Below are positions 1 to 64,000 of a DNA stretch of 64,000 nucleotides, piece by piece. Within the stretch, counting starts at the first letter, position 1, and each line of letters begins with the position of its first letter. Under the pieces are notes generated by a model. That model made no database searches and was not told the origin of the DNA. It saw only the letters and a list, made by a program, of their open reading frames with translations. This stretch comes from Lachnospiraceae bacterium (lineage in GTDB: Bacteria > Bacillota_A > Clostridia > Lachnospirales > Lachnospiraceae), in assembly GCA_017464645.1 (NCBI GenBank), contig JAFTZF010000024.1:38939-102938 (forward strand). The letters are read 5' to 3'. Position numbers and translations under genes: made by a program.

Positions 1-786
1 ACTTACCCCTACACCGGAGGCCGTCAACAGCGTTACCTGTGAAAAGCCTGTAGTCGTATGGTTTTGCTCTCTGGCAGCTTTCAAAGGCAAATATACGGTA
101 GTGGTCACATCAGAATCCGATTCACTGGAAAAGCTCAGGGCAGACTCCTCGTACTCGTACACACCTACGATGGAATAATGGTAGTATCGGTTGTTGATCA
201 AGATGGTGATCTCGGAACCGATGGCCTCCCAGTTGCTTCCGTCAAAGAGGCTCTCCACCACTTTATCTGTTACCATGACAACCCGTTTTCCTTCTTCCTG
301 CTCCTTTTCGGTAGGAAGCCGGCCCGCCAGGATATTCAAATCCTCATTTTCCAGATACACCTCATTGGCACCTGTGATCTGCACATTGGCAGAGGCTGAG
401 CCTTCCTGGGCCGTTCCGCTGCCCACACTTTCTGATGCCGAGATCCCACGAATGCTTTCTGCAAAGGTCTCCTCAATATCATCCAGCATCTCCTGGGACA
501 GGTAATCATCCTCGCCCATAGTGCTTCGCATACCGCCCTGCATGAACCGCATGCCGCTCTCGCTGACCTCTTCCTCTGAACTCTTTCTCTGCACACCCAG
601 GGTAATGTTGTTGGCCCCCATGGATTCCATGGAATCCGTTACGGAGCTGCTGATGGAATTTCCCACGGTCATGATGGCGATCACAGAGGCAATACCGATG
701 ATAATGCCCAGCATGGTCAGCAAAGCCCGCATTTTATTGGCCAGAAGTCCCTGAAACGCCAGGGATATATTTTCCCAAATCAGCAT
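1..786 (-). CDS. MacB-like ABC transporter permease (5' part; C-terminus beyond window)
   Basis: Inner-membrane permease of a MacAB/FtsX-type ABC system. The visible 262 residues begin MLIWENISLAFQGLLANK, followed by a first membrane segment (about residues 25-45, LLTMLGIIIGIASVIAIMTVG) and then a long extracytoplasmic region with no membrane segment, as in the MacB periplasmic core domain. The ATG (784-786) overlaps the stop of the ATP-binding gene by 7 nt, so the two are translationally coupled. The frame is open to base 1, so the last membrane segments are missing from the window. Family is clear from order adaptor-ATPase-permease; the exported substrate cannot be told. Confidence 0.88.
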   Translation of the reverse strand, partial: MLIWENISLAFQGLLANKMRALLTMLGIIIGIASVIAIMTVGNSISSSVTDSMESMGANNITLGVQRKSSEEEVSESGMRFMQGGMRSTMGEDDYLSQEMLDDIEETFAESIRGISASESVGSGTAQEGSASANVQITGANEVYLENEDLNILAGRLPTEKEQEEGKRVVMVTDKVVESLFDGSNWEAIGSEITILINNRYYHYSIVGVYEYEESALSFSSESDSDVTTTVYLPLKAAREQNHTTTGFSQVTLLTASGVGVS

Positions 787-1499
787 AGAATATCCCCCTT
801 CCTCAGTATCTGCTGGCCTACCACCTCTCCGTCACGAAGGCTTACCATTCGCTGGGTTTCCCCCGCCAGTTCCCTGGAGTGGGTGATCAGGATAATGGTC
901 TTTCCTTCCTCCCGGTTCAGGCGATGGAAAATATCCATGATCTTTCGGCCGGTCTTGGAGTCCAGAGCACCGGTGGGCTCATCCGCCAGGATCAGGGCCG
1001 GGTTGTTGGCCATGGCCCGGGCAATGGCTACTCTCTGTTTCTGACCGCCGGACAGCTCATCCGGCATGTGGCTCATGCGGTCCTGCATCTCCACCAGCTC
1101 CAGCAGATATTCTGCCCGCTCCCGGCGCTCCTTTCTGCTCACACCTGCGTACAGCATGGGCAGCTCCACATTTCGCAGGGCACTGGTACGGCTCACCAGA
1201 TTATAGGTCTGGAACACAAAGCCGATCTTTTCGTTGCGGATACGGGACAGTTCCTTATCCCTGGCCGCTGCCACATCCACTCCATCCAGAATGTAACTGC
1301 CCTCTGTAGGCCGGTCCAGCACTCCAATAATATTCATCAGGGTGGTTTTTCCGGAGCCGGAAGCCCCTACAATGGATATAAACTCCTGCTCCTCCACCTG
1401 CAGATCAATACCATGCAGAATTTCCAGTTCATTAGGCTGCCCGATGTAAAACCGCTTTATGATCTGTTTTAATTCTATCATTGGACGTCCGTTTTCCAT
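780..1499 (-). CDS. ABC transporter ATP-binding protein, MacB/LolD type
   Basis: Energises the adjacent permease. 239 residues. Walker A GASGSGKTT, Q-loop FQTYN, signature LSGGQKQR, Walker B ALILADEPTGALDS and H-loop THS are all present, the ADEPTGALD form being typical of MacB/LolD ATPases. The start at 1499 is set by AGGAGGT seven bases upstream; a second ATG six codons in is less well placed. It lies 11 bp after the adaptor gene and overlaps the permease start. The three genes form one operon for export of peptides, lipids or drugs; substrate unknown. Confidence 0.93.
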   Translation of the reverse strand: MENGRPMIELKQIIKRFYIGQPNELEILHGIDLQVEEQEFISIVGASGSGKTTLMNIIGVLDRPTEGSYILDGVDVAAARDKELSRIRNEKIGFVFQTYNLVSRTSALRNVELPMLYAGVSRKERRERAEYLLELVEMQDRMSHMPDELSGGQKQRVAIARAMANNPALILADEPTGALDSKTGRKIMDIFHRLNREEGKTIILITHSRELAGETQRMVSLRDGEVVGQQILRKGDILC

Positions 1500-1510
1500 G
1501 TACGCACCTC

Positions 1511-3109
1511 CTAGAAGCCACCCCGGCCGCTACCGGAGCCACCGCTGGGTCTGCTGCCACCGCCGCTGGGCATGCTGCCGCCACTTGGCATATCACCGCC
1601 GGAAGGCATACTGCCGCCGGAGAATCCGCCTCCGCCCATATTTCCCATGGGGAACATGCTGCTTTCTTCTTCACTTCCGCGAACTGCGCTGTCTGTTACC
1701 ATGGCAGTTCCATAGTATACCTGCATTCCTTCAGAAAGACCCTCGCCACTGATTTCAACATAGTAGTCTCCTTCCATACCCACGGTCACTGCCACTTCCT
1801 TGCGCTCTCCGTTCTCCTGCACATAGATCACGCTCTGACCCTGGCGATTGGTCTGCACGCAATCAGCCGGAACCGTCAGTACATCCTCTGCCGCCTGCAG
1901 CACAACGCTGGCCTGGGCGCTCATACCGATGCGCAGATTCTCATTGGGCTCTGTCAGAGAGATTTCGATGGAATAGCTGGAGCTTCCGGAGCTGCCAAAG
2001 CCTGCCGTCTCTCCCGGAGTAGGTGCCACATAGGTCAGGGTAGCCGGCAGCTCCTCATCGCTTACGGATTCAATCTTCACAGCTGCCTCCATGCCTTTTT
2101 TCAGACTGCCAATGTCATATTCATCCACAGATGCATTTACAATAAAGTTCTGGTAATCCGCAATGACAAAAATGGTTCCGCCATTGTAAATCTCACCCTC
2201 TGCCACAGACAGGGAAATGATCATTCCATCCATAGGCGCTGTCAGATAACAATCCTCCAGCTGCTGCTCATAGGACTCAATTTTCTGAGTAGATTCATCC
2301 TTGGAATACTGACGCTCCAAATCTGCATTCGCCAGACTTTCGGTGGCACTTTCCAGGGTGGACTCCGCTTTTTCCTCGGCTGCCTCACGCTCTTCTACGA
2401 TTTTTTCATAGGCAGAAGCCGCTTCACTTTCTGCTGTCTGCGCCTTCTGCAAAGCTGCTGCAGCTGCCTCTTTTTCTTCTGCAGCGGCATTGTCATATGC
2501 CTCCTGGGCCTGGTTCAGTGCTTCAATAGCTGCCTGCCAGGCTACCTTTGCATTTTCCTGAGTCAGAGAATAAGCCACTGTGACATCTTCATAATTTTTT
2601 ACTGCCGCTTCGTAGGTATCTACGATTTTCTGATACTCTTTCTCTGACTTGTAATCAGAAAGGATCTTATCATTTTTTGCATCTGTCAGGCTTGCTTCAA
2701 TATCTTCTGAATCAAATTCGCAAATGACCTGACCCACAGTTACAATATCGCCCACTTCCACGTGTACCTTGGTAACTTCCGCCTTCTCCACACTGGCAGA
2801 GATATTCCGGCTGTCCGCACTGGCCACTGTTCCTGACAGGCTGATGGAATCCATCAATGTCTGGCGCTGAATTGTGGTGGTCTCTATCATCTGCGCGCTT
2901 TGCATCATGTTTTCCATCCGGTTCTTTCTCTGATAGAAAGAAAGTCCCACTCCTGCCGCAATCACGACCACAATCAGCAGACAAACCAGTTTTTTATGGC
3001 GTTTCATCCATCTCCAGAACCGTGCCGGTACAGATTTCTTCTTTGTGCTCTGCTCCGAAACCCCGGCGCCGGGGGCTTCTTTTGTGTTTTTCTTTTCAAA
3101 TAGTTTCAC
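1511..3109 (-). CDS. efflux adaptor, HlyD/MacA family
   Basis: Membrane-fusion protein partner of the MacB-like pair. From a GTG start at 3109 (AAGGAGG seven bases upstream) it is 532 residues: cytoplasmic basic N-terminus, one membrane anchor at about 41-58, barrel-lipoyl half (TVASADSRNIS, GDIVTVGQVICEFDSE), a long Ala/Glu-rich alpha-helical hairpin at about 145-265, the second lipoyl half (YLTAPMDGMIISL) and beta-barrel/MPD domains. The last 35 or so residues are Met/Pro/Ser/Gly-rich low complexity with repeated MPSGG. Gram-positive MacA-like adaptors bridge to the cell wall rather than to an outer membrane. First gene of the operon. Confidence 0.9.
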   Translation of the reverse strand: MKLFEKKNTKEAPGAGVSEQSTKKKSVPARFWRWMKRHKKLVCLLIVVVIAAGVGLSFYQRKNRMENMMQSAQMIETTTIQRQTLMDSISLSGTVASADSRNISASVEKAEVTKVHVEVGDIVTVGQVICEFDSEDIEASLTDAKNDKILSDYKSEKEYQKIVDTYEAAVKNYEDVTVAYSLTQENAKVAWQAAIEALNQAQEAYDNAAAEEKEAAAAALQKAQTAESEAASAYEKIVEEREAAEEKAESTLESATESLANADLERQYSKDESTQKIESYEQQLEDCYLTAPMDGMIISLSVAEGEIYNGGTIFVIADYQNFIVNASVDEYDIGSLKKGMEAAVKIESVSDEELPATLTYVAPTPGETAGFGSSGSSSYSIEISLTEPNENLRIGMSAQASVVLQAAEDVLTVPADCVQTNRQGQSVIYVQENGERKEVAVTVGMEGDYYVEISGEGLSEGMQVYYGTAMVTDSAVRGSEEESSMFPMGNMGGGGFSGGSMPSGGDMPSGGSMPSGGGSRPSGGSGSGRGGF

Positions 3110-3268
3110 AATGTTTCCTCCTTGAAAATTCCTGAATTTTTCCTGAAATTCCTTATTTTGTATTCTACAGGGAAAATGTGTTGGAACCTTGTGGAAACTG
3201 TGTTCTTTCTGTGAACAGCCAGAAGAGGATGCTCCTTTGAACACCCTCTCCGTATTCTCTCCCCGCCC

Positions 3269-3946
3269 TTACTCGTCTTGCTGGGCAATAGGTGTAATAA
3301 TGATATTTTCTCCGGGAAGTCCGGTCTTGCGCTTCACAATATCCTCGATCTGCGCTCTTCCGGCGTCATCCACATTTGACATATTTACCACCACGTCCAC
3401 CATATCGTCTGTGATGCTGACCACCACATCTTCAAAGCCTTTGGCCTCCAGTAATGTCTCTGCTGCCACTTCCCGCTCTGCAATATCGGTCATGGCTATC
3501 ATGCTGTCAATGGCCTCCTGCTTCTGGGCCTCGGAAATATTGGTGTTGTTGATGACTTCCATCAAAATCTCCTTGTTTTTGGCCCGCAGCTGCTCTCTGG
3601 AAACCTTCGCGTCTGAGGCAAAGCCTATACTGGCTACGGTACTGGTAAGAACCGCCTCTCCCGGCACTTCTCCTTCTGTCACTTCCGCAGTTTCCAGCGC
3701 CTCCAGATCCTCCAGGTCTGCATCCAGGCTTTCAATATCGCCTTCCTCAAAAGCCAGCTCCTCCAGACCGGTCTGGGCATACTGGTCCTCTGACGAAATA
3801 TCAGATGCCAGCTGCTCTGCGTCTGTCACGGTTTCTGCAGTGGTCAGATCCAGTTTGCTCCCTGAGTAGTTTAAGTACCCTGCAACAGCAATCATAATAG
3901 CCAGCGCAGTAATAATGATTTGATTCTTTTTTACAATGTGCTTCAC
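3269..3946 (-). CDS. spoIIIAH: stage III sporulation protein AH
   Basis: Mother-cell component of the SpoIIIA-SpoIIQ feeding channel; its ring-forming YscJ/FliF-like domain meets SpoIIQ across the intermembrane space. 225 residues with an N-terminal membrane segment (about 9-25), an acidic linker at 50-90, and a C-terminal domain containing TLLEAKGFEDVVVSITDDMVDVVV, the conserved core of the family. Start is GTG at 3946, which overlaps the TGA that ends the restored spoIIIAG frame (GTGA). Last gene of the spoIIIA cluster. Confidence 0.93.
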   Translation of the reverse strand: MKHIVKKNQIIITALAIMIAVAGYLNYSGSKLDLTTAETVTDAEQLASDISSEDQYAQTGLEELAFEEGDIESLDADLEDLEALETAEVTEGEVPGEAVLTSTVASIGFASDAKVSREQLRAKNKEILMEVINNTNISEAQKQEAIDSMIAMTDIAEREVAAETLLEAKGFEDVVVSITDDMVDVVVNMSNVDDAGRAQIEDIVKRKTGLPGENIIITPIAQQDE

Positions 3947-4676
3947 TTGGAACCCTCCATTTTCATTATTTTAATTTTATGAGCAGACAAGGGAAATAAT
4001 GCCTGCACAGCCTCTAAAACATTCTCGGCCACCTGAGGGTCCCCTCCCCCTTGGGCTATGACCAGCACTCCCTCTGCCTGAGGCTGGATCTCCTTTATCA
4101 CATAGGCGTTTTGCTGCCATCCTCCGCTTCCAGGTAAACTGTGGTTTCTTCCGTGCTTGCCTCTTTGGTGATCCGCTGCCCGCCGCTGCTGTCCGTTTCC
4201 TCCACTGTCTGGCTGGTGCCAGGAGCATCCTTTTCCACCACCTTTTCCGAAGAGCTCTTCCAGGTAATGAGTACCTGTACCTTTCCTACGCCTTCCACCG
4301 TGGAAAGAGCTGCCGCCAGCCGTTCCTCCATTTCCCGGGTATAGGCATCCGTGGACAGGGACTTATCCCCATTTTCCGCCTCTGCAGCGCCGAAAAAGCT
4401 GTCATTTTCGTCCTGGAACCCATCTCCCTGGACTTCTTCTCCCGTTCCGCCTTCTGAGGCTTCCCGGCTCGTTTTGTCCTTCTCCTCCACCGGCCAGGCA
4501 ATTACAATGAGCAGCACGCCCAGCAGCAGTCCGATCAGCAGCTGATCCTTTTTCAGCCCCTTCCCCTCTTTTTTAGTCGATATGGATTTCCACAGGCTCC
4601 ACCAGCTGCCCCGGGACTTCTTCTCCTGAACCTTCTCCTCCCCGCTCTTCGCCGGTTCCATCTTCTGCTGCTCCAT
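3943..4676 (-). pseudogene. spoIIIAG: stage III sporulation protein AG, frameshifted
   Basis: Ring-forming component of the SpoIIIA channel. From ATG 4676 (AAAGGAG upstream) the frame gives one membrane segment (about 44-60), then the domain start STVEGVGKVQVLITW, but stops at TGA 4098-4100 after 192 residues. The missing C-terminal core is intact in the -1 frame: from the AAAA run (plus-strand T run 4109-4112) the codons read NAYVIKEIQPQAEGVLVIA and continue 55 residues to TGA 3943-3945, which overlaps the spoIIIAH GTG. A single extra A in the run would give a continuous 244-residue protein. So this is a one-base deletion or a homopolymer error. The start overlaps spoIIIAF by 104 nt, which is long but supported by the ribosome binding site. 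Confidence 0.85.
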
Positions 4677-4992
4677 GCTCTGCCTCTCCTTTCTCCCGGG
4701 CTTCCTGCAGCACTTCCCGGGTATAGATTTCCAGATTCTTTTCCAGCCTTTCCTGCTCCTTCAAAAACTCCTCCAGCTCCTGGTCATAGGTAGCGTGCAG
4801 GTAAGTGTCCGTCAGTTCCTGCTCCCACCCTGCCAGGCGAAGAATGGGGCCTGCAATGACCAGGATAAAAACCAGGCCCATGAAAAACTGCACATATTTT
4901 TTCTGATCCCCTGCCGGCAGCACATGCAGGACCACCATCATCAGCAGAGAATAAAAGGCTATGTTCTCCACCCATGCATAGATTTCTTCCAT
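4573..4992 (-). CDS. spoIIIAF: stage III sporulation protein AF
   Basis: Membrane protein of the SpoIIIA channel. 139 residues from ATG 4992 (AGGGGA seven bases upstream; a TTG two codons earlier is possible). Two membrane segments at about 10-28 and 34-54 with YVQFFMGLVFILVIAGPIL, then an acidic, Glu-rich coiled tail ending VEPVEIHID. Shorter than the B. subtilis protein, but this short form with a V-E-I ending is what I would expect in Lachnospiraceae. Its 3' end overlaps the start of spoIIIAG. Confidence 0.88.
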   Translation of the reverse strand: MEEIYAWVENIAFYSLLMMVVLHVLPAGDQKKYVQFFMGLVFILVIAGPILRLAGWEQELTDTYLHATYDQELEEFLKEQERLEKNLEIYTREVLQEAREKGEAEHGAAEDGTGEERGGEGSGEEVPGQLVEPVEIHID

Positions 4993-5019
4993 GATCAATC
5001 CCCTTTTCCTGCCTTTTTC

Positions 5020-6195
5020 TCAGACCCGGATCCCTGTGGACACTGTTACTATCGCAATGCTCAGCATGAACAGGGCCGCCACGGTAAATACCATGCGAAA
5101 CAACAGCTTTCCTGCATCGGAAATACCTGCAATGCAGCCCACCATCCGTTTGTCCGATACCGGCTGCACCAAAGCCGCCAGCAGCTGCAGCAGCAAGACC
5201 CAGAGCCCCAACTGTACCAAGGGTATCAGGCAAATGGACAACAGTACCAGAAGGCCTGCTACCCCGATTCCGTTTTTAATGAGAATTCCCGAGCCCAGCA
5301 ACACATCTGTCACAGAACCCGCCAGATTTCCCACGCCGGGGATGGCCTCTGCGGCCCGGCTGAAAGCCGTGCTTTTAAAGGAGTCCACTGCCGGAGAGAT
5401 CATTCCCTGTATCATATGAAAACCGGCCACCACTGCCAGAACGGTTTTCAGCACCCAGCCGATGCCTTTTTTAATCCCATCCGACAGCTGGGACAGATAT
5501 TCCTCCTTGGTCAGATGATTGACAAAGATCAGTATCACGTAGCCATCCAGCAGGGGCAGCAAAAGGAACTCCACCAGCCAGCGGATCACATCAACCAGCC
5601 CCAGCATGAACGGATAAAAAACTCCCGCCGTTACTGCGCTGCTTGCCATGGTCACCGACAGGAAATAAGCCGGTATCAGCGCCCGCATGAATTCTTCCAT
5701 CCCATCCAGAACCTCCCGTGTTACCTCTGAGGATTGCTGGAACCCCCGCAGCAAAACCAAAAACAATAGAATATATGTAATCTCAAAGCTGACCTCGGCA
5801 ATCTGCTGGTTTTTGAAAATGCCGGAGAAATTGGCCAGAAAAGCTGCACAGACGGCCAGGGCCAGAACCGAGCGAAAGGTGCTCTTCTGGGCGTTCCACT
5901 GGGCCTTCAGCTGGTCCAGTATTTTGCTCCCCCAGGCAGAAAAGGAAAACAGTGAATCTCCCTCCACAGCCTGTACCACGGTATCCTCAAAATTCAGCTC
6001 TGTCTCCAGCACTTCTTCCAGAGCCTGCTGAATCCCCTCCAGGTCCAATTCCTCCAAAAGGTGGCTGTCCACTTCCTGCTCAGCCTTTACTTCCTGTCCG
6101 GCCAGCACCTCTTGCTCAGCCAGCACCTCTTGTCCGCCCAGCAGCCACAGAAGTCCTGCCAACAGCATCCATTGATAGACTTTCTTTCCCCTCAT
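5020..6195 (-). CDS. spoIIIAE: stage III sporulation protein AE
   Basis: Large polytopic membrane protein of the SpoIIIA complex. 391 residues: signal sequence (about 1-26), a short tandem run based on QEVLA/QEVKA (residues 22-42), an amphipathic segment, then seven or so membrane helices including TYILLFLVLLRGFQQS, EFMRALIPAYFLSVTMASS and AIPGVGNLAGSVTDVLLGS, the last a hallmark of the family. The QEV repeats just after the signal peptide are an unusual local expansion. Starts 3 bp after spoIIIAD stops. Confidence 0.95.
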   Translation of the reverse strand: MRGKKVYQWMLLAGLLWLLGGQEVLAEQEVLAGQEVKAEQEVDSHLLEELDLEGIQQALEEVLETELNFEDTVVQAVEGDSLFSFSAWGSKILDQLKAQWNAQKSTFRSVLALAVCAAFLANFSGIFKNQQIAEVSFEITYILLFLVLLRGFQQSSEVTREVLDGMEEFMRALIPAYFLSVTMASSAVTAGVFYPFMLGLVDVIRWLVEFLLLPLLDGYVILIFVNHLTKEEYLSQLSDGIKKGIGWVLKTVLAVVAGFHMIQGMISPAVDSFKSTAFSRAAEAIPGVGNLAGSVTDVLLGSGILIKNGIGVAGLLVLLSICLIPLVQLGLWVLLLQLLAALVQPVSDKRMVGCIAGISDAGKLLFRMVFTVAALFMLSIAIVTVSTGIRV

Positions 6196-6198
6196 GTC

Positions 6199-6582
6199 TC
6201 AGCCACCCAAAAATCCATGAACTGTCTCCAGCAAAGCCGTCAGGACCGGCATACTCACCGCCAGAATGGACAGCTTGCTGAAAATACCGATTTGCCCGGC
6301 CAGCGTGCTATAACCTGCATCCTTGCAAATATCCGCTGAAAATTCCGCCACATAGGTGATACCGATAATTTTTATCAGCGCTTCCATATAGGCCCCGTGA
6401 ACAGAGAGATATCCCTGAATGGTGCGGATTCCCTCCAACACCACGGAAAGCTTATCCACCGCCATCAGCAAAATAAAAAGACTTGTGGCAATCCCCAGAT
6501 AAACAGCCATTTCCGGCTTTACAGAGCGGATCTGCAGTGCCAGCAGAACACCTACAATCCCAATAAGCGCCGCATGAATCAT
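6199..6582 (-). CDS. spoIIIAD: stage III sporulation protein AD
   Basis: Small polytopic membrane protein of the spoIIIA operon. 127 residues from ATG 6582, chosen because AAAGGAGG lies just upstream and the product then begins MIHAALIGIVGVLLALQIR as in the family; the open frame extends further upstream into spoIIIAC without a good start. Four hydrophobic segments; conserved KPEMAVYLGIATSLFILL. Follows spoIIIAC by 13 bp. Confidence 0.95.
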   Translation of the reverse strand: MIHAALIGIVGVLLALQIRSVKPEMAVYLGIATSLFILLMAVDKLSVVLEGIRTIQGYLSVHGAYMEALIKIIGITYVAEFSADICKDAGYSTLAGQIGIFSKLSILAVSMPVLTALLETVHGFLGG

Positions 6583-6595
6583 ACCCGGCCTCCTT

Positions 6596-6790
6596 TCAAA
6601 GGGTAAACAGCTGCTGTATGGTGTCAAACAGCTCATTGACATAGGGCAGGATCCAAAACAGTACCAGAAGCAGTCCCGCCAGACTGGTCAAAAATGCCTG
6701 TTCCTCCCGGCCGCTGTGCTTCAGCACCTGATTCAGTACGGATACCAGAATGCCCACCGCAGCAATTTTCAATATGAGATTAATGCTCAT
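6596..6790 (-). CDS. spoIIIAC: stage III sporulation protein AC
   Basis: 64-residue protein with two membrane helices (about 3-22 and 33-50), the usual length for SpoIIIAC. Conserved features: N-terminal ILKIAAVGILVSVLNQVLK and the HSGREEQAF loop. Position between spoIIIAB and spoIIIAD is the canonical one. Confidence 0.95.
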   Translation of the reverse strand: MSINLILKIAAVGILVSVLNQVLKHSGREEQAFLTSLAGLLLVLFWILPYVNELFDTIQQLFTL

Positions 6791-6801
6791 AAGTCCCTCC
6801 T

Positions 6802-7320
6802 TTAAACCAGAAGAATCACCAGAAAGATCCCGCCTGCAATCCCCAGGCTCTGATAAAGCTTCTGTTTCGTCTGCAATTCTTCCTGGGCCCGGGCAATGTC
6901 TCCCTCCAGCTGCTCCAGGTACAGCTCTATGGTAGACATCTGCATTTCCAGGTCCAGATAGCCCAGCCCTTCTCCCAACTGCTGAAATCGCTGCTTTTCA
7001 TCCCTGCGAAGAGTGCTTTGCTTCAGGCTTTCCCGGATTTCCTTTTCCCACAATTCCTTCAGGCTGCGCCCCTCTCCCGAGACCAGGCCCTGGGCCAGAT
7101 TTGCAAAAAATTCCGAAAAGGGCGAGGCCATACGTCCCGCCAAAGCACCGAACGCCTCGGGCAAAGGCGCCTTGGCATGTTTGATTTCTCCCCGCAGCAT
7201 ATAAACGGCCTGCTTCAGCAGGCGCAGTTCCATACAATGACGCTTCAGATCCATGGAGCCTGCCACGCCCAGTCCGGCGCTGCAGGCAAGGACCAGAAGA
7301 CTTCCCAATAGCTTTAACAT
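6802..7320 (-). CDS. spoIIIAB: stage III sporulation protein AB
   Basis: 172 residues: N-terminal hydrophobic segment (about 2-18), a GspF-like soluble helical domain with the family motif LKQAVYMLRGEIKHAKAPLPEAF, and a C-terminal membrane helix (about 155-172). The ATG overlaps the last codons of spoIIIAA. Predicted mother-cell membrane component working with the SpoIIIAA ATPase. Confidence 0.94.
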   Translation of the reverse strand: MLKLLGSLLVLACSAGLGVAGSMDLKRHCMELRLLKQAVYMLRGEIKHAKAPLPEAFGALAGRMASPFSEFFANLAQGLVSGEGRSLKELWEKEIRESLKQSTLRRDEKQRFQQLGEGLGYLDLEMQMSTIELYLEQLEGDIARAQEELQTKQKLYQSLGIAGGIFLVILLV

Positions 7321-8297
7321 ATCCTTCCTCCTCTGCCCGCTCCATACAGAACCTGTCCTTTTTCATCCAGAATCTGTCGTATCTGCCCTATCCTCTCCTG
7401 ATTCTGCAAAATGATGTATCGTTCAAACACCCGGTCCTGCACCAGTTGTTTTAACAGAGGCTTCCTTTGCATGTCCTCCATGGAGCTGCCATGGACGGTA
7501 GCCAGCAGTCTGCAGCCGCAGTGAAGCACTGCTTCGATGGAATGAATTTCCTCCAGTCCCCCGATTTCATCCACAGCCACCACTTGAGGCGACATGGAAC
7601 GGATCAGCATCATCATGCCTTCCGCCTTTGGACAGCAGTCCAGCACATCTGTGCGAATCCCCACATCATTTCCGGGAATTCCCTGATAACAGCCGGCAAT
7701 TTCGGAACGCTCATCCACGACTCCTACCGTATGCCCGGGATGCCCCCGGGAGCCGTCTGAAATCTGCCGTATCAAATCCCTCAGAAGGGTAGTCTTGCCG
7801 CATCTGGGCGGCGAAACAATTAAGGTATGGCAGAGCTGTCCATCCTCCCTGTATAAGAAAGGCAGTGCCGAATCTCCGCAGCCCTTTATCTGATGGGACA
7901 GGCGTACATTGAGAAAAGAGATATTTTTCATATTGCGGACCTTGTCCCCTTCCAATACGGTTTTCCCTGCCACGCCTATCCGGTGTCCACCCTGAATGGT
8001 CAGGAATCCCTGCCGCAGCTCCTCCTCATAAGCATACAGGGAATACCTCCCCACTGCTTCCAGGGTCTCCCGGATTTCCCGGGGCTCCACAATATATGCA
8101 TCTGTTACACCAGTCATTTCTTTCACAGCGGCCAGGCCTCTCTCCCGGCTTACAAACCACTCCTGCCCCTCATACTGAAGCAGCAGCGGACCGAAGGCCC
8201 GCAGCCGGATCTCCTGCAGCTTTCCAAAATCCATTTCTCCCAAAAGCTTCCGCAGGGAAAGGGGAAACAGCTTTAAAATCTCGTCCATCTCTTTCAT
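7314..8297 (-). CDS. spoIIIAA: stage III sporulation protein AA, ATPase
   Basis: Secretion-ATPase-like motor of the SpoIIIA complex, cytoplasmic in the mother cell. 327 residues from ATG 8297 (GAGGTGAG three bases upstream); a frame reaching 8369 exists but runs back into the pnp terminator. Walker A PPRCGKTT, Walker B VVAVDEIGG, and family motifs RIGVAGK and RSEIAGCYQG are visible. First gene of spoIIIAA-AH, in the usual order. Confidence 0.95.
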   Translation of the reverse strand: MKEMDEILKLFPLSLRKLLGEMDFGKLQEIRLRAFGPLLLQYEGQEWFVSRERGLAAVKEMTGVTDAYIVEPREIRETLEAVGRYSLYAYEEELRQGFLTIQGGHRIGVAGKTVLEGDKVRNMKNISFLNVRLSHQIKGCGDSALPFLYREDGQLCHTLIVSPPRCGKTTLLRDLIRQISDGSRGHPGHTVGVVDERSEIAGCYQGIPGNDVGIRTDVLDCCPKAEGMMMLIRSMSPQVVAVDEIGGLEEIHSIEAVLHCGCRLLATVHGSSMEDMQRKPLLKQLVQDRVFERYIILQNQERIGQIRQILDEKGQVLYGAGRGGRIC

Positions 8298-8315
8298 GTC
8301 CTCACCTCTTAAGGC

Positions 8316-8343
8316 AGTATATGTGGACAGGTTGGATTTTAGA
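8316..8343 (-). promoter_or_regulatory. possible sigma-E promoter of spoIIIA
   Basis: Upstream of spoIIIAA the minus strand has CATATACT (8316-8323), close to the sigma-E -10 CATACANT, and TCTAAAA (8337-8343) 13 bp upstream as a weak -35. The location fits mother-cell expression of spoIIIA, but the -35 match is poor. Confidence 0.4.
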
Positions 8344-8345
8344 CG

Positions 8346-8384
8346 AAAAAAGCCATCTCGGTTTTTCAACCGAAATGGCTTTCA
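8346..8384 (-). terminator. Rho-independent terminator of rpsO-pnp
   Basis: On the minus strand GAAAGCCATTTCGGTT pairs with ACCGAGATGGC around a GAAAA loop and is followed by TTTTTTCG. It starts about 20 bp after the pnp stop and separates pnp from spoIIIAA. Confidence 0.9.
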
Positions 8385-8405
8385 ATTCTTGGATTATTTT
8401 AGTTC

Positions 8406-10493
8406 TTATTCTTCTACATCCTTCATGCTGAAGCTGATTCTGCCCATCTTGTCCTTGCCCAGGCATACTACCTTCACCACGTCGCCCAGAGTCAGCACAT
8501 CCTCTACGCGGTTGATGCGGTTCTTAGCGATCTTGGAGATGTGAACCATGCCCTCTTTGCCGGGTGCAAACTCCAGGAATGCACCAAATTCTTTGATGCT
8601 TACTACCTTGCCGGTAAATACCTGGCCCTCTTCGAACTCGGTTACGATGATCTCGATGAGGCTCTTGGCTTTGTCCATCATAGCCTGATCAGTACCGCAG
8701 ATAGATACTGCGCCATCGTCTGTGATGTCAATCTTCACGCCGGTCTGCTCGATGATGGCATTGATGGTCTTACCTCTCTGACCAACCACATCACCGATCT
8801 TCTGGGGATCGATCTGCATCTGGATGATCTTGGGAGCGTACTCGCCAACCTGTGCACGAGGCTCAGCAATGGCCGGCTTCATGCAGGTATCCATGATGAA
8901 CAATCTTGCTTCACGGCATCTTGCGATAGCGCCCTCTACGATGGGACGGGTCAGACCGTGGATCTTGATATCCATCTGGATCGCAGTGATACCTTCGGTA
9001 GTACCGGTTACCTTAAAGTCCATGTCGCCGAAGAAGTCTTCCAGACCCTGGATATCGGTCAGCAACACAAAATCATCGTCGGTGTCACCTGTTACCAGAC
9101 CACAGGAAATACCTGCTACCATCTTCTTGATAGGCACGCCTGCTGCCATCAGAGACATACAGGAAGCACAGGTGGATGCCATAGAAGTAGAACCATTGGA
9201 CTCAAAGGTCTCGGATACGGTACGGATCGCATAGGGGAATTCTTCCTCACTGGGCAGTACCGGAATCAGAGCTCTCTCAGCCAGAGCACCATGTCCGATC
9301 TCACGACGTACCGGTCCGAGGCTGGGTTTGGTCTCGCCTACTGAGTAGCTGTGGAAATTGTAGTGGTGCATATAGCGCTTGCTGGTCTCGTTCTCATCCA
9401 GACCATCCAGTCTCTGTGACTCAGACAGAGGAGCCAGAGTACAGATATTGCAGATCTGAGTCTGTCCACGGGTAAACATAGCGGAACCATGTACTCTGGG
9501 GATCAGGTCTACTTCTGCTGCCAGAGGGCGGATCTGAGTCATGGCACGGCCGTCGGGACGCTTCTGATCCTTCAGGATCATCTTACGAACGGTCTTCTTC
9601 TGGTACTGGTAAATAGCCTCACCCAGTACAGAGAGCCACTCTTCCTTCTCAGCAAAGGCCTCTTCCAGCTTTGCAGTGATCTGACGGATATTCTCCTCGC
9701 GGATCTGCTTCTCATCCGTAAATACAGCCTCTTCCATCTCTGCAGGCGGAACGATCTCCTTGATAGCCGCAAACAGCTCCTCGGGAATCGCACAGCTGGT
9801 GTACTCGTGCTTTGCCTTTCCACACTCTGCTACAATGGTGTCGATGAATGCGATGATCTCCTGGTTTACTTCGTGAGCCTTGTAGATAGCCTCGATCATC
9901 TTTGCTTCCGGAATCTCATTTGCTCCGGCTTCGATCATGATCACCTTCTCACGGGTAGAAGCTACGGTCAGCTTCAGGTCAGATACTTTCATCTCTGCCT
10001 GGCCCGGGTTTATGATAAGCTCGCCATCGATCATACCGATCTGTGTGGTCGCACAGGGGCCTGCAAAGGGAATATCAGAAATAGCGGTTGCAATGGCAGA
10101 ACCCAGCATAGCAGTCAGTTCAGGGCTGCAGATGGGGTCTACAGAAAGAACCAGGTTGTTCAGGGTTACATCATTGCGGTAATCCTTGGGGAACAACGGC
10201 CGCATGGGGCGGTCGATAACACGGGAGGTCAGAATCGCATTCTCAGATGCTTTTCCCTCACGTTTGTTGAAACCTCCGGGAATCTTTCCTACGGAATACA
10301 GTTTCTCCTCGTACTCAACGCTCAGAGGGAAGAAATCGATTCCTTCACGGGGTTTGTCAGATGCTGTAGCTGTGGACAATACGGTGGTATCGCCGTAGTG
10401 CATAAGAGCTGCACCATTTGCCTGCTTTGCCACTCTGTTTACGTCAACAGTCAGTGTTCTGCCGGCCAGTTCCATTGAAAAACTCTTGTACAT
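8406..10493 (-). CDS. pnp: polyribonucleotide nucleotidyltransferase (PNPase)
   Basis: 3'-5' phosphorolytic exoribonuclease of RNA turnover. 695 residues: RNase PH domain 1 (about 1-215), helical linker, RNase PH domain 2 (about 310-550; GERALIPVLPSEEEFPYAIR-type core), KH domain (about 553-612; IGDVVGQRGKTINAI) and C-terminal S1 domain (about 620-690; GKVVSIKEFGAFLEFAPGKEG). Full length for the family. It follows rpsO as in most bacteria. The 5' leader is strongly folded (see 10516-10599), which suggests RNase-dependent autoregulation as known for E. coli pnp. Confidence 0.97.
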   Translation of the reverse strand: MYKSFSMELAGRTLTVDVNRVAKQANGAALMHYGDTTVLSTATASDKPREGIDFFPLSVEYEEKLYSVGKIPGGFNKREGKASENAILTSRVIDRPMRPLFPKDYRNDVTLNNLVLSVDPICSPELTAMLGSAIATAISDIPFAGPCATTQIGMIDGELIINPGQAEMKVSDLKLTVASTREKVIMIEAGANEIPEAKMIEAIYKAHEVNQEIIAFIDTIVAECGKAKHEYTSCAIPEELFAAIKEIVPPAEMEEAVFTDEKQIREENIRQITAKLEEAFAEKEEWLSVLGEAIYQYQKKTVRKMILKDQKRPDGRAMTQIRPLAAEVDLIPRVHGSAMFTRGQTQICNICTLAPLSESQRLDGLDENETSKRYMHHYNFHSYSVGETKPSLGPVRREIGHGALAERALIPVLPSEEEFPYAIRTVSETFESNGSTSMASTCASCMSLMAAGVPIKKMVAGISCGLVTGDTDDDFVLLTDIQGLEDFFGDMDFKVTGTTEGITAIQMDIKIHGLTRPIVEGAIARCREARLFIMDTCMKPAIAEPRAQVGEYAPKIIQMQIDPQKIGDVVGQRGKTINAIIEQTGVKIDITDDGAVSICGTDQAMMDKAKSLIEIIVTEFEEGQVFTGKVVSIKEFGAFLEFAPGKEGMVHISKIAKNRINRVEDVLTLGDVVKVVCLGKDKMGRISFSMKDVEE

Positions 10494-10515
10494 ATTTTTC
10501 TCCTTTTTTGTTTTT

Positions 10516-10599
10516 CGCAGGAGTCCGAAACTACTGAACTACCCATGGCTCTGGGCGGCCCTCCATGCATACTTCAGTGGTCTCGGGGGTGCTCCTGCG
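10516..10599 (-). promoter_or_regulatory. nested inverted repeats in the pnp 5' leader
   Basis: Three nested complementary pairs occur between rpsO and pnp: outer CGCAGGAG with CTCCTGCG (10592-10599 and 10516-10523), middle ACTGAA with TTCAGT, inner CATGG with CCATG. Together they would make one long, bulged hairpin ending about 20 nt before the pnp start. It resembles a processing target in a PNPase leader; function is inference. Confidence 0.6.
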
Positions 10600-10621
10600 G
10601 CTTGACTTGTTTCAACGTAAC

Positions 10622-10649
10622 ACAGGGCGGAAGAAGTCCTCCGCCCTGT
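10622..10649 (-). terminator. rpsO-pnp intergenic hairpin
   Basis: Perfect 9-bp stem (CAGGGCGGA / TCCGCCCTG, 10623-10631 with 10640-10648) starting 11 bp after the rpsO stop. On the minus strand it is not followed by a T run, so it is more likely a partial attenuator or RNase processing/stability hairpin than a full terminator. Confidence 0.65.
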
Positions 10650-10659
10650 ATGTCGTTTC

Positions 10660-10926
10660 TTATTTTCTGATACCTAATCTCTCAATCAGAGAACGATATC
10701 TCTCGATATCAATCTTCTTCAGGTATGCCAGCAGACCACGTCTCTGACCAACCATCTTCAGCAGACCGCGTCTGGAATGATGATCCTTCGGGTTTTCTTT
10801 CAGATGCTCAGTAAGCTCCTGGATACGTGCTGTCAGGATTGCAACCTGAACTTCCGGTGAACCGGTATCGCCCGGCTTTAAGCCGTACTCAGCGATGATA
10901 GCTGTCTTCTTCTCTTTTGAAATCAT
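10660..10926 (-). CDS. rpsO: 30S ribosomal protein S15
   Basis: 88 residues beginning [15 protein letters not shown], the usual length and sequence for S15; conserved [25 protein letters not shown] and LGIRK are present. The ATG at 10926 has GGAGG eight bases upstream; an in-frame extension to 11010 has no matching S15 sequence. Binds 16S rRNA in the platform of the small subunit. Transcribed from the promoter at 11019-11047 together with pnp. Confidence 0.97.
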
Positions 10927-11018
10927 GGTGATTTCCTCCTTTTCTTTTTTTATCCACCAGATATTAAGTAACGGTCGGAGAGTCCAATTACCGAATATCG
11001 GCAAACTCATGCCTAAAT

Positions 11019-11047
11019 ACTATACCATATGAAATCCGGGCTGTCAA
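11019..11047 (-). promoter_or_regulatory. sigma-A promoter of rpsO-pnp
   Basis: Minus strand TTGACA (11042-11047), 17-bp spacer, TATAGT (11019-11024). The roughly 85-nt leader to rpsO contains a small CCGA/TCGG hairpin. Confidence 0.8.
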
Positions 11048-11078
11048 CGAGTTTTTCCAGAAGTTGCATCCGAAAATT

Positions 11079-11876
11079 TTATTTCGTCAGCATCATACGG
11101 TCGTTGGCAAATTCACCGCCGCTGGCCTGCTCAAATTTTGCCAGCAGATCGGATACCCGGAGATTTTTCTTCTCTTCTCCTGCCACATCATAGATAATAT
11201 GTCCCTCGTACATCATGATCAAACGATTGCCGTGGACGATGGCATCTTTCATGTTGTGAGTGATCATCAAAGTGGTCAGGTTATCCTGGCCTACGATACG
11301 GTCTGTGGCATCCAGCACCTTGGCTGCAGTCTTGGGATCCAGAGCCGCTGTGTGCTCATCCAGAAGCAGCAGTTTGGGCTTTTTCAGGGTCGCCATCAAA
11401 AGAGTCAGTGCCTGTCGCTGTCCGCCGGACAAAAGACCTACCTTGCTGGTCATGCGGTCCTCCAGACCCAGATCCAGCACCTTTAATTTCTCACGATACA
11501 TCTCCCGCTCGTCCTTGGTAATGCCTGCACCCAGGAAGCGCTTCTTACCTCTGCGCAGCGCCAGCGCCAGATTTTCTTCAATCTGCATATTGGCAGCTGT
11601 TCCTGTCATGGGATCCTGGAACACACGGCCCAGATAAGCCGCACGCTTGTGTTCTGCCAATTTGGTCACATCCACATTGTCAATATAAATCTTTCCTTCA
11701 TCTACCGGCCACACACCAGCCACTGCATTGAGCATGGTGGACTTACCTGCGCCGTTTCCGCCGATAACGGTTACAAAATCGCCTTCCTTTAATTCCAAAG
11801 ACAGGCCCTTTAAAGCGGTCTTTTCGTTTACGGTGCCTGCATTAAAGGTTTTCCAGATTCCGTCAATTTTAAGCAT
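11079..11876 (-). CDS. ABC transporter ATP-binding protein of a TrpXYZ-like importer
   Basis: 265 residues from ATG 11876 (GGGGAGG eight bases upstream; a GTG three codons earlier is possible). Walker A GGNGAGKST, Q-loop FQDPM, signature LSGGQRQA, Walker B LLLLDEHTAALDP, H-loop THN. The DEHTAALDPK form and the partner permease/binding protein types match the TrpXYZ/PF04392-associated importers of Firmicutes. Overlaps the permease gene by 8 nt. Substrate not provable from sequence. Confidence 0.88.
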   Translation of the reverse strand: MLKIDGIWKTFNAGTVNEKTALKGLSLELKEGDFVTVIGGNGAGKSTMLNAVAGVWPVDEGKIYIDNVDVTKLAEHKRAAYLGRVFQDPMTGTAANMQIEENLALALRRGKKRFLGAGITKDEREMYREKLKVLDLGLEDRMTSKVGLLSGGQRQALTLLMATLKKPKLLLLDEHTAALDPKTAAKVLDATDRIVGQDNLTTLMITHNMKDAIVHGNRLIMMYEGHIIYDVAGEEKKNLRVSDLLAKFEQASGGEFANDRMMLTK

Positions 11877-12798
11877 GACTCGCACCTCCCCGTTTTACAG
11901 GTTTTGCAAAATATCTTCCCTTCAAGTGAGGAACTGCCAGGAATATACCTACTACCAGTGCAGAGATCAGCTTCATGTCGTTGGCATTCATACCTGCTGC
12001 GATTACTACCTGGTATACGATCCAGTAAATGATGGCTCCCAATACCACAGTAAACAGCTTAAAGCCAAAATTCTTGGAAAGCTTTCCAAAGATCACTTCG
12101 CCGATAATGACTGCAGCCAGACCGATAACGATGGCGCCGCGGCCAGCATTTACATCTGCAAAGCCCTGATACTGTGCATAAAGAGCACTGGAAAGAGCCA
12201 CGATACCGTTAGCAAGCATAAGACCTACCACCTTGGTAATATTGGTATTGATACCCTGGGCTCTGGACATCTGCTCATTATCACCGGTGGAACGGATGGA
12301 ACTGCCCAGCTCTGTTCCAAAGAACCAGTAGAGCAGCGCAATAATAACCAGTACAAACATTACTACTACAAAAATCGTATTTTTATAAAACGCAACATCT
12401 CTTACCCAACGGAGAGATACCAGCTGATCATACTTTCCAAACGCCAGTGCCTGGTTGGACTTACCACCCAAAATACGTAAATTTATGGAATACAGTCCCA
12501 GCTGTGTCAGAATACCTGCCAGAATCGCAGGAATTCCCATGACCGTGTGGAACAATCCGGTCACCAGTCCCGCCAGCATACCTACGATAAATGACACCAG
12601 AAGAGCCTCTGCCACGGAGTGGCCGCTCATCATCATCATGACACAGACTGCGCCGCCTGTTGCCATGGTTCCGTCTACCGTCAGATCGGATAAATCCAGC
12701 ACCTTATAGGTAATATAGAGGCCTACAGCCATAATGCCCCAGATCAGGCCCTGGGCACAGGCACCCGGCATGGCATTCAAGAACTTCATAATATCCAC
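11869..12798 (-). CDS. ABC transporter permease of a TrpXYZ-like importer
   Basis: 309 residues, eight or nine membrane helices, of the branched-chain-amino-acid/ribose permease superfamily (BPD_transp_2); TYKVLDLSDLTVDGTMATGGA near the N-terminus is typical of the YtrF/TrpY-type group. Start GTG 12798 has GGAGG eight bases upstream; ATG three codons on is less well spaced. Between it and the binding-protein gene is a strong hairpin, so its expression is probably lower than that of the binding protein. Confidence 0.88.
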   Translation of the reverse strand: MDIMKFLNAMPGACAQGLIWGIMAVGLYITYKVLDLSDLTVDGTMATGGAVCVMMMMSGHSVAEALLVSFIVGMLAGLVTGLFHTVMGIPAILAGILTQLGLYSINLRILGGKSNQALAFGKYDQLVSLRWVRDVAFYKNTIFVVVMFVLVIIALLYWFFGTELGSSIRSTGDNEQMSRAQGINTNITKVVGLMLANGIVALSSALYAQYQGFADVNAGRGAIVIGLAAVIIGEVIFGKLSKNFGFKLFTVVLGAIIYWIVYQVVIAAGMNANDMKLISALVVGIFLAVPHLKGRYFAKPVKRGGASHA

Positions 12799-12868
12799 AA
12801 TCGAATCCTCCTACTATGTAATTGTAAGCTTCTCAAAAAAAGCATATAGACTATTTAATTATATCAGA

Positions 12869-12903
12869 AAGCGGCAAAAAAGGGAAGTCCTTTTTTGCCG
12901 CTT
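12869..12903 (-). terminator. attenuating terminator between binding-protein and permease genes
   Basis: Perfect 15-bp inverted repeat, AAGCGGCAAAAAAGG with its complement around a 5-nt loop (GAAGT on the plus strand). The T-rich side of the stem and the position 34 bp after the binding-protein stop indicate partial termination, a usual way to make more binding protein than permease. Confidence 0.75.
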
Positions 12904-12937
12904 CATCATTTCTTTTATACCAGGATTTATTTCGAAA

Positions 12938-13915
12938 TTATTCGATCACTACATAATCATCCGGAACAGTGATTCCCAGAGATTCACACAGCTGTGCATT
13001 GTACTTCTTGGTGAACTGGGGAGCGTACTCGATAGGCATCTCAGAGATATCAGCTTCGCCAGTCAGGATCTTGGCTGCCATCTTACCGGTAGCAACGCCC
13101 AGGTCATAGTAGCTGATGGACAGAGTTGCGATACCGCATCCTGCACAGATACCCTCTTCGCCTGCGATCACAGGAATGCCTGCCGGCTCACAGATGTTGT
13201 TGATGATCTCAGTGTTGGATGCAACCTGGTTGTCAGTAGGTACATAGATCACATCGCACTCTTCTGCTGCAGTGGTACAAACAGCCGCAATATCATTGGA
13301 GTCTGCGAAGGAATACTGCTTGCAGGTCAGTCCTGCTTCTTCCAGGTAAGCCTGAACCGTATCTACCTGATACTGAGAGTTTGCTTCTGCGGAACAATAC
13401 AGCAGACCAACGGTCTGTGCATCCGGACACAATGCTGTCAACATAGCTGCCTGCTGATCCAGGGGAGCCAGGTCAGAAGTACCGGAAATATTTCCGCCTA
13501 CAGTTCCGTCAAAATCCTCGATATCCAGAGCTACGCCGTACTCAGTAACAGATGTTCCCAGAATCGGAATATCTGCGGTACCGGCTGCCGCTGCCTGCAG
13601 AGCAGGAGTCGCATTTGCCAGAATAAGATCTACTTCATCAGAAACGAACTGGTTCACGATGGTGGAACAGGTTGCAGAATCACCGGAAGCATTCTGCTCT
13701 TCGAAGACAACATTCTCTTCTCCCAGAGCTTCTACCAGAGCATCCTTAAATCCCTGGGTGGCTGCATCCAGCGCATCATGCTGTACCAACTGGCAGATAC
13801 CTACGGTATATGCTGTTTCTTCTGTTCCGGCATTCGCCTCTTCTTCCTTGTTGCCACAAGCTGCCATGGACAGTACCATGGTCATAGCCAATAACATAGC
13901 CAATAACTTTTTCAT
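12938..13915 (-). CDS. ABC transporter substrate-binding lipoprotein (TrpX-like, PF04392 type)
   Basis: 325 residues from ATG 13915 (GGGAGG upstream). Lipoprotein signal MKKLLAMLLAMTMVLSMAAC with the lipobox cysteine at residue 20, then a type I periplasmic-binding fold: YTVGICQLVQHDALDAATQGF, ILGTSVTEYGVALDI, IYVPTDNQVASN, VIAGEEGICAGCGIA. The last motifs are typical of the TrpX/ABC_sub_bind family, often annotated for tryptophan or other aromatic ligands. First gene of the three-gene importer operon; ligand is inference. Confidence 0.9.
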   Translation of the reverse strand: MKKLLAMLLAMTMVLSMAACGNKEEEANAGTEETAYTVGICQLVQHDALDAATQGFKDALVEALGEENVVFEEQNASGDSATCSTIVNQFVSDEVDLILANATPALQAAAAGTADIPILGTSVTEYGVALDIEDFDGTVGGNISGTSDLAPLDQQAAMLTALCPDAQTVGLLYCSAEANSQYQVDTVQAYLEEAGLTCKQYSFADSNDIAAVCTTAAEECDVIYVPTDNQVASNTEIINNICEPAGIPVIAGEEGICAGCGIATLSISYYDLGVATGKMAAKILTGEADISEMPIEYAPQFTKKYNAQLCESLGITVPDDYVVIE

Positions 13916-13990
13916 TTTATAAATCCTCCCTAAAACAATTTCTTGACGCTTTTCCACTATGGCGCGTTGAAGCGTCACATCGTTTTAGTA

Positions 13991-14019
13991 AGTGTATACC
14001 TATTTTCGGAATTTGTCAA
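13991..14019 (-). promoter_or_regulatory. sigma-A promoter of the TrpX-like operon
   Basis: Minus strand TTGACA (14014-14019), 17-bp spacer, TACACT (13991-13996). The leader then contains a GACGCTT/AAGCGTC inverted repeat (about 13942-13978) without a T run; no riboswitch or T-box was recognised. Confidence 0.75.
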
Positions 14020-14036
14020 CACTTCCCGCAATTTTT

Positions 14037-15011
14037 TTAGTTTCCGCCGAAAATCTGGGCAATCGGTGAATCAGAAGGAAGGATCAAAGTCTTTTCATTG
14101 CTTCCCTTAAGACTTTCCTTAGCTGCGTCCAGGCTGCGCACAAAGGCGTAAAACTCACTGCGGCTGGAATCGGAATATGCATCAGACAAAATCCGCATGT
14201 ATTCTGCTTCACCCTCAGCAATCAGCTGCTCCGCCTGGGCATTTGCCTCAGACAGCATGATGGAAACCTCTTTGTCCGTAGTATTCTGAATCATCTGCGC
14301 CTGGGACTCACCTTCTGCGGTATACTGAGCCGCAATATTTTCACGCTCGGAGATCATACGGCTGTAAACCGCCTGTTTATTATCATCGGGCAGGTCCAGC
14401 TTCTTCACTTCCACTGTAAGGATCTCAATTCCATACTGGATCTCCACATCCGCGATCTGCTCCATGATCTCTTCTGTCAGAGATTTGATCTCAATAACCT
14501 CTTCTGTCTCTTCCAGAATCAGATCGTTGGACTCCACTTCTTCCTCTGTAGTGCTGACAGTAACCGTCATCTTGCCATCACGGCTCTTGATCACCTCGTC
14601 CTGGGTCATGCTGGACACAGTGTTCTTGGTGGCATTGTATACGATCGCATTGATTCTGTTTTCTGCATTTGATACAGAGCCGCTTAAGGTCTGAGTAAAT
14701 TTCAGCGGGTCTGTCACCTGCCACAACACATAGCTGTCTACGATCATGGATTTCTTGTCCGATGTAATTACGTCAGAAGCCGGTAAATCATACATCAGAA
14801 TCTGCTTGGGCAGAGTGTCCACAGACTGTACAAAAGGAATCTTAAAGGAAAGTCCCGCCTCTGTAACTACCCGCTGTACCTTACCGAACTGACGGATCAA
14901 TTTGTATTCATTCTCCTGGCAAATAATGATGCTGCTGCCCAAAACGATCAGCACTGCCACCAGAAGAACATATTTCACAATGCTAAAAATACTTTTCTTT
15001 TTTTCTGCCAT
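14037..15011 (-). CDS. hflC: SPFH-domain membrane protein HflC
   Basis: 324 residues: one N-terminal membrane helix (about 12-32) then an SPFH/Band-7 domain (IRQFGKVQRVVTEAGLSFKIPFVQSV) and a coiled-coil with AEGEAEYMRILSDAYSDSSRSEFYAF. HflC pairs with HflK to form the large cage that regulates the FtsH protease. The gene begins 15 bp after hflK. Confidence 0.92.
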   Translation of the reverse strand: MAEKKKSIFSIVKYVLLVAVLIVLGSSIIICQENEYKLIRQFGKVQRVVTEAGLSFKIPFVQSVDTLPKQILMYDLPASDVITSDKKSMIVDSYVLWQVTDPLKFTQTLSGSVSNAENRINAIVYNATKNTVSSMTQDEVIKSRDGKMTVTVSTTEEEVESNDLILEETEEVIEIKSLTEEIMEQIADVEIQYGIEILTVEVKKLDLPDDNKQAVYSRMISERENIAAQYTAEGESQAQMIQNTTDKEVSIMLSEANAQAEQLIAEGEAEYMRILSDAYSDSSRSEFYAFVRSLDAAKESLKGSNEKTLILPSDSPIAQIFGGN

Positions 15012-15026
15012 GGTCCTTCCCTCCTA

Positions 15027-16031
15027 TCAGTTGGTGGTTCCTGTGATACCGCTGGTGAAATCATCCAAAGGAAGCATATACTGCAGATTGCTGCCGTTTT
15101 CTCCCTGGATAATGATCTTCATGCCGGGCATGACTTCTTCCATGGTCTCATAGAACATACGCTGTTTGGTAATGGTGGGATATTTCACATACTCTTCGTA
15201 CATAGAATTGAAACGGGCCACCTGACCTTCTGCCTCATTGATACGGCTCTCCTTCTGAGCCTCCGCATCCTGCACGATCTTATCTGCCTGGGCCTTTGCC
15301 TCAGGAATCTGCTCGTTGCGATACTTGTTTGCATTGTTCAGAGCAGTTTCTTTTCCCTGCTTGGCTGTTTCTACTTCCTTAAAGGCTGCGATAACACTGT
15401 CTGTGGGCGGCTGGGCATCCTGAATCGTAATGTTTACCAGCTGAATACCGATATCATACACCTCCAGCTTGTCCATGATCATCTGCTTGATATTGGCCTG
15501 AATTTCATTCTTTCCCGTGGTCAGGACCGCGTCTACCGAATAAGAGCCGATGGTGGTACGAATGCAGTTCTGAGCAATATTATCCAGAATCTGTACCGGA
15601 TCATCCGAAGCATACAGAGCCTTCACCGGATCTGAAATCCGATACTCCGCATAGAAATCCACCCGGATAAAGTTGTAATCCGAGGTGATCATCATAGCCT
15701 CCTCCGTATAGTTCTCCTGGTCATCATAACCTACAGCCAGGCCCTGAATGGTGGTATTCACCTTAGTCACCTTCTGTATAAACGGAATCTTAAAATGCAG
15801 ACCGGGCTCCGTCACAGCCTTGGGCTGTCCCAACGTACGAACCACTGCCTGCTGCTCTTCCTGAATGGTATACCAGCAGGAGCTGCCCAGGATAATCACT
15901 GCCAGGGCCACTGCCACTGTAATCATGATCATCTTCAGCTTCTTCCGGTTTTTTCTCCCGGTTTCGCTGCCCGGATTTATGGTTTCTTCCACGTCCCGGT
16001 AATTTTTCCCGAAATTAAAATTAAAACCCAT
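15027..16031 (-). CDS. hflK: SPFH-domain membrane protein HflK
   Basis: 334 residues from the second ATG (16031); an ATG four codons earlier lies directly against AAAGG, too close to serve. One membrane helix (about 35-55), SPFH domain (VVRTLGQPKAVTEPGLHFKIPFIQK) and a coiled coil with NKYRNEQIPEAKAQADKIVQ. Partner of hflC, in the usual hflK-hflC order under one promoter. Confidence 0.92.
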   Translation of the reverse strand: MGFNFNFGKNYRDVEETINPGSETGRKNRKKLKMIMITVAVALAVIILGSSCWYTIQEEQQAVVRTLGQPKAVTEPGLHFKIPFIQKVTKVNTTIQGLAVGYDDQENYTEEAMMITSDYNFIRVDFYAEYRISDPVKALYASDDPVQILDNIAQNCIRTTIGSYSVDAVLTTGKNEIQANIKQMIMDKLEVYDIGIQLVNITIQDAQPPTDSVIAAFKEVETAKQGKETALNNANKYRNEQIPEAKAQADKIVQDAEAQKESRINEAEGQVARFNSMYEEYVKYPTITKQRMFYETMEEVMPGMKIIIQGENGSNLQYMLPLDDFTSGITGTTN

Positions 16032-16066
16032 ATTTTTCCCCATCCTTTCTTGATTTAGATAATTGT

Positions 16067-16095
16067 ACTATACCAAATTCTACAAAATTCTACAA
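16067..16095 (-). promoter_or_regulatory. sigma-A promoter of hflKC
   Basis: Minus strand TTGTAG (16090-16095), 17-bp spacer, TATAGT (16067-16072), about 35 bp upstream of hflK. Confidence 0.65.
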
Positions 16096-16194
16096 TGCAG
16101 AATTGATAGCATGAGTATAAACAATTATCAAAGTTTATTAAATGGCCTTTCTTTCGAAATAAATTTTCCTATTTCCGCCAAAAGAGCAAAATAA

Positions 16195-16232
16195 AGACCG
16201 CCATACCCCTCTCGGGCATGACGGCCTTCTTA
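16195..16232 (-). terminator. terminator of the NlpC/P60 gene
   Basis: On the minus strand AAGGCCGTCATGCCC pairs with GGGGTATGGCGGTCTT around GAGA, followed by TATTTTG. Lies 19 bp after the stop codon. Confidence 0.85.
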
Positions 16233-16250
16233 CACTTTTATATTTTTGTC

Positions 16251-17294
16251 CTAGTCATTCAACAGAGTGACTGCACAGATAGGCGTTCTGTAGAACGCGT
16301 TGGAAATCTTAATGCCTGTCCGCTCGTTGCTGGCATGTACTACCTGGCCATTGCCAATGTACATCGCAACGTGGTTGATATACTTGCCGCTTCCGTAGAA
16401 GATCAGGTCGCCCGGCTGTAACTGGGAAGTACTGATCCGGGTACCACAGTTTGCCTGTGCACGGGAAGAATGAGGCAGAGAAATACCAAAATTCTTATAA
16501 ACTGCCAGTACAAAACCGGAGCAGTCTGCTCCCTTTGTCAGGCTGGTGCCGCCCCATACATAGCGGTTGCCTACATACTGTTTTGCAAACTCACAAATGG
16601 CTACGCGCACATCAGTAACGCCTTCACCATAAAGCGCTTCTGTAATGGTCAGCGCGGTTTTCATCTTGTTGGTGACCTCAACGTATTCAGCTGCCACATA
16701 GCCTTCCATACCGTCAATCTCTACCTTTACCCAGTCGCCCAGTTCTTCCAGAACCACCAGTTCCTCGCCCTGGCCGATCTGTGTCATACGCTCAGAATCT
16801 GTGCTGGGCTCTGTACGGACATTCAGTCCGCCTGTCTTGGCACGAGCCACAGTCTGTCCCAAATCCAAAGCTTTGTCCACAGCCTCCTGGCCCATCAGCA
16901 GATACTCTGCTTTTACATAACCCTCTACTTCACCGGAAGTAATGTAAGCCCATTCTCCTTCGATAAACTCTACATTACAAGCGGATTCATTGCGCATCTT
17001 TCCTACCAGCTTACCGGATGTGCTTGCTTCATCCCGCACATTCAAATTATCGTCTACCTGGCAGATTCCAATATTGGTATATCCTTCCAGCGGAGTTCCT
17101 ACCCAAAGAGTTTCAGCTGCAGCCTTCTTGGCATCTTCTACAGAAACACTTTCCTGTGTCATGGCATTTGCAATACCTGCAGAAAGCTTTCCGCCCAGGC
17201 TGGAACCAAGTCCTGCTGCATCTGCCTGTAAACCAAGGCTAGCTGCCAATGCCAGACCCAGTACAACTCCTGCTGCTTTATATCTAAAATACAT
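16251..17294 (-). CDS. secreted SH3-NlpC/P60 peptidoglycan endopeptidase
   Basis: 347 residues from ATG 17294 (GGAGG five bases upstream). Signal peptide (about 1-27, ending ADA-AG), two bacterial SH3 domains (about 75-135, LNVRDEASTSGKLVGKMRN; about 150-210, LNVRTEPSTDSERMTQIG), and a C-terminal NlpC/P60 domain with catalytic Cys in GADCSGFV, His in KYINHVAMYIG and a third polar residue His in GQVVHAS. Cuts peptidoglycan stem peptides outside the membrane. Ends with TAG, a point used in judging the rbfA amber codon. Confidence 0.94.
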   Translation of the reverse strand: MYFRYKAAGVVLGLALAASLGLQADAAGLGSSLGGKLSAGIANAMTQESVSVEDAKKAAAETLWVGTPLEGYTNIGICQVDDNLNVRDEASTSGKLVGKMRNESACNVEFIEGEWAYITSGEVEGYVKAEYLLMGQEAVDKALDLGQTVARAKTGGLNVRTEPSTDSERMTQIGQGEELVVLEELGDWVKVEIDGMEGYVAAEYVEVTNKMKTALTITEALYGEGVTDVRVAICEFAKQYVGNRYVWGGTSLTKGADCSGFVLAVYKNFGISLPHSSRAQANCGTRISTSQLQPGDLIFYGSGKYINHVAMYIGNGQVVHASNERTGIKISNAFYRTPICAVTLLND

Positions 17295-17346
17295 AAAAGC
17301 CTCCAAAAACTTCGATTTGTTACAATTTTGTTACATTTCCTTTAAC

Positions 17347-17375
17347 ATACTATAACATGATGTTTCAATTGTCAA
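17347..17375 (-). promoter_or_regulatory. sigma-A promoter of the NlpC/P60 gene
   Basis: Minus strand TTGACA (17370-17375), 17-bp spacer, TAGTAT (17347-17352); a TATAGT two bases upstream overlaps the same -10. Confidence 0.75.
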
Positions 17376-17405
17376 GGCTTTTTGTAATCTTTTACTCTGT
17401 TTTGT

Positions 17406-17900
17406 TTAAAATTGTCGCCGCATAAGCTTTTTCAGCATATCCCGGTCCCAAAGCTCTACTCCGATAGAGTCCCCCAGTTCGAAGGCAGAAGGATAAAAAT
17501 AGCTGTTGGTCAGTACCACCGCCACGTCACAGCCGTAGTACTCCGCTCCTGCATAGGCCTCCTGTACTGCTTTGTTGGGGATCTTTCCATCGTAATTCTT
17601 GCACTGTATGGCATAGGAAAGTCCGTTTCGGGTGGCCAGAATGTCCACTCCCTGATCCTTGCTGCCGCTGGTGATCTCCACGTGACGAAAGCCGTTTTTC
17701 TGCAATAGCCGGGCCACATATTCCTCAAATTCCCAACCATTCATGGCATCCACATCCGCATGACGAAGGGCCCAGGACTCGGAAATCAGCCCTGCGATCC
17801 AGGAAAAGAGCCACAGTAATAATTTAATTGGAAAAAAGGCCAGCCGGAGCAAAGCAAGCACCGGCCGGACAATCACATAATAAAATACTCGAGTCATCAT
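17406..17900 (-). CDS. membrane-anchored Mrr-like restriction endonuclease-fold protein
   Basis: 164 residues. N-terminal hydrophobic stretch (about 8-40), then a PD-(D/E)xK Mrr_cat domain: NGWEFEEYVARLLQKNGF, GSKDQGVDILATRNG (catalytic Asp), YAIQCKNYDGKI (Q-x-K), and PNKAVQEAYAGAEYYGC. Mrr_cat proteins cut or bind DNA; a membrane-bound form may act on incoming or stressed DNA, but that is inference. The ATG overlaps the stop of the Na/Pi symporter gene (ATGA), so the two are co-translated. Confidence 0.85.
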   Translation of the reverse strand: MMTRVFYYVIVRPVLALLRLAFFPIKLLLWLFSWIAGLISESWALRHADVDAMNGWEFEEYVARLLQKNGFRHVEITSGSKDQGVDILATRNGLSYAIQCKNYDGKIPNKAVQEAYAGAEYYGCDVAVVLTNSYFYPSAFELGDSIGVELWDRDMLKKLMRRQF

Positions 17901-19519
17901 TCATCTAAAATTGCAAAGGCAATGTTGGTGGCATGGTCAGCTACACGTTCCAGACCGGATATTACATCGGAGAAGATCATACCTGCTGCCGGTGTACACT
18001 GGTTCTGGGTCAGACGGTCTACGTGGGACTGCTGCAGTTTCTTTTCCATGGCATCAATGGAGTCCTCAATTTCCATGATCTCCTGTACATGCTCACGGTT
18101 GTTGTTGGAAAAGGTGTCCAGAGAGTACTGCAGGATCCGATTTACCAGTTCCATGATCTCTCCCATCTCATGGATCGCCTCTTTACTGAGACCCACATTG
18201 TCTTTCATACGCGCCATGGCCGCATCCACGATATTTTCCGCGTGGTCGCCAATACGCTCGATATCATTTACCACATGGAACAGACCGCCAATGCTCTTGG
18301 CATCCTCTACGGGCAAAGTCGTCTGGTTGATCTTTACCAGATAATCGGTGATGGCCCGGTTCAGGAAGTTGATCTGCTCCTCTACCCGGTAAACCTCTGC
18401 AATATCCTCTTCATCCAACGTGATCAGAGCATTCATGGCACGATTCAGATTGGTAGTCGCCAGCTGTCCCATATGCTCCAGCTCCTTGGTGACTTCAACT
18501 ACTGCAGTTGCCGGTGAAAATACATTTTTGTCTCCAATATACATCAGCTCGAATTCCTTCTCGGTCTCTTCTGCCTTGTCCGGAATCAGCAGACAGGTCA
18601 GTTTTACGATCAATGTAGAGAAGGGGAACAGGACCAATACCTGGAATACTTTGAAGGTCGTATGGGTATTTGCCACTGCCCGTCCGATGTTTCCGCCGGA
18701 GATTTCCATAAAGAATTCTTCCAGGAAGGGTGCCGCAAAACTTAAGACCGCCATGATAATGGCACTTCCGAAAATATTAAACAGGAAGTGGATCCAGGCT
18801 GCGCGCTTTGCCACCCTCTTTCCGCTGAGGCTGGCCAGCAATGCAGAAATACAGGAGCCCATGTTGCATCCCAGAATAATATAGAAGCAAATACCCAGCT
18901 CCAGCAGGCCCTGCTGTGCCATCAGAAGCACGATACTTACCGTTACAGAGGAGCTCTGAATGATAGCAGTGATTATAAATCCCATCAGTACTGCCAGGAA
19001 GGGATTTGTTAAAGATGCCAGTGTGTCTACGATCATGGGAGACTCTCTTAGCGAGGACATACTGTCAGACATGGCGGAAAGTCCCATAAACAGCACGCCG
19101 AAGCCCAGGACCACTTCACCGACTTTTTTCACAACAGGCTTCTTGCAGAACATGACCATGACAACACCGGCCATCAAAAATACCGGCGCCGCTTCTGACA
19201 GGTTCAGGGAAACCAGCTGGGAAGTACTGGTGGGGCCGATATTGGCACCCATAATAACGCCTGCCGCCTGGTACAGATTCATCAAGCCGGAATTTACAAA
19301 GCTGACTACCATAACAGTGGTAGCACTGGAGGACTGCACGATCGCACAGAAAATCATACCCACCAGGGTTCCTACCAGCCGGTTCTTTGTAAAGAACTCC
19401 AAAATACTACGCATCTTAGCGCCGGCAACCTTTTCCAGTCCATCGCTCATGAGCTGCATACCGTAAAGGAACAAGCCAAGTCCGCCTACCAATCCCAGAA
19501 TAATAGCACTCCACTCCAT
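17897..19519 (-). CDS. Na+/phosphate symporter with PhoU-like domain (NptA/YjbB family)
   Basis: 540 residues. Membrane part (about 1-310) with two Na_Pi_cotrans repeats carrying QSSSATTVMVVSFVNSG and QSSSVTVSIVLLMAQQG, and a cytoplasmic C-terminal PhoU-like helical region (about 340-535) with ERIGDHAENI and ERVADHATNI. Moves phosphate with sodium. Preceded by 11-bp-spaced repeats (19577-19603) that look like a PhoP box, which would fit phosphate-starvation control. Followed by the Mrr-like gene in the same transcript. Confidence 0.93.
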   Translation of the reverse strand: MEWSAIILGLVGGLGLFLYGMQLMSDGLEKVAGAKMRSILEFFTKNRLVGTLVGMIFCAIVQSSSATTVMVVSFVNSGLMNLYQAAGVIMGANIGPTSTSQLVSLNLSEAAPVFLMAGVVMVMFCKKPVVKKVGEVVLGFGVLFMGLSAMSDSMSSLRESPMIVDTLASLTNPFLAVLMGFIITAIIQSSSVTVSIVLLMAQQGLLELGICFYIILGCNMGSCISALLASLSGKRVAKRAAWIHFLFNIFGSAIIMAVLSFAAPFLEEFFMEISGGNIGRAVANTHTTFKVFQVLVLFPFSTLIVKLTCLLIPDKAEETEKEFELMYIGDKNVFSPATAVVEVTKELEHMGQLATTNLNRAMNALITLDEEDIAEVYRVEEQINFLNRAITDYLVKINQTTLPVEDAKSIGGLFHVVNDIERIGDHAENIVDAAMARMKDNVGLSKEAIHEMGEIMELVNRILQYSLDTFSNNNREHVQEIMEIEDSIDAMEKKLQQSHVDRLTQNQCTPAAGMIFSDVISGLERVADHATNIAFAILDE

Positions 19520-19559
19520 ATGTTTCTCCTTTGTTTCTCTATTAGTTTTTACCAGATAT

Positions 19560-19607
19560 AAGGGCCCTCACAGGCCCTTAACTTAATCTTAACGCAATCT
19601 TAACTTA
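19560..19607 (-). promoter_or_regulatory. PHO-box-like direct repeats and hairpin upstream of the Na/Pi symporter
   Basis: On the minus strand the motif TTAAG occurs three times at exactly 11-bp intervals (plus-strand CTTAA at 19577, 19588 and 19599), two copies as GTTAAGATT. PhoP/PhoB boxes are direct repeats of about this length and spacing. The third copy runs into an AAGGGCC/GGCCCTT hairpin (19560-19579). Regulator identity is inferred from position and spacing. Confidence 0.6.
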
Positions 19608-19645
19608 TAATTTAATATAATTTCACATATCTGGCAAGACGGTAT

Positions 19646-20554
19646 TTACACAAAATGCACTTTTTTAAACCACTTCCGGCCCCACTGCACATCCCGGGCC
19701 AGCTGCTCCTTTAATTCCTCCAGAGAACCAAATTTTCGCTCCGGCCGCTCAAAGGCGTAAAAAGAAACGGTCACTTCTTTTCCGTACAAATCCTCGTTCA
19801 CATCAAAGAGATAAGTTTCCACACCTCTTACGTTTCCGCCTTCTACCGTAGGCTTGTATCCCACATTGGTAATCCCTTCATAGATCCGGTCTTCAATCCG
19901 GCTGCAGGTAGCATACACTCCGTTTGGCGGAAGCATCTTTGCTTCATCCGGCTGCAGATTTATGGTAGGAATTCCCATACTTCGTCCCAGAGCCTGTCCG
20001 TGAATCACAGGACCTGTGACACTATAGGCATAACCCAGCAAGTCATTTACCAGCTCCAGATTGCCCTTTTCCAGTTCTTCTTTAATAAAGCTGCTGCTGA
20101 TATCCCGGCCCTCGTATTGCTCTTTTTCTACTACTTCCACCTGATAGCCGCATTCCCGGGCCATCTGCTGCAACAAGCGATAATCGCCTTTTCTCTGATA
20201 GCCAAAGCGAAAATCCGTGCCTACAGCCAGATAAGCCGCATGCAGACGGTCTTTTAATACCTTTCCCACGAAGTCTTCCGGCTCCATACGGGAAATCTCG
20301 GGCACAAAGGGACACTCCAGCAGATAATCCACCCCCTGCTCCTCCAGCATCCTTCTGCGCTCCCAGTTCAGCATGAGCCCCCGAGCGCCTTCAAAATCAA
20401 AGGTAAAAATCACAGAAGCCATCCCCTCTGATCTCTTTGCCAGAATCCGGGAAATCAGCTGCTGATGGCCCCGATGCAGACCGTCAAATTTACCCAGAGA
20501 AACGGCCGTGGGTCCTTCTATATGAAAATCCGTAGTTCCTTTACTATAATTCAT
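19646..20554 (-). CDS. ribF: bifunctional riboflavin kinase / FAD synthetase
   Basis: Makes FMN and FAD from riboflavin. 302 residues from ATG 20554; a TTG two codons earlier overlaps the truB stop. FAD synthetase domain (about 1-180) with VSLGKFDGLHRGHQQLI and GTDFRFGYQRKGD; riboflavin kinase domain (about 185-300) with GRSMGIPTINL and GVYATCSRI. Last gene of the nusA-infB operon. Confidence 0.95.
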   Translation of the reverse strand: MNYSKGTTDFHIEGPTAVSLGKFDGLHRGHQQLISRILAKRSEGMASVIFTFDFEGARGLMLNWERRRMLEEQGVDYLLECPFVPEISRMEPEDFVGKVLKDRLHAAYLAVGTDFRFGYQRKGDYRLLQQMARECGYQVEVVEKEQYEGRDISSSFIKEELEKGNLELVNDLLGYAYSVTGPVIHGQALGRSMGIPTINLQPDEAKMLPPNGVYATCSRIEDRIYEGITNVGYKPTVEGGNVRGVETYLFDVNEDLYGKEVTVSFYAFERPERKFGSLEELKEQLARDVQWGRKWFKKVHFV

Positions 20555-20556
20555 AC

Positions 20557-21495
20557 TCAAGATTCTTTCTCTAAAAACATTTTTATGGGCTTATAGCGGT
20601 GTTCTTTGGAAACAAACTGATAGATTCCAACAAAATGTCCGGTGGAATCATACACCCTCATCCAGGCCTTTTCCGACTGCTGTTTTTCCCGGACAAAGTG
20701 CTCTGTAAAAGGATTGCCGTTGTAGATCAACTTGTCTCCTTCGGGTTTTAATATCAATTTTCCACAAGCCGGGAAAATATCTTCCACAGAAACCAGGCAG
20801 GCTCCCAGGCCTTCCTTCAGCTGTTTCTGACGCAGATCCACCTCTTCTGCCAGGGCCAGTTCCTGCACCTGGGACAGCCGCAACGCCTCCTCCAGGGGGA
20901 AGATTCCCACACAGGTGCGAAGGAGCTTCTCCATACAGCCGCCACAGCCCAGCTTTTCACCGATATCATGACACAAGGTTCGAATATAGGTGCCTTTGGA
21001 ACAGGTCACCCGCATGCGCACCCTGGGCAGATCCATTTCCAGAATTTCCAGTTCAAAAATATGCACCGGGCGGGCTTTGCGCTCCACTTCTTTGCCTTCT
21101 CTGGCCAGCTCATAGAGCTTCTTGCCATCCACCTTCAGGGCAGAATACATGGGCGGAATCTGGTCATAGTCTCCCAAAAAGGACAAAACCGCCTCTTTTA
21201 CCTGCTCCTCGCCGGCTGTTACCGGGCGCTCCTGCAACGTAGCACCTGTTGTGTCCTGAGTGTCCGTAGTCCGGCCCAAAAGCATGACTGCCTCATAGGT
21301 TTTATCCCAGTCTGTGATCAGATCGCACAGCTTGGTGGCATTTCCCAGACATACGGGAAGAACTCCCTCCGCTGCCGGATCGAGAGTTCCTGTGTGCCCG
21401 ATTTTTTTCTGTTTTACGATTCCACGCAGCTTTGCCACCACGTCATGGGAGGTAAAGCCTGCTTCTTTATAAATATTGATTACTCCGTTTATCAT
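20557..21495 (-). CDS. truB: tRNA pseudouridine-55 synthase
   Basis: 312 residues. Motif I GILNIYKEAGFTSHD-type start (here GVINIYKEAGFTSHDVV), catalytic Asp in GHTGTLDPAAEGVLPV, and KTYEAVMLLGRTTDTQD; C-terminal PUA-like part. Modifies U55 of tRNA. Overlaps the nrnA stop by 4 nt and the ribF start region. Confidence 0.96.
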   Translation of the reverse strand: MINGVINIYKEAGFTSHDVVAKLRGIVKQKKIGHTGTLDPAAEGVLPVCLGNATKLCDLITDWDKTYEAVMLLGRTTDTQDTTGATLQERPVTAGEEQVKEAVLSFLGDYDQIPPMYSALKVDGKKLYELAREGKEVERKARPVHIFELEILEMDLPRVRMRVTCSKGTYIRTLCHDIGEKLGCGGCMEKLLRTCVGIFPLEEALRLSQVQELALAEEVDLRQKQLKEGLGACLVSVEDIFPACGKLILKPEGDKLIYNGNPFTEHFVREKQQSEKAWMRVYDSTGHFVGIYQFVSKEHRYKPIKMFLEKES

Positions 21496-22454
21496 AAGTC
21501 ATTTTCCTGAAGCTGACGCTCAATATGCAGAGTCAGATTGTTGACCACATCATGGAAGTTGCCCTTCATAGTGCAGCCGGCCGCCTTCACATGGCCGCCG
21601 CCGCCAAAATAAGATGCAATTTCACTGACATTGACAGGTCCGTTGGAGCGCATACTCACCTTGTATTCATGGTTCTCCACCTCATAGAGGAAGATCGCCA
21701 CTTCCACCCCTGCAGTTACCCGCAGCTGGCTTACGATTCCATCCAGGTCCTTGGGTGTAACACCGTAGAATTTCAGGTCTTTTTGCATCACCCGACTGAC
21801 AATGCATTTTCCGCCCAGTAAAAGGATGCTCTCCAGCAGCGCCCGGCCCAGAATCTGGTTCTGCACATAGGTCTTTTTATAGAAGGTATCATCGATGATC
21901 TTTGTGAACTCAATGCCCTTATCCATTAATTTCCCGGCAATCTCCATGGTGCGGGAAGAGGTGCAGGAATACTGGAATACCCCTGTGTCATGAACAATTC
22001 CCAGATAAATGCACTCTGCAATTTCCCTGGAAATCTTCTCCTCTTCCAGGCTTTCAAAAATCAGTTCTGAAGTGGAACTGGCTTCCGGCACAATGTAGTT
22101 CTTCTGTGCATAGCCCTGATTGCTGATGTGGTGGTCAATACAGATCGTTCTGACCGCCCCATCAAAATAGTGGGCCGCCCCGCCCATGCGCTCTTTGTCA
22201 CCAGAGTCCAGAGCAATGAACAGATCGTACTGCTTCTCCTGCTCACAGGCTTCGCAGATGTCCTCCGCTCCCTTCAGGAACCGAAACACCACCGGAACGG
22301 GATCCAAGTACACCTGTACATCCACTTCCGGAAACTGCTCCCGTATATAGTTGTAGACTGCCAGACAGGAACCCACACAGTCTCCGTCCGGCCGCACATG
22401 GCCGGCAATGGCAACGGTATGAACACCCTGTAATTCTTCCTTTAATTGAATCAT
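21492..22454 (-). CDS. nrnA: DHH-family phosphoesterase, NrnA type
   Basis: Degrades nanoRNA and/or pAp. 320 residues with the DHH motifs: GHVRPDGDCVGS, ALDSGDKERMG, DHHISNQGYA, and the C-terminal DHHA1 motif YFGGGGHVKAAG. The ATG overlaps the TGA of the full-length rbfA frame (ATGA at 22451-22454), an indication that translation was once coupled to full-length RbfA. Canonical position between rbfA and truB. Confidence 0.93.
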   Translation of the reverse strand: MIQLKEELQGVHTVAIAGHVRPDGDCVGSCLAVYNYIREQFPEVDVQVYLDPVPVVFRFLKGAEDICEACEQEKQYDLFIALDSGDKERMGGAAHYFDGAVRTICIDHHISNQGYAQKNYIVPEASSTSELIFESLEEEKISREIAECIYLGIVHDTGVFQYSCTSSRTMEIAGKLMDKGIEFTKIIDDTFYKKTYVQNQILGRALLESILLLGGKCIVSRVMQKDLKFYGVTPKDLDGIVSQLRVTAGVEVAIFLYEVENHEYKVSMRSNGPVNVSEIASYFGGGGHVKAAGCTMKGNFHDVVNNLTLHIERQLQENDL

Positions 22455-22867
22455 TCTTCCTCATCCTCTTCCGGGAATTCGAATTCTTCGTCTTCTTCCT
22501 CCTGGTCACGGGGAATGTCTTTATTGACAGTGTCTATCAATTTTGACATAGCCACACCGTATTCGATGGACTAGTCCAGAACAAACCGGATTTCCGGTGT
22601 ATTTCTTAAATTGATGGATTTGGCCAGGGCCCGGCGGATATAGCCCTCCGCACTGCGAAGTCCGGCCATGGTACTGTCCTGAGCCTCTTTATCGCCCAAT
22701 ACGCTGATATAGGCTCTGGCGCTTTTCAAATCCGGCGCCACCTCCACAGACACCACGGAGGTCATGGGATGAATGCGGGGATCCTTGATGTCACCGCGGA
22801 TGATGTTTGAAAGCTCCCGCTGCACCTCATTGTTGATCCTCGTATTCTTTATACTGTTTTTTCTCAT
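22451..22867 (-). pseudogene. rbfA: 30S ribosome-binding factor A with in-frame amber stop
   Basis: 16S rRNA maturation factor. From ATG 22867 (GAAAGGA upstream) the product is 98 residues, MRKNSIKNTRINNEVQ to IRFVLD, ending at TAG (22571-22573). The same frame continues without interruption for 39 codons, SIEYGVAMSKLIDTVNKD plus an acidic tail, to TGA 22451-22453, which overlaps the nrnA start. Homologues have a sense codon (usually Gln) where the TAG stands, so one C-to-T change would explain it. The truncated form lacks the last helix of the KH-like fold; whether it still works is open. TAG is an ordinary stop elsewhere here (e.g. 16251, 63773). Confidence 0.85.
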
Positions 22868-22898
22868 ATATTTCCTTTCTGATAAGGGATTTTGGTAA

Positions 22899-25800
22899 TT
22901 ACCGCGGAACCTCAACCATGGTGTATGCTTCTACGATATCCAGCTCCTGCAGGTCGTTGAATTTTTCAAATACAAGACCGCACTCATAGCCGGCTCTTAC
23001 TTCTTTCACATCGTCCTTAAAACGTTTCAGGGAAGCCAGAGCTCCATCGAATATTTGAGTGCCTTCTCTGGTAATACGGCAGGAGCATCCTCTCTGGAAT
23101 ACACCATCCAGCACGTAGGAACCTGCAATGGTGCCCACACCGGAAGCCTTGAACAGCTGACGGATCTCTGCGTGACCCAGCACCTTCTCCTCAAAGATGG
23201 GATCCAGCATACCCTTCATGGCTGCTTCCACATCGTTGATCGCATCGTAGATGACGCGGTAGGTTCTCAAATCTACCTTCTCGCGCTCTGCGATTTCCTT
23301 GGCAGTTGCATCCGGGCGCACATTGAATCCAATGATGATGGCATTGGAAGCAGATGCCAGGTTTACATCGGACTCGTTGATGGCACCTACGCCGCCATGA
23401 ACGATCTTTACTACTACTTCTTCATTAGACAGCTTCAGCAAGCTCTGTTTTACTGCTTCTACAGAACCCTGTACATCTGCCTTTACGATAATATTCAGTT
23501 CCTTTAAGTTTCCGGACTGAATCTGAGAATACAAATCGTCCAGAGACATCTTCAGCTTGGTATCCTCCAGCATCTTCTCGCGGCTTTCCTTGATGTAGGT
23601 TTCCGCAAAGGTTCTTGCTTCCTTCTCAGTTGCGGGAGAAACAAAGATTTCGCCTGCTGCAGGCACACCGGACAGACCCAGGATCTCTACCGGCTGGGAC
23701 GGACCTGCCTCTTTTACTCTGCGGCCCTTGTCATCCATCATGGCACGTACCTTACCATAGCAGGAACCCACTGCAATGGGATCACCCACATGCAGGGTAC
23801 CCTTCTGTACCAGAACGGTTGCCACAGAACCCTTTCCTTTGTCCAGCTCTGCCTCGATGACAAGACCCCGGGCGCTGCGGTTGGGGTTGGATTTCAGCTC
23901 CATTACTTCTGCAGTCAGCAGGATCATTTCCAGCAGGTTGTCAATACCTTCATGGCTGTGAGCAGATACAGGCACACATACGGTGCTGCCGCCCCACTCC
24001 TCGGGAATCAGTTCGTATTCTGTCAGCTCCTGCTTTACTCTGTCCACGTTGGCGCTGGGTTTATCAATCTTGTTGATGGCTACGATAATCTCAATGCCGG
24101 CTGCCTTTGCATGGCTGATGGCCTCCACAGTCTGGGGCATCACGCCATCGTCTGCAGCTACTACCAGGATGGCAATATCGGTGGAATTTGCTCCACGCAT
24201 ACGCATGGCAGTGAATGCCTCATGACCCGGTGTATCCAGGAAAGTGATCTTCTGTCCGTTGATGGTTACCACATAAGCACCGATATGCTGGGTAATACCG
24301 CCTGCCTCCTTGTCAATCACGTGGGTGTCACGGATGGCATCCAGAAGAGAAGTTTTACCATGGTCTACATGACCCATTACGCAGACTACAGGCGGTCTGG
24401 TCATCATATTCTCCTGGCTGTCTTCCTGATCCTCCAGCATCTTGGCGATCACATCTTCCTTCTCCTCCGGAACCGGATCGAAATTCATTTCCATAGCCAG
24501 CTCACCGGCTGCCTCGAAGTCCAGCTCGGAGTTGATGGTAACCATCTTGCCTGACATAAACAGCTTCTTGATCAGGACAGAGGGCTGAATCTTCATCTTA
24601 TCTGCCAGATCCTGGATACTGATCATCTCCGGGATCTCGATCACCTTGGGCGTATTGTCTTCCTTCTTGGGTGCGGGAGCCGGTGCAGGTGCTGCAGGCT
24701 GGCCTTTGCCCTTACCCTTCTGGTTCTTATTGTTCTGGTTGGTGCGCCCTCCCTGTCCGGGACGACCATTCCAATCGTCATTAAACTTATTCTTTTCCTT
24801 CCGATCGTCGCGGTTCTTGTTCTCTACGCGGCGATTCTCGGTCTTGCGGTTCTCCACCAACGGAGCTGCCGGAATATCCATGGAACGGTTATTCTGACGG
24901 CGGGGACTGCTCTGAGGACGTCTGGTTTCACCCTCGTCCTTATCGAAATCCTTGCGATATCCGCCCTGGTTGTCGCGGTTGTAGGGACGCTGACCGTCTC
25001 TTCCTGCCTGACCTTCACGGTTAAAGGGACGCTGACCGTCTCTGTTGAAGGGTCTCTGACCATCACGGCTTCCCTGGCCGTCGCGGTTAAACGGTCTCTG
25101 ACCATCGCGGCTTCCCTGACCGTCTCTGTTAAAGGGGCGCTGGCCGTCACGATTGCCCTGACCTTCACGATTAAACGGGCGCTGGCCGTCACGGTTTCCC
25201 TGACCTTCGCGGTTAAACGGTCGCTGACCATCGCGATTGCCCTGACCTTCACGATTAAACGGGCGCTGGCCGTCACGGTTTCCCTGACCTTCGCGGTTAA
25301 ACGGTCTCTGGCCATCACGGCCTGCCTGTACCTCGCGATTTACAGGTTTTGCCGCGCTCTGCTCCTCACGTGCCACCGGCTTTGCTGCAGCAGGCGTTTC
25401 TGCAGCTACAGGCTTCTGAACAACTGTCTCAGCTGCAGGCTTTACTTCCTGGGCCTTTACAACAGGCTCCTGGGGGGCACTCTGTACGCTCTGAACCGGC
25501 TGTGCCGGGCTGGCTGCTGCAGGAGCTGCCGCCGGGCGCTGGCCCATTGGCTGACCCTGGCCAGGGCGCTGTGCCGGTCTGGCCGCTCCCGGAGCGGGTC
25601 TCTGTCCTCCCTGGGGTCTGTTACCGGGTTTCTTCTCTCCGCGTGGATCCTTAATACCGGTTTTACTGTTGTGTGTATTGTATACTGCAATAATCTTTTT
25701 CTTCTTGGGCGGAGCTGCCGGTGCCTCCGGCTTCACAGCGGCTTGCTGTGCTGCCGGGGCCGCCGGAGCAGGGGCAGGTGCTGCTTTCTTTTCCGCAAAA

Positions 25801-25943
25801 GCCTTTTTTACCATGCTTACCTGCTCATCTGTCAGGGTGCTCATGTGGCTCTTTACCTCTATTTCTTTTTCTGTCAGGAAATTTATAAGATCCTTATTAC
25901 TTTTTAATAATTCTTTTGCAAGTTCATGTACTCTCATGGACAT
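22899..25943 (-). CDS. infB: translation initiation factor IF-2
   Basis: GTPase that places fMet-tRNA on the 30S subunit. 1014 residues. IF2_N domain (about 1-55), a long Ala/Pro/Gln-rich linker, nine DGQRP repeats (202-324), a second IF2_N-like segment (about 438-490), then the G domain with [10 protein letters not shown] (G1), DTPGHEAF (G3) and NKIDK (G4), and domains II-IV with [13 protein letters not shown] 25943 has GGGAGG eight bases upstream. The long repeat-rich N-terminus is the odd part. Confidence 0.97.
24972..25340 (-). repeat. tandem repeats inside infB
   Basis: Nine copies of the peptide DGQRP(F/Y), mostly in a 14-residue unit of the form [14 protein letters not shown], i.e. 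42-bp DNA repeats, occupy residues 202-324 of IF-2. Four central units are identical in protein sequence, two carry S for N, one is shortened. In-frame repeats of this kind tend to change copy number between strains. Confidence 0.9.
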
Positions 25944-25961
25944 ACTTACTACCTCCCTCTT

Positions 25962-26276
25962 TTACACTTGCTGCATCATCAGTTGCTTTTCTATCGCCTT
26001 TGCAAATCCTTCATCCATCAGTGCCAGTGAAGCCCGCTGTTCCTTGCCCATGGCATGGCCCAACTCCTCCTTCTCACCATAAAAATACAAAGGCACCTCA
26101 TAGTAAGTACACATATTACGAAACATTTTCTTCGTATTTTCTGAAGCAGCCTGGGAAACGATCACCAAAAATGCACGGCCGGTCTTTACGGCCTTCTCTG
26201 TGGAAAATTCCCCGCTCACGGTCTTGCCGGCTTTGGTAGCCAGGCTGATCAGGGACAATACCTTATCTGGTTTCAA
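25962..26276 (-). CDS. ylxQ: L7Ae/L30e-family RNA-binding protein YlxQ
   Basis: About 104 residues from TTG 26276, chosen because the family starts at KPDKVLSLISLATKAGKT and GGAGG precedes it; an ATG at 26306 would add ten residues and overlap ylxR by 44 nt. L7Ae-like fold; FLVIVSQAASENTKKMF and the C-terminal helix are visible. Kink-turn RNA binding is the family property. Always found between ylxR and infB. Confidence 0.87.
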   Translation of the reverse strand: MKPDKVLSLISLATKAGKTVSGEFSTEKAVKTGRAFLVIVSQAASENTKKMFRNMCTYYEVPLYFYGEKEELGHAMGKEQRASLALMDEGFAKAIEKQLMMQQV

Positions 26277-26541
26277 GTTCCTCCATCTCCTTTTCCAGTT
26301 TTTCATATACTTCTTTCGGAATGGACATCTTGAAGGAGCGCTCCAGGCCCCTTCCCTTCATGGCTTTCTGCAGGCATTCTCCGGAAAAGCACAGGTATGC
26401 TCCTCTTCCGTTTTTCTTTCCTGTAGCATCCAGAAGGATCTCATTTTCTGCCGTTTTTAAAACACGAAGCATTTCCTTCTTGTTTTTCATTTCGCCGCAA
26501 CCCACACACTGACGCATGGGTACTTTTCTCGTTGTACTCAA
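26263..26541 (-). CDS. rnpM: YlxR/RnpM family RNA-binding protein
   Basis: 92 residues from a TTG start (26541; AGGATGTG upstream). YlxR domain with MRQCVGCGEMKNKKEMLRV and GRGAYLCFSGECLQKAMK, conserved Cys pairs included. Recent work names this protein RnpM, a modulator of RNase P. Sits between nusA and ylxQ. Confidence 0.92.
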   Translation of the reverse strand: MSTTRKVPMRQCVGCGEMKNKKEMLRVLKTAENEILLDATGKKNGRGAYLCFSGECLQKAMKGRGLERSFKMSIPKEVYEKLEKEMEELETR

Positions 26542-26558
26542 TTCATCACATCCTGCTT

Positions 26559-27716
26559 TTATTCTTCTACGGGCTCGGCATAATCATAATCTGCGTCATC
26601 ATAGTACTCGCCTTCATAATCGCCGTAATCCTCGAAATCTTCATATTCTTCATCTTCATCGATATCCAGCCAGCCTTCAATCTCTCTTGCCTGGGTCTCG
26701 CTCTTGATATCAATCTTAAAGCCGGTCAGACGTGCTGCCAATCTTGCATTCTGTCCTTCCTTACCGATGGCCAGGGACAACTGATAATCAGGAACTACAA
26801 CCTTTGCAGTCTTCTCATCCGGATCAGCCAGAACTGCGATCACCTTTGCAGGGCTCAGGGCATTCTCAATCAGCAGAGCCGGGTTCTCATTCCAGTTGAT
26901 GATATCGATCTTCTCGCCCCGCAGTTCGCTTACGATCGCGTTTACTCTGGCACCGTTCATACCTACACATGCACCAACGGGATCTACATCCGGGTCATTG
27001 GACCAAACTGCGATCTTGGTGCGTGACCCTGCTTCTCTGGCGATGCATTTAATCTCTACGATACCGTCTTTTACTTCTGTTACTTCGGATTCAAACAGAC
27101 GCTTTACCAGTTCCGGATGAGTCCGGGAAACCAGAATACGGGGACCCTTTGTGGTATCCTTTACTTCCAGAATGTACAGCTTAATACGCTCGGTGGGCTT
27201 GAATACCTCGCCCTTCACCATCTCATTCTCATTCAGAATGGCATCCACCTTGCCCAGGTTGATGCTGACATTCTTGCCCAGGTAGCGCTGTACCACGCCG
27301 GTCACAACATCCTTTTCTTTTCCATAATACTGATTAAACAGAACCTTGCGCTCTTCCTCGCGAATCTTCTGTAAAATAACGTTCTTTGCGTTCTGGGTAG
27401 CGATACGTCCGAACTCCTTGGACTTGATCTCTACATTTACCACATCGCCCAGTTCATATTTGGAATCAATCATCTTGGCATTTGCCAGACTGATCTCCAG
27501 AACTGCGTCTTCCACCTGCTCTACTACGGTCTTCTCTGCATATACAGAAAACTCACAGGTGTCACGGTCGATATTTACCTTTACATTATCTGCTTTTCCA
27601 AAGTGGTTCTTGCATGCGGTCAACAGAGAATTTTCGATTGCTTCCAGCAAAGTCTCTTTGCTGATATCTTTTTCTTTCTCCAAAATCTCCAATGCTTCCA
27701 GTAACTCGGTATTCAT
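26559..27716 (-). CDS. nusA: transcription termination/antitermination factor NusA
   Basis: 385 residues: NusA N-terminal domain (about 1-125), S1 (about 135-200; VTGVVQRYLGKNVSINLG), KH1 (about 205-275; SRTHPELVKRLFE, CIAREAGSRTKIAV) and KH2 (about 280-345; DPVGACVGMNGARVNAIV), then a Tyr/Asp/Glu-rich acidic tail of about 35 residues. Binds RNA polymerase. Preceded by rimP and by an attenuator-like hairpin in the operon leader. Confidence 0.97.
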   Translation of the reverse strand: MNTELLEALEILEKEKDISKETLLEAIENSLLTACKNHFGKADNVKVNIDRDTCEFSVYAEKTVVEQVEDAVLEISLANAKMIDSKYELGDVVNVEIKSKEFGRIATQNAKNVILQKIREEERKVLFNQYYGKEKDVVTGVVQRYLGKNVSINLGKVDAILNENEMVKGEVFKPTERIKLYILEVKDTTKGPRILVSRTHPELVKRLFESEVTEVKDGIVEIKCIAREAGSRTKIAVWSNDPDVDPVGACVGMNGARVNAIVSELRGEKIDIINWNENPALLIENALSPAKVIAVLADPDEKTAKVVVPDYQLSLAIGKEGQNARLAARLTGFKIDIKSETQAREIEGWLDIDEDEEYEDFEDYGDYEGEYYDDADYDYAEPVEE

Positions 27717-27741
27717 TTTCTTTTATCCTCCTGATTTTATA

Positions 27742-28209
27742 TTAAAAGTCAAATGCAAGACGAATCAACGCGATTTCAGCCCGTTCCAGGGTCAGGGATG
27801 TTTCATCCTCCTGCTGAATCGTCACAGTTTCTTTATCGTAAGCGGTCAGAATCCCGCGGAATTCTTTCTGCTTATTTACAGCCCGGTAAGTGCGGATCTC
27901 GATTTCTTCGCCCATGCTTCTTATGAAATCCTTCTCTTTCTTCAAAGGTCTGCCAAGTCCCGGAGAACTCACTTCCAGAATATAGGATTCGTCAATAAAA
28001 TCCTTTTCATCCAGCAGATCGCTCAGGGCTCTGTTTACCACTTCGCAGTCGTCCACGGTAATACCGCCGGGCTTATCAATGTATGCCCGCAGATACCAGG
28101 TGCCGCCTTCCTTTACATACTCCACATCCACCAGTTCAAACTGATTCTGCTCAATGATCGGCAGGATCAAAGCTTCTGTCTTCTGCTCGTACTCTTCTCT
28201 CTTTGCCAT
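27742..28209 (-). CDS. rimP: ribosome maturation factor RimP
   Basis: 155 residues from ATG 28209 (GAGGTGAG upstream). N-terminal domain with VDVEYVKEGGTWYLRAYIDKPGG and DCEVVNRALSDLLDEKD, YILEVSSPGLGRPLKKEKDF, then the SH3-like C-terminal domain. First gene of the nusA-infB operon; needed for 30S assembly. Confidence 0.95.
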   Translation of the reverse strand: MAKREEYEQKTEALILPIIEQNQFELVDVEYVKEGGTWYLRAYIDKPGGITVDDCEVVNRALSDLLDEKDFIDESYILEVSSPGLGRPLKKEKDFIRSMGEEIEIRTYRAVNKQKEFRGILTAYDKETVTIQQEDETSLTLERAEIALIRLAFDF

Positions 28210-28237
28210 CGCTCTCACCTCTTCTCACATGTTCCGG

Positions 28238-28270
28238 CAAAAACAAAGAGTGAACTTTCGTCCACTCCTT
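28238..28270 (-). terminator. attenuator-like hairpin in the rimP-nusA leader
   Basis: On the minus strand GAGTGGAC pairs with GTTCACTC around GAAA and is followed by TTTGTTTTTG, i.e. an intrinsic terminator between the promoter (28297-28324) and rimP. NusA is known to control its own operon, so an attenuator here is plausible; the sequence shows only the hairpin. Confidence 0.7.
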
Positions 28271-28296
28271 TCCGTCATCCTATTCAAATCATCTAT

Positions 28297-28324
28297 AGTA
28301 TAACACATTTTCTCCGGAAATCAA
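28297..28324 (-). promoter_or_regulatory. sigma-A promoter of the rimP-nusA-infB operon
   Basis: Minus strand TTGATT (28319-28324), 16-bp spacer with an extended TGT, TATACT (28297-28302). Confidence 0.75.
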
Positions 28325-28371
28325 GAGGTTTTTCAGGTTTTTCCCTTGAATTTCCAGAAAATCCAACGGTT

Positions 28372-29352
28372 TTACCAGTATTTCTCCATCCATATGTTTG
28401 CATCTTCCGCTGATACTTTGTACTTATCCACAATCTTTTGCATCGTCGTCTCCTGCGAAGCCCCAAACTCTTTACAGGTTTCTATCAAAGCCTGTAATCC
28501 TTTCTCTATCCCTTTCTCTATCCCTTTCTCTAATCCTTCCTGTCTTCCTTCTTCGATCATCTCTTCCAGCGCCTTACACATATCCACTTTCCCACCTTTC
28601 TTATATGCTTCCATTCTGGGAAGCAGCTGCTTTGACTTTGCATACAAGGCTACCATCCGATAGGCGTCCTCTTCCATTGCCTGATAAGCGTCATCTCGTG
28701 TTATCAGTTCTTTCAACGCCTGGCGGTCCGTAGAATAACGAATAAAATCAAATACCTGGCGGATATCCGTCCGAAATACCTGTGTGTTTTTCAGCTTGCG
28801 CACTTCCACTAAATGAACCCGGCTGTTTTGTACCAGATTTGCCAGTTCCCGGGGAATCCCCGAAAAATCAATCATCCCATATAAATCTCTGGGACCGTCC
28901 CAATCCTTTTCTCCATAATACAACACAAATGTGATTACCGGATGCAGATGGCTGTCTTTTGCAAATCCATATAAATATTCTCCGGGTGTAAGACCCTGCC
29001 TTTCTGTTTTCAATTCTTTTCGGATCACATTTGCCTGTTTTTCATATTCTCCCACATCATAGGAAAGCACCCGCAAAGGCAGAGCATAATCAATCTCCTC
29101 CTGGTTTTCAATGCCAACCACTGCAAAATTCATGCCAAAAGCCGTCTTTCGAAGCAAATCCCGCCCTTTTGCTTTCTTCGAATTCTGCCCTCTTTGAAAA
29201 TCGTTCATTTTCCAAATGCCAGTCTGAGTATCCAGCTCCTGTAAATCTTCCGGCTTTACTACTTGTTTCCCATCGCAGCCAATCCCGTTAATCAAATCTG
29301 CAAACCGGGTATTTACACCATAAAATTCTTTGGAGCAAAAAGCTTTCTCCAT
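28372..29352 (-). CDS. Rpn-family PD-(D/E)XK nuclease / transposase-like protein
   Basis: 326 residues from ATG 29352 (AAAGGAGG upstream). Matches the Rpn/PDDEXK transposase-like families that are abundant in Lachnospiraceae: N-terminal FYGVNTRFADLING, FAVVGIENQEEIDYALPLRVLSYD (core strands), and VITFVLYYGEKDWDGPRDL. The C-terminus has EKGIEKGIEKGL repeats before a final helix, a feature common in this family. Role usually given as recombination-promoting nuclease; biological function unproven. A short copy of its 5' end appears at 29547-29560 in the opposite orientation. Confidence 0.85.
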   Translation of the reverse strand: MEKAFCSKEFYGVNTRFADLINGIGCDGKQVVKPEDLQELDTQTGIWKMNDFQRGQNSKKAKGRDLLRKTAFGMNFAVVGIENQEEIDYALPLRVLSYDVGEYEKQANVIRKELKTERQGLTPGEYLYGFAKDSHLHPVITFVLYYGEKDWDGPRDLYGMIDFSGIPRELANLVQNSRVHLVEVRKLKNTQVFRTDIRQVFDFIRYSTDRQALKELITRDDAYQAMEEDAYRMVALYAKSKQLLPRMEAYKKGGKVDMCKALEEMIEEGRQEGLEKGIEKGIEKGLQALIETCKEFGASQETTMQKIVDKYKVSAEDANIWMEKYW

Positions 29353-29638
29353 ACATCTCCTCCTTTGTGTTTTCATACGCAGGAGATTTCCCGAAAATCA
29401 CCTGCTTTTTTGTAATAGGGAATCAAAAGCATAGATTTTCGACTTCTTGTAAGAATAAGACAGATGGCCCAAGGCCGGAATGGAAAGAAATTTCATATGC
29501 TTTGTTTCATTCTACCATAAACAGGAGGTGCGCCGCAAGATGCGTCCCAAAGAATTTTATTGAGTTTTCTGTCCCCACAGGCTAAAATAGATTTGTATGG
29601 ACTACTATGATTTCAGACGATTTTTTGCGAGGTTTTTT

Positions 29639-30478
29639 ATGAACTATATTGATTTGCACGTACATTCCACCGCTTCAGACGGCACCTTTTCTCCTGCAGA
29701 GCTGGTGGAATATGCCATAAAAAAAGGTCTGAAGGCCTTTGCTCTGACGGACCATGATACCATAGACGGCCTGGAAGAGGCCTTTGCGGCAGCTGAGGGC
29801 ACTTCTCTGGAATTGGTTCCCGGTATTGAATTTTCCACTGAATACCAGGGCAGGGACATTCACATCCTGGGACTGGATATTAGCTGGCAGCAGACCGGAT
29901 TCGCCCAGTCTCTCACTGCATTTCAAGACTCCCGTACCCGTCGCAACGAAGAAATGGCCGACCGGCTGCGCACCCTGGAGGGTTTTGACATTTCTCTGGA
30001 GCAGTTGACTGAGCGGTTCCCCGGTGCAGTGCTGACCCGGGCCCATTATGGACAATATCTTATGGAAAAGGGCTATGTAAAAGACATCCCCGACGCCTTC
30101 GCCCGCTATATCGGCGATACCTGCCGCTGCTATGTACCCCGTAGCCGCATTACACCTGTACAGGCCATTGAACGCATTCTGGAGGCAGACGGTATCCCCG
30201 TGCTGGCCCATCCTCTGCTGTACCACATGACGGACGAGCAACTGGACACCTTGGTAAAGGGCCTCAAAAAGCACGGTCTTATAGGCCTGGAGGCCATTTA
30301 CTCCACCAACAAAGGACCGGACGAAAGCAATATGCGGCGCCTGGCCCGTAAATATCACTTAAAGCTCTCCGGCGGTTCCGATTTCCACGGAGCCATCAAG
30401 CCCCACATCGATTTGGGTGTGGGCAAGGGCAACTTAAAAATCCCCTATGAAGTTCTGGAAAACTTAAGGGCACGCTGA
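29639..30478 (+). CDS. PHP-domain phosphoesterase (RNase AM/YciV type)
   Basis: 279 residues from ATG 29639 (GAGG six bases upstream; a frame from 29597 lacks a binding site). PHP metal ligands: DLHVHSTASDGTFSP, ALTDHDTIDGL, PGIEFSTEYQGRDIHILGLD, VLAHP, and SGGSDFHGAIKPHIDLG. Related to YciV/RNase AM and 3',5'-nucleoside bisphosphate phosphatases. Stands alone on the plus strand; its stop codon is within the loop of its own terminator. Confidence 0.9.
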   Translation: MNYIDLHVHSTASDGTFSPAELVEYAIKKGLKAFALTDHDTIDGLEEAFAAAEGTSLELVPGIEFSTEYQGRDIHILGLDISWQQTGFAQSLTAFQDSRTRRNEEMADRLRTLEGFDISLEQLTERFPGAVLTRAHYGQYLMEKGYVKDIPDAFARYIGDTCRCYVPRSRITPVQAIERILEADGIPVLAHPLLYHMTDEQLDTLVKGLKKHGLIGLEAIYSTNKGPDESNMRRLARKYHLKLSGGSDFHGAIKPHIDLGVGKGNLKIPYEVLENLRAR

Positions 30479-30497
30479 AAAAGCGTGCCCTGTTTTT
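30468..30497 (+). terminator. terminator of the PHP gene
   Basis: GGGCACGC / GCGTGCCC stem, loop TGAAAAA containing the stop codon, followed by TGTTTTTC. The stop codon is inside the loop, an economical arrangement. Confidence 0.92.
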
Positions 30498-30513
30498 CTC
30501 TCGATTTATAAAA

Positions 30514-31182
30514 TCACTGACGCAGGTAAATCCCCTGCTCCTCAATCCAATCCTCCAGATCCTGCTGGGCGTCCTCCGCCCAGGTTTCAGTCAGCTCCGC
30601 CTTTACCGCATGGACCTGCTGTTCCAGAATCCGCGGAACCCGAATGCCCAGCTCCTCGATCTCGTCCGCAAAAATGCAGTAGGCCGGATTCTTAATGTGA
30701 ATCTGCTGGCTGCAGGTCTCCAGATCCATCCAGACTACCGATTCCACTTCTTCGGGCTGCAGTTTCAACTCTTCTGCATTTACAGGCTTTGTATATAAAT
30801 AAACAGCACTGATCTCACAGTTCTTGAAAGGTTCTCCGTGGAAATTCCCCTCCATGCATCCCGTATGGGTAAACAGATAGGTCAGGTCCGATGCTTCGGC
30901 CTCTATTCCCAGCTCTTCTTTTAATTCCCGCAGGGCACAGGGCAGATAGTCATCTCCCGATTCTATGTGGCCGGCAGCAGAAATATCATAACAGCCGGGA
31001 AAGGAATCCTTGGAAGCGCTGCGCTTTTGCAAAAGCAGCTCCGCATATCCCGTCACCGGATTCTGCCGGGCAATCCACACATGGGAGGTGGCATGCCAGT
31101 CGCCGTCTCGATGGACGAGACTTCGCTCCTTCACTTCCCCTGTTTTGATTCCGTCCTGATTTCTCACATCAAAGTATTCCAT
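30514..31182 (-). CDS. Nudix hydrolase (IPP-isomerase-like/YfcD group)
   Basis: 222 residues. N-terminal YFDVRNQDGIKTGEVKERSLVHRDGDWHATSHVWI pattern of the YfcD/IDI-like group, then a Nudix box GHIESGDDYLPCALRELKEELG; the first glutamate position of GX5E reads Asp, but REL-x-EE-x-G is intact. A C-terminal extension of about 60 residues has no motif I recognise. Substrate unknown. Confidence 0.9.
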   Translation of the reverse strand: MEYFDVRNQDGIKTGEVKERSLVHRDGDWHATSHVWIARQNPVTGYAELLLQKRSASKDSFPGCYDISAAGHIESGDDYLPCALRELKEELGIEAEASDLTYLFTHTGCMEGNFHGEPFKNCEISAVYLYTKPVNAEELKLQPEEVESVVWMDLETCSQQIHIKNPAYCIFADEIEELGIRVPRILEQQVHAVKAELTETWAEDAQQDLEDWIEEQGIYLRQ

Positions 31183-31212
31183 CGCACTACCTCCACTTCT
31201 GTAATAATTTCT

Positions 31213-32361
31213 TTACCCGGCGTTTTCGGTCCTCTGCAATGCCAGCAGCAGATCCACCATACGCCCGTAGCTCTTGGTTCCATCTGTCTGGGCATTTGCC
31301 TTTAAATAGGTGTCATTTACCTTATCGGACACCTCAGCCACAGTGCCTTTATAGGCATCCCAAAACTCACGATCCAGCTTCATGTCCCGATTGGCCTGCT
31401 CACACAGCTGTGCACGGATACTAAAGTACAGCTCCGGGTCTTCCCGGTACAAAGCATTCATACTGTACACGTAAGCCAGCATGCTGCCGCTGTAGCGAAA
31501 ATCCGCGTCCTTGGAGGCCCGACAGGCCAGATAAGCAATGAAATTGGCCTCATCCTCCCGCATAAAGCCCTTTAAATGGGACAGCTCGTGGCAAATGGCC
31601 GCCGGTTTATTATACTCCGGCATATCCCGGTTGTAATTGGCCTCTATGGTAAAAGGACTGTAAATCCCCTGCAGCTGCTGATAAGAAAAAATCCGGCTGC
31701 TGAAGATTTCTTTGGCGTTTGGATAATAGCCGGCCAAATCCGGATATGTCTCCCCCGCTGCCTGCATGGCCTCCACTGCCCGCTCCTGCAGATTATCTGA
31801 AGTCAGGCAGCCTCCCTGCTCATCCACGGAAATCTTCTGAGCCTCTTCATTGATTTCTTCTGTCAGCTGCAGACACAGCTCTGCCAGCTCCTCTACGGTG
31901 GACTCCTGTACCGAAAAACCCGCCCTATGAGAAAAGGTCAGCCTGTGGTAGTTGATGCCACAGTTGATGGTAAATACAAAAAGCAGTACGAGTAGCAGCT
32001 TTCCTGCGCTCAAGGCAACGTTTTTCAAGGATCCGGCTGCCGTTCCTTTTGCGCGGGGCTCCTCCTGTCTCTGTGCCGGCCTTTTTATCAGCCTTATCAA
32101 CGCCCGGGCCACTTTCACGACCGCCCATAAAAGCCCAGCTGCCAGCAGAAGTTCCGACACAGAAAAGGGAAACAGGGAGCTGAACCTCCCCAGGCTTCCC
32201 ACCAGCAAAGGATACACTTTTGATGCGTACCACTCTGCAAACTCAGGCATCAGCCGGGCCAGAATATTCAATCCTACGATGATACAAAACAAACCACCCC
32301 AAAGGATAGCTTGTCTCCTCTTTGCGGGTGGCTCGCTCTGCTTTTTACACAGCTTTATCAT
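31213..32361 (-). CDS. membrane protein with HExxH motif, DUF3810 family
   Basis: 382 residues. Three membrane segments in the first 140 residues (about 19-37, 68-90, 113-132) and a soluble region with NKPAAICHELSHLKGFMREDEANFIAYLAC, i.e. HELSH plus a downstream Glu (EDEANF) as in zincin metalloproteases. This matches DUF3810. The protease role is inferred from the motif. Lies 2 bp before the 96-residue gene and in the clpX gene group. Confidence 0.85.
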   Translation of the reverse strand: MIKLCKKQSEPPAKRRQAILWGGLFCIIVGLNILARLMPEFAEWYASKVYPLLVGSLGRFSSLFPFSVSELLLAAGLLWAVVKVARALIRLIKRPAQRQEEPRAKGTAAGSLKNVALSAGKLLLVLLFVFTINCGINYHRLTFSHRAGFSVQESTVEELAELCLQLTEEINEEAQKISVDEQGGCLTSDNLQERAVEAMQAAGETYPDLAGYYPNAKEIFSSRIFSYQQLQGIYSPFTIEANYNRDMPEYNKPAAICHELSHLKGFMREDEANFIAYLACRASKDADFRYSGSMLAYVYSMNALYREDPELYFSIRAQLCEQANRDMKLDREFWDAYKGTVAEVSDKVNDTYLKANAQTDGTKSYGRMVDLLLALQRTENAG

Positions 32362-32363
32362 TC

Positions 32364-32654
32364 TTACTTATTCTCTTTCCGTGCTTCAATCTCGCCCTTG
32401 TACTGGTCGATGAGGATCTCCTGACGGGCAATGGTCTCGCACAGCTCCTGAAACTCACCATCTACCACCTGAGTCTCCAGATACTGGGCATAAATCTTCT
32501 TTCCGATTTCCGCAAAATTCTTTTCCATCTCCCGCTCCTGGGTGTAAATCTGATTCTTCAGCTTGGCAATCTCAGCTACCTCGCCTGTCTTTTTGCTGAC
32601 CACATCCGCTGCATCAGATAACTTTCTTCCTAATCCATCCCAAAAATCTGCCAT
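32364..32654 (-). CDS. small coiled-coil protein of unknown function
   Basis: 96 residues, charged and mostly helical: MADFWDGLGRKLSDAADVVSKK, then heptad-rich KLKNQIYTQEREMEKNFAEIGKKIY. No membrane segment or zinc ribbon. The N-terminus resembles that of small zinc-ribbon/PspA-like proteins of Clostridia, but without the cysteines. It sits 12 bp after clpX and 2 bp before the DUF3810 gene, so it is likely co-expressed with them. Function unknown. Confidence 0.75.
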   Translation of the reverse strand: MADFWDGLGRKLSDAADVVSKKTGEVAEIAKLKNQIYTQEREMEKNFAEIGKKIYAQYLETQVVDGEFQELCETIARQEILIDQYKGEIEARKENK

Positions 32655-32666
32655 TTTTTAGTCCTC

Positions 32667-34118
32667 CTACATCTGTGTGTCAGGCAGCACCTGTACGCCC
32701 CTCATGGTAATCACAGGTCCGCCTGTGTGTTCAATATAGTCTCTGGTAATGAGTACCTCTCCAATATTGTCATCCTTGGGAATCTCATACATAATATCCA
32801 GCATGAACTCTTCGATAATGGCCCGCAGTCCACGAGCTCCCGTATCCTTCTTCATGGCCTTCTCGGCAATGGCCTCCAATGCATCATCGGAAAAGCGTAA
32901 GTTTACCTCGTCCAGAGCCAGCAGCTTCTGGTACTGCTTCAGAATGGCATTCCGGGGCTCCTTTAAGATGCGCACCAGCATATCTTTGGTAAGGCCCTCT
33001 AAGGTAAATACGATAGGCAGACGGCCGATAAACTCCGGTATCATACCGAAATTGCGCAGATCCTCCACGGTCACCTTGGCCAGCAGGTTCTTCTCCGCAT
33101 CATATTTATCCTTCAGATCCGCCTGGAATCCAATGGAGGACTGCTTGTTCAGCCGTTCCTTGATCACATTTTCCAGGTCCGGAAAGGCTCCGCCGCAGAT
33201 AAACAGAATGTTCTTGGTATTGACCGTAGCCAGAGGAACCATGGCATTCTTGCTGTTGGCTCCCACAGGGACCTCAACTTCTGCTCCTTCCAGCAGTTTT
33301 AACATGCCCTGCTGTACAGACTCTCCACTGACATCTCTGTGATGGGTGTCTTTTTTCTTTGCAATCTTATCAATCTCATCAATGAAAATAATGCCCCGCT
33401 CTGCCTTCTCCACATCGTTATCTGCAGCAGCCAGCAGCTTGGATACCACACTCTCGATATCATCACCGATGTAGCCGGCCTCTGTAAGGGAAGTTGCGTC
33501 TGCAATGGCAAGGGGCACATCCAAAAGTCTTGCCAGGGTCTTTACCAGATAAGTCTTACCGCAGCCGGTGGGTCCAATCATCAGCATGTTGGACTTTTCA
33601 ATCTCAATCTCATCCATAGTCCCTGTGGCCACCCGCTTGTAGTGGTTGTAAACTGCCACAGATACCACCTTCTTGGCGTAATCCTGGCCAATCACATATT
33701 CATCCAGGCTGGCCTTGATCTTATGGGGCACCGGGATATTCTTAATATCGATGGCCGGCTGTTCATTTTCCTTGGACTTTTTCTTTTTTACCTTCTGGCG
33801 CTGGGGAATCATACCCTGCAGATCTGCCAGATTGATAAAGCTCACATTGGGCATCTTGGAAAGGTCATTTAAATTATCCTGTCCCAGGGGTGAACCCTGC
33901 ATGGAGTCCATGGTCTTTTGCATGCATTCCGAGCAGATACAGATATTCTGCCCCAGGGTGATCAGCTTGCCTGCCTTGCTCTCCGGGCGATGGCAGAGAA
34001 AACACACATCCTCGTATTCTTCCTCTTCTTCCGGATCCGAAGTTGTTTCCGGCATGGTTTCTTCTTTTGTAATATCATCTTCTAAGTCTATGATCTCTCG
34101 AAAATCTTTATCGCTCAC
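32667..34118 (-). CDS. clpX: ATP-dependent Clp protease ATP-binding subunit ClpX
   Basis: AAA+ unfoldase for ClpP. 483 residues, longer than the usual 410-430 because of an acidic leader of about 35 residues before the zinc-binding domain (CFLCHRPESKAG ... CICSEC, about 38-66). AAA module: PHKIKASLDEYVIGQDYAKK, Walker A GPTGCGKT, Walker B IIFIDEIDK, pore loop GYIGDD, and VPVGANSKNAM-type region; sensor motifs follow. No clpP lies next to it. Promoter at 34190-34217. Confidence 0.95.
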   Translation of the reverse strand: MSDKDFREIIDLEDDITKEETMPETTSDPEEEEEYEDVCFLCHRPESKAGKLITLGQNICICSECMQKTMDSMQGSPLGQDNLNDLSKMPNVSFINLADLQGMIPQRQKVKKKKSKENEQPAIDIKNIPVPHKIKASLDEYVIGQDYAKKVVSVAVYNHYKRVATGTMDEIEIEKSNMLMIGPTGCGKTYLVKTLARLLDVPLAIADATSLTEAGYIGDDIESVVSKLLAAADNDVEKAERGIIFIDEIDKIAKKKDTHHRDVSGESVQQGMLKLLEGAEVEVPVGANSKNAMVPLATVNTKNILFICGGAFPDLENVIKERLNKQSSIGFQADLKDKYDAEKNLLAKVTVEDLRNFGMIPEFIGRLPIVFTLEGLTKDMLVRILKEPRNAILKQYQKLLALDEVNLRFSDDALEAIAEKAMKKDTGARGLRAIIEEFMLDIMYEIPKDDNIGEVLITRDYIEHTGGPVITMRGVQVLPDTQM

Positions 34119-34189
34119 GAATTACTTTCCTCTCTCCTGCTTCGCTTTGGACAGATGGTCCGTCCTCTGCATTTCTATAGTCGTCTTCT

Positions 34190-34217
34190 AGTATAACACA
34201 AAATGAGGCCATTGCAA
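34190..34217 (-). promoter_or_regulatory. sigma-A promoter of clpX
   Basis: Minus strand TTGCAA (34212-34217), 16-bp spacer ending TGTGT, TATACT (34190-34195). The -35 lies in the distal stem of the htrA terminator, so the two signals share bases. Confidence 0.65.
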
Positions 34218-34255
34218 AACCAGATTTTATAATTCGTTTTGCAACAGTCTCATTT
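34199..34255 (-). terminator. terminator of htrA
   Basis: Long imperfect stem on the minus strand: AAATGAGAC..TTGCAAAAC with GTTTTGCAA..GCCTCATTT around an AT-rich loop, ending in TTTTGTG. Lies about 15 bp after htrA. Confidence 0.75.
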
Positions 34256-34270
34256 GTTATTTGCAGGGCT

Positions 34271-35740
34271 CTATTTGATTCCAGCCCGGCTGGCTGAAGT
34301 CAATGTCACCTGCACAGTTTTTTCTTCGTACTCGGCCCCTACAGGCGACTGCAGAACGATCTCCACCGTCTCTCCTGCCTCATAGTAGCCAAGCTGCTCC
34401 ACCAGGTCCTCATAGGCTGATACACTGACCCTGTCAAATTTGGTAATGACATCTCCCTTCTTGATACCGGCCGCATCTGCAGCAGAACCTTTTGTAACAG
34501 ATTTTACATAGATACCCTGGGGCATATCAAACTGCTGGGAAACCTCAGCGGTTACATCCTGGCAGGTAATGCCCAGGTAGCCTCTGTCTTCATCATCCAC
34601 CTTATCTCTGGTAGTGCGCAGGGACAAATCACTGATAATGGACTCCACATCAGAGATAGGGATCGCATATCCCATACCCTCTACACCTGTCTGGGAATAC
34701 TTAGCCTCGTTGATACCGATGACCTCACCCTTCATATTCAGCAGAGCTCCGCCGCTGTTGCCCGGATTGATTGCTGCATCCGTCTGAATCAGACTGTTTG
34801 TGATGGGGCTGCCATCTTCGTTGGTCAGAGCGATATCTCTGCCCAGAGCACTGATGATGCCAGTAGTTACAGACTGTCCGTAGCCCAGTGCATTTCCGAT
34901 AGCTACCACCTGCTCTCCTACCCGCAGGGAAGAAGAATCACCGATGGTTGCCACTTTAATGCTGGACAGGGTTTCCTGCGGAATATCTTCCAGTTTCACA
35001 GCAATGACACCCAGGTCCTTGCTCTCATCTGTACCTTTTATCTTGGCTTCTACTGCTTCTGCCTCTTCATTTCCTTCGTCCATACTGAAGACTACCGTCA
35101 ATGTTGTAGCGCCTTCGATTACGTGATTATTGGTCACGATCAGAAGCTCGGTTTCATTCATACCAATGATAATACCTGTACCGCTGCTGGTCTGCTCCTG
35201 CTGCTGAGTTCCGCCTCCGCCCCAGAAGAAGCCCCAGGAGTAATAATTGGGTACTTCCACTACGCTGACATTGGTAATGGCCACCAGCGAAGGCATACAA
35301 TTCTCTGCGATGGTTGCAACGCTGCTAAGATCCGTTTCTCCGCTGTTTGATACAGTCTGCGTACTGTCAACCTTGGGAAGCAGTGTAGTGGTTCCGCCTG
35401 TGTTTTCTACGGTCACATCATCGCCCCAAACCTTCTTGCCCAGATAGTTGGTTGCCTGGAAGGCTGCACTGGCCACTACGCCAAAGACCAGAGCCACGCA
35501 GACGGTTTTTGCTATCAACCCTGCCCATTTCTTTTTCTTCTTGGGCTTCTGTACTTCTCCCGCAGAGCTGTTGGAATAATAAGAACTGCCTGTGCCAGTA
35601 TTTGCACTGCTGTAGCTGTTGGCATAATTGTCCTGGTAGAACGGTCCGGTATAACGGTATTCGCCGTTGTTTGCTGCACTGCCTGTGCCGGCGGCTCCAT
35701 CCTGCTGAATATCTGTGTTTTTATTTTCGTAATCATACAT
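34271..35740 (-). CDS. HtrA/DegP-like S1C serine protease with PDZ domain
   Basis: 489 residues. Cytoplasmic Tyr/Asn/Ser-rich region (1-70), one membrane anchor (about 83-100), trypsin-like domain with catalytic His in VTNNHVIEG, Asp in ESKDLGVIAV and Ser in INPGNSGGALL, then a C-terminal PDZ domain (about 385-480; GIYVKSVTKGSAADAAGIKKGD). Extracytoplasmic quality-control protease. Own promoter region in 35741-35939. Confidence 0.94.
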   Translation of the reverse strand: MYDYENKNTDIQQDGAAGTGSAANNGEYRYTGPFYQDNYANSYSSANTGTGSSYYSNSSAGEVQKPKKKKKWAGLIAKTVCVALVFGVVASAAFQATNYLGKKVWGDDVTVENTGGTTTLLPKVDSTQTVSNSGETDLSSVATIAENCMPSLVAITNVSVVEVPNYYSWGFFWGGGGTQQQEQTSSGTGIIIGMNETELLIVTNNHVIEGATTLTVVFSMDEGNEEAEAVEAKIKGTDESKDLGVIAVKLEDIPQETLSSIKVATIGDSSSLRVGEQVVAIGNALGYGQSVTTGIISALGRDIALTNEDGSPITNSLIQTDAAINPGNSGGALLNMKGEVIGINEAKYSQTGVEGMGYAIPISDVESIISDLSLRTTRDKVDDEDRGYLGITCQDVTAEVSQQFDMPQGIYVKSVTKGSAADAAGIKKGDVITKFDRVSVSAYEDLVEQLGYYEAGETVEIVLQSPVGAEYEEKTVQVTLTSASRAGIK

Positions 35741-35939
35741 AGTGCATGCTTCCTTTCTATTTTGAAATCCTCTTTTGCTTTTCTATAGTTTAGCAAGGAA
35801 TTGTGTTTAAATTGTGATAAGACTATTAAAAAATATTGAACTTCTATAAGCCGGACCACGGACGCAGTAGCATTTCCGGAATGGTTATGATAAAATCAAG
35901 CCAAGCTTTCCTTTATTTATATCCTGAAAGGAGTCTCTT

Positions 35940-36503
35940 ATGAAACACAATTACCAGATCACCGGCTGGTGCCATCACTTCATCCGTCAGCATGTCTCCG
36001 AAGGGGACATCTGCATTGATGCTACCGCCGGAAACGGAAATGATACGGAACTGCTCTGCCGTTTAGTGGGTCCTTCCGGCAAGGTCTATGCTTTTGATAT
36101 CCAGGCAGAGGCCCTGGGCCGCACAAAGGAGCGGCTGGAAAAGGCCGGACTCTGGGCCCGTCTCATCCTGGACGGACATGAATACATGGAACGCCATGTA
36201 TCTGAAGCAGGTCAGGTTTCCTGCATCGTCTTCAACTTCGGCTATCTGCCCGGCGGAGACCATCAGCTGGCAACCCGGGCAGACACCAGTATTCGGGCCA
36301 TGGAGGCTGCTCTGCGCCTTTTGAAAAAGGACGGTATCTTAAGCCTATGCATTTACAGCGGCGGGGACAGCGGTTTCGAAGAAAAGACCAGGCTGCTGGA
36401 ATATTTGAAAAACTTAAATCCCAGACACTATCTGGTCATCACCAGTGAATATTACAATCGCCCTAACCATCCGCCTATGCCCGTGCTTGTGGTAAAGCTA
36501 TAG
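35940..36503 (+). CDS. mnmM: class I SAM-dependent methyltransferase, MnmM/YtqB type
   Basis: 187 residues of the PF06962 family. SAM-binding motif I IDATAGNGNDTELLCRLVG, motif II KVYAFDIQ, and IVFNFGYLPGGDHQLAT plus the NHPPMPVLVVKL ending. YtqB of B. subtilis was shown to be MnmM, which methylates nm5s2U34 of tRNA; the assignment here rests on family similarity. Ribosome site AAAGGAG. Converges on the PAP2 gene with a 6-nt overlap of coding ends. Confidence 0.88.
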   Translation: MKHNYQITGWCHHFIRQHVSEGDICIDATAGNGNDTELLCRLVGPSGKVYAFDIQAEALGRTKERLEKAGLWARLILDGHEYMERHVSEAGQVSCIVFNFGYLPGGDHQLATRADTSIRAMEAALRLLKKDGILSLCIYSGGDSGFEEKTRLLEYLKNLNPRHYLVITSEYYNRPNHPPMPVLVVKL

Positions 36504-37070
36504 GGGCGCATTCTCTTCTGCTTTTTTACGGTGCTTCTCCTGCAGAAGCTTCTGCACATGGCGCACCAGACAAGTAGCTGCAAAACCGGCTGCGATGCCA
36601 AGGGCTGCGCCCGCCAGTACATCTGTGGGATAATGGACACCCACATAAATCCGGGAAAGCCCAATGAGGGCTGCCAGCACCAGGGCCGGGATTCCTGCTT
36701 TCTTGGAGGTTCCCAGGTACAGGGCCATAGCTGCCGCAAAGGAGCTGCTGGTGTGTCCCGACGGGAAGGAATAACTGGAGGGCTTTGAAATCAAAGGTAC
36801 CAGTTCCTCACACACCAGGAATGGCCGCGGCCTTGCCACCAGATTTTTCAGAATCGTATTATTTACCAGCTCGTGGATGAGCAGTGCCGCCAGCACAGCA
36901 AAGCCTGCGGGCCTTGTTTTCTTAAAGAACAACAGCACCACGCCCAGAGCGATCCAGATGAGCCCGTCATCCCCCAGATGGGTGATAAATTTCCAGATTT
37001 CATTGAACACTTCCGTTCGCAGATGTTCCTGAACAAACAGTAAAATCGATACATCCATTTCTGTAATCAT
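36498..37070 (-). CDS. PAP2-family membrane phosphatase
   Basis: 190 residues, five or six membrane helices. PAP2 motifs: KNLVARPRP, FPSGHTSSSFAAA, and SRIYVGVHYPTDVLAG, i.e. all three phosphatase signatures with catalytic His residues. Likely dephosphorylates undecaprenyl pyrophosphate or phosphatidic acid. Upstream of it lies the S8 protease (21 bp away), possibly one transcript. Confidence 0.93.
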   Translation of the reverse strand: MITEMDVSILLFVQEHLRTEVFNEIWKFITHLGDDGLIWIALGVVLLFFKKTRPAGFAVLAALLIHELVNNTILKNLVARPRPFLVCEELVPLISKPSSYSFPSGHTSSSFAAAMALYLGTSKKAGIPALVLAALIGLSRIYVGVHYPTDVLAGAALGIAAGFAATCLVRHVQKLLQEKHRKKAEENAPL

Positions 37071-37091
37071 ATGTGTTTCCGCCCCTCTATT

Positions 37092-38825
37092 TTATTCCGG
37101 CAAGCTGTCGCGCACGCACAGCCGGCCGTATCCTACCAATTCATTGGGCCATTCCTGAAATCCCGGCAGTTCCCGGGCTCCCCGCTGAAGATAGGCCCGC
37201 ACCTTTTCCCCGTACAGAAACGGGTCATTTCCATCGGTAATGCCCCACTGCATCAAAAGCGCTGCGGCTCCCGTCACAAAGGGTGTGGCAAAGGAAGTGC
37301 CCGTCACAGGCTCATAGCCTCCTCCCACAGCCGGTGCCATAATATCCACACCCGGAGCCACCAGGTCCGGTTTGTTCTGCTGCCCGCCGGAAGCATTGCC
37401 CCGGCCGGAAAAATCCGCATAGGTTAAATTGCGGCTGTCATAAGCACCTACTGCTATTATTTTACGAGCTGTAGACGGAATCGTCAAGGTGGACTGGGCT
37501 GTGGGATATAAAAAGCGAGTGCCTTGATTCAGGGCTGCAGCCGATGGCATCCACATCTGATAAGTCCCGTTCACAATGCGATTTGGAAAAAGCCCGATTC
37601 TCCAGATACCGCTGTCCACATAATCCTCCCGGGGCAGAAAATCAAAATAGATCTCCTGGCGGGTGCTGTAGGGGGTGGGCTCTCCATAATAAGCCAGGAT
37701 ATCTGTATTTCCCAGGGTAAACCGCTGGGCGCCGGTCTGTTCCCGCAGGGGGCCTATCATCTGACCGCTCGGATGAATCAAATACACATCTACCTGGTCC
37801 TCATATCCCTTCCACAGCTGAATATTCAGGGTCGGTTCGTACTCACCCACAGCAAATTCCACCTGCTGTCCCTGCTGCTCTGTGAGCTGTCCGCTGGTGT
37901 GTCCGTCTGCATAGCCTTCATTTCCCGTTCCAATGCAAAAAACCGTCTTCCAGATATTGGCCATGTCGGTCAGATAGGTCTCCAGGAGAGATGTTCCGTC
38001 ATGAGACCCGTATGTGTTTCCAAAGCTTAAGTTCACTGCCAGGGGCATCCCCAGAGAAATGGCCTTTTTTACACAGTAGTCCACCGCCTGCATCAGCTCC
38101 GTGGTCCTGGGAAAGGAATCCGACCGGGGAACCCCCAGCTTTACCACCAGCAGGTCACTTTCACTGGCTACCCCCCGATATCTGCCGTTACTGGCTCGCC
38201 CATTGCCTGCTGCAATGCCCAGCACCGCCGTGCCGTGGCCGTTCAAGTCCACGCTGGGAACAATTTCCAGCTGCTCCTGCCTGCTCTCCTGCGCCAGGGC
38301 TTCATTTAACTGCTCCCGGGTAAATTCAGTACCAATAGAGTAGCCTTCCGGCGGTGTCCCCTGCAGAGTCTGGTCCCAGAGAAACAAGATCCGGCTGCTG
38401 CCATCCTCCTTTCGGAAGTCCGGGTGTGCATAGTCCACACCGGAATCCAGACAGGCCACTAAAATCCCCCTGCCAAAAAGCCCAAACCGCTGATTCTGTA
38501 CACCGGTAATGCAGGAGGCTGTCCGTCCCTGGTTTACCGCAAAATACAAGCGTTTGGGCTTTTCAATATATTCAATCTGAGTCATATTTGCCAGGCCGTC
38601 TATCAAAGATTCCGGCACCAGCAAAATGGCATATTCATTTTGCAGCTCTGTCACCCGGATTCCCCGGCTGCGCAGACCGCTTAAATCTCCGTTATACTTT
38701 ACGATCAGCTCCCACTGGCGCTCTTCCCGGTCAAATCCCACATTCAGATTTTGGGACCGCTCCCGCTCCTCGGGGGTAGCCTCCAGGGCCAGATTCAGCA
38801 GATTTTCTATTTTAGGGTTGTTCAC
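37092..38825 (-). CDS. S8 subtilisin-like protease, Csp germination-protease type
   Basis: 577 residues from GTG 38825 (GGGTGA six bases upstream). Inhibitor-like N-terminal region (about 1-90), then a subtilase domain with Asp in VACLDSGVDYAHPDF, His in VDLNGHGTAVLGIAAGNG and Ser in VTGTSFATPFVTG, plus a large insertion (about 300-450) as in Clostridium CspB. No signal peptide. All three catalytic residues are present, unlike pseudoprotease CspC. In related species Csp proteases activate cortex hydrolase SleC in germination; that role is inference here. Confidence 0.88.
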   Translation of the reverse strand: MNNPKIENLLNLALEATPEERERSQNLNVGFDREERQWELIVKYNGDLSGLRSRGIRVTELQNEYAILLVPESLIDGLANMTQIEYIEKPKRLYFAVNQGRTASCITGVQNQRFGLFGRGILVACLDSGVDYAHPDFRKEDGSSRILFLWDQTLQGTPPEGYSIGTEFTREQLNEALAQESRQEQLEIVPSVDLNGHGTAVLGIAAGNGRASNGRYRGVASESDLLVVKLGVPRSDSFPRTTELMQAVDYCVKKAISLGMPLAVNLSFGNTYGSHDGTSLLETYLTDMANIWKTVFCIGTGNEGYADGHTSGQLTEQQGQQVEFAVGEYEPTLNIQLWKGYEDQVDVYLIHPSGQMIGPLREQTGAQRFTLGNTDILAYYGEPTPYSTRQEIYFDFLPREDYVDSGIWRIGLFPNRIVNGTYQMWMPSAAALNQGTRFLYPTAQSTLTIPSTARKIIAVGAYDSRNLTYADFSGRGNASGGQQNKPDLVAPGVDIMAPAVGGGYEPVTGTSFATPFVTGAAALLMQWGITDGNDPFLYGEKVRAYLQRGARELPGFQEWPNELVGYGRLCVRDSLPE

Positions 38826-38865
38826 AGGCAATCACCCGTTTTTGATTACCCTATGCGCCTGCCTT

Positions 38866-40161
38866 TCAGCTGTGCAGGTCCAGTCCCTCCAAAATCTCCC
38901 GGCAAATGGTTTCCACATCCTTTCCATCGGTAGCAACCGTCAAATCCGCCACAGACTCATACAGCGCCCGGCGCTTTTCCTGAAGCTGGCGAATATACTC
39001 CACATTCATATTTCCATTGAGGATGGGGCGGTTCTGACTGCTCTTTACCCTCTCGAGAACCGTCTCCGGTGTGGCTGTCAGAAGCACCACTCGTCCATGC
39101 TTCTTCATAAAGGCGCAATTCTCCTCCCGCACCACGGCTCCGCCGCCGCAGGAAACAATGGAAGGTGCCTCTTTTTCTAACAAAAGCAACAATTCAGTTT
39201 CTTTATCCCTGAAATAAGTTTCTCCGTACTGTTCAAACATAGAAGAAATGGTCTGCCCCGCTCGCTGCTCAATCATTTCATCCATTTCCAGCTGCGCCCA
39301 GCCCAGCTGCTCCTTCAAAGCTGCTGCCACGGTACTCTTACCCGCTCCCATAAAGCCGATCAGAAAAATATGCCCCCCTTGAGAATCCTTCTGAACCTGC
39401 TCCGCTCCATGAAGAAGCTCCAGATATTCCGCCAGCTTGTCCGCCCCGATCTGTCCCGGCGCAGAGGGGCGTCCTGCAGCGCCGAAGGTCACGGCACTTC
39501 CGTAGGTCTCTCCTGCCAGACGGCTTAAAAGTCCCAGCTGTCCCATGGACATGGTAATGAGCGGCCTGTCTGCATACTGACTCTTCATCTGCCAGGTAGC
39601 TGTAAGCAGGGCAATCACATCTGCCTCACTCTTTGGCATCACAGCCAGCTTGCAGATATCGACGCCCAGCTCCTGCATGCTTTGCAGACGTTCCACCATG
39701 CACTCCACAGACGGAGTTTTCTCGAAATCATGGCTGGATCCAATGACCTTCACTCCCGCCTCCTGTAAATCTTTGATCAAAGCAACCGGCTGTGGATAGC
39801 CGAACACTTCCACATCCACCAAATCTGCCAGTCCGCTTTTGGCTGCCGCCAGATTTAAAGCCGCGTATTGCTCCGGCGTAACGTCCATCTTTCCGCCCTC
39901 CAAAGAGGTCCGAATGGTAAAAAGCAAAGGAATGTCCTGCAGTCGCTCCCGCAGTCCTTTTAAAATCTGCTCCAGCATGCCTGGCTTTGTAAGCTGCTCA
40001 AACCAGTCTGCCCGCCATTCCACCAAATCCGCAGGATAACACAAAAGCGTCTCTGTCTGATCATAAATCTCTGCCTCTGTCCGCCCTACAATCGGAATAC
40101 AAATTTTCGGTCTGCCTTCTCCAAGACTCAGATTTCTTACCTGCAAACTCGTTCTTTTCAT
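38866..40161 (-). CDS. 3-dehydroquinate dehydratase (type I) - shikimate kinase fusion
   Basis: Two shikimate-pathway steps on one 431-residue chain. AroD domain (about 1-250): VEWRADWF, IGSSHDFEKTP (catalytic His), DICKLAVMP (Schiff-base Lys), SMGQLGLLSR. Short linker with EQVQKDSQGGH. AroK domain (about 263-430): FLIGFMGAGKST (Walker A), ELDEMI-like EMDEMIEQR, RDKETELL, VSCGGGAV and NRPIL. The fusion joins non-consecutive steps (3 and 5); AroE is not in the window. No frameshift between domains. Confidence 0.93.
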   Translation of the reverse strand: MKRTSLQVRNLSLGEGRPKICIPIVGRTEAEIYDQTETLLCYPADLVEWRADWFEQLTKPGMLEQILKGLRERLQDIPLLFTIRTSLEGGKMDVTPEQYAALNLAAAKSGLADLVDVEVFGYPQPVALIKDLQEAGVKVIGSSHDFEKTPSVECMVERLQSMQELGVDICKLAVMPKSEADVIALLTATWQMKSQYADRPLITMSMGQLGLLSRLAGETYGSAVTFGAAGRPSAPGQIGADKLAEYLELLHGAEQVQKDSQGGHIFLIGFMGAGKSTVAAALKEQLGWAQLEMDEMIEQRAGQTISSMFEQYGETYFRDKETELLLLLEKEAPSIVSCGGGAVVREENCAFMKKHGRVVLLTATPETVLERVKSSQNRPILNGNMNVEYIRQLQEKRRALYESVADLTVATDGKDVETICREILEGLDLHS

Positions 40162-40242
40162 GGTTTTTCTGTCCTTCCTTCACAGTTGCCTGCATCTGCC
40201 GTATTTATTTCTTAATATTTTTTTGTTTTTTCCAGATAGTAT

Positions 40243-40271
40243 TTGCTTTCTGTCTTATTTTACCATATAAT
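40243..40271 (+). promoter_or_regulatory. sigma-A promoter of the S1-domain gene
   Basis: TTGCTT (40243-40248), 17-bp spacer, TATAAT (40266-40271), 67 bp before the start codon. Confidence 0.75.
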
Positions 40272-40338
40272 ATTAACAATGGCCAAGAAAATTTACAGAA
40301 ATTTCATTCGCCATAAAAGATAAAGTGAGGTATAAAAA

Positions 40339-41043
40339 ATGGAAGAAAATTTAACAATGGATGACCTGAAGGAAGAACTGGAGGCCTCCCTGGCACAGCC
40401 CAAAGAGACTGCTGAAGAAATCGAAGACCCCACCTGGGCTACTTTAAAGGAATACCTGGACGAAGGCACTGTTCTTACGGTTAAGATTGCAGGTGTAGTA
40501 AAGGCCGGTGTGATTGCCAATGTAGAAGGCGTACGCGGATTTATTCCCGCTTCCCAGCTCTCTTTGTCCTATGTGGAGAATCTGGAAGATTTTCTGGATA
40601 AAAAGATCAAAGTACAGGTTATTACGGTAGACCCCGAAAACAAGAAACTGGTGCTGTCCGCCCGCAATGTGCTGCGACAGGCTGCTAAGGCTGAGCGCCA
40701 GGCAAAACTGGATGCTGTAAAGGTAGGCGATGTAAAAGACGGTAAGGTAGAAAGCCTGCAGTCCTACGGCGCGTTCATCGACCTGGGTGATGGCATTTCC
40801 GGCCTGGTTCATGTATCTCAGATTTCCAACAAGCGCATCAAGAGCCCGGACGCTGTCCTGAAGGTAGGCGACGAAGTACAGGTAAAAGTTATCGCCATCA
40901 AAGACGGCAAGCTGTCCTTAAGCATGCGTGCCCTTATGAAAGAGGAAGCAGCTCCCGAAGAAGTAGAAGAAAAGATTGAAATTCCCAAGGCAGAGGAGCT
41001 GACCACCAACTTAGGTTCCCTGTTCGCAAACCTGAAGTTCTAA
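40339..41043 (+). CDS. S1 RNA-binding domain protein (short ribosomal S1-like)
   Basis: 234 residues with two S1 domains: about 44-112 (TVLTVKIAGVVKAGVIANVEGVRGFIPASQL) and about 128-195 (KVGDVKDGKVESLQSYGAFIDLGDGISGLVHVSQIS), followed by a charged tail ending LGSLFANLKF. Shorter than RpsA, typical of Clostridia S1-like proteins. Likely binds mRNA in translation. Stands alone between its own promoter and terminator. Confidence 0.9.
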   Translation: MEENLTMDDLKEELEASLAQPKETAEEIEDPTWATLKEYLDEGTVLTVKIAGVVKAGVIANVEGVRGFIPASQLSLSYVENLEDFLDKKIKVQVITVDPENKKLVLSARNVLRQAAKAERQAKLDAVKVGDVKDGKVESLQSYGAFIDLGDGISGLVHVSQISNKRIKSPDAVLKVGDEVQVKVIAIKDGKLSLSMRALMKEEAAPEEVEEKIEIPKAEELTTNLGSLFANLKF

Positions 41044-41061
41044 AAACCCAAAACAATATCG

Positions 41062-41102
41062 GCGGCCGTTGCACGATCGATGCAGCGGCCGCTTTATTTT
41101 TT
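41062..41102 (+). terminator. terminator of the S1-domain gene
   Basis: GCGGCCG TTGCA / TGCAG CGGCCGC stem with a 7-nt loop, followed by TTTATTTTTT. Confidence 0.92.
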
Positions 41103-41184
41103 CCTTGATATCACTGCTGTGAGCCGCAGAAGATTTACTTTCTGCCAGGATTACGGTATAATTGAATAAAAAGGAGGGATTGGG

Positions 41185-42081
41185 ATGAAAGCCAAACGCC
41201 GGCTTGCGCTGAATAAATTGTTTAATCTCTTTATAATAACGGGCCCCTTGCTCCTATTGTTAGCTTACCATATACTCCATGGAGATGAAATTGGTATTGG
41301 TATTTTCTTTGGTATCATAGGCCTTCTCATGCTCGCCACTCCACTTCTTGCTTTGCCTTACTGCTATCTGTTTGATGAAAAAGGTGTTTCTGCCCACTAT
41401 GTGTTTTTCCCGCCCGAACGCTATTTATGGGAAAATATTCACTCCATCCGTGTGGTTAATGACTCCACTTCTTCCAGTCATGCTGTTTTTGACCTTCTAT
41501 TTGGTCAAGTATTTGAAATCAAGGGAAACGTGGAGGGCCAAAAACGCTTCTACATGAAAGGCCAAATTCAAAAAAGCCTGCGCACCAAGCACCTACTGGA
41601 AGCATACTGGGACGGTACCATTACCGGATATTTAGGCGAAGATATGAAAGCCTGGTGGAACAAGCACATGCGCAAAAAGCCAAAAACCGCCAAACACTAC
41701 CTGAACAGCGAGATCATTTCCATGGAGAAAAATGCCCGCGCCAAAGTCCAGGAATACATTAAGCCCTTCATCGACCGGGCTGCCCTGTTCGACTTGGAAT
41801 TACACACAGAATATATTTATCTTACCAAAAACTTTCAGGAGACAAAGAAGCGCCCTGCCGCAACATATACCTATCTCCTCTTACTGGAAATCTCTTATCC
41901 CGGGGAAACTAACGAGGACCGCATTCTCCGTCTGGACGTGGAGCTGCTCTATGGCCGCCTTGGAAAGACTGATTACAAAGGAGTTGAAAATAAGGATGCC
42001 TGGACAGAATTGCATGAAATGCTTACAGAGACTCTGGATGAGATTGAGCGAATTGGGTTTGAAAATTATTTCCAGGAATAA
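41185..42081 (+). CDS. uncharacterised two-helix membrane protein
   Basis: 298 residues; AAGGAGGGA upstream of ATG. Two adjacent membrane helices (about 12-30, 36-60), then a short PH-like stretch (GVSAHYVFFPPERYLWENIHSIRVV) and a long charged, helical cytoplasmic part ending in an amphipathic helix. No domain recognised. Base composition is more AT-rich than the housekeeping genes around it. Followed by decayed and lipoprotein genes, so it belongs to an accessory patch. Confidence 0.75.
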   Translation: MKAKRRLALNKLFNLFIITGPLLLLLAYHILHGDEIGIGIFFGIIGLLMLATPLLALPYCYLFDEKGVSAHYVFFPPERYLWENIHSIRVVNDSTSSSHAVFDLLFGQVFEIKGNVEGQKRFYMKGQIQKSLRTKHLLEAYWDGTITGYLGEDMKAWWNKHMRKKPKTAKHYLNSEIISMEKNARAKVQEYIKPFIDRAALFDLELHTEYIYLTKNFQETKKRPAATYTYLLLLEISYPGETNEDRILRLDVELLYGRLGKTDYKGVENKDAWTELHEMLTETLDEIERIGFENYFQE

Positions 42082-42095
42082 AAGAGTGGTTTATT

Positions 42096-42250
42096 ATGGA
42101 CAGGGAAAAAATGGATTGAATATTTAGTAGTTACATTATGTGTTCTAATTACAGGCTTCATTATTTATGGGTTGCTTGGGCGGATTTGGATTTAGTATCA
42201 TAGTCTCAACACTCATGCTGGCAGCCAACTTTTTTCAAAAAGGAATCTGA
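42096..42250 (+). pseudogene. decayed small membrane-protein gene
   Basis: No intact frame covers this 155-bp stretch, but three successive frames join into one plausible protein of about 50 residues: MDREK, then WIEYLVVTLCVLITGFIIYG, then GFGFSIIVSTLMLAANFF ending KGI-stop. The joins fall in a run of six A (42106-42111) and near the GGGC at about 42178-42181, each needing one base skipped. Two hydrophobic helices would result. I infer a remnant with two indels; no homologue is recognised. Confidence 0.5.
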
Positions 42251-42315
42251 CTTTTAAAATCTGTGCCGCGATCCTTTGGCCCATAACATTTGAAACAGAA
42301 AGGCGGATTACATAT

Positions 42316-43035
42316 ATGAAGAAGCGTTTTCTTTGTGTTGCTTTGTGCGCAGTATTTCTGCTTTGTGGAGGAACAGGCTGTCAACTCATACCGAATCCCC
42401 ATGTGCGAACCGGTACATACAACGGCCAGACCATTACCATGGAATATACTCTTAAAACAAATCTTGAATACCCTGTGGGCATGGGGTATATTTCTATGAT
42501 AAACGATTATGCCGTATTCTGGGATATGAGCGATTATGGACCCAAGGTGCAAGGAGATACATGGAATGCATTGGACCGACAGGGTGAAGTCCTCTTTGAT
42601 GAACCGTATATGGAACTGACCTATTTTAATTCTAACGGACAGGCAGCTGCCCAAAAACAATCGGGCGGCTATGTATTGGTCACTGCAGAGGGAGAAGAAA
42701 CTCCTATCACAGAGGCGGAATATTATGAGTTTGAGAAAGAAATCTCGGCAAAATACCGAGAATCATCAATAAAATTCAGTGAAACAAATGAAGTACAATG
42801 TGTGGAGCACTCCTCAACAATAGGATATGTGTATGACGGATTGGCTCCCTACGTGCAGACGAATGGGGAAGGCACATATCTCCTAGGATTGGTGAATGAC
42901 GAAGGAAGTATTGTTATTCCTGCCTATCTTCCAATTGATTTTCTTTGGTATGTTGATCATCTGACTATGCACGAAGATACTCTTATCATCAATGATTTCG
43001 GCTATATTGGGTTTGTCACCATTACCCGTTCATGA
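42316..43035 (+). CDS. uncharacterised lipoprotein
   Basis: 239 residues. Lipoprotein signal MKKRFLCVALCAVFLLCGGTGC with lipobox Cys at 22. The rest has WG-repeat-like pieces: YAVFWDMSDYGPKVQGDTW, ALDRQGEVLFDEPY, GLVNDEGSIVIPAYLP. Such repeats are common in secreted Clostridia proteins of unknown role. AT-rich. Function unknown. Confidence 0.8.
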   Translation: MKKRFLCVALCAVFLLCGGTGCQLIPNPHVRTGTYNGQTITMEYTLKTNLEYPVGMGYISMINDYAVFWDMSDYGPKVQGDTWNALDRQGEVLFDEPYMELTYFNSNGQAAAQKQSGGYVLVTAEGEETPITEAEYYEFEKEISAKYRESSIKFSETNEVQCVEHSSTIGYVYDGLAPYVQTNGEGTYLLGLVNDEGSIVIPAYLPIDFLWYVDHLTMHEDTLIINDFGYIGFVTITRS

Positions 43036-43137
43036 TTATATCCAAGCAAAAATCGAAGCCGGACAGGTTATGTCCAGTTTAAAAAATAAGTTAAAATTTT
43101 TTATTATTTTCCTCAATAATTATCTGTTTGGGCATAG

Positions 43138-43172
43138 AAAAAAACTCGGTGCAGAATTATCCGCTCCGAGTT
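43138..43172 (-). terminator. terminator of the punA-add-deoC operon
   Basis: On the minus strand AACTCGG..GC pairs with GC..CCGAGTT, followed by TTTTTT. About 50 bp after the deoC stop. Confidence 0.8.
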
Positions 43173-43219
43173 CTCTGTATATACACTAAAACTTATTTGC
43201 TATTCTAATTCATTTCCCT

Positions 43220-43858
43220 CTAACTGACAATCCCAATCGTCGCACTGGTGCCCAGCCTACTGGCTCCTGCTGCCACCATCTTTTTTGCAGTCTCCTTGTC
43301 ACGGATGCCGCCGGAAGCCTTCACTCCCATGGAATCCCCTACCGTCTGACGCATAAGAGCTACATCTTCTTCCCTGGCGCCGCCGGTGGAAAATCCGGTG
43401 GAGGTCTTTACAAAGTCTGCGCCGGCTTCCTTGGCCAGTTCACAGGCCTTCTGGATTTCTTCTTTGGTCAGAAGGCAGGTCTCCAGGATGACTTTTAAAA
43501 GGGCGCTGCCACAGGCTTCTTTTACCTGACGGATGTCTTCCCGCACCACATCATAGGCTTTGTCCTTCATAGCTCCTACATTTAATACCATATCGATCTC
43601 CTGGGCGCCGTCCTCCACTGCAATGGCTGTCTCGGCGCATTTAGCCCGGGTGCTCATCTGGCCCAGAGGGAAACCAATGACAGTACACACCTTTACATCG
43701 GTGCCCTTCAGCTGCTCTGCCACAAAGGCGGTGTAGTAGCTGTTTACACAGACGGAGGCAAAGTCATATTCTTTTGCTTCCCGGCAGATTTTCTCTACGG
43801 CCGCCTGAGTGGCGTCCGCCTTTAAGATCGTATGATCAAACAATTTTGCAGATAACAT
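43220..43858 (-). CDS. deoC: deoxyribose-phosphate aldolase
   Basis: Splits 2-deoxyribose 5-phosphate to acetaldehyde and glyceraldehyde 3-phosphate. 212 residues from ATG 43858 (GGGGAG upstream), overlapping add by 23 nt. [12 protein letters not shown], catalytic-site [10 protein letters not shown], Schiff-base Lys in FVKTSTGFS, and VKASGGIRD are present. Third gene of the nucleoside-salvage operon. Confidence 0.96.
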
Positions 43859-44819
43859 CGCGCAATCTCCCCTTTTCTTCTTCTGATAAAAATGCTGCAT
43901 CCACGGAATTTAAAAGCATCTGCTTTTTCTCCTCCGGTGTCAGCCCCAGATGTTCCTCCAGCTGGCGGAACTCTTTTTCCACGGTGGTGTCGGACACAGT
44001 CATATTGTCCGTATTCAAAGTGACCTTAATGCCCTGACGCAGGTAATCCAGCACCGGATGATCAGAAATATCCGAAACAGATTTGGTCTGCAGATTGCTG
44101 GTGGGGCAGGATTCCAGGAAGATCCCCTCCCGAATCAGCAGTTCCACTACCTCCGGGTCCTGGCGGCTCTTTACGCCGTGGCCGATCCGCTTAGTTCCAA
44201 AACGGATCGCTGTACGCACGCCCTCGGGGCCTTCCTCCTCGCTGGCATGGATGGTGTAGGGAACCCCCAGCTCCTTTGCACGCACAAACAGGTCCTCAAA
44301 CTGCTCCAGAGGATATGCATTTTCTTCGCCCGCGATGTCCGCAGCCACTACGCCTCTTCCCAGAAATTTGGCCGCGGTCTCAATGGTCTCCATATTTTCT
44401 GCGTGATTGTCGGTGCCGCGCATACAGCAGAGAATCAGTCCGGCTTTAAAGAAGCTTCCGGCCAGCGCCTCCTGCAGTCCCTTTGCAGCCGCCTGCACTA
44501 CTTCCTCCTGGGTCAGGCCCTTGGTCGTATGCAGCTGGGGCGCAAAACGGATCTCCACGTACAGCATGCCCTGTTCCTTCAAACTGCACACCAGAGTGTA
44601 CATGGCCTTGCGGATGCCTTCCTTGGTCTGCAGCACCATCAGGGGCAGATCAAAGCAGGCCAGATATTCCTCCAGATTCTGGCAGTCCATGGGAACGGTC
44701 AGATAATTTTTTAATTCCTCCGGCTCATAGGCGGGGAGCTTGATACCCTGCTCCTTGGCCAACTCAAGAACTGTCTTGGGCAGCAAAGACCCATCAAAAT
44801 GTAAATGTAAATCTATCAT
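43836..44819 (-). CDS. add: adenosine deaminase
   Basis: 327 residues. Metal ligands in [12 protein letters not shown], catalytic region [21 protein letters not shown], and [12 protein letters not shown] (the usual TDDP is TDNM here). Converts (deoxy)adenosine to (deoxy)inosine, the substrate of the neighbouring PunA. Starts 12 bp after punA. Confidence 0.93.
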
Positions 44820-44831
44820 ACAATGATCCCC

Positions 44832-45662
44832 TTATAATCCTTTTGCAATTTCTGCAATACTCTCTGTTACCAGCTTCTGGAAGATAGGCGCTACCAGGTC
44901 TGCCGCAGCCTGCACCTGCTCATGGGTGATAGGCACGTCCTCCACGCCTGCTGCCATACAGGTCACGCAGGAAATGGCACACTGCTTCATACCCATGTGA
45001 TGAGCTGCCACTGCCTCGCAGGCAGTGCTCATACCAACCGCATCTGCTCCCATGGCACGGGCCATAATGATTTCTGCGGGAGTCTCAAACTGCGGACCGG
45101 AGAACTGAATGTACACGCCCTCCTGCAGCTCTATGCCCTCTCTTGCAGCCACACTGCGAATGATCCCCTGCAGACCCTTATCATAGGTCTCACCCATGTC
45201 CGGGAACCGCTCACCCAGGGCATCCAGGTTGGGCCCGATAAGAGGAGACGGTATCAGAGAAATATGGTCCTTTACCAGCATCAGATCGCCGGGCTTGAAT
45301 CCGAAATTCACACCGCCGGAAGCATTTGTCAGAAACAGCACCTCTGCTCCCATGAGCTTCATAAGGCGAATGGGCAGCACCACGTCCGTGATGGAATATC
45401 CCTCGTAATAGTGAACACGGCCCTGCATACACACAACCGGCACACCCTTTATGTAGCCAAATACATAGCGGCCCACATGGCCTTCTGCAGTAGAAACCGG
45501 AAATCCCTCAATCTTTCCGTAATCCAGAGTTGCCTCCACCTGAATGGTGCCGGCGTAATCTCCAAGGCCCGACCCCAATACCAGCGCTATCTTCGGGGCA
45601 AAATCCACCTGTTTCTTAAAACTCTCGTAGCATTTCTGCAACTTTTCATAAACCGCATTCAT
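44832..45662 (-). CDS. punA: purine nucleoside phosphorylase
   Basis: 276 residues from ATG 45662 (AGGAGAAAGG upstream). Trimeric PNP family: LVLGSGLGDYAG, GHVGRYVFGYIKGVPVVCMQGRVHYYEGY, FLTNASGGVN, and GMSTACEAVAAHHMGM. Phosphorolysis of (deoxy)inosine and guanosine. First gene of punA-add-deoC, a complete route from deoxyadenosine to aldolase products except for phosphopentomutase, which is absent. Confidence 0.96.
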   Translation of the reverse strand: MNAVYEKLQKCYESFKKQVDFAPKIALVLGSGLGDYAGTIQVEATLDYGKIEGFPVSTAEGHVGRYVFGYIKGVPVVCMQGRVHYYEGYSITDVVLPIRLMKLMGAEVLFLTNASGGVNFGFKPGDLMLVKDHISLIPSPLIGPNLDALGERFPDMGETYDKGLQGIIRSVAAREGIELQEGVYIQFSGPQFETPAEIIMARAMGADAVGMSTACEAVAAHHMGMKQCAISCVTCMAAGVEDVPITHEQVQAAADLVAPIFQKLVTESIAEIAKGL

Positions 45663-45727
45663 ATACCTTTCTCCTATATCACATGTGTCAGACACATATC
45701 TTTCAAGCTATAACTCCCATCCGGATT

Positions 45728-46171
45728 TTATAAATCCCGCACCATCTGCCTGTAATCCAGGAACTCAAAGCCCAGAGACTTGTACAGTGCAATGGCCTTT
45801 TTATTTTCTTCGGTGACTTCCAGACGGAAGCGTTTCACCTGGGGATGACTCTCCATCACCCATTTAAAGAAGGCTGTCCCATAGCCCTTGCCCCGGGCCT
45901 CCTCTTTTATAAAAAGTTCCTCAAGCATGAGACATCTGCCGCCTACTTCGCAGGCATAAAACAAGGTCACATAAGCAAAACCGACGATTGCGTCCGCTTC
46001 CTTTAATACATAGCCTGTAAGCACCGGGTCCGGACTCACTGCATCTTCAAAGGTCTGGGCCAGCACCTCCATAGGAACCGGATGACACACGGCATCGCTG
46101 TGGTAAAACTCCTCCACCATCTCCAGCACAGGCGTGCGCATCTCTTCTGTCATTTTTTCGATCCGAATCAT
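45728..46171 (-). CDS. GNAT-family N-acetyltransferase
   Basis: 147 residues with the acetyl-CoA binding motif LFIKEEARGKGYGTAFFKWV and the C-terminal EVTEENKKAIALYKSLGFEFL. Substrate unknown. Own promoter at 46201-46229. Confidence 0.92.
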   Translation of the reverse strand: MIRIEKMTEEMRTPVLEMVEEFYHSDAVCHPVPMEVLAQTFEDAVSPDPVLTGYVLKEADAIVGFAYVTLFYACEVGGRCLMLEELFIKEEARGKGYGTAFFKWVMESHPQVKRFRLEVTEENKKAIALYKSLGFEFLDYRQMVRDL

Positions 46172-46200
46172 GGTCTTTCCCCTTTTCTTTTGTCCCTCTC

Positions 46201-46243
46201 ATTATACGACAGCCAGAGGAAATTGTAAACAATCCTCTGGCTG
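46201..46243 (-). promoter_or_regulatory. sigma-A promoter of the GNAT gene overlapping an 11-bp hairpin
   Basis: Minus strand TTTACA (46224-46229), 17-bp spacer, TATAAT (46201-46206). The -35 lies in the loop and the spacer in one arm of an inverted repeat, CAGCCAGAGGA with its complement (46210-46220, 46233-46243), which follows the SASP gene and may act as its terminator although a T run is missing. Confidence 0.65.
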
Positions 46244-46258
46244 CTCTTCCCTTGATTT

Positions 46259-46471
46259 TTATTCTTTTACAGACTGGGCCCGGGCTTTCATTTCCTTCTT
46301 GCGCCGGGTCATCATGCCTCCGATGCGGCCGGTTTCTTTGGAGGAAAGGGACTTCCAGCCATTCTCTTTGACCCTGTCCAAAAGCCCCAGCTCTTCCGCA
46401 ATTTCATACTTCATCTGCTCCTCTGGTTCCAAATGCTCCCAGTCGATTTTATTTTCTTTTTTCTTAGACAT
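46259..46471 (-). CDS. small acid-soluble spore protein, alpha/beta type
   Basis: 70 residues, DNA-coating protein of dormant spores. Signature parts: MKYEIAEELGLLDRV (with the GPR protease site E-IA) and SSKETGRIGGMMTRRKKEM. Basic ends. The start codon directly follows a 12-bp inverted repeat with a T run, so the leader is unusual (see 46472-46518). No sigma-G promoter could be fixed with confidence. Confidence 0.9.
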   Translation of the reverse strand: MSKKKENKIDWEHLEPEEQMKYEIAEELGLLDRVKENGWKSLSSKETGRIGGMMTRRKKEMKARAQSVKE

Positions 46472-46518
46472 AAAAAGGTGATACTCCTTTCCAGATTTTT
46501 CTAAATAGGAGTATCACC
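46472..46518 (-). terminator. perfect 12-bp inverted repeat abutting the SASP start codon
   Basis: GGTGATACTCCT and its complement (46507-46518 and 46477-46488) around an 18-nt loop, followed on the minus strand by TTTTT and then the SASP ATG. It reads as the intrinsic terminator of the padR-pspC operon, but the AAAGGAG that would serve the SASP gene is within the distal arm. Confidence 0.8.
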
Positions 46519-46554
46519 ACTTTTTCAGCCTTTATACTATTTTTCTTTTCCCCC

Positions 46555-46740
46555 TTAGACCTCCGGCATGATAATGGCTGCGATAATGTATACGATCAGT
46601 CCGGTTCCTATGCTGCAGACAGTCAGGATCGCCCAGATCAGGCGGATAACAGTAGGATCTATATTGAAATACTCTCCAATACCTCCGCATACACCGCAGA
46701 TCATTTTGTTATTTAATGACCGTTTCAATTTCTTTTCCAT
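46555..46740 (-). CDS. PspC-domain membrane protein
   Basis: 61 residues: KRSLNNKMICGVCGGIGEYFNIDPTVIRLIW followed by one long hydrophobic segment, the complete PspC domain. Envelope-stress families often carry this domain together with DUF1700/DUF4097 and PadR genes, as here. Likely last gene of that operon. Confidence 0.92.
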   Translation of the reverse strand: MEKKLKRSLNNKMICGVCGGIGEYFNIDPTVIRLIWAILTVCSIGTGLIVYIIAAIIMPEV

Positions 46741-46764
46741 GCTCTTTTGTCCTCCCTTACGCTA

Positions 46765-47634
46765 TCAATTATCCGTAAAATGAATCTTAATGCTTCCCAC
46801 AGCGCAGTCCAGTTCTATCCGGCCGACTGCTCCGTTGTTGATGCTCTTGTCGTTGGCAAGACCTCCGTAGGACTGCTCTCCCAGGAGGATCTCTCCAATG
46901 GCTGCATCAATTTCATAGTTGTAGTTTGCGAAGCTTCCCTGCAGACCAACTTCCAGTTCACCGGCTCCGCAGTTGCCTTCCAGGTGATTTCCCACAAACG
47001 CATCCACCTGGATCCGGCCTGCTCCCACGGACAATTCCGCCTCTCCGGAAACCTCCAGCCGCTCAATGACGCATTCTCCGGCGCCTACATCCAGGCTGCA
47101 CTCTCCCACCTGCAGCGTCCCGGCTTCCAGATATCCTGCGCCCAGATCCACGGACAGCTCCTGCAGCTTTGTCTCCGGAATATAAACAGCCAGATCCAGA
47201 TTTTCCAGGGTGCTTTTCCGCTTATCTTCCAGATGCAGCTCCTGCTCCTCTACCCAGCATTTAAAATATTTCCCGGTGTTTTCGGCCAGTACATAAATAT
47301 CCTCTCCTGCATGGGTAACGATCCGCACTGCTCCGTAAGCTATATCAATCTCCAACTCCCGGACATTATCTGTAATAGTCTTGCTGTATTCATAATCATC
47401 CACTGCAGGAATCTCAGATATCTGTCCTGCCTCTGCAGCCGGCTTCTCAGACACCGATCCCCGCTCCCCTGCAGTTATCTCCTGATCCTCCCATACATTG
47501 AACAGGTCCTCTCTTGCAGCCTTTTTCAGGAACTGATCCGGCAGACCCATAGCCGAACCAATTGACACCAGCACTACTCCCAATACCAGAAATACTCCAC
47601 ATATAATCAAACTCACTTTGGTAAAAGTCTTCAT
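46765..47634 (-). CDS. DUF4097 beta-strand repeat protein
   Basis: 289 residues. N-terminal membrane anchor (about 9-28), short acidic linker, then a repetitive right-handed beta structure (DUF4097): VRELEIDIAYGAVRIVTH, LQELSVDLGAGYLEAGTL, CSLDVGAGECVIERL, GEAELSVGAGRIQVD. Extracytoplasmic. Overlaps the DUF1700 gene by 4 nt. Role likely envelope-stress related; not known in detail. Confidence 0.9.
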   Translation of the reverse strand: MKTFTKVSLIICGVFLVLGVVLVSIGSAMGLPDQFLKKAAREDLFNVWEDQEITAGERGSVSEKPAAEAGQISEIPAVDDYEYSKTITDNVRELEIDIAYGAVRIVTHAGEDIYVLAENTGKYFKCWVEEQELHLEDKRKSTLENLDLAVYIPETKLQELSVDLGAGYLEAGTLQVGECSLDVGAGECVIERLEVSGEAELSVGAGRIQVDAFVGNHLEGNCGAGELEVGLQGSFANYNYEIDAAIGEILLGEQSYGGLANDKSINNGAVGRIELDCAVGSIKIHFTDN

Positions 47635-48326
47635 GCAGTACCTGCCTCCTTTCTTTTCTGAAACGGTATGCTAAGCAATCTCACAATACCGCGAATCAGC
47701 CAGGGAATGAACTTCACGCAGCACCAGACGATCAGAAGCGTACCCAGTCCACCGATGGCCAGCAGCAGGCATCCGATCCCGGCCAGCGCAAGCCCCGCGG
47801 CAGGTGTAAGAAACGCTTTTACGATACCGAATCCGATCATCACAACACCTGCAATCAGAAGCGCAAGTGCTGCTGCTCCGATACCGATAGCCAAGGCCAC
47901 AACTGTCACAACAACTGTAAAAAGTACTGCCAGAATTATGATCGCCAGCGGCACGATAACCGGGAATAGCAGAATACACAGCAGTACCAGAAACGCAACC
48001 TTCCAGCCGTTGGTCCTCTGTTTCTGTTCTGTCCAAGGAGATGTCTGCTGATCCGCCGCTGCCCTGGGGCCCAGCTCCTGGCTCTGTTCGAACCTGCTGT
48101 CCCGATAGCCTCTTTCAGAGAATTCACCATCTCCTTCTCCAAGGCCCGCCTTAATGGTCCGGGCCACCTTTTCGGGACTTCCCAGTTCCTTTATGATCTG
48201 CTCTTCTTTTTCCGGGCCTGCATCATCAAAATAATCCATATAATACTGCATGGCCTCCATCCGCTCATCCTGGGAAATATCCTGGAGCAGTCTCTCCAGT
48301 TCCCGTAAAAATTGTTCTTTTTTCAT
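47631..48326 (-). CDS. DUF1700 (HAAS) membrane protein
   Basis: 231 residues. N-terminal helical HAAS domain (MKKEQFLRELERLLQDISQDERMEAMQYYMDYFDDAG, residues 1-60) that partners PadR-type regulators, hydrophilic linker, then four membrane helices (about 112-215) and a basic tail. Lies 3 bp after padR and overlaps the DUF4097 gene. Confidence 0.92.
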   Translation of the reverse strand: MKKEQFLRELERLLQDISQDERMEAMQYYMDYFDDAGPEKEEQIIKELGSPEKVARTIKAGLGEGDGEFSERGYRDSRFEQSQELGPRAAADQQTSPWTEQKQRTNGWKVAFLVLLCILLFPVIVPLAIIILAVLFTVVVTVVALAIGIGAAALALLIAGVVMIGFGIVKAFLTPAAGLALAGIGCLLLAIGGLGTLLIVWCCVKFIPWLIRGIVRLLSIPFQKRKEAGTA

Positions 48327-48329
48327 ATA

Positions 48330-48644
48330 TTACTCCCCCGCAAAGATAACTGATATTCTCGCTGTATAGGTTTTCCATTCGCTCCGATACAATTCCAGCT
48401 GGGCTCTTCCAGCCTCCGTTATTTTATAATACCGTCTGTTCCGCCCGCCAAATTCCATATCATAGACCTCCAGACAGCCATCCTGCTGCAGCCTTCGAAG
48501 CACGGGATACAGGGTAGATTCTGAAATTTCAATGGCCTGCCTCACATCCTGGGTGATCTTATATCCATAAGTGCCCCTGGCCTCTTTGGACACGACAGCC
48601 AGTACAATGGCATCCAGAAGGGCTGCCCCTGTGTTAAATACCAT
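48330..48644 (-). CDS. PadR-family transcriptional regulator
   Basis: 104 residues, PadR winged helix: LDAIVLAVVSKEARGTYGYKITQDV, SESTLYPVLRRLQQDGCLEVYDME and RRYYKITEAGRAQLE. Probably represses its own operon through the inverted repeat at 48685-48715, which covers the -10 box. Confidence 0.94.
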   Translation of the reverse strand: MVFNTGAALLDAIVLAVVSKEARGTYGYKITQDVRQAIEISESTLYPVLRRLQQDGCLEVYDMEFGGRNRRYYKITEAGRAQLELYRSEWKTYTARISVIFAGE

Positions 48645-48684
48645 TCCATCCTCTCCTTCTCGTAAGCTTTTATATTCTATAAAA

Positions 48685-48738
48685 ATATAATATTGTTTTT
48701 ATGAGAATATTATATGTCGTATAATATGGTTTTGTCAA
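48685..48738 (-). promoter_or_regulatory. padR operon promoter with operator-like inverted repeat
   Basis: Minus strand TTGACA (48733-48738), 18-bp spacer, TATAAT (48709-48714). ATATAATATT and its complement (48685-48694, 48706-48715) form an 11-nt-spaced inverted repeat that overlaps the -10 and the start of transcription, a good place for autorepression by PadR. Confidence 0.7.
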
Positions 48739-48879
48739 TACCATTCGAAAAAAAAATAACAAACGTACAAAAAATCGTTTTCAGGATTCAACTTTTCTCT
48801 TTGCTTTTTACCAAATCAGGGTATTATAAATGGTCTAACGCAAGATAATAGTGAAATAAAAGAAAATGGAGGCTTTTAT

Positions 48880-49719
48880 ATGAGCAAAAAAATTACCGCA
48901 GAAGATCTGACCGCTTTTCAGACCTATTTAATTGAAGACGAAAAAAGCAATGCCACTCTCGAAAAATACATGCGGGATATCCGTCATTTTATACTTTACA
49001 ATGCAGGACGCCCTATCGACAAATTGCTCCTGCTTGAGTACAAATCCACATTAGAAAAAGAGTATGCCATAACAAGCGCCAACTCTATGCTGGCAGCACT
49101 CAATGCCTTTTTGCGGTTCATGGGCTGGCATGAACTATGCATCAAACAATTCCGCGTGCAAAAGCCAGTATATTGCCCGGAAGAAAAAGAACTTACCAAA
49201 GCCGAATATATCCGCCTTGTAGAAACCGCCAGAAGGACAGGAAATGAAAAGTTGTATTTTATTTTGCAGACCATTTGCAGCACCGGTATCCGGGTCAGTG
49301 AACTGCAGCACATTACCGTGGAGTCTCTAAAAAGCGGGAAAGCCATCGTCCAATGCAAGGGCAAGACCCGGGTCATCTTCCTGGTGCGGGATCTGCAAAA
49401 AAAACTGCTTGGCTACACCAGACAGCAGGGTATCAAAAGCGGCCCCATCTTTATTACCCGGCACAAAAAGCCAGTTAACCGCAGCTGTATCTGGCGGGAT
49501 ATGAAGGCCTTATGCAAACAAGCCCATGTTGCCCCCGGCAAAGTATTTCCTCACAATCTCAGGCATCTGTTTGCACGGATCTTTTATCAACAGGAAAAAG
49601 ACATTTCCAAACTGGCTGATGTTTTAGGACATTCCAGCATCAATACCACCCGCATCTATATCATTTCCACAGGAAAAGAGCATTGCCGATACATGGAGAG
49701 TATGCAGTTGATCATATAA
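48880..49719 (+). CDS. tyrosine recombinase / site-specific integrase
   Basis: 279 residues. N-terminal core-binding SAM-like domain (about 5-85), catalytic domain with Arg138 in STGIRVSEL, Lys in the beta-hairpin KGKTRVIFL, His225-x-x-Arg228 in PHNLRHLF, His251 in LGHSSINTT and nucleophile Tyr260 in TRIYI. All catalytic residues are present. No phage or conjugation genes are near. Its stop codon is 30 bp from the left inverted repeat of a 195-bp segment, so it is the obvious candidate to invert it, as RecV-like and Fim-type recombinases do. Confidence 0.93.
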   Translation: MSKKITAEDLTAFQTYLIEDEKSNATLEKYMRDIRHFILYNAGRPIDKLLLLEYKSTLEKEYAITSANSMLAALNAFLRFMGWHELCIKQFRVQKPVYCPEEKELTKAEYIRLVETARRTGNEKLYFILQTICSTGIRVSELQHITVESLKSGKAIVQCKGKTRVIFLVRDLQKKLLGYTRQQGIKSGPIFITRHKKPVNRSCIWRDMKALCKQAHVAPGKVFPHNLRHLFARIFYQQEKDISKLADVLGHSSINTTRIYIISTGKEHCRYMESMQLII

Positions 49720-49747
49720 AAAGCCGATGCAGAAGCACCGGCAAAAA
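49718..49747 (-). terminator. terminator facing the invertible segment
   Basis: On the minus strand GCCGGTGC and GCATCGGC form a stem with one mismatch around TTCT, followed by TTTTTAT. It would stop transcripts leaving the segment leftwards, just before they enter the recombinase gene antisense. A transcript from the minus promoter at 49813-49841 would be about 85-90 nt. Confidence 0.65.
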
Positions 49748-49807
49748 TCACATAATAAGCGTTATGTTGCAAAACAGCAAAATGTATACGCTAAATCCAA
49801 ATTCAGA

Positions 49808-49835
49808 TTGACATTGTATCATATTTCTACATAAT
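49808..49835 (+). promoter_or_regulatory. rightward promoter inside the invertible segment
   Basis: TTGACA (49808-49813), 16-bp spacer, CATAAT (49830-49835). In the orientation given it points to the 3' end of the sensor kinase gene, i.e. antisense to it. Confidence 0.7.
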
Positions 49836-49841
49836 TTGCAA
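49813..49841 (-). promoter_or_regulatory. leftward promoter inside the invertible segment
   Basis: Minus strand TTGCAA (49836-49841), 17-bp spacer, TACAAT (49813-49818). It overlaps the rightward promoter almost exactly, so the two should compete. It points to the terminator at 49718-49747. Confidence 0.6.
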
Positions 49842-49950
49842 GCAGGCAAATGATATTTTAGAAGGATTACATCTTCAGATACCACAACGAAGGATGAAAC
49901 TGCAGTTTGTAAGAACCTCTTTTGCAACATAACGCTTATTATGTTGCAGC

Positions 49951-49979
49951 CCCAGGAAACAGAACCTTTTGTCCTGGGA
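49951..49979. other. hairpin between the invertible segment and the kinase gene
   Basis: CCCAGGA (49951-49957) pairs with TCCTGGG (49973-49979) around a 15-nt loop. It follows the kinase stop codon by 12 bp but has no T run on either strand; it may end or stabilise transcripts from either side. Confidence 0.5.
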
Positions 49980-49990
49980 ATTCTCTGCTG

Positions 49991-51259
49991 TTACAGAACA
50001 ACGCGAAGAACAAAAACATTGTTTTGCACACTGAACTGGCAGTTCCCTCCCAGGCGTTCTGCCATATAACGAATGCTTTGGGTTCCATACCCATGCCCTC
50101 GTCTGTCGGATGTGGGTAATCCATCCACAAATACTGGCTTTTTCCCAAAGGGGTTCTTCACAGACAGGAGCAGCTTTCCGTTTGAATTCTTCAGCATGAA
50201 CACGATTCTGCGTTCTGCTGCCGGCAGTTCCTTCTGGGCATTCAATGCATTATCCAGTGCATTGGAAATAATGGAAGAAAAAATGATCTCATCTGTAGTG
50301 AGCGCTTCCACTTCTACCGTAGCTGCAAAATCAGTGTGCCACTCCCGGCATTTTGACTCAAAGTTACTGAGAATGTAGTTAACAGTATCATTTTCACAAT
50401 AGCGCTTTAAAGAGACTGATTCTACCTGGGCCCGGAAACCGGAGATCATTTTGAGAGAATTCTCCTTGTCTCCCTGCTCAATACTGAATGCAAGATTTTC
50501 CAGCAGCAGGCGCATATCATGACGGAGCAGCCTGGTCTCAAGTTCACTTTTCTTAATTGCCTGAATTTCCTTTTCCTGCTGCTCCATGGTGATCCGGATG
50601 ATCTGCTCCTTTCGCTCTGCCGCTACCTGTTTCTCATGTTCTTTGTAATAAATGACACAAAAAGCCAAATAAACGATGCACAAAAAGAACGGCAAAAATT
50701 CAACTGCAGTCCGGTTGTTATGAAGCCAGAATTCCGTATAGATTCCCATGGTATAATCAAATCCGTAGTAAATGATGGGGACCATGGAGAAGATCAGGAC
50801 GCTGCGCGTATCTTTATTATATATCTCAGAAATATACGCAGACAGACGGCTCAATACCAAGATACCCACGATCAGCAACGTAACGATCCGCGTAAGCTGA
50901 TTGACCGTATAACTCTCCGTAAGGGTTTCCATCAACAGTCCAAACCACTTCGCTGGCTGACAGCACAGATATGCGGAGCATACTGCTGCAAGTGCCGTCA
51001 CAATCCGCTTACGATATCCAAGGCACAGCAAAAGAACAGTCGGAAGATGTGTAATGAAAGGATACAGCTTCCATACGACTGTTTCACTGAAAGCTATATA
51101 GGAAAAGACTTGCAACATACCGCATACCACAAAAAGTACCAGCACACTGACTACGTTCTTTTTTGAGAACTGCACTCCCGCAAAAGCTACAGACAGCAGG
51201 ATTCCAAACAAAAGAATCATTGTGTAATGGTTAAAAAACAGAACGGTGTCAAGCATCAC
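49991..51259 (-). CDS. GHKL sensor histidine kinase (AgrC/LytS-like)
   Basis: 422 residues. Six or seven membrane helices (1-200), a coiled coil, then the GHKL kinase: phosphoacceptor His in LRHDMRLLLENLAF, N-box IISNALDNALNAQKE and G-box RRGHGYGTQSIRYMAERL. The long helical sensor without an extracellular domain is AgrC-like, but no AgrB/AgrD is present, so the signal is unknown. The start codon overlaps the regulator stop (ATGA). Confidence 0.92.
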   Translation of the reverse strand: MMLDTVLFFNHYTMILLFGILLSVAFAGVQFSKKNVVSVLVLFVVCGMLQVFSYIAFSETVVWKLYPFITHLPTVLLLCLGYRKRIVTALAAVCSAYLCCQPAKWFGLLMETLTESYTVNQLTRIVTLLIVGILVLSRLSAYISEIYNKDTRSVLIFSMVPIIYYGFDYTMGIYTEFWLHNNRTAVEFLPFFLCIVYLAFCVIYYKEHEKQVAAERKEQIIRITMEQQEKEIQAIKKSELETRLLRHDMRLLLENLAFSIEQGDKENSLKMISGFRAQVESVSLKRYCENDTVNYILSNFESKCREWHTDFAATVEVEALTTDEIIFSSIISNALDNALNAQKELPAAERRIVFMLKNSNGKLLLSVKNPFGKKPVFVDGLPTSDRRGHGYGTQSIRYMAERLGGNCQFSVQNNVFVLRVVL

Positions 51260-51978
51260 GGGTCACCTGCTTTCCCAAATATTGCCGAAAAATAGGCTGT
51301 CTCAAACTCCTTTTGGCACCTACGGGAAATAGGCACCCTTTGTCCTGATCTCATAATGATTTCTTTCTGAAAATACGTATCGATATGATAGAAATTAACG
51401 ATATAACTGCGATGGCATTTGAAAAATCCATCTTCCGGGAAAAGTTTGTCCTCAAAAGAATACAGAGGATTTATGGATTCTATGGTCTTTCCGCCGGATA
51501 ATACAAACAACACATGTTTATTCTGGGCTTCGATGTACTCGATGGTGGACATCTCCACACGATGTATGGCATCTGTGCTCCTCACCACAATACATCGGAC
51601 TTCCTTTCGAATGTCGGAGACCAATTCCTCCAGACATTCAAACAGTTTTTCGGGACTTACCGGTTTCAGTAAATAGTTACTGGCCCTGACTGTATAGGAG
51701 TCCACGGCAAAATCAACAGATGAGGTAAGAAAAACGATCTTAACTGTTTTATCGTACTCTCGTATCTCCCTGGCCGTCTCGATCCCATTCAGCAAGGGCA
51801 TGACCACATCCAGAAGAATAATATCCAAAGGTTGGTCCGCATGTGACCGAAGCAGCGCATCCCCGTCTTCGAACAGCTCCGTAGCAATATCTTGCGGTCC
51901 GTCATCCCAATGGTCGATCATGAACTTTGTTTGATGCAAAAATGTTGCAGAATCATCACAAATACCAATTCTAATCAT
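51256..51978 (-). CDS. LytTR-family response regulator
   Basis: 240 residues. Receiver domain (1-120) with CDDSATFL, phosphorylated Asp in IILLDVVMP, FLTSS and YLLKPV; LytTR DNA-binding domain (about 135-235) with STIEYIEAQNKHVLFVLSG and FFKCHRSYIVNF. LytTR regulators bind pairs of 9-bp direct repeats; such repeats are found just upstream (52031-52081). Likely controls itself and the divergent SipW operon. Confidence 0.94.
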   Translation of the reverse strand: MIRIGICDDSATFLHQTKFMIDHWDDGPQDIATELFEDGDALLRSHADQPLDIILLDVVMPLLNGIETAREIREYDKTVKIVFLTSSVDFAVDSYTVRASNYLLKPVSPEKLFECLEELVSDIRKEVRCIVVRSTDAIHRVEMSTIEYIEAQNKHVLFVLSGGKTIESINPLYSFEDKLFPEDGFFKCHRSYIVNFYHIDTYFQKEIIMRSGQRVPISRRCQKEFETAYFSAIFGKAGDP

Positions 51979-52010
51979 TTTGCCACCTCCTTTGCTAAAA
52001 ACTTGTTTTC

Positions 52011-52039
52011 ATTATATCAAATTCAGGAAAACAGTTCAA
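52011..52039 (-). promoter_or_regulatory. sigma-A promoter of the LytTR two-component operon
   Basis: Minus strand TTGAAC (52034-52039), 17-bp spacer, TATAAT (52011-52016). The -35 is part of the first LytTR-type repeat, so regulator binding should affect this promoter. Confidence 0.75.
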
Positions 52040-52081
52040 TGATATCGACCGACCGTTCACACCCTAAAAGCTGTAATTCAC
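52031..52081 (+). promoter_or_regulatory. LytTR-type operator: direct repeats at 21-bp period
   Basis: ACAGTTCAA (52031-52039) and ACCGTTCAC (52052-52060) each match the AgrA/LytTR 9-bp consensus at eight positions and are separated by 12 bp; a third, weaker copy GTAATTCAC (52073-52081) follows at the same 21-bp step. All lie on one face of the helix and are oriented towards the SipW operon. Confidence 0.75.
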
Positions 52082-52197
52082 TCCTGCATCAGAAGAATGT
52101 GCACTTTTTTTGGTACCATGGGGCTGGTTAGAATTGGGTGGTTATACCTGCAAATAAAAATCGTAGATTTTTCTACGGGAAAACGAGGTACATATTC

Positions 52198-52869
52198 ATG
52201 GCAAAAGAAAGAACTTCCACAACACACAAGATTCTTACAGCAGTCGGAACCGTGCTGTGCATTATTCTCCTTCCGATTCTGTTGATCAACCTTTCACTGA
52301 TCATTAAGAGCTATACAAACCAGGAGGAAGTTCCCAGTGTCGGCGGCTATCTGCCTCTGATCGTGCTGACCGATTCTATGTATCCTGAGATCAAAAGCGG
52401 AGACCTGATCATCTGCCATACTGCAGAGGCCGAAGAGATTCAGAAAAAAGATGTGATCGCCTTTTTTGACCCTGCCGGAAACGGAACGACTATCGTGACC
52501 CACCGTGTTGTTGAAATCGTAGAAGAAAACGGCGAGCTGCTCTTCCGCACTGGGGGGGACAACAATAATACTGCGGATAAGGATCTGGTTCCCGCAGACA
52601 ACCTGGTAGGCATCTATCGAACCCGGATTCCCGGTGCCGGTAATATTGCCATGTTCATGCAGTCCACCACCGGCCTCATCCTCTGCGTTGTCCTCCCTAT
52701 CATTCTACTGGTGGCCTACGATGTGATCCGCCGCCGGATCTATGAAAAGAACAAGCAGAATGAAAACGCCGCTCTACTTGCGGAGCTGGCGGCTCTGCGG
52801 GCGGAAAAAGCAGAAAAAGAAAAGGCTGCCGCCGCTGCCGATACAGGCAAAGGCAACGGTGCTTCTTAA
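52198..52869 (+). CDS. sipW: signal peptidase I, ER/SipW type (first copy)
   Basis: Likely processes the SipW-type leaders in this operon. 223 residues from ATG 52198 (GAGGT upstream; the frame starts earlier but has no site). Membrane helix (about 13-37), catalytic Ser in LTDSMYPEIKSGDLII, and catalytic His instead of Lys in TIVTHRVVEIVEENG, the archaeal/ER form; LLFRTGGDNNNTADKDLV follows; second membrane helix (about 160-180) and a charged Ala/Glu/Lys coiled tail. A 6-bp hairpin (CGTAGA/TCTACG, 52162-52177) sits in the leader. Confidence 0.92.
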   Translation: MAKERTSTTHKILTAVGTVLCIILLPILLINLSLIIKSYTNQEEVPSVGGYLPLIVLTDSMYPEIKSGDLIICHTAEAEEIQKKDVIAFFDPAGNGTTIVTHRVVEIVEENGELLFRTGGDNNNTADKDLVPADNLVGIYRTRIPGAGNIAMFMQSTTGLILCVVLPIILLVAYDVIRRRIYEKNKQNENAALLAELAALRAEKAEKEKAAAAADTGKGNGAS

Positions 52870-52886
52870 TCTATCGTATATTCTTC

Positions 52887-52970
52887 CTCCGGAAGCCACG
52901 TCCCGGGGTTGATATAAAATGCCGCGGCATTCTCTGCGGATGGGTTGTTCGTACACGGATGTCCGGTGTA
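52887..52970 (+). other. structured spacer between sipW and the major-subunit gene
   Basis: The 172-bp gap 52870-53041 holds three hairpins: CTTCC/GGAAG (52887-52899), a 14-bp palindrome AATGCCGCGGCATT (about 52918-52931) and GTACAC..GTGTAC (52950-52970). None has a T run. They may stabilise or process the mRNA for the next gene. Confidence 0.5.
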
Positions 52971-53041
52971 CTATCTCTTTCACCGGAAGGGGAAGAATTA
53001 AAAAAAGCTGAAAAGCTGAAAAGAAAGGAGTTTTTTCTACT

Positions 53042-54094
53042 ATGAAGAAAAACACAATGATGAGAGCTGCTTCCGCTCTTTTAGTAGCAGTTCTCCTTAC
53101 CACCTGTACTATTAGTGGTACATTTGCAAAGTATACTACCCAGGATAGCGGCTCTGACACTGCACGAGTAGCTAAGTGGGGCGTTGAACTTCAAGTAATC
53201 GGAAATCTTTACGGGGAAACTTATTTAGATGCGATTGTTGCAGACAATGCTGATACAGATGGTGCGGATACTACCAATTTATCTGTTCAGGCCTATGATT
53301 ATGCAACCACAGATGACGATGTAGTTGCTCCCGGAACATTGAATGAAAACGGCCTCAGTATTTCCTTAAATGGTACCCCCGAGGTTGACGGCCAGGTTGT
53401 TACAACTATCGAGTATGAAAACATTTACCTTACCAAAGGTAGCTATGGCGTCATGGCAGCCGTTGCTTCCGATGTGGTTACAAAAGAGAACTTCGCTACA
53501 CACGGCACTTTATATACTTATGATAGCACTACCAAGAAATATAGCGTCGCTGCTACATATACCGATACCACCTACTATACTCTTGAAGACAATGTAACTC
53601 TTATTGATGATTACTATCCTGTAGAGTACAAGATGACAGGTACATTGGCAAATTACAATACCGGCTACGATGCTGTTCTCAGCACAGACACTCTGGCTAA
53701 AGTGATTGAGAATTTCACAAGCGGACTTGGCACAAAAGGTAGTCCCTCTGTAGATGCAGGCAAGACCACCTGCACCTGGACAAAAGATTTTACTGCTAAT
53801 ACCGATCTTAACACTGCTCTCAAAATCGGCGGTCAGAACATCTTCTGGAAATGGGACTTTGAAAACAACACTTCTCCTTGCAGCGGCGACAATTCCTGTA
53901 ACTTCTGTAAAGCAGATACCATCTTAGGCGATCTGGCTGCCGGTAGTGTCGCTACAGCAGTTGTAAAACTGGTTGATAACGGTTCTGATCCCGCTTACTA
54001 CGCAGCTCCTACCCCGGCAACCGGTGCAGCAGCTAACGACTATAACCTTGAAACCGGTCTTAGCATTAATATTACTGTAACTCAGGTTGACTAA
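53042..54094 (+). CDS. TasA/camelysin-like secreted protein with SipW-type leader (probable major subunit)
   Basis: 350 residues. SipW-type signal MKKNTMMRAASALLVAVLLT ... SGTFAKYTT with cleavage near FA-KYT, then SDTARVAKWGVELQV, the classic start of mature TasA/camelysin proteins. The rest is Thr/Asp-rich, beta-type, with an internal C-x5-C-x2-C cluster (CSGDNSCNFC, 53879-53908) unusual in TasA. No C-terminal anchor. Strong AAAGGAG. It is followed by an attenuator, as expected for the most abundant subunit. Fibre formation is inference from family. Confidence 0.85.
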   Translation: MKKNTMMRAASALLVAVLLTTCTISGTFAKYTTQDSGSDTARVAKWGVELQVIGNLYGETYLDAIVADNADTDGADTTNLSVQAYDYATTDDDVVAPGTLNENGLSISLNGTPEVDGQVVTTIEYENIYLTKGSYGVMAAVASDVVTKENFATHGTLYTYDSTTKKYSVAATYTDTTYYTLEDNVTLIDDYYPVEYKMTGTLANYNTGYDAVLSTDTLAKVIENFTSGLGTKGSPSVDAGKTTCTWTKDFTANTDLNTALKIGGQNIFWKWDFENNTSPCSGDNSCNFCKADTILGDLAAGSVATAVVKLVDNGSDPAYYAAPTPATGAAANDYNLETGLSINITVTQVD

Positions 54095-54135
54095 TTTTCG
54101 TCTTCGGACAATCTAACTCTCTCGGATATAGCTTT

Positions 54136-54210
54136 CGCCCATACCAACCGTGGCAGGGTATGGGCGATTCATTTCCGAATTTTTCACAGGCCGAAAGGAT
54201 TTCGGCTTTT
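54136..54210 (+). terminator. attenuator after the major-subunit gene
   Basis: Two hairpins: CGCCCATACC/GGTATGGGCG (54136-54145 with 54157-54166) and GCCGAAA GGA TTTCGGC followed by TTTT (54190-54210). The second is a short intrinsic terminator that would leave the downstream genes at lower level than the major subunit. Confidence 0.7.
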
Positions 54211-54263
54211 GAAAAGTCCGGAAATTCAATCAGACCAGGATAGAATGGAGGCTTGGACGCATT

Positions 54264-55208
54264 ATGGTAAAGAACAACACAAATACTAAATGGATATGGC
54301 TGTCTGCTCTCCTTCTTTTTGTCTGCGTGGCTTCTACTACCATGGTTGTCACAAACAGACTGAACGGATTTCTCCTGGATGACTCCGGTGCTATTTCTCT
54401 GATTCCGGAACATGCGACGGATAACTCCGCTTCGGAGGGTACAACGCCCCAAGCGGTAAAGCCTTCTGTAATACCAAACGATGCAGCTGCACCCATTACC
54501 CAGACTGACCCTGTCACCACTCCCGGCTTTGAAGTCAGTGACGATCGGACAGTCTGGAGCACCACGACCCAGGTAGATATCTTCCGTGTTTGTTACAAAA
54601 ATGACCAACAGGTTATTACCGTAAACAGTGGAACCGATGACAAGATCATTGCTCCAGGCACAGAAAATTCCTATACCTTCAAGCTGAAGAACACCGGTGA
54701 TGTAGCTATGGAGTACGTGGTTACTGTGGATGCCTATTTTACTCCCGGCCATATTGTTATTCCCGTTACCGGCAGACTGAGCCGCTACGACGGCCGCTGG
54801 GTAGTAGGCGATCAGGATACCTATGTAGACATGGCTACCCTGAATACTGCCCGGGACAGGGATTTCCTGGGAGCTTACAAATATACTTACTACACCCTGG
54901 ACTGGCGCTGGCCCTTTGAAAGCGGCGATGACCAGCTGGATACCTGGTTGGGCAATTTAGCAGATGGGCAGGATATGACTCTTACCATTGTCATCAACAC
55001 CACCGGCACCGAATATTCCGAATTGGATCTTCAGACCGGCATTACACCGCCCCAGACCGGAGACAATGCTTTGCTCTCCCTGTGGTTCGCATTACTGATA
55101 AGTTCCTTTGTATTGATCCTTATTCTTATTTTTTATAAAGTCAAAGACAGACAACGAGAAGATACGGAGGCTGAGCAAGTTGAACACGAAGACCCGGACA
55201 CAACCTAA
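54264..55208 (+). CDS. surface protein with LPXTG-like anchor (probable anchor/minor subunit)
   Basis: 314 residues. N-terminal membrane segment (about 10-28), Thr/Pro-rich stretch, then TPGTENSYTFKLKNTGDVAMEYVVTVDAYF-like beta domain. C-terminal sorting region: PPQTGDN, hydrophobic helix SLWFALLISSFVLILILIFY and a basic tail KVKDRQRE. The motif departs from LPXTG at the first residue (P for L). No sortase is in the window, so anchoring would use one elsewhere. Overlaps the second signal-peptidase gene by 29 nt. Confidence 0.8.
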   Translation: MVKNNTNTKWIWLSALLLFVCVASTTMVVTNRLNGFLLDDSGAISLIPEHATDNSASEGTTPQAVKPSVIPNDAAAPITQTDPVTTPGFEVSDDRTVWSTTTQVDIFRVCYKNDQQVITVNSGTDDKIIAPGTENSYTFKLKNTGDVAMEYVVTVDAYFTPGHIVIPVTGRLSRYDGRWVVGDQDTYVDMATLNTARDRDFLGAYKYTYYTLDWRWPFESGDDQLDTWLGNLADGQDMTLTIVINTTGTEYSELDLQTGITPPQTGDNALLSLWFALLISSFVLILILIFYKVKDRQREDTEAEQVEHEDPDTT

Positions 55209-55752
55209 ATGGAAAGATATCCTTCGCTTATTTTTTCTGATCCTGTGCGGAGGGATCCTGGGCATAAACATTTACCTGACCAATGCCAGAAGCCTTGTGG
55301 GAAATCAACTTCCCATGCCCTTTGGTTACGGAGCGGCCATAGTCCTCTCCGGCAGTATGGAACCGGAATTTTCCAAAGGGGATCTGATCATCGTGAAGGA
55401 GACCGATACATTTTCTGTCAATAACATTGTGGTATTTCAGGACGGAAGTAGTCTTGTAGTCCACAGGATCATAGAAATTCAAGGCGATATCATTACCACA
55501 AAAGGGGATGCCAACAACGCGGCGGACGATCCTATCCCCCTTTCAGCTATCAAAGGAACTGTGCTGCTTTCTGTTCCTTTTGTAGGAAATGTGGTAAGTC
55601 TTCTAAAAACTCCTTTTGGCACCCTTTGCATGATTGCTGCCGCCGTAGCCCTCACTGAGATTCCGCGCAGAAAAGAAAAGCAAAGAGATTATGAGCAGCG
55701 TCAGGCTATAATCGACGAGATTAAACGCCTGAAAGAAGAACAGCAGAATTAA
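55180..55752 (+). CDS. signal peptidase I, ER/SipW type (second copy)
   Basis: 190 residues from TTG 55180 (GGAGG nine bases upstream). Membrane helix (about 12-32), catalytic Ser in VLSGSMEPEFSKGDLIIV, catalytic His in SLVVHRIIEIQGD, then TTKGDANNAADDPIP and a second hydrophobic segment, basic helical tail. Second Ser-His type enzyme in the operon; it may handle the minor subunits that follow. Confidence 0.92.
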   Translation: MNTKTRTQPKWKDILRLFFLILCGGILGINIYLTNARSLVGNQLPMPFGYGAAIVLSGSMEPEFSKGDLIIVKETDTFSVNNIVVFQDGSSLVVHRIIEIQGDIITTKGDANNAADDPIPLSAIKGTVLLSVPFVGNVVSLLKTPFGTLCMIAAAVALTEIPRRKEKQRDYEQRQAIIDEIKRLKEEQQN

Positions 55753-55774
55753 AGAAAAGAGGTGAAGCAGAACC

Positions 55775-56266
55775 GTGGTAAGACAGAATAAAACAGCTCA
55801 TTTTAATATTCCCATGTGTATTGCCTGTGTTCTGCTTTGTCTTACACTTTTATCCATACACATGACCAGCGGGCTTTTTGCCCGATATACTACTTCTGAC
55901 TCTGCCATGGACTCTGCAAGAGTTGCAGCCTTCCATGTAACAGAGAGCAGACGTTCTTTTAGCGAGGAACTGGTTCTACCCCTTTCTCCGGGTACTTTTG
56001 AAACCCAGATTCTGGTCACCAACCAAAGCGAAGTGGCCATTCAATATGAAATCCACGTGGAAAATGTTACACGGAACGTTCCTCTTCAATTCCAGATCGG
56101 TACCGATTCTCCCAGTTTTACAGATTCCGCCGCCCTTTATAGCCTTGCCCCTGACTCCCAAGATACATATACCATCACCATAATATGGGAGCAGGAAAAT
56201 GCCTGGTACTATGCCGGAATGGTGGATCTTATCGAAATCACATTATCTGCACAGCAGACAGATTAA
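55775..56266 (+). CDS. small SipW-dependent secreted protein (minor subunit)
   Basis: 163 residues from GTG 55775 (AGAGGTG upstream). Leader with hydrophobic core (about 12-32) and cleavage region SGLFARYTT, then DSARVAAFHV, the same mature start as the major subunit. Remainder is a single beta-sandwich-like domain with TQILVTNQSEVAIQYEIHVEN. No cysteines in the mature part that I can see, no anchor. Confidence 0.82.
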   Translation: MVRQNKTAHFNIPMCIACVLLCLTLLSIHMTSGLFARYTTSDSAMDSARVAAFHVTESRRSFSEELVLPLSPGTFETQILVTNQSEVAIQYEIHVENVTRNVPLQFQIGTDSPSFTDSAALYSLAPDSQDTYTITIIWEQENAWYYAGMVDLIEITLSAQQTD

Positions 56267-56279
56267 GAAAGGAGTCTCT

Positions 56280-57098
56280 ATGAAAAAAGGAATACACCTT
56301 TTAAAAAGCATCCGGTTTGACAAATACGGCGTGTATTTCCTGCTGTCCCTTTTTGTTTTACTCTTAATCGGAGGCACCGTTGCTAAATATATTTATGAAA
56401 CTGGTGGAAAAAATCTTTTTTCCGCCAAAAATTTTTATTTCAGCAGTAATCTGCTGAAAGAAGAGGCTGCGACATACACTTTAAATTCTACTGCTACAGA
56501 GGTTACCTTTACTTTGGGAAACAACGCAGATGACCTGCGTTGTTCTGAAGAGAACATCACCTATGTCATTACCGTTACCGGCGGAACAACTCCTGCCACT
56601 TTAAATATTTCTGAGGGGATTCTGGAAAAAGACATAGTCAGCACAGAAAGCATCACACTTTCCGGTCTAAAGAGCGGGGAAACCTATACGGTAACTGCTG
56701 TTGGTACTACAGGAGAAGGAAATTCCGGCTATAAGAAAACACTCAGCGCCACCTTTACTCTTTCCGGCGCCACCGGCAACCTGTATAAATATCTGGATAC
56801 TTCAAACAGCGCTTATGTGATGTTAACCGTCTGGTCTGAGAACATCCATGGAGATATTTCCGTGGTATATGAACCTGATGGATTGATTCCAGACAATACA
56901 GACTCTGTCCTGCGAAACGTGACCAATTACGCAAATGGCATTTACAGCCGGATCATCTTTGAAGACACCACCAATTTTCAAACTGCTTATTCTTCTTATA
57001 CCTACAGATTTTTTACCAATACTCCTGACAGTATCCGTATTGACGATTTTGATATAAAAATGGACGGTACCCATATTGCGGGTATAGGAACACCATAA
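56280..57098 (+). CDS. SipW-type secreted protein with fibronectin-like middle domain
   Basis: 272 residues from ATG 56280 (AAAGGAG upstream). Leader core YFLLSLFVLLLIGGTVAKY, mature start GGKNLFSAKNFYFSSNLLKEE, as in camelysin-like proteins. Middle region has VTFTLGNNADDLRCSEENITYVITVTGG and GLKSGETYTVTAVGTTGEGN, resembling a type III-like domain. Ends without anchor. Role likely minor pilin/fibre part or adaptor for the giant protein behind it. Confidence 0.8.
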   Translation: MKKGIHLLKSIRFDKYGVYFLLSLFVLLLIGGTVAKYIYETGGKNLFSAKNFYFSSNLLKEEAATYTLNSTATEVTFTLGNNADDLRCSEENITYVITVTGGTTPATLNISEGILEKDIVSTESITLSGLKSGETYTVTAVGTTGEGNSGYKKTLSATFTLSGATGNLYKYLDTSNSAYVMLTVWSENIHGDISVVYEPDGLIPDNTDSVLRNVTNYANGIYSRIIFEDTTNFQTAYSSYTYRFFTNTPDSIRIDDFDIKMDGTHIAGIGTP

Positions 57099-57119
57099 TA
57101 AGAAAGGAGCGTATAAAAA

Positions 57120-60100
57120 ATGAAGAGAACTTTTTTTCTTAAATTCTTTTGCACACTCTCTTTAGCTCTTTTTCTGCTCTTTACTCTCCGATTCTCGTTT
57201 TCCTTCGCAGCAGACGGTACTCCTGCCGTTTCCATTGAAAACAACGGATCCCGGCTGGCGGCACAAACGGAAAATATCCAATCTCCTGTATATCAGTGGC
57301 AGACTGCTGATGCAGCCGACGGCACTTATACGGATATTTTAGGCGCCACCGGAAAATATTATGACATCACCGCTGATGATGAAGGAACTTATATACGGTT
57401 GCTTGTCAATGGACTCACCAGTGAGCCTGTGGGCCCCATAGGAAAATTGATAACCCTTGATATTGGCCAAGGCGCAATTACCTTGGGTGCAAATTACAAC
57501 GGCAAAGACTCAAACGGCAATGCAGTTTCGGGTGTTCACGAGGCGACTAACCTGTATGTGATTGTTCATAGCACCAAAGAAACTAAGACGACAAACAACA
57601 TTTCTTTTACAGGCAATATAACGGATAAGCCCTTTGACGTAACTCTTTCCGGTGTAAATATGGGGGCAACTCCCACCAATCACACTCAGCAGCCAGGCTC
57701 TAGTGGAAGCCAAACACCTACCAGTGGGCAAATTAATATCCCAGCAACCCAATCAGCCAACAAAAATGTTACCTTGCGACTAAAGGGCGAAAATATTGTT
57801 CGATATATTCAATACTACAATGGCGGCGACAGCAGTTCTCCGATCACGGTTTCGTCGTCTTTAAAAATCACAGATATAAACGGTGACGGTGCGGCAGATA
57901 GCTCTCTTTATGTGCCTGTCAAACTTTCTGCCGAAGAGATTGACGACTTTGTAAAAACCAACACAAATTACAATCACTGGAATGCCGGCATCGGAGGCAT
58001 AGACAGCAACTCTCTTGTTCAGAATTTACATATTGCAGGGGGGAAAATACAAGTTGTAACAACTTTAGGCGACAACTGTACTGCAATCGGAGCAGGCGGC
58101 AACGGTTACTGTCAGATGGAAATCTCCGGCGGCGAGGTAATTGCGCATTGTAATGGTACAGGTGCTGCGATTGGCGGCGGTATCGGCTGGAACGCCGCAG
58201 GCGGTACATCAAATGTTTTGATTTCAGGTGGTAAGATTTATGCAAAAAACCACGCAATGATCCAAAGCGGCGATGAACTCGTAGGCGGTGTTGCCATTGG
58301 TTCAGGAAGTTCTTTCCATAAAGCAGGGAGCGAAGGCAAGGTAACGATCACCGGTGGTTATGTTGAGGCTTATGGCACCTTCGGAAACGGTATTGGCGGA
58401 GGCAATAGTTCCAGCAGTACCGGCGGTCAGGCCACCGTTTCTATCTCCGGCGGTCAGGTAACTGCCACTTCCATCGGTGGTGGTAACAGTAAAAAGGGTG
58501 CGGGCGGGGCCGCTACTGTTACGGTCAGTGGAACAGCTGATGTTACATTAAATGGCGGTATCGGCGGCGGTGACAGCGAGTCCGGTGACGGTGGAGCGGC
58601 TACCATCACAGTAACCGGCGGGTCTCTTCAGTGTGGAGGCGTAATCGGCGGCGGCAACGGCGGCGACAACGGTAACGGCGGTACTGCTGCCATCCATGTA
58701 AGTAACGGAAAACTCACTTCTCAATCTGTGGGCGGCGGCATCGGCGGTACCTCTGGAAACGGCGGCAGTGCACAGATTACCATTTCCGGGGGAACCATAG
58801 AAACCGGTTCTATTGGCGGTGGTGATACATTAAACCCGAGCGGAAACCTGGGATATGCAAAAGCTGATATCAGCGGCGGTGACATTATCGGGCAGTTTAT
58901 TATGGCTACGGGAGGTACAGAACCTTGTACCTTTACCATGACCGGCGGCACTTTGCATGATGTGAATACTGCAGATACTTCAAAATACAACTATGTTCAA
59001 AAAAACGGTGCGGCTGTTTATATGGACGATCCCAATGGTATCGCAACACTCTCCGGTGGAACGATTTTGAATTGTTCTGCCCAAAATGGTGGCGCAGTTT
59101 ATATGACAGCAGGTAAATTTATGATTTTAGGCACCGGTTCCATAGCCAATTGCACGGCTGAACAGATTGGCGGAGCCCTTTATCTGGGTGGAGGCACCCT
59201 GACTGTAGAGGGCGGAAGCATCAAATCCAATCAGGCCATTGATGGCGGCGGTGTTTACCTGGGTGGCGGCATCATGACCGTCACTGCCGGCGAAATTACC
59301 AATAACACTGCTTCCGGCAACGGCGGCGGAGCTTTTGTAGATGGCGGTAACGTTGTCGTTAACGGCGGAACCATCTCTTATAATACTGCAACCAATTACG
59401 GCGGGGGCATCACCGTAAACAATGGTAATTATACTATGACCGGCGGCAACGTTGACGGCAACAAGTCTCTTTCTGCTTCCGGCGGCGGCATTTACGTTTC
59501 TGCCAATGCTTCCGATGTTACCGTTGATATTTTCAGCGGTTCTGTAAGTCAGAACTCCGCCAAATTGAGCGGAGGTGCTCTGGCTGTCGTAGGTAAAGCA
59601 AACGGAACGGAAAATATCAATGTTACTATTGGTGTAAACGAAAAGCATTACGACTCAGAGGGAAATCCAATTCCTTGTGAACATGGATCTGCCACTGCCC
59701 TCTCCTGTCCTGTTATCCAAAACAACTCTGCCGAAGCAAGCGGCGGTGCTATCTTTGTTACCGGAAACGAAAAGACTGCTTTGAATCTTTACTGTCTGCA
59801 GGAATCCGGCAGTCAGGTTACTGACGGTGACTCCCAAAGCAATTTTATGAAAATGGAAGGCGGCAAAGTGTTGATCACCACTTCATTAGAACAAGATGAA
59901 GCCTGGCAGACCTCCATGTACGGTAACACCACGATTGAAAATACCATCTATGTAACGGGTGGCCAGATGGATGTATGGGGCAAAATGACCAATCCCCGTA
60001 TTTCTGAAATTATTACTGTAGATGTAGAAAAGGAAGGGGATTACTTCAAAGATCATCGTGATGTATTTATGTATTACAAATTACATTATTACGAAAACTT

Positions 60101-62702
60101 TACTGACCAGTTTACACATATAACAACCGGACAGTACAAGTCGCAAGAAATCACCAAAGACGAATTTGTAACCATCAGCGGCAACATCTACAGTCACCCC
60201 GGTTACAATATCGTTGGATGGAATACGGATCCGGATGGAAATCACAACTATCCTGTGGGGTCTGATCCGAAAAACCCTTCCCATGGTTGGTATGATGTAG
60301 GTAAATCTTATCTGTTTGACGGTAACCCCATCGGTGACTTGGTGATCTATGCTATTTGGGAAGCTAACGGATACACCGTTGTTTACGATCCCAATATCCC
60401 TGCAGGTATAACTTATACCGGCGCCATGGAAACTCAGATTTTTACTTATGATCTGCCGATTCAGTTGAGTAAAAACCAGTATGGTTATCCCGGATATAAA
60501 TTTATAGGCTGGTGCAGACAGTCAGATGGTTCTGGTGAAATTTACACAGATCAGCAGCTCGTGACCAATCTGACGTCAGAAAAGGGCGAGGTCGTGACCC
60601 TCTATGCCCAGTGGACTCCCTGCACACATACACCAGAAGACCATGTATATACATACTCCGTTATTGATGACGGAAACACCTTAAAACGAGAATGTTCCTG
60701 CAAAGGCTACAGTGAGACGGCTGCTCTCTCTGCTTCAAGCCGAGCCTACAATCAACTGCCACTGGCTGCCAAAGTGACGTATTCTTCCGCTTGGCAACCG
60801 GAGATCGTTTATAAAAAGGGAGAAGCAATTCTTGAGGAAGCCCCCATTTTTGCAGGGACCTATACTGCTTCTGTCTCTGAAGGCGGTAAAACTGCCAGTG
60901 TAACCTATACTATAGAAAAATCGGTGCAGCCGGCACCGGAAAAACCCATTGTATATAGTGCTGTTATCGATTCTCTCAACGGCGCTTCCACACTGAATGT
61001 CTACCCGGCAGCAGATTCTCCTTTAAGAGGAACGGATCCTTCCTATGACAGTACAACTCAATATCAAATTGTTTACTATGTGGGAGAGACCCGAAAAGAG
61101 ACCGAATGGAAAAACGGAGAAAAACTGGAGGGCGGTTTTGCCGCTTCCTTTGTGTTGGATGTGGCTTTGACCAATTATTACATCTATGCCCGCTATTCCG
61201 AAGGCACCAACTATAAAGCCTCTCCCACCACCGCTGCAGACAGTGTATATTTCTTTGCCGGCGATGTGAATGTCCATGTCTCCTGTGGAGATGGTGTTTT
61301 CTATGACCTTGTGGTGGCGGATGGCAATGAGGATCAGGTAAATGGTATCGCCCTTACCATTAAAGCAGAGGATGGCTACTACTTCCCGAAGGATTATCAA
61401 ATTCAGGTTGACACGGTAGAAGCGGATGGAAAACAAGCCGTTCTGACTGAAAAAGAGACCTTTTCCAAATATCAGCTGGATTCCATCCCCAAGAATTGTG
61501 ATATTTATATCACAATTCCGGATGCCGCAAAGATTCCTACTATGGACGTGAAACTTGCAGAAAAGCAGATCTTTGATAAGATCACAACCACGGCTGCAAC
61601 CATTAGTCATGATTCTTCCTTTACCATCTGTTTCCACGTTCAGAATTATGACCCCACTGCATATGCCGCCCTGGTATTGGATTTTAATTACCCGCTTCCA
61701 CAGGATACCACATTAATTCTACAGAATCGAACCAATGGAAAGTACTATTGGACTTTGATCACAACGCCCACTACACAGATTTCTCTGAGCCAGTTTGTGC
61801 GTATGGGAACAGCGGACGAAGTGTTTTCTCCCACCAAAGGTGAGCTGGAATTGCAGTTTATTATAGACTTCTCTGAAACTGCAAACGGAATTTCCCAAGA
61901 GACACTGAACACAACACTAACAGCGTATGAAACAACCGGTTCCCGGGCGCCTCAAGTGTCTCATGACGGAACTACCAATCTCAAGAATATCGGCAGTTTC
62001 TCTTTTATGACACAGGGCGACCAACTGACCCAAGCCGTGACTTGTACTTATACTCCGTCTCAAGGCGCAACCTCCAAATGGGACAATCGCAAAGGTTCTC
62101 TGGTACTCATTCCGCTTACAGATCTGCCTGCAGATGCCCGGGTGATCTATACCACCGGAAACTACACAACTGTATTTTATCAGAATAGCAAGGGGTATTT
62201 TATCCTTCCCTTATCCGTATCCGACAGTGACGTTTTGAATCTAACACTGGCTTCTGACCTGTTTCCTTCTATCGTCACAGATTACGAATTTACTATTAAA
62301 TGGCTGATGTCAGAATCTATTGCAGCCGTTGCGCCCATGAACGGAGAACTTCTGGCGGAGACCACCATGATTTTCACAAACGAGATCCTAAAATCTCCTG
62401 CTTTAAAAATTACCAGCGACAAGCGGCTCTACTCTGGCAATGAAACCATGCTGGCTTCCGTTTCCTGGGCAAACATCCCCACTTATTGTGACATGGAAGT
62501 CACCTTGATGCGTCGAAGCGATACCGGAGTATATACCAACACCGGTTGGAGTACCGAGGTGGAAGCAATCGGCTCTAGTTCCTGTGAGCTGCCTGTCACA
62601 CTGGCCGGCCAGAGCCCCGGCAGCTACTGTCTGCAGATTGCCGTTATGGACGGTTTGATCAAAATAAAGGAATTAAACTTTTATTTTATCATTGAAAAGT
62701 AA
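57120..62702 (+). CDS. 1860-residue surface adhesin: beta-helix plus InlB-type repeats
   Basis: Signal peptide (about 1-31). Ig-like region (about 50-105; VYQWQTADAADGTYTDILGAT). Long Gly/Asn-rich right-handed beta-helix (about 290-890) built from ISGG-x-I/IGGG-type rungs, first GGGN-rich, then MTGG..NGGGVYL units as in polymorphic-outer-membrane-protein-like helices. Two InlB/Listeria-Bacteroides repeats (about 985-1162; GYNIVGWNTDPDG, GYKFIGWCRQSDG ... VTLYAQW). Bacterial Ig/MBG-like domains (about 1170-1400) and a beta-rich C-terminus. No LPXTG, SLH or C-terminal helix, so it is not covalently anchored by itself. Last gene of the SipW operon. Confidence 0.85.
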   Translation: MKRTFFLKFFCTLSLALFLLFTLRFSFSFAADGTPAVSIENNGSRLAAQTENIQSPVYQWQTADAADGTYTDILGATGKYYDITADDEGTYIRLLVNGLTSEPVGPIGKLITLDIGQGAITLGANYNGKDSNGNAVSGVHEATNLYVIVHSTKETKTTNNISFTGNITDKPFDVTLSGVNMGATPTNHTQQPGSSGSQTPTSGQINIPATQSANKNVTLRLKGENIVRYIQYYNGGDSSSPITVSSSLKITDINGDGAADSSLYVPVKLSAEEIDDFVKTNTNYNHWNAGIGGIDSNSLVQNLHIAGGKIQVVTTLGDNCTAIGAGGNGYCQMEISGGEVIAHCNGTGAAIGGGIGWNAAGGTSNVLISGGKIYAKNHAMIQSGDELVGGVAIGSGSSFHKAGSEGKVTITGGYVEAYGTFGNGIGGGNSSSSTGGQATVSISGGQVTATSIGGGNSKKGAGGAATVTVSGTADVTLNGGIGGGDSESGDGGAATITVTGGSLQCGGVIGGGNGGDNGNGGTAAIHVSNGKLTSQSVGGGIGGTSGNGGSAQITISGGTIETGSIGGGDTLNPSGNLGYAKADISGGDIIGQFIMATGGTEPCTFTMTGGTLHDVNTADTSKYNYVQKNGAAVYMDDPNGIATLSGGTILNCSAQNGGAVYMTAGKFMILGTGSIANCTAEQIGGALYLGGGTLTVEGGSIKSNQAIDGGGVYLGGGIMTVTAGEITNNTASGNGGGAFVDGGNVVVNGGTISYNTATNYGGGITVNNGNYTMTGGNVDGNKSLSASGGGIYVSANASDVTVDIFSGSVSQNSAKLSGGALAVVGKANGTENINVTIGVNEKHYDSEGNPIPCEHGSATALSCPVIQNNSAEASGGAIFVTGNEKTALNLYCLQESGSQVTDGDSQSNFMKMEGGKVLITTSLEQDEAWQTSMYGNTTIENTIYVTGGQMDVWGKMTNPRISEIITVDVEKEGDYFKDHRDVFMYYKLHYYENFTDQFTHITTGQYKSQEITKDEFVTISGNIYSHPGYNIVGWNTDPDGNHNYPVGSDPKNPSHGWYDVGKSYLFDGNPIGDLVIYAIWEANGYTVVYDPNIPAGITYTGAMETQIFTYDLPIQLSKNQYGYPGYKFIGWCRQSDGSGEIYTDQQLVTNLTSEKGEVVTLYAQWTPCTHTPEDHVYTYSVIDDGNTLKRECSCKGYSETAALSASSRAYNQLPLAAKVTYSSAWQPEIVYKKGEAILEEAPIFAGTYTASVSEGGKTASVTYTIEKSVQPAPEKPIVYSAVIDSLNGASTLNVYPAADSPLRGTDPSYDSTTQYQIVYYVGETRKETEWKNGEKLEGGFAASFVLDVALTNYYIYARYSEGTNYKASPTTAADSVYFFAGDVNVHVSCGDGVFYDLVVADGNEDQVNGIALTIKAEDGYYFPKDYQIQVDTVEADGKQAVLTEKETFSKYQLDSIPKNCDIYITIPDAAKIPTMDVKLAEKQIFDKITTTAATISHDSSFTICFHVQNYDPTAYAALVLDFNYPLPQDTTLILQNRTNGKYYWTLITTPTTQISLSQFVRMGTADEVFSPTKGELELQFIIDFSETANGISQETLNTTLTAYETTGSRAPQVSHDGTTNLKNIGSFSFMTQGDQLTQAVTCTYTPSQGATSKWDNRKGSLVLIPLTDLPADARVIYTTGNYTTVFYQNSKGYFILPLSVSDSDVLNLTLASDLFPSIVTDYEFTIKWLMSESIAAVAPMNGELLAETTMIFTNEILKSPALKITSDKRLYSGNETMLASVSWANIPTYCDMEVTLMRRSDTGVYTNTGWSTEVEAIGSSSCELPVTLAGQSPGSYCLQIAVMDGLIKIKELNFYFIIEK

Positions 62703-62705
62703 AAA

Positions 62706-62736
62706 GGGGGCGATGACGGAAAATCCGTCATCGCCC
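62706..62736. terminator. bidirectional terminator between the adhesin and the aldo/keto reductase
   Basis: GGGCGATGACGGA and TCCGTCATCGCCC form a perfect 13-bp stem with a 3-4 nt loop. Minus strand continues CCTTTTTAC; plus strand GTTCTCTTT. It ends both converging genes. Confidence 0.88.
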
Positions 62737-62753
62737 GTTCTCTTTATACTCTT

Positions 62754-63761
62754 CTATCTGGTAATGGTTCCGTCCAGATCCCACAGACCTTCCCATCCGG
62801 AAGCGCCCGGCCACAGGAATACCTGGCCTTTGATGAGGCGGCAGTTTTTGTCTGCCCTGGCAATCATATCCATTTCTTCATCGGTCAAGGGGTCCTCTAC
62901 AGCACACTTCAGATTGCTGATGTACTGAGGCTCTTTTACAGAGAAAGGAATGGGGATCTGGCCCCTCTGCACTGCCCACTTCAGACAAATCAGGGCCGGA
63001 TGCACACCGTGGCGCTCTGCGATCTCTACGATCTCCGGCATCTGGGTATCTGCCACATCCTCGGCGGTACGGTCACGCTCCGGCCGGGAGGGGGAACCAA
63101 TGGGACAATATCCGATAGGCTGGATATTGTGAGCCACTGCGTAATCAAACAGTTCCTGCTGCTGGAAACCGGGATGACACTCCAACTCCAGAGCTGCCGG
63201 CTGAATCCGGCACAGAGGCAGGACTGCCTCCAGCTTGGGAATGGTCATATTGGACATGCCGATATAACGGACCAGTCCCATATCCACCAGCTGCTCACAC
63301 TGACGCCAGGTATCCATGAACTCCTCTACAGAGAAAGGCTTGGAGTCAGGATTACGGGAATCCCCATCGCAGCCCGGCGCATGGTAGTTGGGGAAGGGCC
63401 AATGCACAAAGTACAGGTCGATCTGATCCAGCTGCAGATCTGCCAGACTCTTCTTGCAGGACTCCACCACCTGACGATGGCAGTCATTCCATACCTTGGA
63501 GGTAATGAACAATTCTTTTCTGGTCACTGCACCTTCCTCAAACAGTTTCTTCAAGACTTCACCGATCCGGTCCTCGTTCTGGTACACAGCCGCGCAGTCC
63601 ACCAGCCGGTAACCGCTCTTGATGGCACCATACACTGCATTGGAAATCTCTTCGGGACCGTATTTATCAGAGCCAAAGGTGCCCAAACCTACGGAGGGGA
63701 TTTCCTCTCCCGTAAACAGCTTACGCTTGGGAACCATAGCGGGGTCGATTCTCTCACTCAT
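62754..63761 (-). CDS. aldo/keto reductase
   Basis: 335 residues; AGGAG upstream of ATG 63761. TIM-barrel NAD(P)H oxidoreductase with the catalytic tetrad Asp/Tyr in VDCAAVYQNEDRIG, Lys in ITSKVW and His in YFVHWPFP; IPIPFSVKEPQYISNLK cofactor region near the C-terminus. Substrate unknown. Starts 11 bp after a zinc-type alcohol dehydrogenase fragment, with which it likely forms an operon for polyol or sugar metabolism. Confidence 0.93.
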   Translation of the reverse strand: MSERIDPAMVPKRKLFTGEEIPSVGLGTFGSDKYGPEEISNAVYGAIKSGYRLVDCAAVYQNEDRIGEVLKKLFEEGAVTRKELFITSKVWNDCHRQVVESCKKSLADLQLDQIDLYFVHWPFPNYHAPGCDGDSRNPDSKPFSVEEFMDTWRQCEQLVDMGLVRYIGMSNMTIPKLEAVLPLCRIQPAALELECHPGFQQQELFDYAVAHNIQPIGYCPIGSPSRPERDRTAEDVADTQMPEIVEIAERHGVHPALICLKWAVQRGQIPIPFSVKEPQYISNLKCAVEDPLTDEEMDMIARADKNCRLIKGQVFLWPGASGWEGLWDLDGTITR

Positions 63762-63772
63762 ATTTTCTTCTC

Positions 63773-64000
63773 CTATTCAAATGTCACTGCAACCTTACCG
63801 CACTGTCCGCCTGCCATGAGGGCATATGCCTCGCCTGCCTGCTCCAGAGGGAATTCGTGTGTGATCAGATCTTCGGGATGGATGCCCCAGCGAACCAGAC
63901 GCTCTACCAGCTCTTCCATTCTCCACAGAGAGGTTACCCAGGAACCGTAAATGGTCTTCTGGCCGTGAATGATGTCCGGGCTGGGATTGAAGGTACAGGT
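63773..64000 (-). CDS. medium-chain (zinc-type) alcohol dehydrogenase, 3' part
   Basis: Only the C-terminal 75 residues lie in the window: SPDIIHGQKTIYGSWVTSLW ... ITHEFPLEQAGEAYALM ... GQCGKVAVTFE, then TAG. The sequence is the end of the MDR NAD(P)-binding/catalytic fold; GSW and HxFPL-x-x-A-x-x-AY are typical. Start and cofactor site lie beyond base 64000. Confidence 0.85.
   Translation of the reverse strand, partial: TCTFNPSPDIIHGQKTIYGSWVTSLWRMEELVERLVRWGIHPEDLITHEFPLEQAGEAYALMAGGQCGKVAVTFE

Follow-up and report, generated by a model that had tools for sequence, protein, structure and literature searches.

A putative self-contained invertible-promoter module between a tyrosine recombinase gene and a LytTR/SipW locus in a Lachnospiraceae bacterium

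The window analyzed here, i.e. the whole stretch of 64,000 nucleotides from contig JAFTZF010000024.1 of a Lachnospiraceae bacterium, harbors a candidate invertible segment of 145 bp (49775-49919) between a left inverted repeat (49750-49774, plus strand) and a right inverted repeat (49920-49944, minus strand). Upstream lies a gene for a tyrosine recombinase of 279 aa (48880-49719, plus strand; PF00589, PF02899), the presumed cognate enzyme of the switch, and a predicted intrinsic terminator for leftward transcripts (49723-49742, minus strand) sits between the recombinase stop and the left repeat. Convergent to the recombinase, a GHKL-domain sensor kinase gene (49991-51259, minus strand; PF14501, 48.3 bits) ends 46 nt from the right repeat, and a LytTR response regulator gene (51256-51978, minus strand; PF04397, PF00072) lies beyond it. 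The next gene encodes a SipW-like signal peptidase (52198-52869, plus strand) and is the first of a SipW/TasA-type operon. Its open reading frame was listed from 52138, and the start at 52198 was picked for an RBS-like GAGG; the protein scores 107.6 bits with TIGR02228, above cut-off, and 107.4 bits with NF046067, below the cut-off of 190. The operon ends with an ORF of 1,860 residues (57120-62702), and similarly placed ORFs in three related loci (L177, L215 and L217) are large too, with 883-1,594 residues, some being truncated by the limits of the sequence read.

The recombinase gene is intact as claimed in an earlier note on this DNA, with a complete open frame whose stop lies 30 nt before the left repeat. 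The protein matches PF00589 with 84.9 bits and PF02899 with 26.3 bits, and residues R138, K162, H225, R228, H251 and Y260, to which we assign the catalytic roles, are invariant in a 28-row alignment. An adjoining intact tyrosine recombinase with presumed catalytic residues, as looked for in an inverton, is thus present in the window. The top NCBIfam models are XerA-, XerD- and XerC-type, all under their cut-offs; of the proteins with solved structures, a XerC-like recombinase (4a8e) and XerA (5hxy) match best in sequence. A protein search returned 7,997 matches, equal to all 7,997 scored candidates; among the 120 matches listed, one is 99% identical (P0001) and the others are 62-70% identical. 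Among 299 genomes sampled from the family to which [Clostridium] symbiosum belongs, 59 have relatives at E <= 1e-60, as do 47 of 197 sampled from a second family. No near copy was found among plasmid records (three weak matches, 68-72% identity) or phage records (70 records, all below 60% identity).

The perfect 25-bp inverted pair around 145 bp was re-found in the letters, and if extended it comprises 28 nt at 96%. The spacers reported before are likewise exact, TAAGCG at 49756-49761 and CGCTTA at 49933-49938. They are part of a left core ACATAA-TAAGCG-TTATGT at 49750-49767 and of a full palindromic right site TGCAACATAA-CGCTTA-TTATGTTGCA at 49923-49948. Arms of 10 bp had been claimed for both ends; this holds for the right site, whose arms are perfect, but not for the left site, where only 6 bp (ACATAA/TTATGT) are perfect and the arms diverge outside them. 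The exact core ACATAA-N6-TTATGT occurs at just two places in the 64-kb window, the left and the right site. The window repeats are beyond chance, because inverted repeats of at least 17 bp were found in none of 109 shuffled downstream regions and because the core is unique to the two sites. With 25-bp perfect repeats and 145 bp between them, the locus has the short inverted repeats of an inverton, and with core arms, a matching non-palindromic spacer and a position adjoining the recombinase 3' end it has the marks of the family described below. A 17-nt stretch within the kinase gene (51110-51126) matches the repeat at 88%, which is probably chance, or possibly a decoy half-site. No Rfam match was found in the window at the gathering threshold.

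A family survey covered 127 distinct recombinases, each with 240 residues or more and counting the one of the window. The set is non-random, in that the best match per genome was favored and extra copies were taken from chosen multi-copy genomes. Inverted repeats of at least 17 bp were searched up to 600 nt downstream of the 109 recombinases with at least 500 nt of downstream sequence. The earlier note had held that repeats missing where the recombinase is present would speak against a switch. They are mostly kept: a repeat pair lies behind 90 of the 109 recombinases (window included), compared with 0/109 in shuffled sequences and 3/106 on the upstream side, and is missing behind 19, in eight of which a looser search, used with no null control, found a site pair. 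By this comparison, the putative switch of the window is one of many in a recombinase family of gut Clostridia. Eight family members are present in [Clostridium] symbiosum ATCC 14940 (G007; L008, L010, L013 and L129-L133) and eight in Clostridium transplantifaecale (G008; L009, L011, L014, L134 and L138-L141), several of them ahead of capsule-type operons as judged by ORF appearance. Among IMG/VR viral contigs, 9 of 16 relatives carry a site pair behind the recombinase (L194, L196-L201, L203 and L209, with L196 and L198 identical); the predicted module does occur in predicted prophages or viruses. One genome (G161) holds paralogous recombinases (L107-L113) without a clear repeat pair, and three of these loci (L108, L110 and L111) show degenerate sites, CCCCATAA-N6-TTATGCGG, perhaps a group of diverged specificity.

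The sites share a family core, CNACATAA-N6-TTATGTNG, and in the 88 of 90 modules with agreeing spacers the consensus is C-N-ACATAA-N6-TTATGT-N-G. Across these 88 modules the hexamer arms carry 1.4-2.0 bits of information and the central four spacer positions 0.03-0.07 bit; the first spacer position is mostly T and the last mostly A, and none of the 71 different spacers is palindromic. Since the repeat search itself favors equal spacers, the spacer match was retested by the arms alone, allowing one mismatch, within 800 nt downstream. Here 78 of 109 modules had at least two cores, seven had one and 24 had none, and any core at all appeared in 1/109 shuffled sequences. In the 78 modules the first and last spacers were inverted-identical in 76 cases, direct-identical in one and neither in one. 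Arm differences track recombinase differences (Mantel rho 0.40, p 0.002), whereas spacer differences do not (Mantel rho 0.01, p 0.42). This pattern is what strand exchange in a 6-nt overlap by an enzyme reading the arms would predict. Selection for distinct spacers within a genome is not claimed, as distinctness is expected by chance; a spacer is shared in 2/78 within-genome pairs versus 11/3,616 between-genome pairs (recombinases more than 30% different). One locus (L159) has three tandem cores per side, at +77, +111, +145 and at +445, +479, +513 behind the recombinase, and a third core is present in L008-L011, L183, L114 and L117; such extra cores could permit alternative inversion ends or the deletion of short pieces.

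Sigma-A-like promoters had also been claimed for the segment. Hexamers are indeed present on both strands and overlap, but their consensus count is not above chance (10 matches in a 4.5-kb region versus 8.4 +/- 2.8 in shuffles). One is a predicted outward promoter on the minus strand (49813-49841), TTGCAA-N17-TACAAT with a TGn motif, which lies 38 nt from the left repeat and points toward the recombinase. The other, a promoter-like pair TTGACA-N16-CATAAT on the plus strand (49808-49835), overlaps the former, lies 84 nt from the right repeat and is off the family's position rule. That rule comes from a position-limited scan of 92 segments (the 90 modules plus one segment each from L223 and L224) for an outward sigma-A-type promoter ending 10-60 nt from a repeat, with the 95% level set by pooled shuffled segments. 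An outward promoter was predicted toward the recombinase in 53 segments, toward the operon in 10, on both sides in four and on neither in 25; it is close to a repeat in 67/92 segments and usually faces the recombinase, as in the window. High-scoring promoters mostly lie 20-50 nt from the repeat, mostly have a 17-nt spacer and often a TGn. The window segment scores 11.8 toward the recombinase (pooled 99% null 10.59), as against 4.9 in the other direction. By this promoter rule, most classifiable assemblies, the window included, would be in the resting form, and yet the strong plus-strand pair means that the direction of effect could be reversed in the window. A whole-segment scan of 91 segments (62 toward the recombinase, 11 toward the operon, 18 unclear) was superseded by the position-limited one; the two scans show the same bias with differing calls for single modules.

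The leftward terminator (49742-49723) consists of a hairpin followed by a T run, the 32-nt stretch folding at -15.2 kcal/mol (z -5.96). A leftward terminator is found in the gap of 26/90 modules versus 5/90 shuffled ones. Of these 26 terminators, 21 belong to the 26 modules ranked highest by profile score and five to the other 64, a cut that was chosen after inspecting the table. A rightward terminator was found in 0/90 gaps and also in 0/90 shuffles, which leaves the one-sidedness unproven. The leftward terminator likely halts the predicted transcript of the resting form before an antisense run into the recombinase gene. Inside the window segment no terminator was found on either strand in the present orientation. 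An internal terminator of the OFF state was tried as a family rule and rejected: one facing the operon occurs in 10/62 classified segments, one with the promoter in 5/62, and one in 1/62 shuffled segments. Such a predicted terminator is perhaps real in some members; it is not general and was not found in the window.

The earlier note had proposed to compare orientation in related genomes. Opposite orientations do exist in the family (7 of the 60 segment alignments listed, the other 53 having the same orientation), but the window segment itself aligned with no other family segment. The segment of L190 is opposite to those of L188, L181, L012, L086 and L052 (122-170 nt, 70-72%), and weaker opposite alignments link L004 with L181 (34 nt) and L106 with L131 (59 nt); L190 and L004 are also promoter-to-operon forms in the position-limited scan. 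In the genome assemblies, contigs end within 500 nt of the recombinase on the downstream side in 18/127 cases and on the upstream side in 2/127, an excess that could reflect mixed orientations in the sequenced population. The ends of viral contigs were dropped as a sign of flipping; 4/16 loci break off 3-6 nt past the matched sequence, and provirus trimming at gene borders may create such ends.

Taken together, repeats, spacers, orientations, promoters and arm covariation across the family strongly support the central claim of the earlier note, a tyrosine-recombinase inversion switch. Judged from sequence, the locus is very probably a self-contained, cis-acting invertible-promoter module, and we infer inversion as well as promoter and terminator activity in the organism of the window. 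In the proposed mechanism the recombinase would bind both sites downstream of its own gene at their conserved arms, and strands would be exchanged in the 6-nt spacer, for which the spacers of both sites must match. Given inverted sites and a non-palindromic spacer, the product would be an inversion. In the orientation of the window, the resting form, the promoter would fire leftward at the recombinase and yield a transcript of about 85-90 nt that stops at 49742-49723. After inversion it would face right, where in most relatives a co-directional operon would be transcribed.

Among 89 modules, 72 have a co-directional first ORF behind the switch, 13 have one in the opposite direction and four have none within 900 nt. 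The 13 include at least two miscounts, L005 and L016, where a co-directional ORF for SipW starts within the segment. The scan for matches covered 67 of 85 first ORFs, leaving out 13 on the opposite strand, four very short ones and one with masked letters. At E <= 0.001 the commonest matches among these 67 are signal peptidase/SipW (7-9) and capsule CpsB/CapC (7), and c-di-GMP phosphodiesterase models match up to 3/67. The window is an opposite case: the gene placed for a flipped promoter that an inverton calls for is lacking, and SipW lies 2.2 kb beyond, which lowers the claim to an ordinary target and not the claim to an inversion module. A convergent two-component neighbor is unusual and is real as anatomy.

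Both halves of this neighborhood are found separately in other genomes. L215 and L177 have a LytTR regulator and kinase divergent from SipW1, a TasA-like gene and SipW2, with no recombinase beside them. L015 has recombinase and switch, an ORF of 237 residues and then a related SipW operon (SipW1 55%, SipW2 49%), and no LytTR match was found at that locus. The window combines the switch as in L015 with the LytTR/SipW arrangement as in L215 and L177, and recombinase, switch, convergent kinase and SipW were found together in no other sampled genome. Kinase matches at E <= 1e-110 came from 2/299, 1/3, 1/1 and 3/397 genomes (overlapping draws). In another family, 12/250 genomes gave kinase matches at E <= 1e-40, with 28-34% identity; SipW was matched at E <= 1e-55 in 4/348 genomes. 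In L216 a distant LytTR pair (23-25% identity) runs in the same direction as SipW, in L217 SipW stands without LytTR pair or switch, and in L176 the LytTR pair is present and no SipW was found within the 14 kb covered. The genome of L215 (G802) contains two modules elsewhere (L223 and L224), and in L224 (7390-9199) the switch lies directly ahead of a different SipW-like gene. In the gap between regulator and SipW of the window, TTCAC occurs twice at a 21-bp interval (52056-52081), a spacing which, we presume, resembles that of LytTR regulator binding sites. A hairpin just ahead of the SipW ribosome-binding site (52162-52177) is terminator-like on the minus strand only.

Since the next gene is convergent, the outward transcript of the window after inversion would be antisense, running rightward across the genes of the LytTR kinase and regulator and continuing, unless stopped, 2.2 kb on into the SipW/TasA-type operon. 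It is possible that the switch alters LytTR/SipW transcription in this way; that the LytTR/SipW locus is the working target is no more than a guess, whose chances we put slightly short of even. Between switch and SipW, the terminator scan found a single weak rightward hairpin (50215-50227), rightward promoter-like sites lie only within the kinase and regulator genes (50957-50984 and 51330-51357), and the scan found none in the 0.8 kb ahead of SipW. The scarcity of rightward hairpins and promoters would favor read-through to SipW. Against it, the run is 2 kb long and untranslated, and Rho could stop the transcript. A phase-variable excludon, in which one transcript of the flipped state would silence the LytTR pair by antisense and also read into the SipW/TasA-type operon, is a speculative scenario that we consider rather doubtful. 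If true, random inversion would swap sensed control of a biofilm-type operon for constitutive expression, and the excludon would join arrangements that stand apart in relatives, switch and SipW in L015 and a LytTR pair divergent from SipW in L215 and L177.

The same neighborhood also admits an orphaned switch that still inverts while its original target has been displaced, so that flipping would give a stray antisense transcript and no regulation. L215 and L177, which keep LytTR and SipW without a recombinase, indicate that the locus does not need a switch, and the co-directional first ORF typical of the family (72/89 modules) is missing here. On the other hand, the switch of L015 precedes a related SipW operon with one ORF of 237 residues between, and the rank of SipW/signal peptidase as commonest first-gene match (7-9/67) makes it unlikely that the nearness of SipW is pure accident. 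All in all, we regard orphaning as possible and still unlikely.

Less credit is due to a switchable 3' end of the kinase operon, a clearly improbable scenario in which the leftward kinase transcript would cross the segment to 49742-49723 and orientation would change the stability of the kinase mRNA or cause a collision with the outward promoter. From the kinase stop as far as the left repeat the scan found no terminator for leftward transcripts, 49742-49723 being the first, and the hairpin at 49946-49990 has no T run, all of which would suit a kinase transcript of this kind. A leftward terminator at the same place in modules with a non-kinase downstream ORF nonetheless suggests that it belongs to the module. 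A static feature, with the repeats acting as a hairpin or as protein-binding sites and no inversion, is very improbable: most related segments do share one orientation (53/60), but spacers that are free and yet match pairwise, the covariation of arms and enzyme and the opposite orientations in some relatives all speak against it. A small mobile element, with the repeats as its ends or attachment sites and the recombinase as its integrase, is hardly credible. The enzyme does belong to the integrase superfamily, and 9/16 viral-contig relatives (two of the nine identical) carry the site pair, but both sites in the 90 modules lie behind the recombinase, about 145-390 nt apart and spacer-paired, by a search of the downstream side with an upstream control of 3/106, so that the gene is not bracketed.

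The invertible-promoter module thus favored has to be compared with known switches. In the fim switch of E. coli the promoter lies inside the invertible segment, where one is predicted in the window as well. Recombinases are encoded next to the switch, two (FimB and FimE) in fim and one in the window, which has other sites and comes from another organism. A report on cwpV of C. difficile (PMC2784873) also mentions the fim switch. The earlier note had likened the segment to cwpV of C. difficile and its RecV-type enzyme. The excerpted parts of the cwpV and RecV reports (PMC2784873, PMC5903667) bear out a likeness in the short segment, in the use of a site-specific tyrosine recombinase and in the occurrence in Clostridia: the cwpV switch has 195 bp between imperfect 21-bp repeats, with about 5% of cells ON (PMC2784873), and RecV is termed a tyrosine recombinase that serves several switches (PMC5903667). 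The likeness fails in recombinase placement, promoter location and OFF-state terminator. According to the same excerpts, recV and cwpV lie apart, cwpV has its promoter beyond the segment that inverts, and the OFF state is proposed to depend on an intrinsic terminator within the OFF transcript (PMC2784873), whereas the window has its recombinase 30 nt away, a predicted promoter inside and no terminator found in the segment. On the passages from that source, the switch of the window is not of the cwpV type, having an adjoining recombinase and a predicted internal promoter.

Excerpts of the hCom2 study (PMC11892184, Microbiome 2025) describe an inverton group 139 with an invertase group 35, comprising 33 invertons, 32 of them from Clostridia and nearly all near a tyrosine-type recombinase/integrase. 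Two examples named there have 26-nt repeats 205 nt apart and 14-nt repeats 227 nt apart, and their orientation ratios shift in reads; the organisms concerned include Clostridium sp. D5 and Intestinimonas butyriciproducens (PMC11892184). The family of the window resembles group 139 in size, in Clostridia and in the nearby tyrosine-type recombinase, and is probably the same group, judging by the excerpted description (PMC11892184). Spacer pairing, promoter placement, terminator and LytTR neighbor go beyond what these excerpts describe for group 139 (PMC11892184). Among switches beside signal transduction genes, excerpted text on C. difficile describes a two-component system beside an invertible site with on/off expression of the gene (PMC5903667), and CmrRST of C. 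difficile (PMC8844915, PMC6837544) likewise has an inversion switch beside a signal-transduction system, the arrangement predicted for the window. In the window, by contrast with the C. difficile gene turned on and off (PMC5903667), the pair is convergent and any effect would be antisense. A search of CC-licensed PMC literature by titles and the starts of abstracts found neither this site nor a SipW operon under an inversion switch.

Our analysis therefore files the locus with the invertons. The module would work as known invertible promoters do, and its family is described here more closely than group 139 is in the excerpts. The comparison yields a rule set by which such switches may be read from bare sequence: a recombinase, arms that differ from enzyme to enzyme, a spacer that is free but pairs the two sites and, in many cases, a promoter lying a fixed distance from one repeat. 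An assembly alone could then predict the state of a switch and the operon it serves (capsule, SipW/TasA or c-di-GMP enzymes). The family also offers many candidate pairs of recombinase and site, and with at least eight copies in single genomes a spacer-coded separation of switches becomes testable. The copy in the window, finally, provides a test case for antisense action of a switch on a two-component system.
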